Made by a program: the position numbers and the translations under genes. Under the pieces are notes generated by a model that did not search any database, was not told the origin of the DNA, and saw only the letters and a program-made list of their open reading frames with translations. From Cryomorphaceae bacterium (GTDB lineage Bacteria > Bacteroidota > Bacteroidia > Flavobacteriales > Crocinitomicaceae), in assembly GCA_002683585.1 (NCBI GenBank), contig NYTQ01000108.1, positions 1 to 9,816 of the forward strand: a DNA stretch of 9,816 bases, in the 5' to 3' direction. Numbering within the stretch: position 1 is the stretch's first letter; every line of letters starts with the position of its first letter. Shown here in pieces: positions 1-9,816 of this stretch.

Positions 1-1353
1 TTAGTAAAGCCTGATGCCAGTGCCTCGGCCAGCGCGAGCATGAATCATGCTGAAATCGCGGTAGACAAGATAACCAAGAGCGTCATTCATGTGATCATAC
101 CCCGCATCTTTATCAGGGTCGCCTGCTTCTGTGTACGACTGAAGCTCTAAACATTCAATCGTTCGTTTGCACCATGGCGCGACTTGAAGCCTTACTTCGG
201 CTTTCCCATTTTCCAACAAAGCTTGTACAGAAGCCACCCTATCGCGGACGGGAGGATTAGCCCTTGGTGATTGATTACTGAACCCATAAGACTCCAAGAT
301 CTGAATGTCCGTGCGTGAAGCATTTGTACTTCGGTTGCCGCCAGATGCATCAGGGTAGACGTAAACCTGGCGCCCATCAGCGCGGCGTTGTATTTCTTGT
401 GCCATAGCATCAGTGTCATGGGCACTTTTAATTTCATCAATTAAGTAAAGACTGTTGTTAAGGCGAACACCGATCACTGCAGACATGTTTCCGATATTGA
501 AGTCGATTCCGACACGCAACGGTTCGTTTTCATATTCTTTTTCTGGAAGAACTGAAACGTGTTTGGCACGGTCAAAACGGTCATAAACCTGACCGGTTGT
601 CAGATTGCAAAATTGGCCTTCCAGATAAGCCTTCAAAAGGCTCGGGTCGTAGTTGGCTTCGAGACGCTCAATAAAGTCTGGCGGTAAGTGTGGATTATCT
701 GCACTGCGCATCCTGATTAGCTTTCGATCAGGACGCTGCTGCGCTTCTTCTGTGCCAAACGTGTTCCACATCCAGCGGAATCCTTCAGGCGTTGATGCAG
801 CAGCAAACTGTCGAACGTTGCCAGCACGCAAGCGGCCAAGAATTTTCGGGAATGCTTTTTGTGCGATTGATGGTGTGACTGTATCAATCTCGTCAGCAAG
901 AACCCAGGCAAGGTTCAAACCAATAATTCGAGACCATGATTCAAAAGACCGGCAAAGAATTTTTGTGTCTCCACCTGGTAAATGCAATGTGTAATCCGGA
1001 AGCGGGCTTGCTCTGAACGTGTATGGGATCTCATAGCTTTCTAAAAAAGATTCAAAATCATTCATCCATATATCACGCACAAGTGGGCCTGTCGGCTCCA
1101 TCACACAACCTAAAAAGCCTTGATTTGCTATCGCAAGTAAACAACTTTTAGCGGCTAACGCTCGCGTCTTACCTGCTCCATACCCTGCTGACAATCCTAA
1201 AATTTCTGTATTCTCATCTTCTACAAAAGCAAGCTGCCCTGGATGCAAGTCTTGTTTAATTTGCGCGACTAAAGCTTTAACATCTAGCGTGCTGTCACTT
1301 TCTCCAACACGTCGCAGGATTGACCCTTTTTCGATGTGACTAAGGATCGTCAC
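1..1353 (-). CDS. terL: Phage terminase large subunit (ATPase-nuclease packaging motor)
   Basis: This is the DNA-packaging motor that pumps phage DNA into the prohead and cuts it. The 450-residue protein is complete. The N-terminal ATPase has a Walker A loop AGYGAGKT (56-63, Lys62), a Walker B strand VLADEID with Asp154 and Glu155, and a coupling motif ASTPEG (186-191). The C-terminal RNase H-like nuclease shows acidic residues in the expected order: Asp284 in GIDFN, Asp335 in YPDASG and Asp424 in DHMNDALGY. The length is normal for the family. The start is GTG at 1353-1351, which overlaps the stop of the upstream gene as GTGA; no other usable start follows until Met85. No Shine-Dalgarno site is visible, so translation is probably coupled to the small terminase gene. 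The call is firm; the packaging type (cos or pac) cannot be told. Confidence 0.96.
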   Translation of the reverse strand: MTILSHIEKGSILRRVGESDSTLDVKALVAQIKQDLHPGQLAFVEDENTEILGLSAGYGAGKTRALAAKSCLLAIANQGFLGCVMEPTGPLVRDIWMNDFESFLESYEIPYTFRASPLPDYTLHLPGGDTKILCRSFESWSRIIGLNLAWVLADEIDTVTPSIAQKAFPKILGRLRAGNVRQFAAASTPEGFRWMWNTFGTEEAQQRPDRKLIRMRSADNPHLPPDFIERLEANYDPSLLKAYLEGQFCNLTTGQVYDRFDRAKHVSVLPEKEYENEPLRVGIDFNIGNMSAVIGVRLNNSLYLIDEIKSAHDTDAMAQEIQRRADGRQVYVYPDASGGNRSTNASRTDIQILESYGFSNQSPRANPPVRDRVASVQALLENGKAEVRLQVAPWCKRTIECLELQSYTEAGDPDKDAGYDHMNDALGYLVYRDFSMIHARAGRGTGIRLY

Positions 1354-1667
1354 TGAATGACTTGTGCGATCTGTGCTGCGGTCTTAATACAGCCTAAAGC
1401 AGCATTCAGATTGTTTTGTTTACGGGCTTCTTTTTGCAGCGTTGCGAGCTGAGCAAGGATTTCTGCAGTAAAAGTCAAACGATCTGTTTCCCAGTCGGCC
1501 CGGATAAGCTCCCGTGCTTTGGCGATATACGTGTCTGTCTGCCGTTCAGCAACTTCCCATTCTTTCGCGCAATACTGCACGATCTCAGAACGTACAGCAC
1601 CGTTTGCTAAAAGACGAGCAACGCGGTTAACGCGCATGTCTACTTCAATCTTGGTTGATTTAGCCAT
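1350..1667 (-). CDS. Probable terminase small subunit
   Basis: This 105-residue protein sits directly upstream of TerL and overlaps it by four bases, the usual place for the DNA-recognition subunit of the packaging enzyme. Residues about 8-55 look like a helix-turn-helix domain (RVARLLANGAVRSEIVQYC, then a recognition-like segment with RQTDTYIAKAR). Residues 60-105 are predicted to be a long helix rich in Ala, Gln and Leu, which would suit an oligomerisation region. The ATG shares a base with the preceding stop (TAATG), which indicates coupling. The call rests mainly on position, size and helix-turn-helix appearance, not on a recognised family signature; another small DNA-binding protein is possible. 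Confidence 0.62.
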   Translation of the reverse strand: MAKSTKIEVDMRVNRVARLLANGAVRSEIVQYCAKEWEVAERQTDTYIAKARELIRADWETDRLTFTAEILAQLATLQKEARKQNNLNAALGCIKTAAQIAQVIQ

Positions 1668-2341
1668 TAGATCGGTTTCTCAATAATGAACCCTGCGAAA
1701 TCACCAAACCTGAACCATTGGTAAGGATTGCCTGGCAAGTGATCAGGAGAGATTGGCCGTTGTACACCTGCCAAGGATAATTCCTTTTGGATTATTTCAT
1801 CGGATGAAACACCTGCAGAGAATTTACCTGCAAGCGTGAGGCGGTACATGATCGTACTGATGTAACCGTCAACGGGTTCAAGCTTGTCAAAGATGATGAT
1901 GGCACCGCCTGGTTTGCACTTGTCGTACAGATGATGGAGGAATGATCGACGTTCTGATGGCTCGACAAACATCAGGCAAAGGAACAGGATTGCTAGGTCA
2001 TAACTCTTGTATGGGTAAAGCTGAGCTTTAGTGCACGCGAACTCACCTGGTGCGCGGTAAAGCGATTGCATGGCCTGTGATGGCTCAATGCCGATTAAGT
2101 GAGCGTTACGGGTAGCAAGCGTTTCTTGAATGCTGCAACCAATATTGCCCGTGCTGCAACCGATGTCGTACACCAAGCCATCTTGTGGGATGTAGTGGCG
2201 TGCTACGTGAGAGATGGCATTGGTTGCTAATTCGTACCAAGGCAACTGTTCCCGAACGTGTTGGTCAAAACCTTTGGCTACATCATTAGTTTCAAATGTC
2301 CAAGACCGTGGAACGGTCAGGTGATGCGGTGTATTGGTCAT
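1667..2341 (-). CDS. CmoA-like SAM enzyme (carboxy-SAM synthase family)
   Basis: This is a class I SAM-dependent enzyme of 224 residues. By eye it resembles bacterial CmoA, which makes carboxy-SAM from SAM and prephenate for tRNA wobble-uridine modification. Matching blocks along the length are WTF near residue 14, the LPWY turn at 33-36 (VPGY in E. coli), motif I YDIGCSTGN at 58-66 (YDLGCSLGA), FVEPSERRSFL at 125-135 (FLEPSERQALL), the PGGAIII strand at 144-150 (PGGALVL), SSDEIIQK near 179-186, and the WFRFGDFAGF end (WFQCFNFGSL). As I recall, E. coli CmoA uses Arg199 to hold the carboxylate; my ungapped alignment puts Glu187 there, so the exact reaction is uncertain. The ATG overlaps the amidotransferase stop as TGATG. 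No tRNA-modification partner (CmoB) is nearby. The genes upstream are an amidotransferase and a DNA methyltransferase, which suggests carboxy-SAM is used on DNA. A plain methyltransferase is the alternative. Confidence 0.78.
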   Translation of the reverse strand: MTNTPHHLTVPRSWTFETNDVAKGFDQHVREQLPWYELATNAISHVARHYIPQDGLVYDIGCSTGNIGCSIQETLATRNAHLIGIEPSQAMQSLYRAPGEFACTKAQLYPYKSYDLAILFLCLMFVEPSERRSFLHHLYDKCKPGGAIIIFDKLEPVDGYISTIMYRLTLAGKFSAGVSSDEIIQKELSLAGVQRPISPDHLPGNPYQWFRFGDFAGFIIEKPI

Positions 2342-3702
2342 CAGTCTTTTGGCAGGTAACCAAACTGCTTTCGCAATTGGTTGTTATAGAAAATCGTAGG
2401 GCTAGCGATCTGTTGTTGCATTTGAGATGCGATACCAGATGCGCCTTGAAAGGTGTCTTTCTGTCGCTTGACTATCCAGTCAGGAACAAGGTCTTTAGCA
2501 GCTTGCTTAAGCAGTTTTTTCCCTGGCGGTGATTCAGCCTTGTCGAGGTTGATAACGCGTTCTACTAGCTGTTGCTGCATGAAAGGTAAGCGACATTCGA
2601 CACCAGCTGCCATGAATGCTTTGTTGCAGCGAACGAAATTGCCACGGGACATTTTGGCGAGCTGTGCGTGACGGAGCTTAATGAAGTCAGAAGTAGTTTT
2701 AGCTTTTGAGGCTTGGATGCAGAAGTTGCCATAACCACCAAAGAGTTCATCTGCTGCCTCACCTGATAGACATGCTTTAAACCCTTCTGCAGCAATGCGT
2801 TGCGCTAGGGGAATACAAAGGATGGCAATTTCAATTTGCGCTTTGCTGCTGATTTCGATTGTATGAATCGCTTGGTCAATGAGATCAGGTGTCGGATCAA
2901 CCGGCACTTCGATTAACGGAACTGATAGGTCAGAGCAAAGGCGTCTAGCTGCTGTGAGATCTGGTGAATGACTGTCGAATGATGCTGTGAATGCCGTGAC
3001 GTTGCTGGATTGCTGTTTAGCTAAAGCCAGGATGAGGCTGCTATCAAGACCACCAGAAATCAAACAACAGACTGGTGCATCAGCATGCAGGCGTTGCTGT
3101 ACACCATCAGTCAGCAATGAAAGAACGTCAGTGACAGTTGTGTATTGATGGCTTGGGAGCTTGTAATGCTGAAACCATTGACCATTAGTCAAGTCGAAAC
3201 CGTAACCAGGCGGAACAGCAATTGGTTTTAGGTTGGCTGAAAATGCCTTACGTTCTGACGCGTAGAGATAACCGGTTTTTGTTTTAGCAACGTATAGAGG
3301 GATTTTGCCAAACGGGTCACGCGCTAAATAATGGTTGCCGTGCTGGTCTGAGAAAGCAATGGCGTACATGCCATCGATTGCTGAAAGGCTGTTGATGCCT
3401 TGACGGGTAAGAAGATCAGCAAATGATTCAGTGTCGCCTGTGGTTTGGAATTGATGAGGCGACTTAGCTTTGAGTTTGCTGTAGTTCCAGACTTCACCGT
3501 TGAATGACAACGTGGTGTCTTGATGGCTGAAGGGTTGCGCTGATGCGTCAGTGAGATCAACTAAGGCAAGACGTACATGACCGTGAACCATTGGGCCATG
3601 GTGCTTGATGCCTATGCCATCAGGGCCACGATGAATGATGCGATCCAGCATCTGCTGAATGACTTCAGTGGTGGTGTTGATACCACCAGCTATGCCACAC
3701 AT
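2341..3702 (-). CDS. Asparagine-synthetase-like glutamine amidotransferase
   Basis: This 453-residue protein belongs to the AsnB family. It moves ammonia from glutamine to a carboxylate activated with ATP. The N-terminal class II glutaminase has the nucleophile Cys2 (MCGIAGG), HRGPDG (24-29), Arg44, the oxyanion segment FNGE (67-70) and GDTE (89-92). The C-terminal synthetase has the PP-loop SGGLDSS (216-222), SGEAADELFGGY (313-324), GVECRLPF (367-374) and RQKDTF (413-418), all in family order. It is about 100 residues shorter than E. coli AsnB. The reading frame extends 26 codons further upstream, but the start must be at 3702 because Cys has to follow Met, and an AGGAG site lies 8 bases before it. 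It overlaps the methyltransferase gene by 13 bases and the CmoA-like gene by one. It may make free asparagine, but in this setting amidation of a carboxymethyl group on DNA is attractive. Confidence 0.93.
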   Translation of the reverse strand: MCGIAGGINTTTEVIQQMLDRIIHRGPDGIGIKHHGPMVHGHVRLALVDLTDASAQPFSHQDTTLSFNGEVWNYSKLKAKSPHQFQTTGDTESFADLLTRQGINSLSAIDGMYAIAFSDQHGNHYLARDPFGKIPLYVAKTKTGYLYASERKAFSANLKPIAVPPGYGFDLTNGQWFQHYKLPSHQYTTVTDVLSLLTDGVQQRLHADAPVCCLISGGLDSSLILALAKQQSSNVTAFTASFDSHSPDLTAARRLCSDLSVPLIEVPVDPTPDLIDQAIHTIEISSKAQIEIAILCIPLAQRIAAEGFKACLSGEAADELFGGYGNFCIQASKAKTTSDFIKLRHAQLAKMSRGNFVRCNKAFMAAGVECRLPFMQQQLVERVINLDKAESPPGKKLLKQAAKDLVPDWIVKRQKDTFQGASGIASQMQQQIASPTIFYNNQLRKQFGYLPKD

Positions 3703-4763
3703 GAAAGGATCTCCTTTTCGATAGTGGCTGCAACCTGTTTCATCATGAGCGGCGGTACTGCCCGCCCCATTCGCTCCCATCGTTTCAAAAATCCACCAGT
3801 CAAGCTGAAGTCGTCAGGGAAACTACAAAGACGTTTAACTTCAGGAATAAATAAAAACCGTGGTTGATCCCAGTGATAATGAACACAAGTAGCTGCAATA
3901 GTTGGCGAAGGTTTACGAGGATGTAGTTTGCAATTGTTAAAAAATGACGCTTTGCCTGATTCAGCTTCACAAGCAGCTGAAAAATTATTACCTGGAGTTG
4001 TTTTGGTCCATAAGCGAAATTCTTTGGTATTTTCTGAAATTATTTTAATTTCGTCTTCTGTCGGTGGGGTAATGCCTGTAATGGCTTCTTCAACAGTATA
4101 AACGTACGGGAATGGTTTGGGATGAACCGGAGCGATGTTGAGGTCATTACGTACACCAATGAAAATAGTGCGTTGCCGTCCTTGAGGAACACCGAGCCAT
4201 TTTGCATCTAAGACTTTACAAGAAACGTTATAGCCACAATGTTTTAGTTCTTGAAGGATTCGTTTGAAATAACCTTTGGCAGTACCTTTTACGAGGCCGG
4301 TAACGTTTTCAGCCACAAAAACTTTAGGTTGAACACCTTCAAGGATTCGAGCGTATTCGTAAAAAAGATCATCTACGCGTTGCGAACCATCGCTGTAGTC
4401 CTTGACTTTCCCCCAGCCTTTTTCACGGCTGCCTGCTGTTGAAAAAGCAGAGCACGGTGGCGAGCCATCAAGAATGTCTAATTCTCCTTTGGCTACACCT
4501 GCCCGTTCTAAAAGCTGCTCTGGTTGCAAATCACGGATGTCTGAAGTGTCGAGATAGCTATCAGGATGGTTGGCTTTATAAGTACGTTGTGCTTCAGGAA
4601 TAAATTCAAGAGCATAGGCAACGCGATAACCAGCCATGCGATAACCAAGGCAAGAACCGCCGCAGCCTGAAAAGGTACTTGCAACGGTGTAACCATTCCA
4701 AGGCAGGTCTTTAATTTCCTGCATCAAAGGTACACGGTATTGAGGCTTATCTATAACAGTCAA
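3690..4763 (-). CDS. Cytosine-C5 DNA methyltransferase with Arg in motif X
   Basis: This enzyme transfers a one-carbon or related group from a SAM cofactor to carbon 5 of cytosine in DNA. The 357 residues hold the family motifs in order: motif I TFSGCGGSCLGY (30-41), motif IV GSPPCSAFS with catalytic Cys104, motif VI AENVTGL (151-157, Glu152), motif VIII QGRQRTIFIG (194-203), a short target-recognition region (about 205-280), motif IX RKPSPTIAAT (283-292) and motif X GRAVPP (333-338). Motif X normally reads GNxV; here Asn is replaced by Arg334, next to the expected cofactor site. The start is TTG at 4763-4761, overlapping the ParB-like stop as TTGA. The next option is ATG at 4724, which lacks a good ribosome site but would lose no motif. 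No restriction enzyme gene is nearby, so it looks like a protective phage enzyme. Target sequence and transferred group are unknown. Confidence 0.95.
   Translation of the reverse strand: MTVIDKPQYRVPLMQEIKDLPWNGYTVASTFSGCGGSCLGYRMAGYRVAYALEFIPEAQRTYKANHPDSYLDTSDIRDLQPEQLLERAGVAKGELDILDGSPPCSAFSTAGSREKGWGKVKDYSDGSQRVDDLFYEYARILEGVQPKVFVAENVTGLVKGTAKGYFKRILQELKHCGYNVSCKVLDAKWLGVPQGRQRTIFIGVRNDLNIAPVHPKPFPYVYTVEEAITGITPPTEDEIKIISENTKEFRLWTKTTPGNNFSAACEAESGKASFFNNCKLHPRKPSPTIAATCVHYHWDQPRFLFIPEVKRLCSFPDDFSLTGGFLKRWERMGRAVPPLMMKQVAATIEKEILSCVA
3711..3718 (-). promoter_or_regulatory. Shine-Dalgarno site of the amidotransferase gene
   Basis: Read on the minus strand, AAAAGGAG lies 8 bases before the ATG at 3702-3700. 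It is one of the few clear ribosome binding sites in this window and decides the start: translation begins at the Met-Cys pair and not at the upstream Met at 3780. It lies inside the end of the methyltransferase gene. Confidence 0.8.
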
Positions 4764-5266
4764 GATGATTTACCACTCCATTCGTATCCACAAGATGGGC
4801 AGCGATGTTCGGTAGTGATGTCGTCGTCTACTTCGTCAAAATCTTGGGGTGGTTCTAATTCAGAAACAGGATCACCCGTGATGGAATTAAGGTCTTCTGG
4901 GGTAAACCAATCGTTGATGTCATGCTCTTGCGATAGCGTATGAAGCATTTCTTGATCCCATTCAGAAAGATCAGAAGTGCGGTTGTCAGCAAGAGCTAAA
5001 CCGATTTTTTGTTCTTCTGAAAGGTTAGTGCGTTTGATAGCAATGATTTCGTCACCATCAGTTTCGATGATGCGTACGTTTTGAATACCTGCTGCTTTAG
5101 CGCCGTCAACCGTTCCATTGCCAGCAAGGATACGGTTCTCTTCATCAATGACAATGCTGCGAGCAGCACCGTAACGTTGCAATGATTCTTGGATTAGCTG
5201 TGAAGACCGATCAGTTCTGCGCCGTGCATTTTTATGATCTGGCTTGAGAGACTTGATTGATGCCAA
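4760..5266 (-). CDS. ParB/sulfiredoxin-fold protein with C-terminal Cys knuckle
   Basis: This 168-residue protein has a ParB N-terminal-like domain over residues 5-105. Signs are the opening strand SIKSLKPDHKNARRRT, IVIDEENRILAGNGTVDGA (38-56) and LALADNRTSDLSEWD (90-104). This version is common in phages and mobile elements beside DNA methyltransferases, as here, where the next gene starts inside its stop codon. An acidic linker (135-150) leads to HRCPSCGYEW (154-163), which is half of a zinc ribbon with only Cys156 and Cys159. The start is TTG at 5266-5264; the frame upstream runs to a TAA at about 5320 with no ATG or GTG. No ParB helix-turn-helix domain follows, so plasmid-style partitioning is unlikely. 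It may help DNA targeting of the modification enzymes; its activity is not known. Confidence 0.84.
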   Translation of the reverse strand: MASIKSLKPDHKNARRRTDRSSQLIQESLQRYGAARSIVIDEENRILAGNGTVDGAKAAGIQNVRIIETDGDEIIAIKRTNLSEEQKIGLALADNRTSDLSEWDQEMLHTLSQEHDINDWFTPEDLNSITGDPVSELEPPQDFDEVDDDITTEHRCPSCGYEWSGKSS

Positions 5267-5298
5267 GCTAAATAAAGCTGCTTGATGGATAGCGTAGC

Positions 5299-5478
5299 TT
5301 ATGAATGCAAATGTTGATTAGCTCGTTGCCAAGCTTTCTGCATTTGATGAATTTTAGGAGTGATCAAGTGATGGCTAGTCACCCATCCTTTTTGATCTCC
5401 AAGGGTTATCTGTACTGTGCCATCGCTTAGGTTGCGGATTCTGGCTGCGGGCATAGGCAAGCTTGAGTCGTTGCTCAT
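5299..5478 (-). CDS. Small hypothetical protein, 59 residues
   Basis: I do not recognise this protein. It begins MSNDSSLPMPAARIRNL and has an alternating segment VQITLGDQKGWVTSHHL (about residues 22-38) that looks like two short strands, then a basic, probably helical tail KIHQMQKAWQRA. The composition resembles a real small folded protein and not a random frame. No ribosome site is clear at the ATG at 5478; ATG at 5454 (Met9) is another possible start. The frame begins only just upstream, after a TAA. It ends 33 bases before the TTG start of the ParB-like gene. It shares 104 bases with the 55-codon frame at 5375-5542, in the +1 frame relative to it. Confidence 0.55.
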   Translation of the reverse strand: MSNDSSLPMPAARIRNLSDGTVQITLGDQKGWVTSHHLITPKIHQMQKAWQRANQHLHS

Positions 5479-5542
5479 AGAGAAGAAAAACGTTTAGATC
5501 ATTAATACGCTGCTGCATACGCAGGGTTTCGTCAATAGCCAT
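5375..5542 (-). CDS. Small hypothetical protein, 55 residues, overlapping the 59-residue gene
   Basis: I do not recognise this protein. The first 35 residues (MAIDETLRMQQRINDLNV, then a helix-like stretch with LLYEQRLKLAYAR) look like a genuine amphipathic helix. The tail after residue 36 is rich in Arg, Trp, Pro and Lys and resembles an out-of-frame reading. The ATG at 5542 has no clear ribosome site. If both this and the 59-residue frame are real, they overlap by 104 bases. A one-base shift would join the good half of this frame to the good half of the next. Without these two small genes the stretch 5267-5595 would hold no gene. Confidence 0.42.
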   Translation of the reverse strand: MAIDETLRMQQRINDLNVFLLYEQRLKLAYARSQNPQPKRWHSTDNPWRSKRMGD

Positions 5543-5558
5543 AAGACTTTTGTTGTTG

Positions 5559-5585
5559 TAGGGGTTGGCATAAGCACAACCCCTA
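5559..5585. other. Perfect 9-bp hairpin downstream of the 178-residue gene
   Basis: TAGGGGTTG (5559-5567) is the reverse complement of CAACCCCTA (5577-5585) with a 9-base loop. It begins 10 bases after the TAG of the 178-residue gene, as a terminator would. On the minus strand it is followed by ACAACAACAAAAG and not by a T run, so a classical intrinsic terminator is not supported. It could protect the 3' end of the message or be a Rho-type or weak terminator. Confidence 0.5.
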
Positions 5586-5595
5586 TGAACGGTTA

Positions 5596-6132
5596 CTAAG
5601 AGTAAGTTGGCTGGCCTGCTTCTACTAATTTATTTCGCATGTGTTGATACATGACTGTTGCGTCAGCAGTGTAATGCAGTTCATCTAAAACTAAACGAGC
5701 GTATCCGATGAGTAGATGTCCTGCTTCTTGATGACCCCCAGGACATTTGCTAGCAAGAGCAAGAAACGTATTGATATTTGCCCTCCCTTTTAATTTAGTG
5801 CTGACTCGTCTTTCTTCAAAGTATTTAGTGTTTTCAGTTTCTAATTTTTTAATCGTGATCGCATCTATAGTTGTTCCCACTGATGTGAAATGCGGTTGCA
5901 GAATATCTGCACAAGCATCAGCAAGGAGATCGCCTTCTCGACCTTGCTTTGGTGGCCCCCATACAAGCACCTCTGTGCCGTATGTCAGCTCAGTAATCCA
6001 TTCTTGATTGAAGCAGTTACAGATGACTGTTTCACCTGCTAGCTCATGTGGGGCTTTGACTTCAAGGATTACAAGGTCTGATCGTTGTCCAGCAGGTCGC
6101 TTGTAAAAGCAAACGATTTTTTCTTTAGCCAT
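5596..6132 (-). CDS. Hypothetical protein, 178 residues
   Basis: I do not recognise this protein. It is soluble, with no signal peptide or membrane segment. Residues 1-60 alternate hydrophobic and charged residues (KIVCFYKRP, DLVILEVKAP, EVLVWGPPK) like a small beta barrel. Residues 95-120 are strongly charged (KKLETENTKYFEERR). The C-terminal third is mainly helical, with LIGYARLVLDELHYTADA. Cys38 and Cys40 (ICNCF) with Cys73 and Cys129 are too scattered for a clear metal site. The ATG at 6132 lacks a Shine-Dalgarno site; a long folded leader lies before it. Neighbours are unknown small genes, so context gives no function. Confidence 0.72.
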   Translation of the reverse strand: MAKEKIVCFYKRPAGQRSDLVILEVKAPHELAGETVICNCFNQEWITELTYGTEVLVWGPPKQGREGDLLADACADILQPHFTSVGTTIDAITIKKLETENTKYFEERRVSTKLKGRANINTFLALASKCPGGHQEAGHLLIGYARLVLDELHYTADATVMYQHMRNKLVEAGQPTYS

Positions 6133-6167
6133 GATGAAGATGACGATGAAGGTGAGTGTGAATTGGT

Positions 6168-6289
6168 GTCGGGGGCTTGATCAGTCGTAATAGGCACCAC
6201 CCAATTACGACTGCCCTGCTTTCCTCAATGCCATGAGTGTTGTATAGCTTTCAGCCTGCTGTGTGAGACCAGGCATCAGGCGCCCCGAC
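6168..6289 (-). ncRNA. Possible structured RNA or 5' leader (multi-stem junction)
   Basis: The 162-base gap between two minus-strand genes folds strongly. A closing helix pairs GTCGGGG (6168-6174) with CCCCGAC (6283-6289); two more pairs follow past a bulged G at 6282. Inside are a perfect 10-bp hairpin (6182-6191 with 6204-6213, 12-base loop), a 4-bp hairpin (6224-6227 with 6234-6237) and a 5-bp hairpin (6254-6258 with 6270-6274). The layout is a closed four-way junction. It lies just after the stop of the 82-residue gene and before the start of the 178-residue gene, so a 5' leader or processed RNA on the minus strand is most likely. I do not recognise a known RNA family. The closing helix and the 10-bp hairpin are well supported; the two short stems are weak. 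Confidence 0.4.
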
Positions 6290-6294
6290 GATGA

Positions 6295-6543
6295 TTAGTC
6301 GTTGCTTACCTCTTCAACAGTGAATGTGAAGCCACAATCAATAGCATCATTTTTCAAAGATTGGAGTTCGCGTTCTGTGTAGGCGTATTCGGTCCATTCG
6401 AGGTTTTCATCAAGGAAAGCTTCGACGTAATAGGTAGGAGAAGACACGCGAGAAAGCTTAAGGAGGTTGTTTGCTTCTAGTTTGTCTTGTGTGGCTTGAA
6501 ATTCATCAAATAAATTAAGCCAGGTGTGGTGATAACCAAGCAT
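6295..6543 (-). CDS. Hypothetical protein, 82 residues
   Basis: I do not recognise this protein. It is small, acidic and rich in aromatic residues: MLGYHHTWLNLFDEFQ at the start, a strand-like TYYVEAFLDENLEWTEYAY in the middle, and FTFTVEEV at the end. The alternation of strands and a helix (ERELQSLKNDAIDCG) suggests a compact alpha-beta fold. It has no membrane segment. The ATG at 6543 has no Shine-Dalgarno site and lies just after a terminator that would end the upstream transcript, so it should have its own promoter or depend on readthrough. The end is followed within six bases by the closing helix of the folded gap. Confidence 0.66.
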   Translation of the reverse strand: MLGYHHTWLNLFDEFQATQDKLEANNLLKLSRVSSPTYYVEAFLDENLEWTEYAYTERELQSLKNDAIDCGFTFTVEEVSND

Positions 6544-6554
6544 GGTGTAAAAGC

Positions 6555-6584
6555 AAGAGAAAAGAAAGCCCTGTCTCCAGGGCT
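6555..6584 (-). terminator. Intrinsic terminator after the 113-residue gene
   Basis: On the minus strand AGCCCTG, loop GAGA and CAGGGCT form a 7-bp GC-rich stem (6578-6584 with 6567-6573). It is followed directly by a T-rich run TTCTTTTCTCTT. It starts 8 bases after the TGA of the 113-residue gene. This is the best terminator in the window and separates the unit read from about 6970 from the genes below it. Confidence 0.8.
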
Positions 6585-6591
6585 GATGTAA

Positions 6592-6933
6592 TCAGTCCCA
6601 GGTGTTGTGGTACTGAGGGCGACCATCCCAGATGCGGAAATACTTGATGCTGTCAGAAATGCCTTCGATGCTGTCGTAGCGCTGAATGCGCTTACGGAAG
6701 ATGTTGCAATCTGGAGCTTGTACAGACGTGTCTGGGATTGCTTTGCCGTCGCCTTTACCGTCATCGCCAGTAACGATGCGACCGATAGGACGAAGCCAAA
6801 CACTGGCCTTGGTCATGCGAGCAACGACGTAATAATCAACAATCGTCATGTTGTAGCCGTAGCTAGAACAAATGATTTGATTGAGTTCGAGCTTGCTGGT
6901 CTGGAGGGTTAACTGCTCTGCTGTAACGGTCAT
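6592..6933 (-). CDS. Hypothetical protein, 113 residues
   Basis: I do not recognise this protein. The first 25 residues are polar, then YNMTIVDYYVVARMTKASVW (27-46) looks like two beta strands, followed by a Gly- and Asp-rich turn (VTGDDGKGDGKAIPD). The end is aromatic and charged (YFRIWDGRPQYHNTWD). The strand pattern is like small phage proteins that carry a DUF-type beta domain, but I cannot name one. The ATG at 6933 is preceded by AAGG with 7-base spacing, a modest ribosome site. It sits between a possible promoter and the terminator at 6555-6584, so it may be its own single-gene unit. Confidence 0.68.
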   Translation of the reverse strand: MTVTAEQLTLQTSKLELNQIICSSYGYNMTIVDYYVVARMTKASVWLRPIGRIVTGDDGKGDGKAIPDTSVQAPDCNIFRKRIQRYDSIEGISDSIKYFRIWDGRPQYHNTWD

Positions 6934-6974
6934 TAAAAACCTTGGTGAAGGGTGGGAATCTCTCCCATGCCTAA

Positions 6975-6994
6975 ATCATACCATGGGTATACCC
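6975..6994 (-). promoter_or_regulatory. Possible extended -10 promoter with palindromic operator
   Basis: On the minus strand TGGTATGAT (6983-6975) fits an extended -10 box about 40 bases before the ATG at 6933; no good -35 is seen. Next to it is the perfect 10-base palindrome GGGTATACCC (6985-6994). A 6-bp inverted repeat (CCGTTG 6994-6999 with CAACGG 7007-7012) follows. This layout would suit an operator for a small dimeric repressor such as the ribbon-helix-helix protein encoded just upstream. No experiment supports it here. Confidence 0.35.
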
Positions 6995-7005
6995 CGTTGG
7001 CCACA

Positions 7006-7314
7006 TCAACGGCGTTTTGCGTTTAAAGCACAGATGACAGTACAGACGATCTTTTCTACATCTCGGCTGTTGACGTTGTACAAACGATTTACAGCAGCTA
7101 CCGCGGCATCAATCGAATCCCGACCTTTCGAATAATGGACTGGCTTGATCTCAGGAATTGGTGCGGGTTGATTTGCTTCGCTCAGTACACGAGCCCGTAG
7201 CAGTTCTTGGCGCGGGATACCGCGCTGCATGGCCTCAGCGTTTAAGGCGTCGCGTTCTTCTTCAGTCAAGCGGACATCAACCCGGACAGGGTACGTGCGG
7301 TTGCAATCAGGCAT
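7006..7314 (-). CDS. Probable ribbon-helix-helix DNA-binding protein, 102 residues
   Basis: Residues 8-45 have the pattern of a ribbon-helix-helix DNA-binding domain like those in Arc- or MobC-type proteins: a basic beta strand YPVRVDVRLT, helix EEERDALNAEAMQRG, a turn IPR and helix QELLRARVLSEA. A Pro-rich linker follows (APIPEIKPVHY). The C-terminal half is helical (DSIDAAVAAVNRLYNV and EKIVCTVICALNAKRR) and may mediate dimerisation or partner binding. The ATG shares a base with the ATPase stop (TAATG), so the two are translationally coupled. A role with the ATPase in replication, or as its regulator, is likely. The fold is well suggested; the partner and site are inference. Confidence 0.7.
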   Translation of the reverse strand: MPDCNRTYPVRVDVRLTEEERDALNAEAMQRGIPRQELLRARVLSEANQPAPIPEIKPVHYSKGRDSIDAAVAAVNRLYNVNSRDVEKIVCTVICALNAKRR

Positions 7315-8909
7315 TAGAAATCAAATGAATCAGTTGGCTGAGCTTTAACAGGCTCAGGTTGACAAGGGCGAACGTCTAGCTCCCAGCGCAGGTTGCTGAT
7401 GGTCACCATGGGGCTCCCGATTTTTTCAACTGAAATTTTGTCGGGGTTGCTTCCGTCGCGAACAATAAACCCGTTAGCCCATTCGTCACCCCTGCGGATT
7501 TCGACTTTGGTCTTTGGATTTATTGAATTAGAGGGTAGTACGCTTGTATCGTCCTGGGAGTTAATTTTATTGGATTTAATGGATTCAACTGATAAAGATC
7601 CAATAGATCGGTTAGATCCCGGTTCTGAGCCTCCCAGGCACCATTCCATGGCAGCAGGGCTTGCCATCCAATAAATCCGTGGCCTTGAACCTGTTTCTTC
7701 TGCCCGAACAGGAATCGACAGCCCTTTTGCTTTTAGTGCCCGCAGCTCACGCGAGACATGCCCTTTTTGTTTGTCTAGCTCTGTAGCAAGCTCTTCAACA
7801 GAAACATCAGCGTTAAGCCCTGTACGCAAAGTTAGGTAGTCAAAGACCGATGCTCTAACGCCGCCTAGTTCCATGATGCGTTGCCCAGCCCTTTCAACTT
7901 TCTGTGCCTCTTCCAGTCCATCTAGATAAGTCCAACCACCTTCAGGCAGGTACTGCCCCATCACACCACCTGATTCATTGCCGCCTCGACCTTTGCCAGC
8001 AAATCCCACGCGCTTGTCGATACGGGCTAAACCGTCTTCTTCTTGTGCAACCCAGCGCATTAATACGCCCCAGCTAAACACCGAGCTGATCGAGCTGCTG
8101 CCTCGGCACTCTGTAATCCAGTCCCATGTTGTTGGCCTTTTGACAGAGTGATGAATCACTAGAAGCGTTGCCCCTGTTTTTCTCAATTGGCTAATAGCAT
8201 TACGAATCGGTTGTGCATACCTAGAAGTGTTTTCTTCAATGCCTGTCGGCTCCATCATTGAACTCAATGAGTCGATGATTACCAACGGAAATTGATGCTT
8301 TTCAATTTCTTCACGCATCCGACGAATGCCGTCTTTCGTAAAGTTGTACTGCTCGCCAGTTTCCATGCTGCAGAAGAAATCAACTGAATCAGCTTTAAGC
8401 GTCTGATCTTCTGCAACCAAAGTTTCGCGGCGTAATAGATGAAGCCAATCACCTTCGCTTTGGTCTGTGCCAAATACAAGAACAGGCATCCGTTCGTTAG
8501 GTATTGACAAATCACGACCTAAAAACTGCGGCACACGATCGCGCAATGCAGCAATCAATCCAGTAGAAAACGATGACTTGCCAACCTTTGGCTGGCCGAT
8601 AATGACGTTTGACTCGCCAAGCTTGACCATGCCGTCAAGCAGGAACACAGATTCGGTAGCTTGTAGCTGTTGGCCAGCCCTATAAACGTTGCCTTTCTGA
8701 AGCCGACGCTCAGCAGCGTCAAGATATGCCTTAAGTTCCGTATCTTTTGCGTCGTCGTGGACGCTGAGATCGAAAGCCTTGTTTCGCATTAGGGGCATCC
8801 AATCCCGTTCCCTTTCGGTTTGGATCAATGTTTCGGCGTGTAGGGCTAGGGCTGTTAACGCTTGTTGAAGTGGCGGTGTGCTGCTTAAGGGTTTTTCTGT
8901 AGAAGGCAT
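7314..8909 (-). CDS. RecA/RepA-like replicative ATPase with winged-helix domain
   Basis: This is a 531-residue RecA-fold ATPase of the RepA/AAA_25 kind found as replicative helicases or loaders in plasmids and phages. From the ATG at 8909, the Walker A loop GQPKVGKSS is at 105-113 (Lys111), Walker B PLVIIDSLSS holds Asp213, and the strand LLVIHHSVK at 249-257 carries the His pair typical of the family. RIDKRVGFAGKGRGG (296-310) may bind DNA. A winged-helix domain follows (about 360-415; DVSVEELATELDKQKG and the recognition helix HVSRELRALKAKG). The last 90 residues are Ser- and Asn-rich and may be a tether. The frame is open to a TTG at 8957, but the first ATG at 8909 is preferred. The upstream gene overlaps it by 179 bases in a different frame, which may hide a frameshift. 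Confidence 0.85.
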   Translation of the reverse strand: MPSTEKPLSSTPPLQQALTALALHAETLIQTERERDWMPLMRNKAFDLSVHDDAKDTELKAYLDAAERRLQKGNVYRAGQQLQATESVFLLDGMVKLGESNVIIGQPKVGKSSFSTGLIAALRDRVPQFLGRDLSIPNERMPVLVFGTDQSEGDWLHLLRRETLVAEDQTLKADSVDFFCSMETGEQYNFTKDGIRRMREEIEKHQFPLVIIDSLSSMMEPTGIEENTSRYAQPIRNAISQLRKTGATLLVIHHSVKRPTTWDWITECRGSSSISSVFSWGVLMRWVAQEEDGLARIDKRVGFAGKGRGGNESGGVMGQYLPEGGWTYLDGLEEAQKVERAGQRIMELGGVRASVFDYLTLRTGLNADVSVEELATELDKQKGHVSRELRALKAKGLSIPVRAEETGSRPRIYWMASPAAMEWCLGGSEPGSNRSIGSLSVESIKSNKINSQDDTSVLPSNSINPKTKVEIRRGDEWANGFIVRDGSNPDKISVEKIGSPMVTISNLRWELDVRPCQPEPVKAQPTDSFDF

Positions 8910-9168
8910 CAGAGGCCAGTGATGGTGAAAAGTAGTCGTCGTCGGTGTAAACGCCAAGGCGTCTTAACTCGCGAAAAGATGTCAGCTCTTCGCTTGATTC
9001 ATAAGGGTGTTCTAAATCCCATGCATCTAACGCAGCGTCTGAGCGTTGCTTTTGCATTGCGCTGTATTTACCGCACATTGCTTCGTCTTCGTCGTATTCA
9101 GACAGAAGCGAATAAGGCACCCATTGCAGAAGGTCAAAAGCTCGCTCTTCTGCATTGAGATTAGTCAC
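8731..9168 (-). CDS. Hypothetical acidic protein, 145 residues, possibly frameshifted
   Basis: I do not recognise this protein. Residues 1-90 look coding: acidic, with FDLLQWVPYSLLSEYDEDE and FRELRRLGVYTDDDYF. After about residue 92 it turns into a Ser, Thr, Pro and Arg stretch ending RRRKRYGT, which is typical of a wrong frame, and that part is fully overlapped by the ATPase gene. The GTG start at 9168 overlaps the previous small gene's end by 8 bases (GTGACTAA). The change coincides with a run of five A on the minus strand (8892-8896). Removing one base there would join its first 90 residues to the ATPase, making one protein of about 617 residues. So this is either a separate gene with an unusual tail or the N-terminus of a longer ATPase. 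Confidence 0.6.
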   Translation of the reverse strand: MTNLNAEERAFDLLQWVPYSLLSEYDEDEAMCGKYSAMQKQRSDAALDAWDLEHPYESSEELTSFRELRRLGVYTDDDYFSPSLASDAFYRKTLKQHTATSTSVNSPSPTRRNIDPNRKGTGLDAPNAKQGFRSQRPRRRKRYGT

Positions 9169-9328
9169 GGGCTAAAGGCTCAGGCTCTGATGCAATTGCT
9201 TTTTGTAGCAGCAGATTGACCCAGCCAACGCGTGTCACGCCAATTGGTTTCTTGCGATCAACCTCAAAAATGACTCTAGGGTCAACCCGCACGTAGCTGC
9301 TTGTCACTGGTTCAAGTTCTTCAGGCAT
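9161..9328 (-). CDS. Small protein, 55 residues, possible ribbon-helix-helix
   Basis: A short frame begins with ATG at 9328 and encodes MPEELEPVTSSYVRVDPRVI and so on. SYVRVDPRVIFEVDR (residues 11-25) could be the beta strand and first helix, and GVTRVGWVNLLLQKAI (30-45) the second helix of a ribbon-helix-helix protein, a common fold for small phage repressors and replication accessory factors. There is no good Shine-Dalgarno site. It ends inside the GTG start of the 145-residue gene, so it is the first gene of the long minus-strand run and sits at the divergent promoter region, where a regulator would be expected. The fold is suggested only by pattern. Confidence 0.6.
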   Translation of the reverse strand: MPEELEPVTSSYVRVDPRVIFEVDRKKPIGVTRVGWVNLLLQKAIASEPEPLARD

Positions 9329-9356
9329 TGGCCTATGATCGGTTTGCCATTAGATT
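9329..9356. promoter_or_regulatory. Divergent intergenic region with possible plus-strand -10
   Basis: Only 28 bases separate the starts of the minus- and plus-strand genes. TATGAT at 9334-9339 fits a plus-strand -10 box, about 18 bases before the ATG at 9357, with a poor -35 (TTCAAG, 9311-9316) at 17-base spacing. The minus-strand promoter is not clear and may lie inside the exonuclease gene. The call is weak. Confidence 0.3.
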
Positions 9357-9816
9357 ATGGCCCTTATGCCATTGGAATGGAACCCCTTGATGCTAGAACC
9401 GATAGCAGAGCTTGAATTTTACAAAAAGCAGCACCGGTACAGGCTGCGCAATCAGTGGCTAGCACACAACGTTTCTGATGTACTGGCTTTTGATATGGAG
9501 CCTTTTAAGCAAGCAATGATTGACAAGTACAAAGACGGGCCAGATGGTTGGGCTGTTAGAGGTGAAACCATCCATGATTGGCTTGATCAGCATCTGAAAG
9601 CTAAAGAGCCTTCTGTGCCAGAAAAATGGGCACCGTGGATAAACGCTTTGTTAGATCAGCAGTTTTTTGACGGTGCAGAAATACTTGCGACTGAGTACCG
9701 CGTTGTTGATCCTTTAAAAAGCTGTGCTGGCAGTTTTGATTTTTTGATCAAAAAAGACGGTTACATCCAAATTGGTGACTTGAAAACAGTGAGCAGCAAG
9801 CGTGCTGTTGCAGCGC
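9357..9816 (+). CDS. PD-(D/E)XK exonuclease, RecB/Cas4-like (partial, 3' end cut off)
   Basis: This is the only plus-strand gene. The frame is open from ATG at 9357 to the window end, giving 153 residues. It shows the RecB/Cas4-type nuclease pattern: RGETIHDWLD with His73, ATEYRV with Glu113, AGSFDF with Asp128, and the catalytic IGDLKT with Asp141 and Lys143. Phages use such nucleases for recombination and DNA end processing, which fits the replication genes next to it. Other in-frame starts are ATG at 9366 and 9390; the Trp-rich start (LEWNPLMLEP) makes one of the first two likely. No AddB- or Cas4-type iron-sulfur cysteines are visible in this part; the C-terminus is missing. Confidence 0.86.
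   Translation, partial: MALMPLEWNPLMLEPIAELEFYKKQHRYRLRNQWLAHNVSDVLAFDMEPFKQAMIDKYKDGPDGWAVRGETIHDWLDQHLKAKEPSVPEKWAPWINALLDQQFFDGAEILATEYRVVDPLKSCAGSFDFLIKKDGYIQIGDLKTVSSKRAVAA

Follow-up and report, generated by a model that had tools for sequence, protein, structure and literature searches.

The window, that is, the whole analysed stretch of 9816 bases, is a fragment of phage DNA; no match was obtained when the entire window was compared with the phage collection in a near search. A compact cassette runs along its minus strand, from right to left: parB-like gene, cmoX-like gene, AsnB-like ligase, cmoA-like gene, a small gene and terminase. The ParB-like gene at the head (4760–5266, minus strand; phrog_620, E 3.2e-27) encodes a protein with no match in the Pfam scan; a search of 305 sequences found a match to it in 185, mostly heading the cassette. 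It is followed by a gene for a predicted Cx-SAM-using, CmoX-like DNA cytosine C5-carboxymethyltransferase (3690–4763, minus strand; 357 aa, TTG start; PF00145, E 1.7e-55), an AsnB-like or CmoY-like ligase of the glutaminase type (2341–3702, minus strand; 453 aa; PF13522/PF13537 and PF00733) and a CmoA-like protein, predicted to be a phage CmoA-type Cx-SAM synthase (1667–2341, minus strand; 224 aa). The start of the AsnB-like gene was set at 3702, giving the class-II amidotransferase beginning MCGI, instead of 3780 as in the mechanical ORF list. The small gene between the cassette and the terminase (1350–1667, minus strand) belongs to phrog_34910, a function-unknown family, and from its position is likely to encode the small terminase subunit. 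The large terminase subunit gene (1–1353, minus strand; PF17289, PF03237, phrog_2) lies at the window edge. The window also carries an AAA_25 ATPase gene (7314–8957, minus strand) and a gene matching the phage exonuclease families phrog_466/298 (9357–9815, plus strand).

Successive genes from parB-like to terminase overlap by 4 (4760–4763), 13 (3690–3702), 1 (2341), 1 (1667) and 4 bases. The sequence-only reading had described a trio of C5-methyltransferase, AsnB-type amidotransferase and CmoA-like enzyme overlapping by 13 and 1 bases on one strand, and the ORF coordinates bear out this arrangement. The three identities hold as well, with PF00145 for the transferase, TIGR01536 above its cut-off for the amidotransferase and a TIGR00740 match, under the cut-off, for the CmoA-like protein. 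Moreover, the concern that the trio might be found together only here has been removed by its occurrence in other phages: of the 34 loci retrieved with the amidotransferase as sole query, 32 hold the complete trio and the other two (L004 and L012) are cut at the contig end, so that the trio is no chance grouping. In one relative, L036, the ligase and CmoA genes are each broken across two frames.

The same reading had regarded the pathway as possibly new. This is ruled out by the CmoA–CmoX–CmoY system of Synechococcus phage S-B43, published in Nat Commun on 7 December 2025 (PMC12783734), which already provides the first two steps together with a ligase reaction. According to that work, CmoA of S-B43 (SpCmoA) produces carboxy-SAM (Cx-SAM), from which CmoX places the carboxymethyl group on C5 of cytosines within GC motifs, yielding 5-carboxymethylcytosine, and CmoY couples glycine to this base, the glycine amide being present in virion DNA (PMC12783734). 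When the system is expressed in E. coli, the CmoA of that host can provide the Cx-SAM. The same paper points to a cluster of glutaminase-bearing ligases, represented by A0A7T0Q3R0, with glutamine-derived ammonia as the likely substrate; in the published attempt the protein of this cluster came out insoluble. The chemistry proposed from the window is likely to be correct, but it has mostly been published already.

CmoA-like synthase and the transferase arginine

The CmoA-like protein matches TIGR00740 (CmoA) with 84.9 bits (E 6.8e-24), well below the curated cut-off of 193.3; as a control, this model gave matches in 9 of 14 control genomes and exceeded the cut-off in one. The structural model (pLDDT 81.5, with residues 1–17 poor) has the CmoA fold: its six best matches are all CmoA/YecO chains (TM 0.79–0.83; the nearest being 4gek, 1im8 and 4iwn), and other methyltransferases do not exceed TM 0.77. 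Arg199 of E. coli CmoA is described as binding the carboxylate (PMC3663124). In the alignment its place is taken by Glu187 in the window protein (codon 1781–1783, minus strand), and Glu is likewise the residue of SpCmoA; 72 of 75 locus sequences have it too. Asn132, Asn90 and Asp117 of E. coli CmoA are also replaced in both the window protein and SpCmoA. We considered the missing arginine as a case against CmoA function and dropped it, since SpCmoA, whose activity is proven, lacks Arg199 too. Thus, Arg199 is no defining feature of the phage branch, and, since SpCmoA outpaces the E. coli enzyme without it, phage CmoA must hold its product differently. With Glu at the Arg199 position and an Arg-type CmoX as neighbour, the window protein has the features of the phage branch and is predicted to be a Cx-SAM synthase of that branch.

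The best PDB match of the window transferase is CmoX of S-B43 (8yf3, 254 bits), followed at a distance by the HaeIII methylase (95 bits). In the alignment, all nine SpCmoX residues that were checked are retained (F31, E53, F54, D75, S101, P102, P103, C104 and R334). Four of them form the SPPC motif, in which Cys104 (codon 4452–4454, minus strand), the counterpart of SpCmoX Cys98, is the catalytic nucleophile. Arg334 (codon 3762–3764, minus strand) stands where HhaI methylase has Asn304 and corresponds to SpCmoX Arg350, the carboxymethyl holder, which touches the carboxymethyl group (PMC12783734). In SpCmoX the exchange R350N abolished the use of Cx-SAM. By these residues the window transferase is predicted to be a CmoX that uses Cx-SAM on DNA.

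We asked whether this arginine goes with CmoA in relatives. The similarity sampling of loci started from five transferases together with a single ligase and a single CmoA, so that the counts are no census, and two of the relative scans behind the locus counts supplied the best 80 of 362 and the best 80 of 190 matches. Of 300 transferase ORFs, 228 unique ones were retained, those shorter than 250 aa or with an identical core being left out. CmoA was scored as present on any profile match at E 1e-6 (3 of 235 such matches were below 60 bits). Among the relatives listed, all 181 unique transferases with CmoA on the locus have Arg, and the 47 without CmoA comprise 28 with Asn, 17 with Arg, one with Cys and one with Ile. 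Sixteen of these 47 have both flanks of at least 3 kb, and here the listed relatives give 14 Asn, one Arg and one Ile; conversely, 16 of the 17 Arg-type transferases without CmoA have a flank shorter than 3 kb, the exception (L091) having more than 3 kb on each side. A flank below 3 kb is also found for 14 of the 28 listed Asn-type ORFs, so that a CmoA gene could lie beyond the stretch. Neither ligase type was found on the locus of any of the 28 Asn-type transferases among the relatives listed. Dereplication at 85% identity leaves 85 rows: 72 are Arg with CmoA, and those without CmoA are 11 Asn, one Arg and one Ile. A tree built without the motif contains three independent pairs (five on all branches) and none in the opposite direction; the sign test gives p 0.25–0.5, and the tree-corrected test is not significant, the switches being too few for it. 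Overall, the association between the arginine and CmoA is clean, yet it depends on few evolutionary switches.

Two further arrangements of transferase genes were observed. L081 (relatives L124–L140) carries, downstream of a ParB-like gene, an Asn-type transferase ~50% identical to the window CmoX, with no CmoA on the stretch examined; this is probably a conventional methylase, and a close natural control. L177, L178, L182 and L202 have a tandem pair of CmoX genes following a glutaminase-type ligase, possibly with differing target sequences.

Ligase residues and ligase exchange

The window ligase combines a class-II glutaminase domain with an N-terminal Cys and an AsnB-type synthetase domain, and its gene adjoins cmoX. 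It scores 275.5 bits with TIGR01536 (asparagine synthase), narrowly exceeding the cut-off of 267.1; by fold it comes closest to E. coli AsnB, and it has the catalytic sites of that enzyme. A genome scan with the ligase returned one distant match, from Acinetobacter rudis (29% identical). By conservation, the glutaminase nucleophile is Cys2 (codon 3697–3699, minus strand), equivalent to Cys1 of mature AsnB; it is Cys in all 111 listed homologues with a letter at this place, the other 9 of 120 being without one. In glutaminase-type ORFs among the relatives listed, Cys is found in 79 of 79 readable sequences, R44 in 80 of 80, D90 in 82 of 82 and N68 in 78 of 80. The signature that the window ligase has in common with glycine-type CmoY, Lys287 and Glu291, lies in the segment KAQIE (2830–2844, minus strand), and the AsnB residues opposite are Val and the aspartate-binding Arg. 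Among the relatives listed, the pair is present in 83 of 83 glutaminase-type and 44 of 45 glycine-type ligases and in none of the small set of 10 controls; E348 of AsnB, by contrast, is retained by the glutaminase type alone. 'Glycine type' here denotes similarity to SpCmoY with no glutaminase domain found, glycine use having been assayed for SpCmoY alone; the class of 45 excludes L036, L166 and L184, which are cut or split glutaminase-type ligases, and four further short pieces alike were seen.

The arrangement of loci links the two ligase types. Among the relatives listed, 224 loci comprise 76 with the glutaminase type, 47 with the glycine type, three with a cut glutaminase type and 98 with neither, and both types together occur on none of the 224. 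Cassettes preceding window-type terminase genes have, among the relatives listed, the order parB–glycine-type cmoY–cmoX–cmoA at 12 loci, parB–cmoX–glutaminase-type cmoY–cmoA at 8 and parB–cmoX–cmoA at 8. The order of S-B43, cmoA–cmoY–cmoX, is found at 22 glutaminase-type and 18 glycine-type loci among these relatives, the latter including S-B43 itself and the distant L119, whose ligase is without the signature. In S-B43-like contigs, a glycine-type ligase (L142:5189–6001) and a glutaminase-type ligase (L155:4604–6001) replace each other exactly from the cmoA stop codon to the cmoX start codon, the matching DNA on both sides being 95–96% identical; L142 holds ~430 extra bases ahead of cmoA. The same exchange is seen at lower identity between L161 and both L217 and L180, and between L209 and L196. 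A gene-for-gene ligase exchange was not found stated in the available text of PMC12783734. No other evidence argues as strongly as this swap that a glutaminase-type ligase fills the role of SpCmoY, acting on the same base; as the L155 ligase is only 38% identical to that of the window, it bears on the window through the family and not directly. Taken with the residues and synteny, it points to the window ligase as a predicted 5-carboxymethylcytosine amidotransferase acting in DNA.

The amine that such a ligase would attach could be another one. The pathway might end in coupling of 5-carboxymethylcytosine to glycine, another amino acid or a polyamine, with the glutaminase domain a relic. Indeed, the sole assayed CmoY takes glycine (PMC12783734), and at E70, the Glu of the NGE motif in AsnB and the window, Thr stands in 29 of the 80 readable glutaminase-type ORFs among the relatives listed, all in the S-B43-like group (L144–L217) and including L155. 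However, E70 is present in the window ligase and in 120 of 120 homologues listed, and the glutaminase nucleophile and Gln-binding residues are otherwise kept. Furthermore, the window ligase retains E315 and K415, like AsnB, both of which are missing from all 45 glycine-type ligases among the relatives listed (43 of them without a letter at K415). In favour of a different end point, 65 of 181 Arg-type ORFs with CmoA among the relatives listed have no ligase on the locus. On balance we consider another amine unlikely. The ligase-less cassettes of Arg-type CmoX and CmoA, found in L043–L046, L067–L074, Moraxella phage Mcat8 (L002) and others, may belong to phages with bare 5-carboxymethylcytosine or with a ligase elsewhere.

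Much less probable is that the AsnB-like gene encodes a metabolic asparagine synthetase serving the host, its neighbours being a normal 5-methylcytosine transferase and a CmoA that modifies tRNA. In favour of this reading, besides the narrow TIGR01536 match and the AsnB fold, some relatives are annotated as asparagine synthase and tRNA (cmo5U34)-methyltransferase. The residues that bind aspartate in AsnB (Arg325 and its neighbours and the C-terminal Cys523 region) are not found in the window ligase, however. The site is taken from PMC12018205, and Cys523 is named in it by the title of a work cited in PMC5775275. The aspartate-binding Arg is Glu in 120 of 120 homologues listed, and the C-terminal region with Cys523 is missing from both the window protein and that of Streptomyces phage TurkishDelight. 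Moreover, the ligase accompanies Arg-type CmoX, the window transferase itself having Arg334 and not Asn, and no CmoB family match was obtained for the proteins of the window, itself a fragment (ten scanned with Pfam and phrog, six with TIGR models). A decayed or silent cassette that leaves the DNA unmodified, for which the broken frames of L036 offer nothing direct, seems equally remote, as all three frames are open and overlapping, the checked catalytic residues of the transferase and ligase are kept and four further contigs (L005–L008, ligase 92–98% identical) share the same open genes.

Predicted pathway and comparison with known systems

We conclude that the trio is probably (at about 0.78, judging from the genes) a glutaminase-kind CmoA–CmoX–CmoY cassette making 5-carbamoylmethylcytosine in the phage's own DNA. 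In the first step, by homology with the proven enzyme, the CmoA-like protein would convert SAM and prephenate to carboxy-SAM. In the second, suggested by the arginine switch and the S-B43 enzyme, the CmoX-like protein would place the carboxymethyl group on cytosine C5 via Cys104, with Arg334 gripping the carboxylate. In the third, for which residues, synteny and the ligase swap argue, the AsnB-like protein would activate the carboxylate with ATP by adenylation and form the amide from glutamine-derived ammonia supplied by its Cys2 glutaminase domain. The order of steps put forward in the sequence-only reading, from carboxy-SAM through carboxymethyl on C5 to ATP-dependent amidation, therefore survives as the best reading of the tests that were run, and its novelty does not. 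The ParB-like protein may aid DNA binding by the transferase, and the neutral amide would likely block restriction enzymes.

5-Carbamoylmethylcytosine is thus the likely product as far as the genes alone indicate. Our literature searches found no published test of it as an end product; carbamoylmethylcytosine, carbamoylmethylcytidine and ncm5dC are absent among the literature matches listed, and 5cxmC and CmoX in the DNA-modification sense occur there in PMC12783734 alone. With somewhat less confidence, we favour a broader proposal, in which 5-carbamoylmethylcytosine would be a new natural DNA base, the finishing enzyme would be exchanged gene for gene so that sister phages differ in the amide on the same cytosines, and Lys287 and Glu291 would form a shared site reading 5-carboxymethylcytosine. 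If so, the amide disguise on cytosines could be changed by one recombination. What is added here is the arginine switch tracking CmoA, the K287/E291 ligase signature and the gene-for-gene ligase swap. Together with a named product, the switch and the two-residue signature give the ligase branch of this newly published modification a testable frame, and natural phage pairs differing at the locus mainly in the ligase are a ready experiment on the purpose of the end group.

Several known systems resemble the window in part. The AsnB-like amidotransferase of Achromobacter phage Motura (L297:6001–7281) also lies amid DNA-base genes, in a 7-deazaguanine cassette, but is without K287/E291 and, judging from its neighbours, would act on deazaguanine; here AsnB may have been recruited a second time for work on the bases of phage DNA. 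The CmoA–CmoB pathway of tRNA cmo5U shares the Cx-SAM synthase family, by fold and a weak model match, whereas no CmoB is seen in the fragment and the predicted acceptor in the window is DNA cytosine. 5cmdC is 5-carbamoyloxymethylcytosine, formed by a carbamoyltransferase acting on hydroxymethylcytosine. Described in phage metagenomes (PMC8670742), it resembles the predicted window product in having a neutral carbamoyl-type C5 side chain on phage cytosine; the available text of that paper mentions neither CmoA nor asparagine synthase. E. coli AsnB (1ct9; 29% identical) is like the window ligase in fold, glutaminase site, ATP site, E348 and K449, but the window has Glu for Arg325 and Asn for Asp385, and the C-terminal part is missing from it. 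In S-B43, as in the window, the three protein families are adjacent, the transferase has SPPC and the Cx-SAM arginine, CmoA has Glu at the Arg199 position and the ligase carries the K...E signature. By contrast, the S-B43 ligase is 271 aa long, lacks the glutaminase domain and couples glycine, and the gene order is cmoA–cmoY–cmoX against parB–cmoX–cmoY–cmoA in the window; over aligned residues, the transferases are 43% and the ligases 19% identical. Among annotated phage records, the nearest cassette with a glutaminase-type ligase is gp123–125 of TurkishDelight, whose ligase is 35% identical to that of the window. The published glutaminase cluster (A0A7T0Q3R0, PMC12783734), matched by its description, combines glutaminase and synthetase domains with a link to CmoX, as does the window, which appears to be a member of the glutaminase-bearing ligase branch of this known kind of system.
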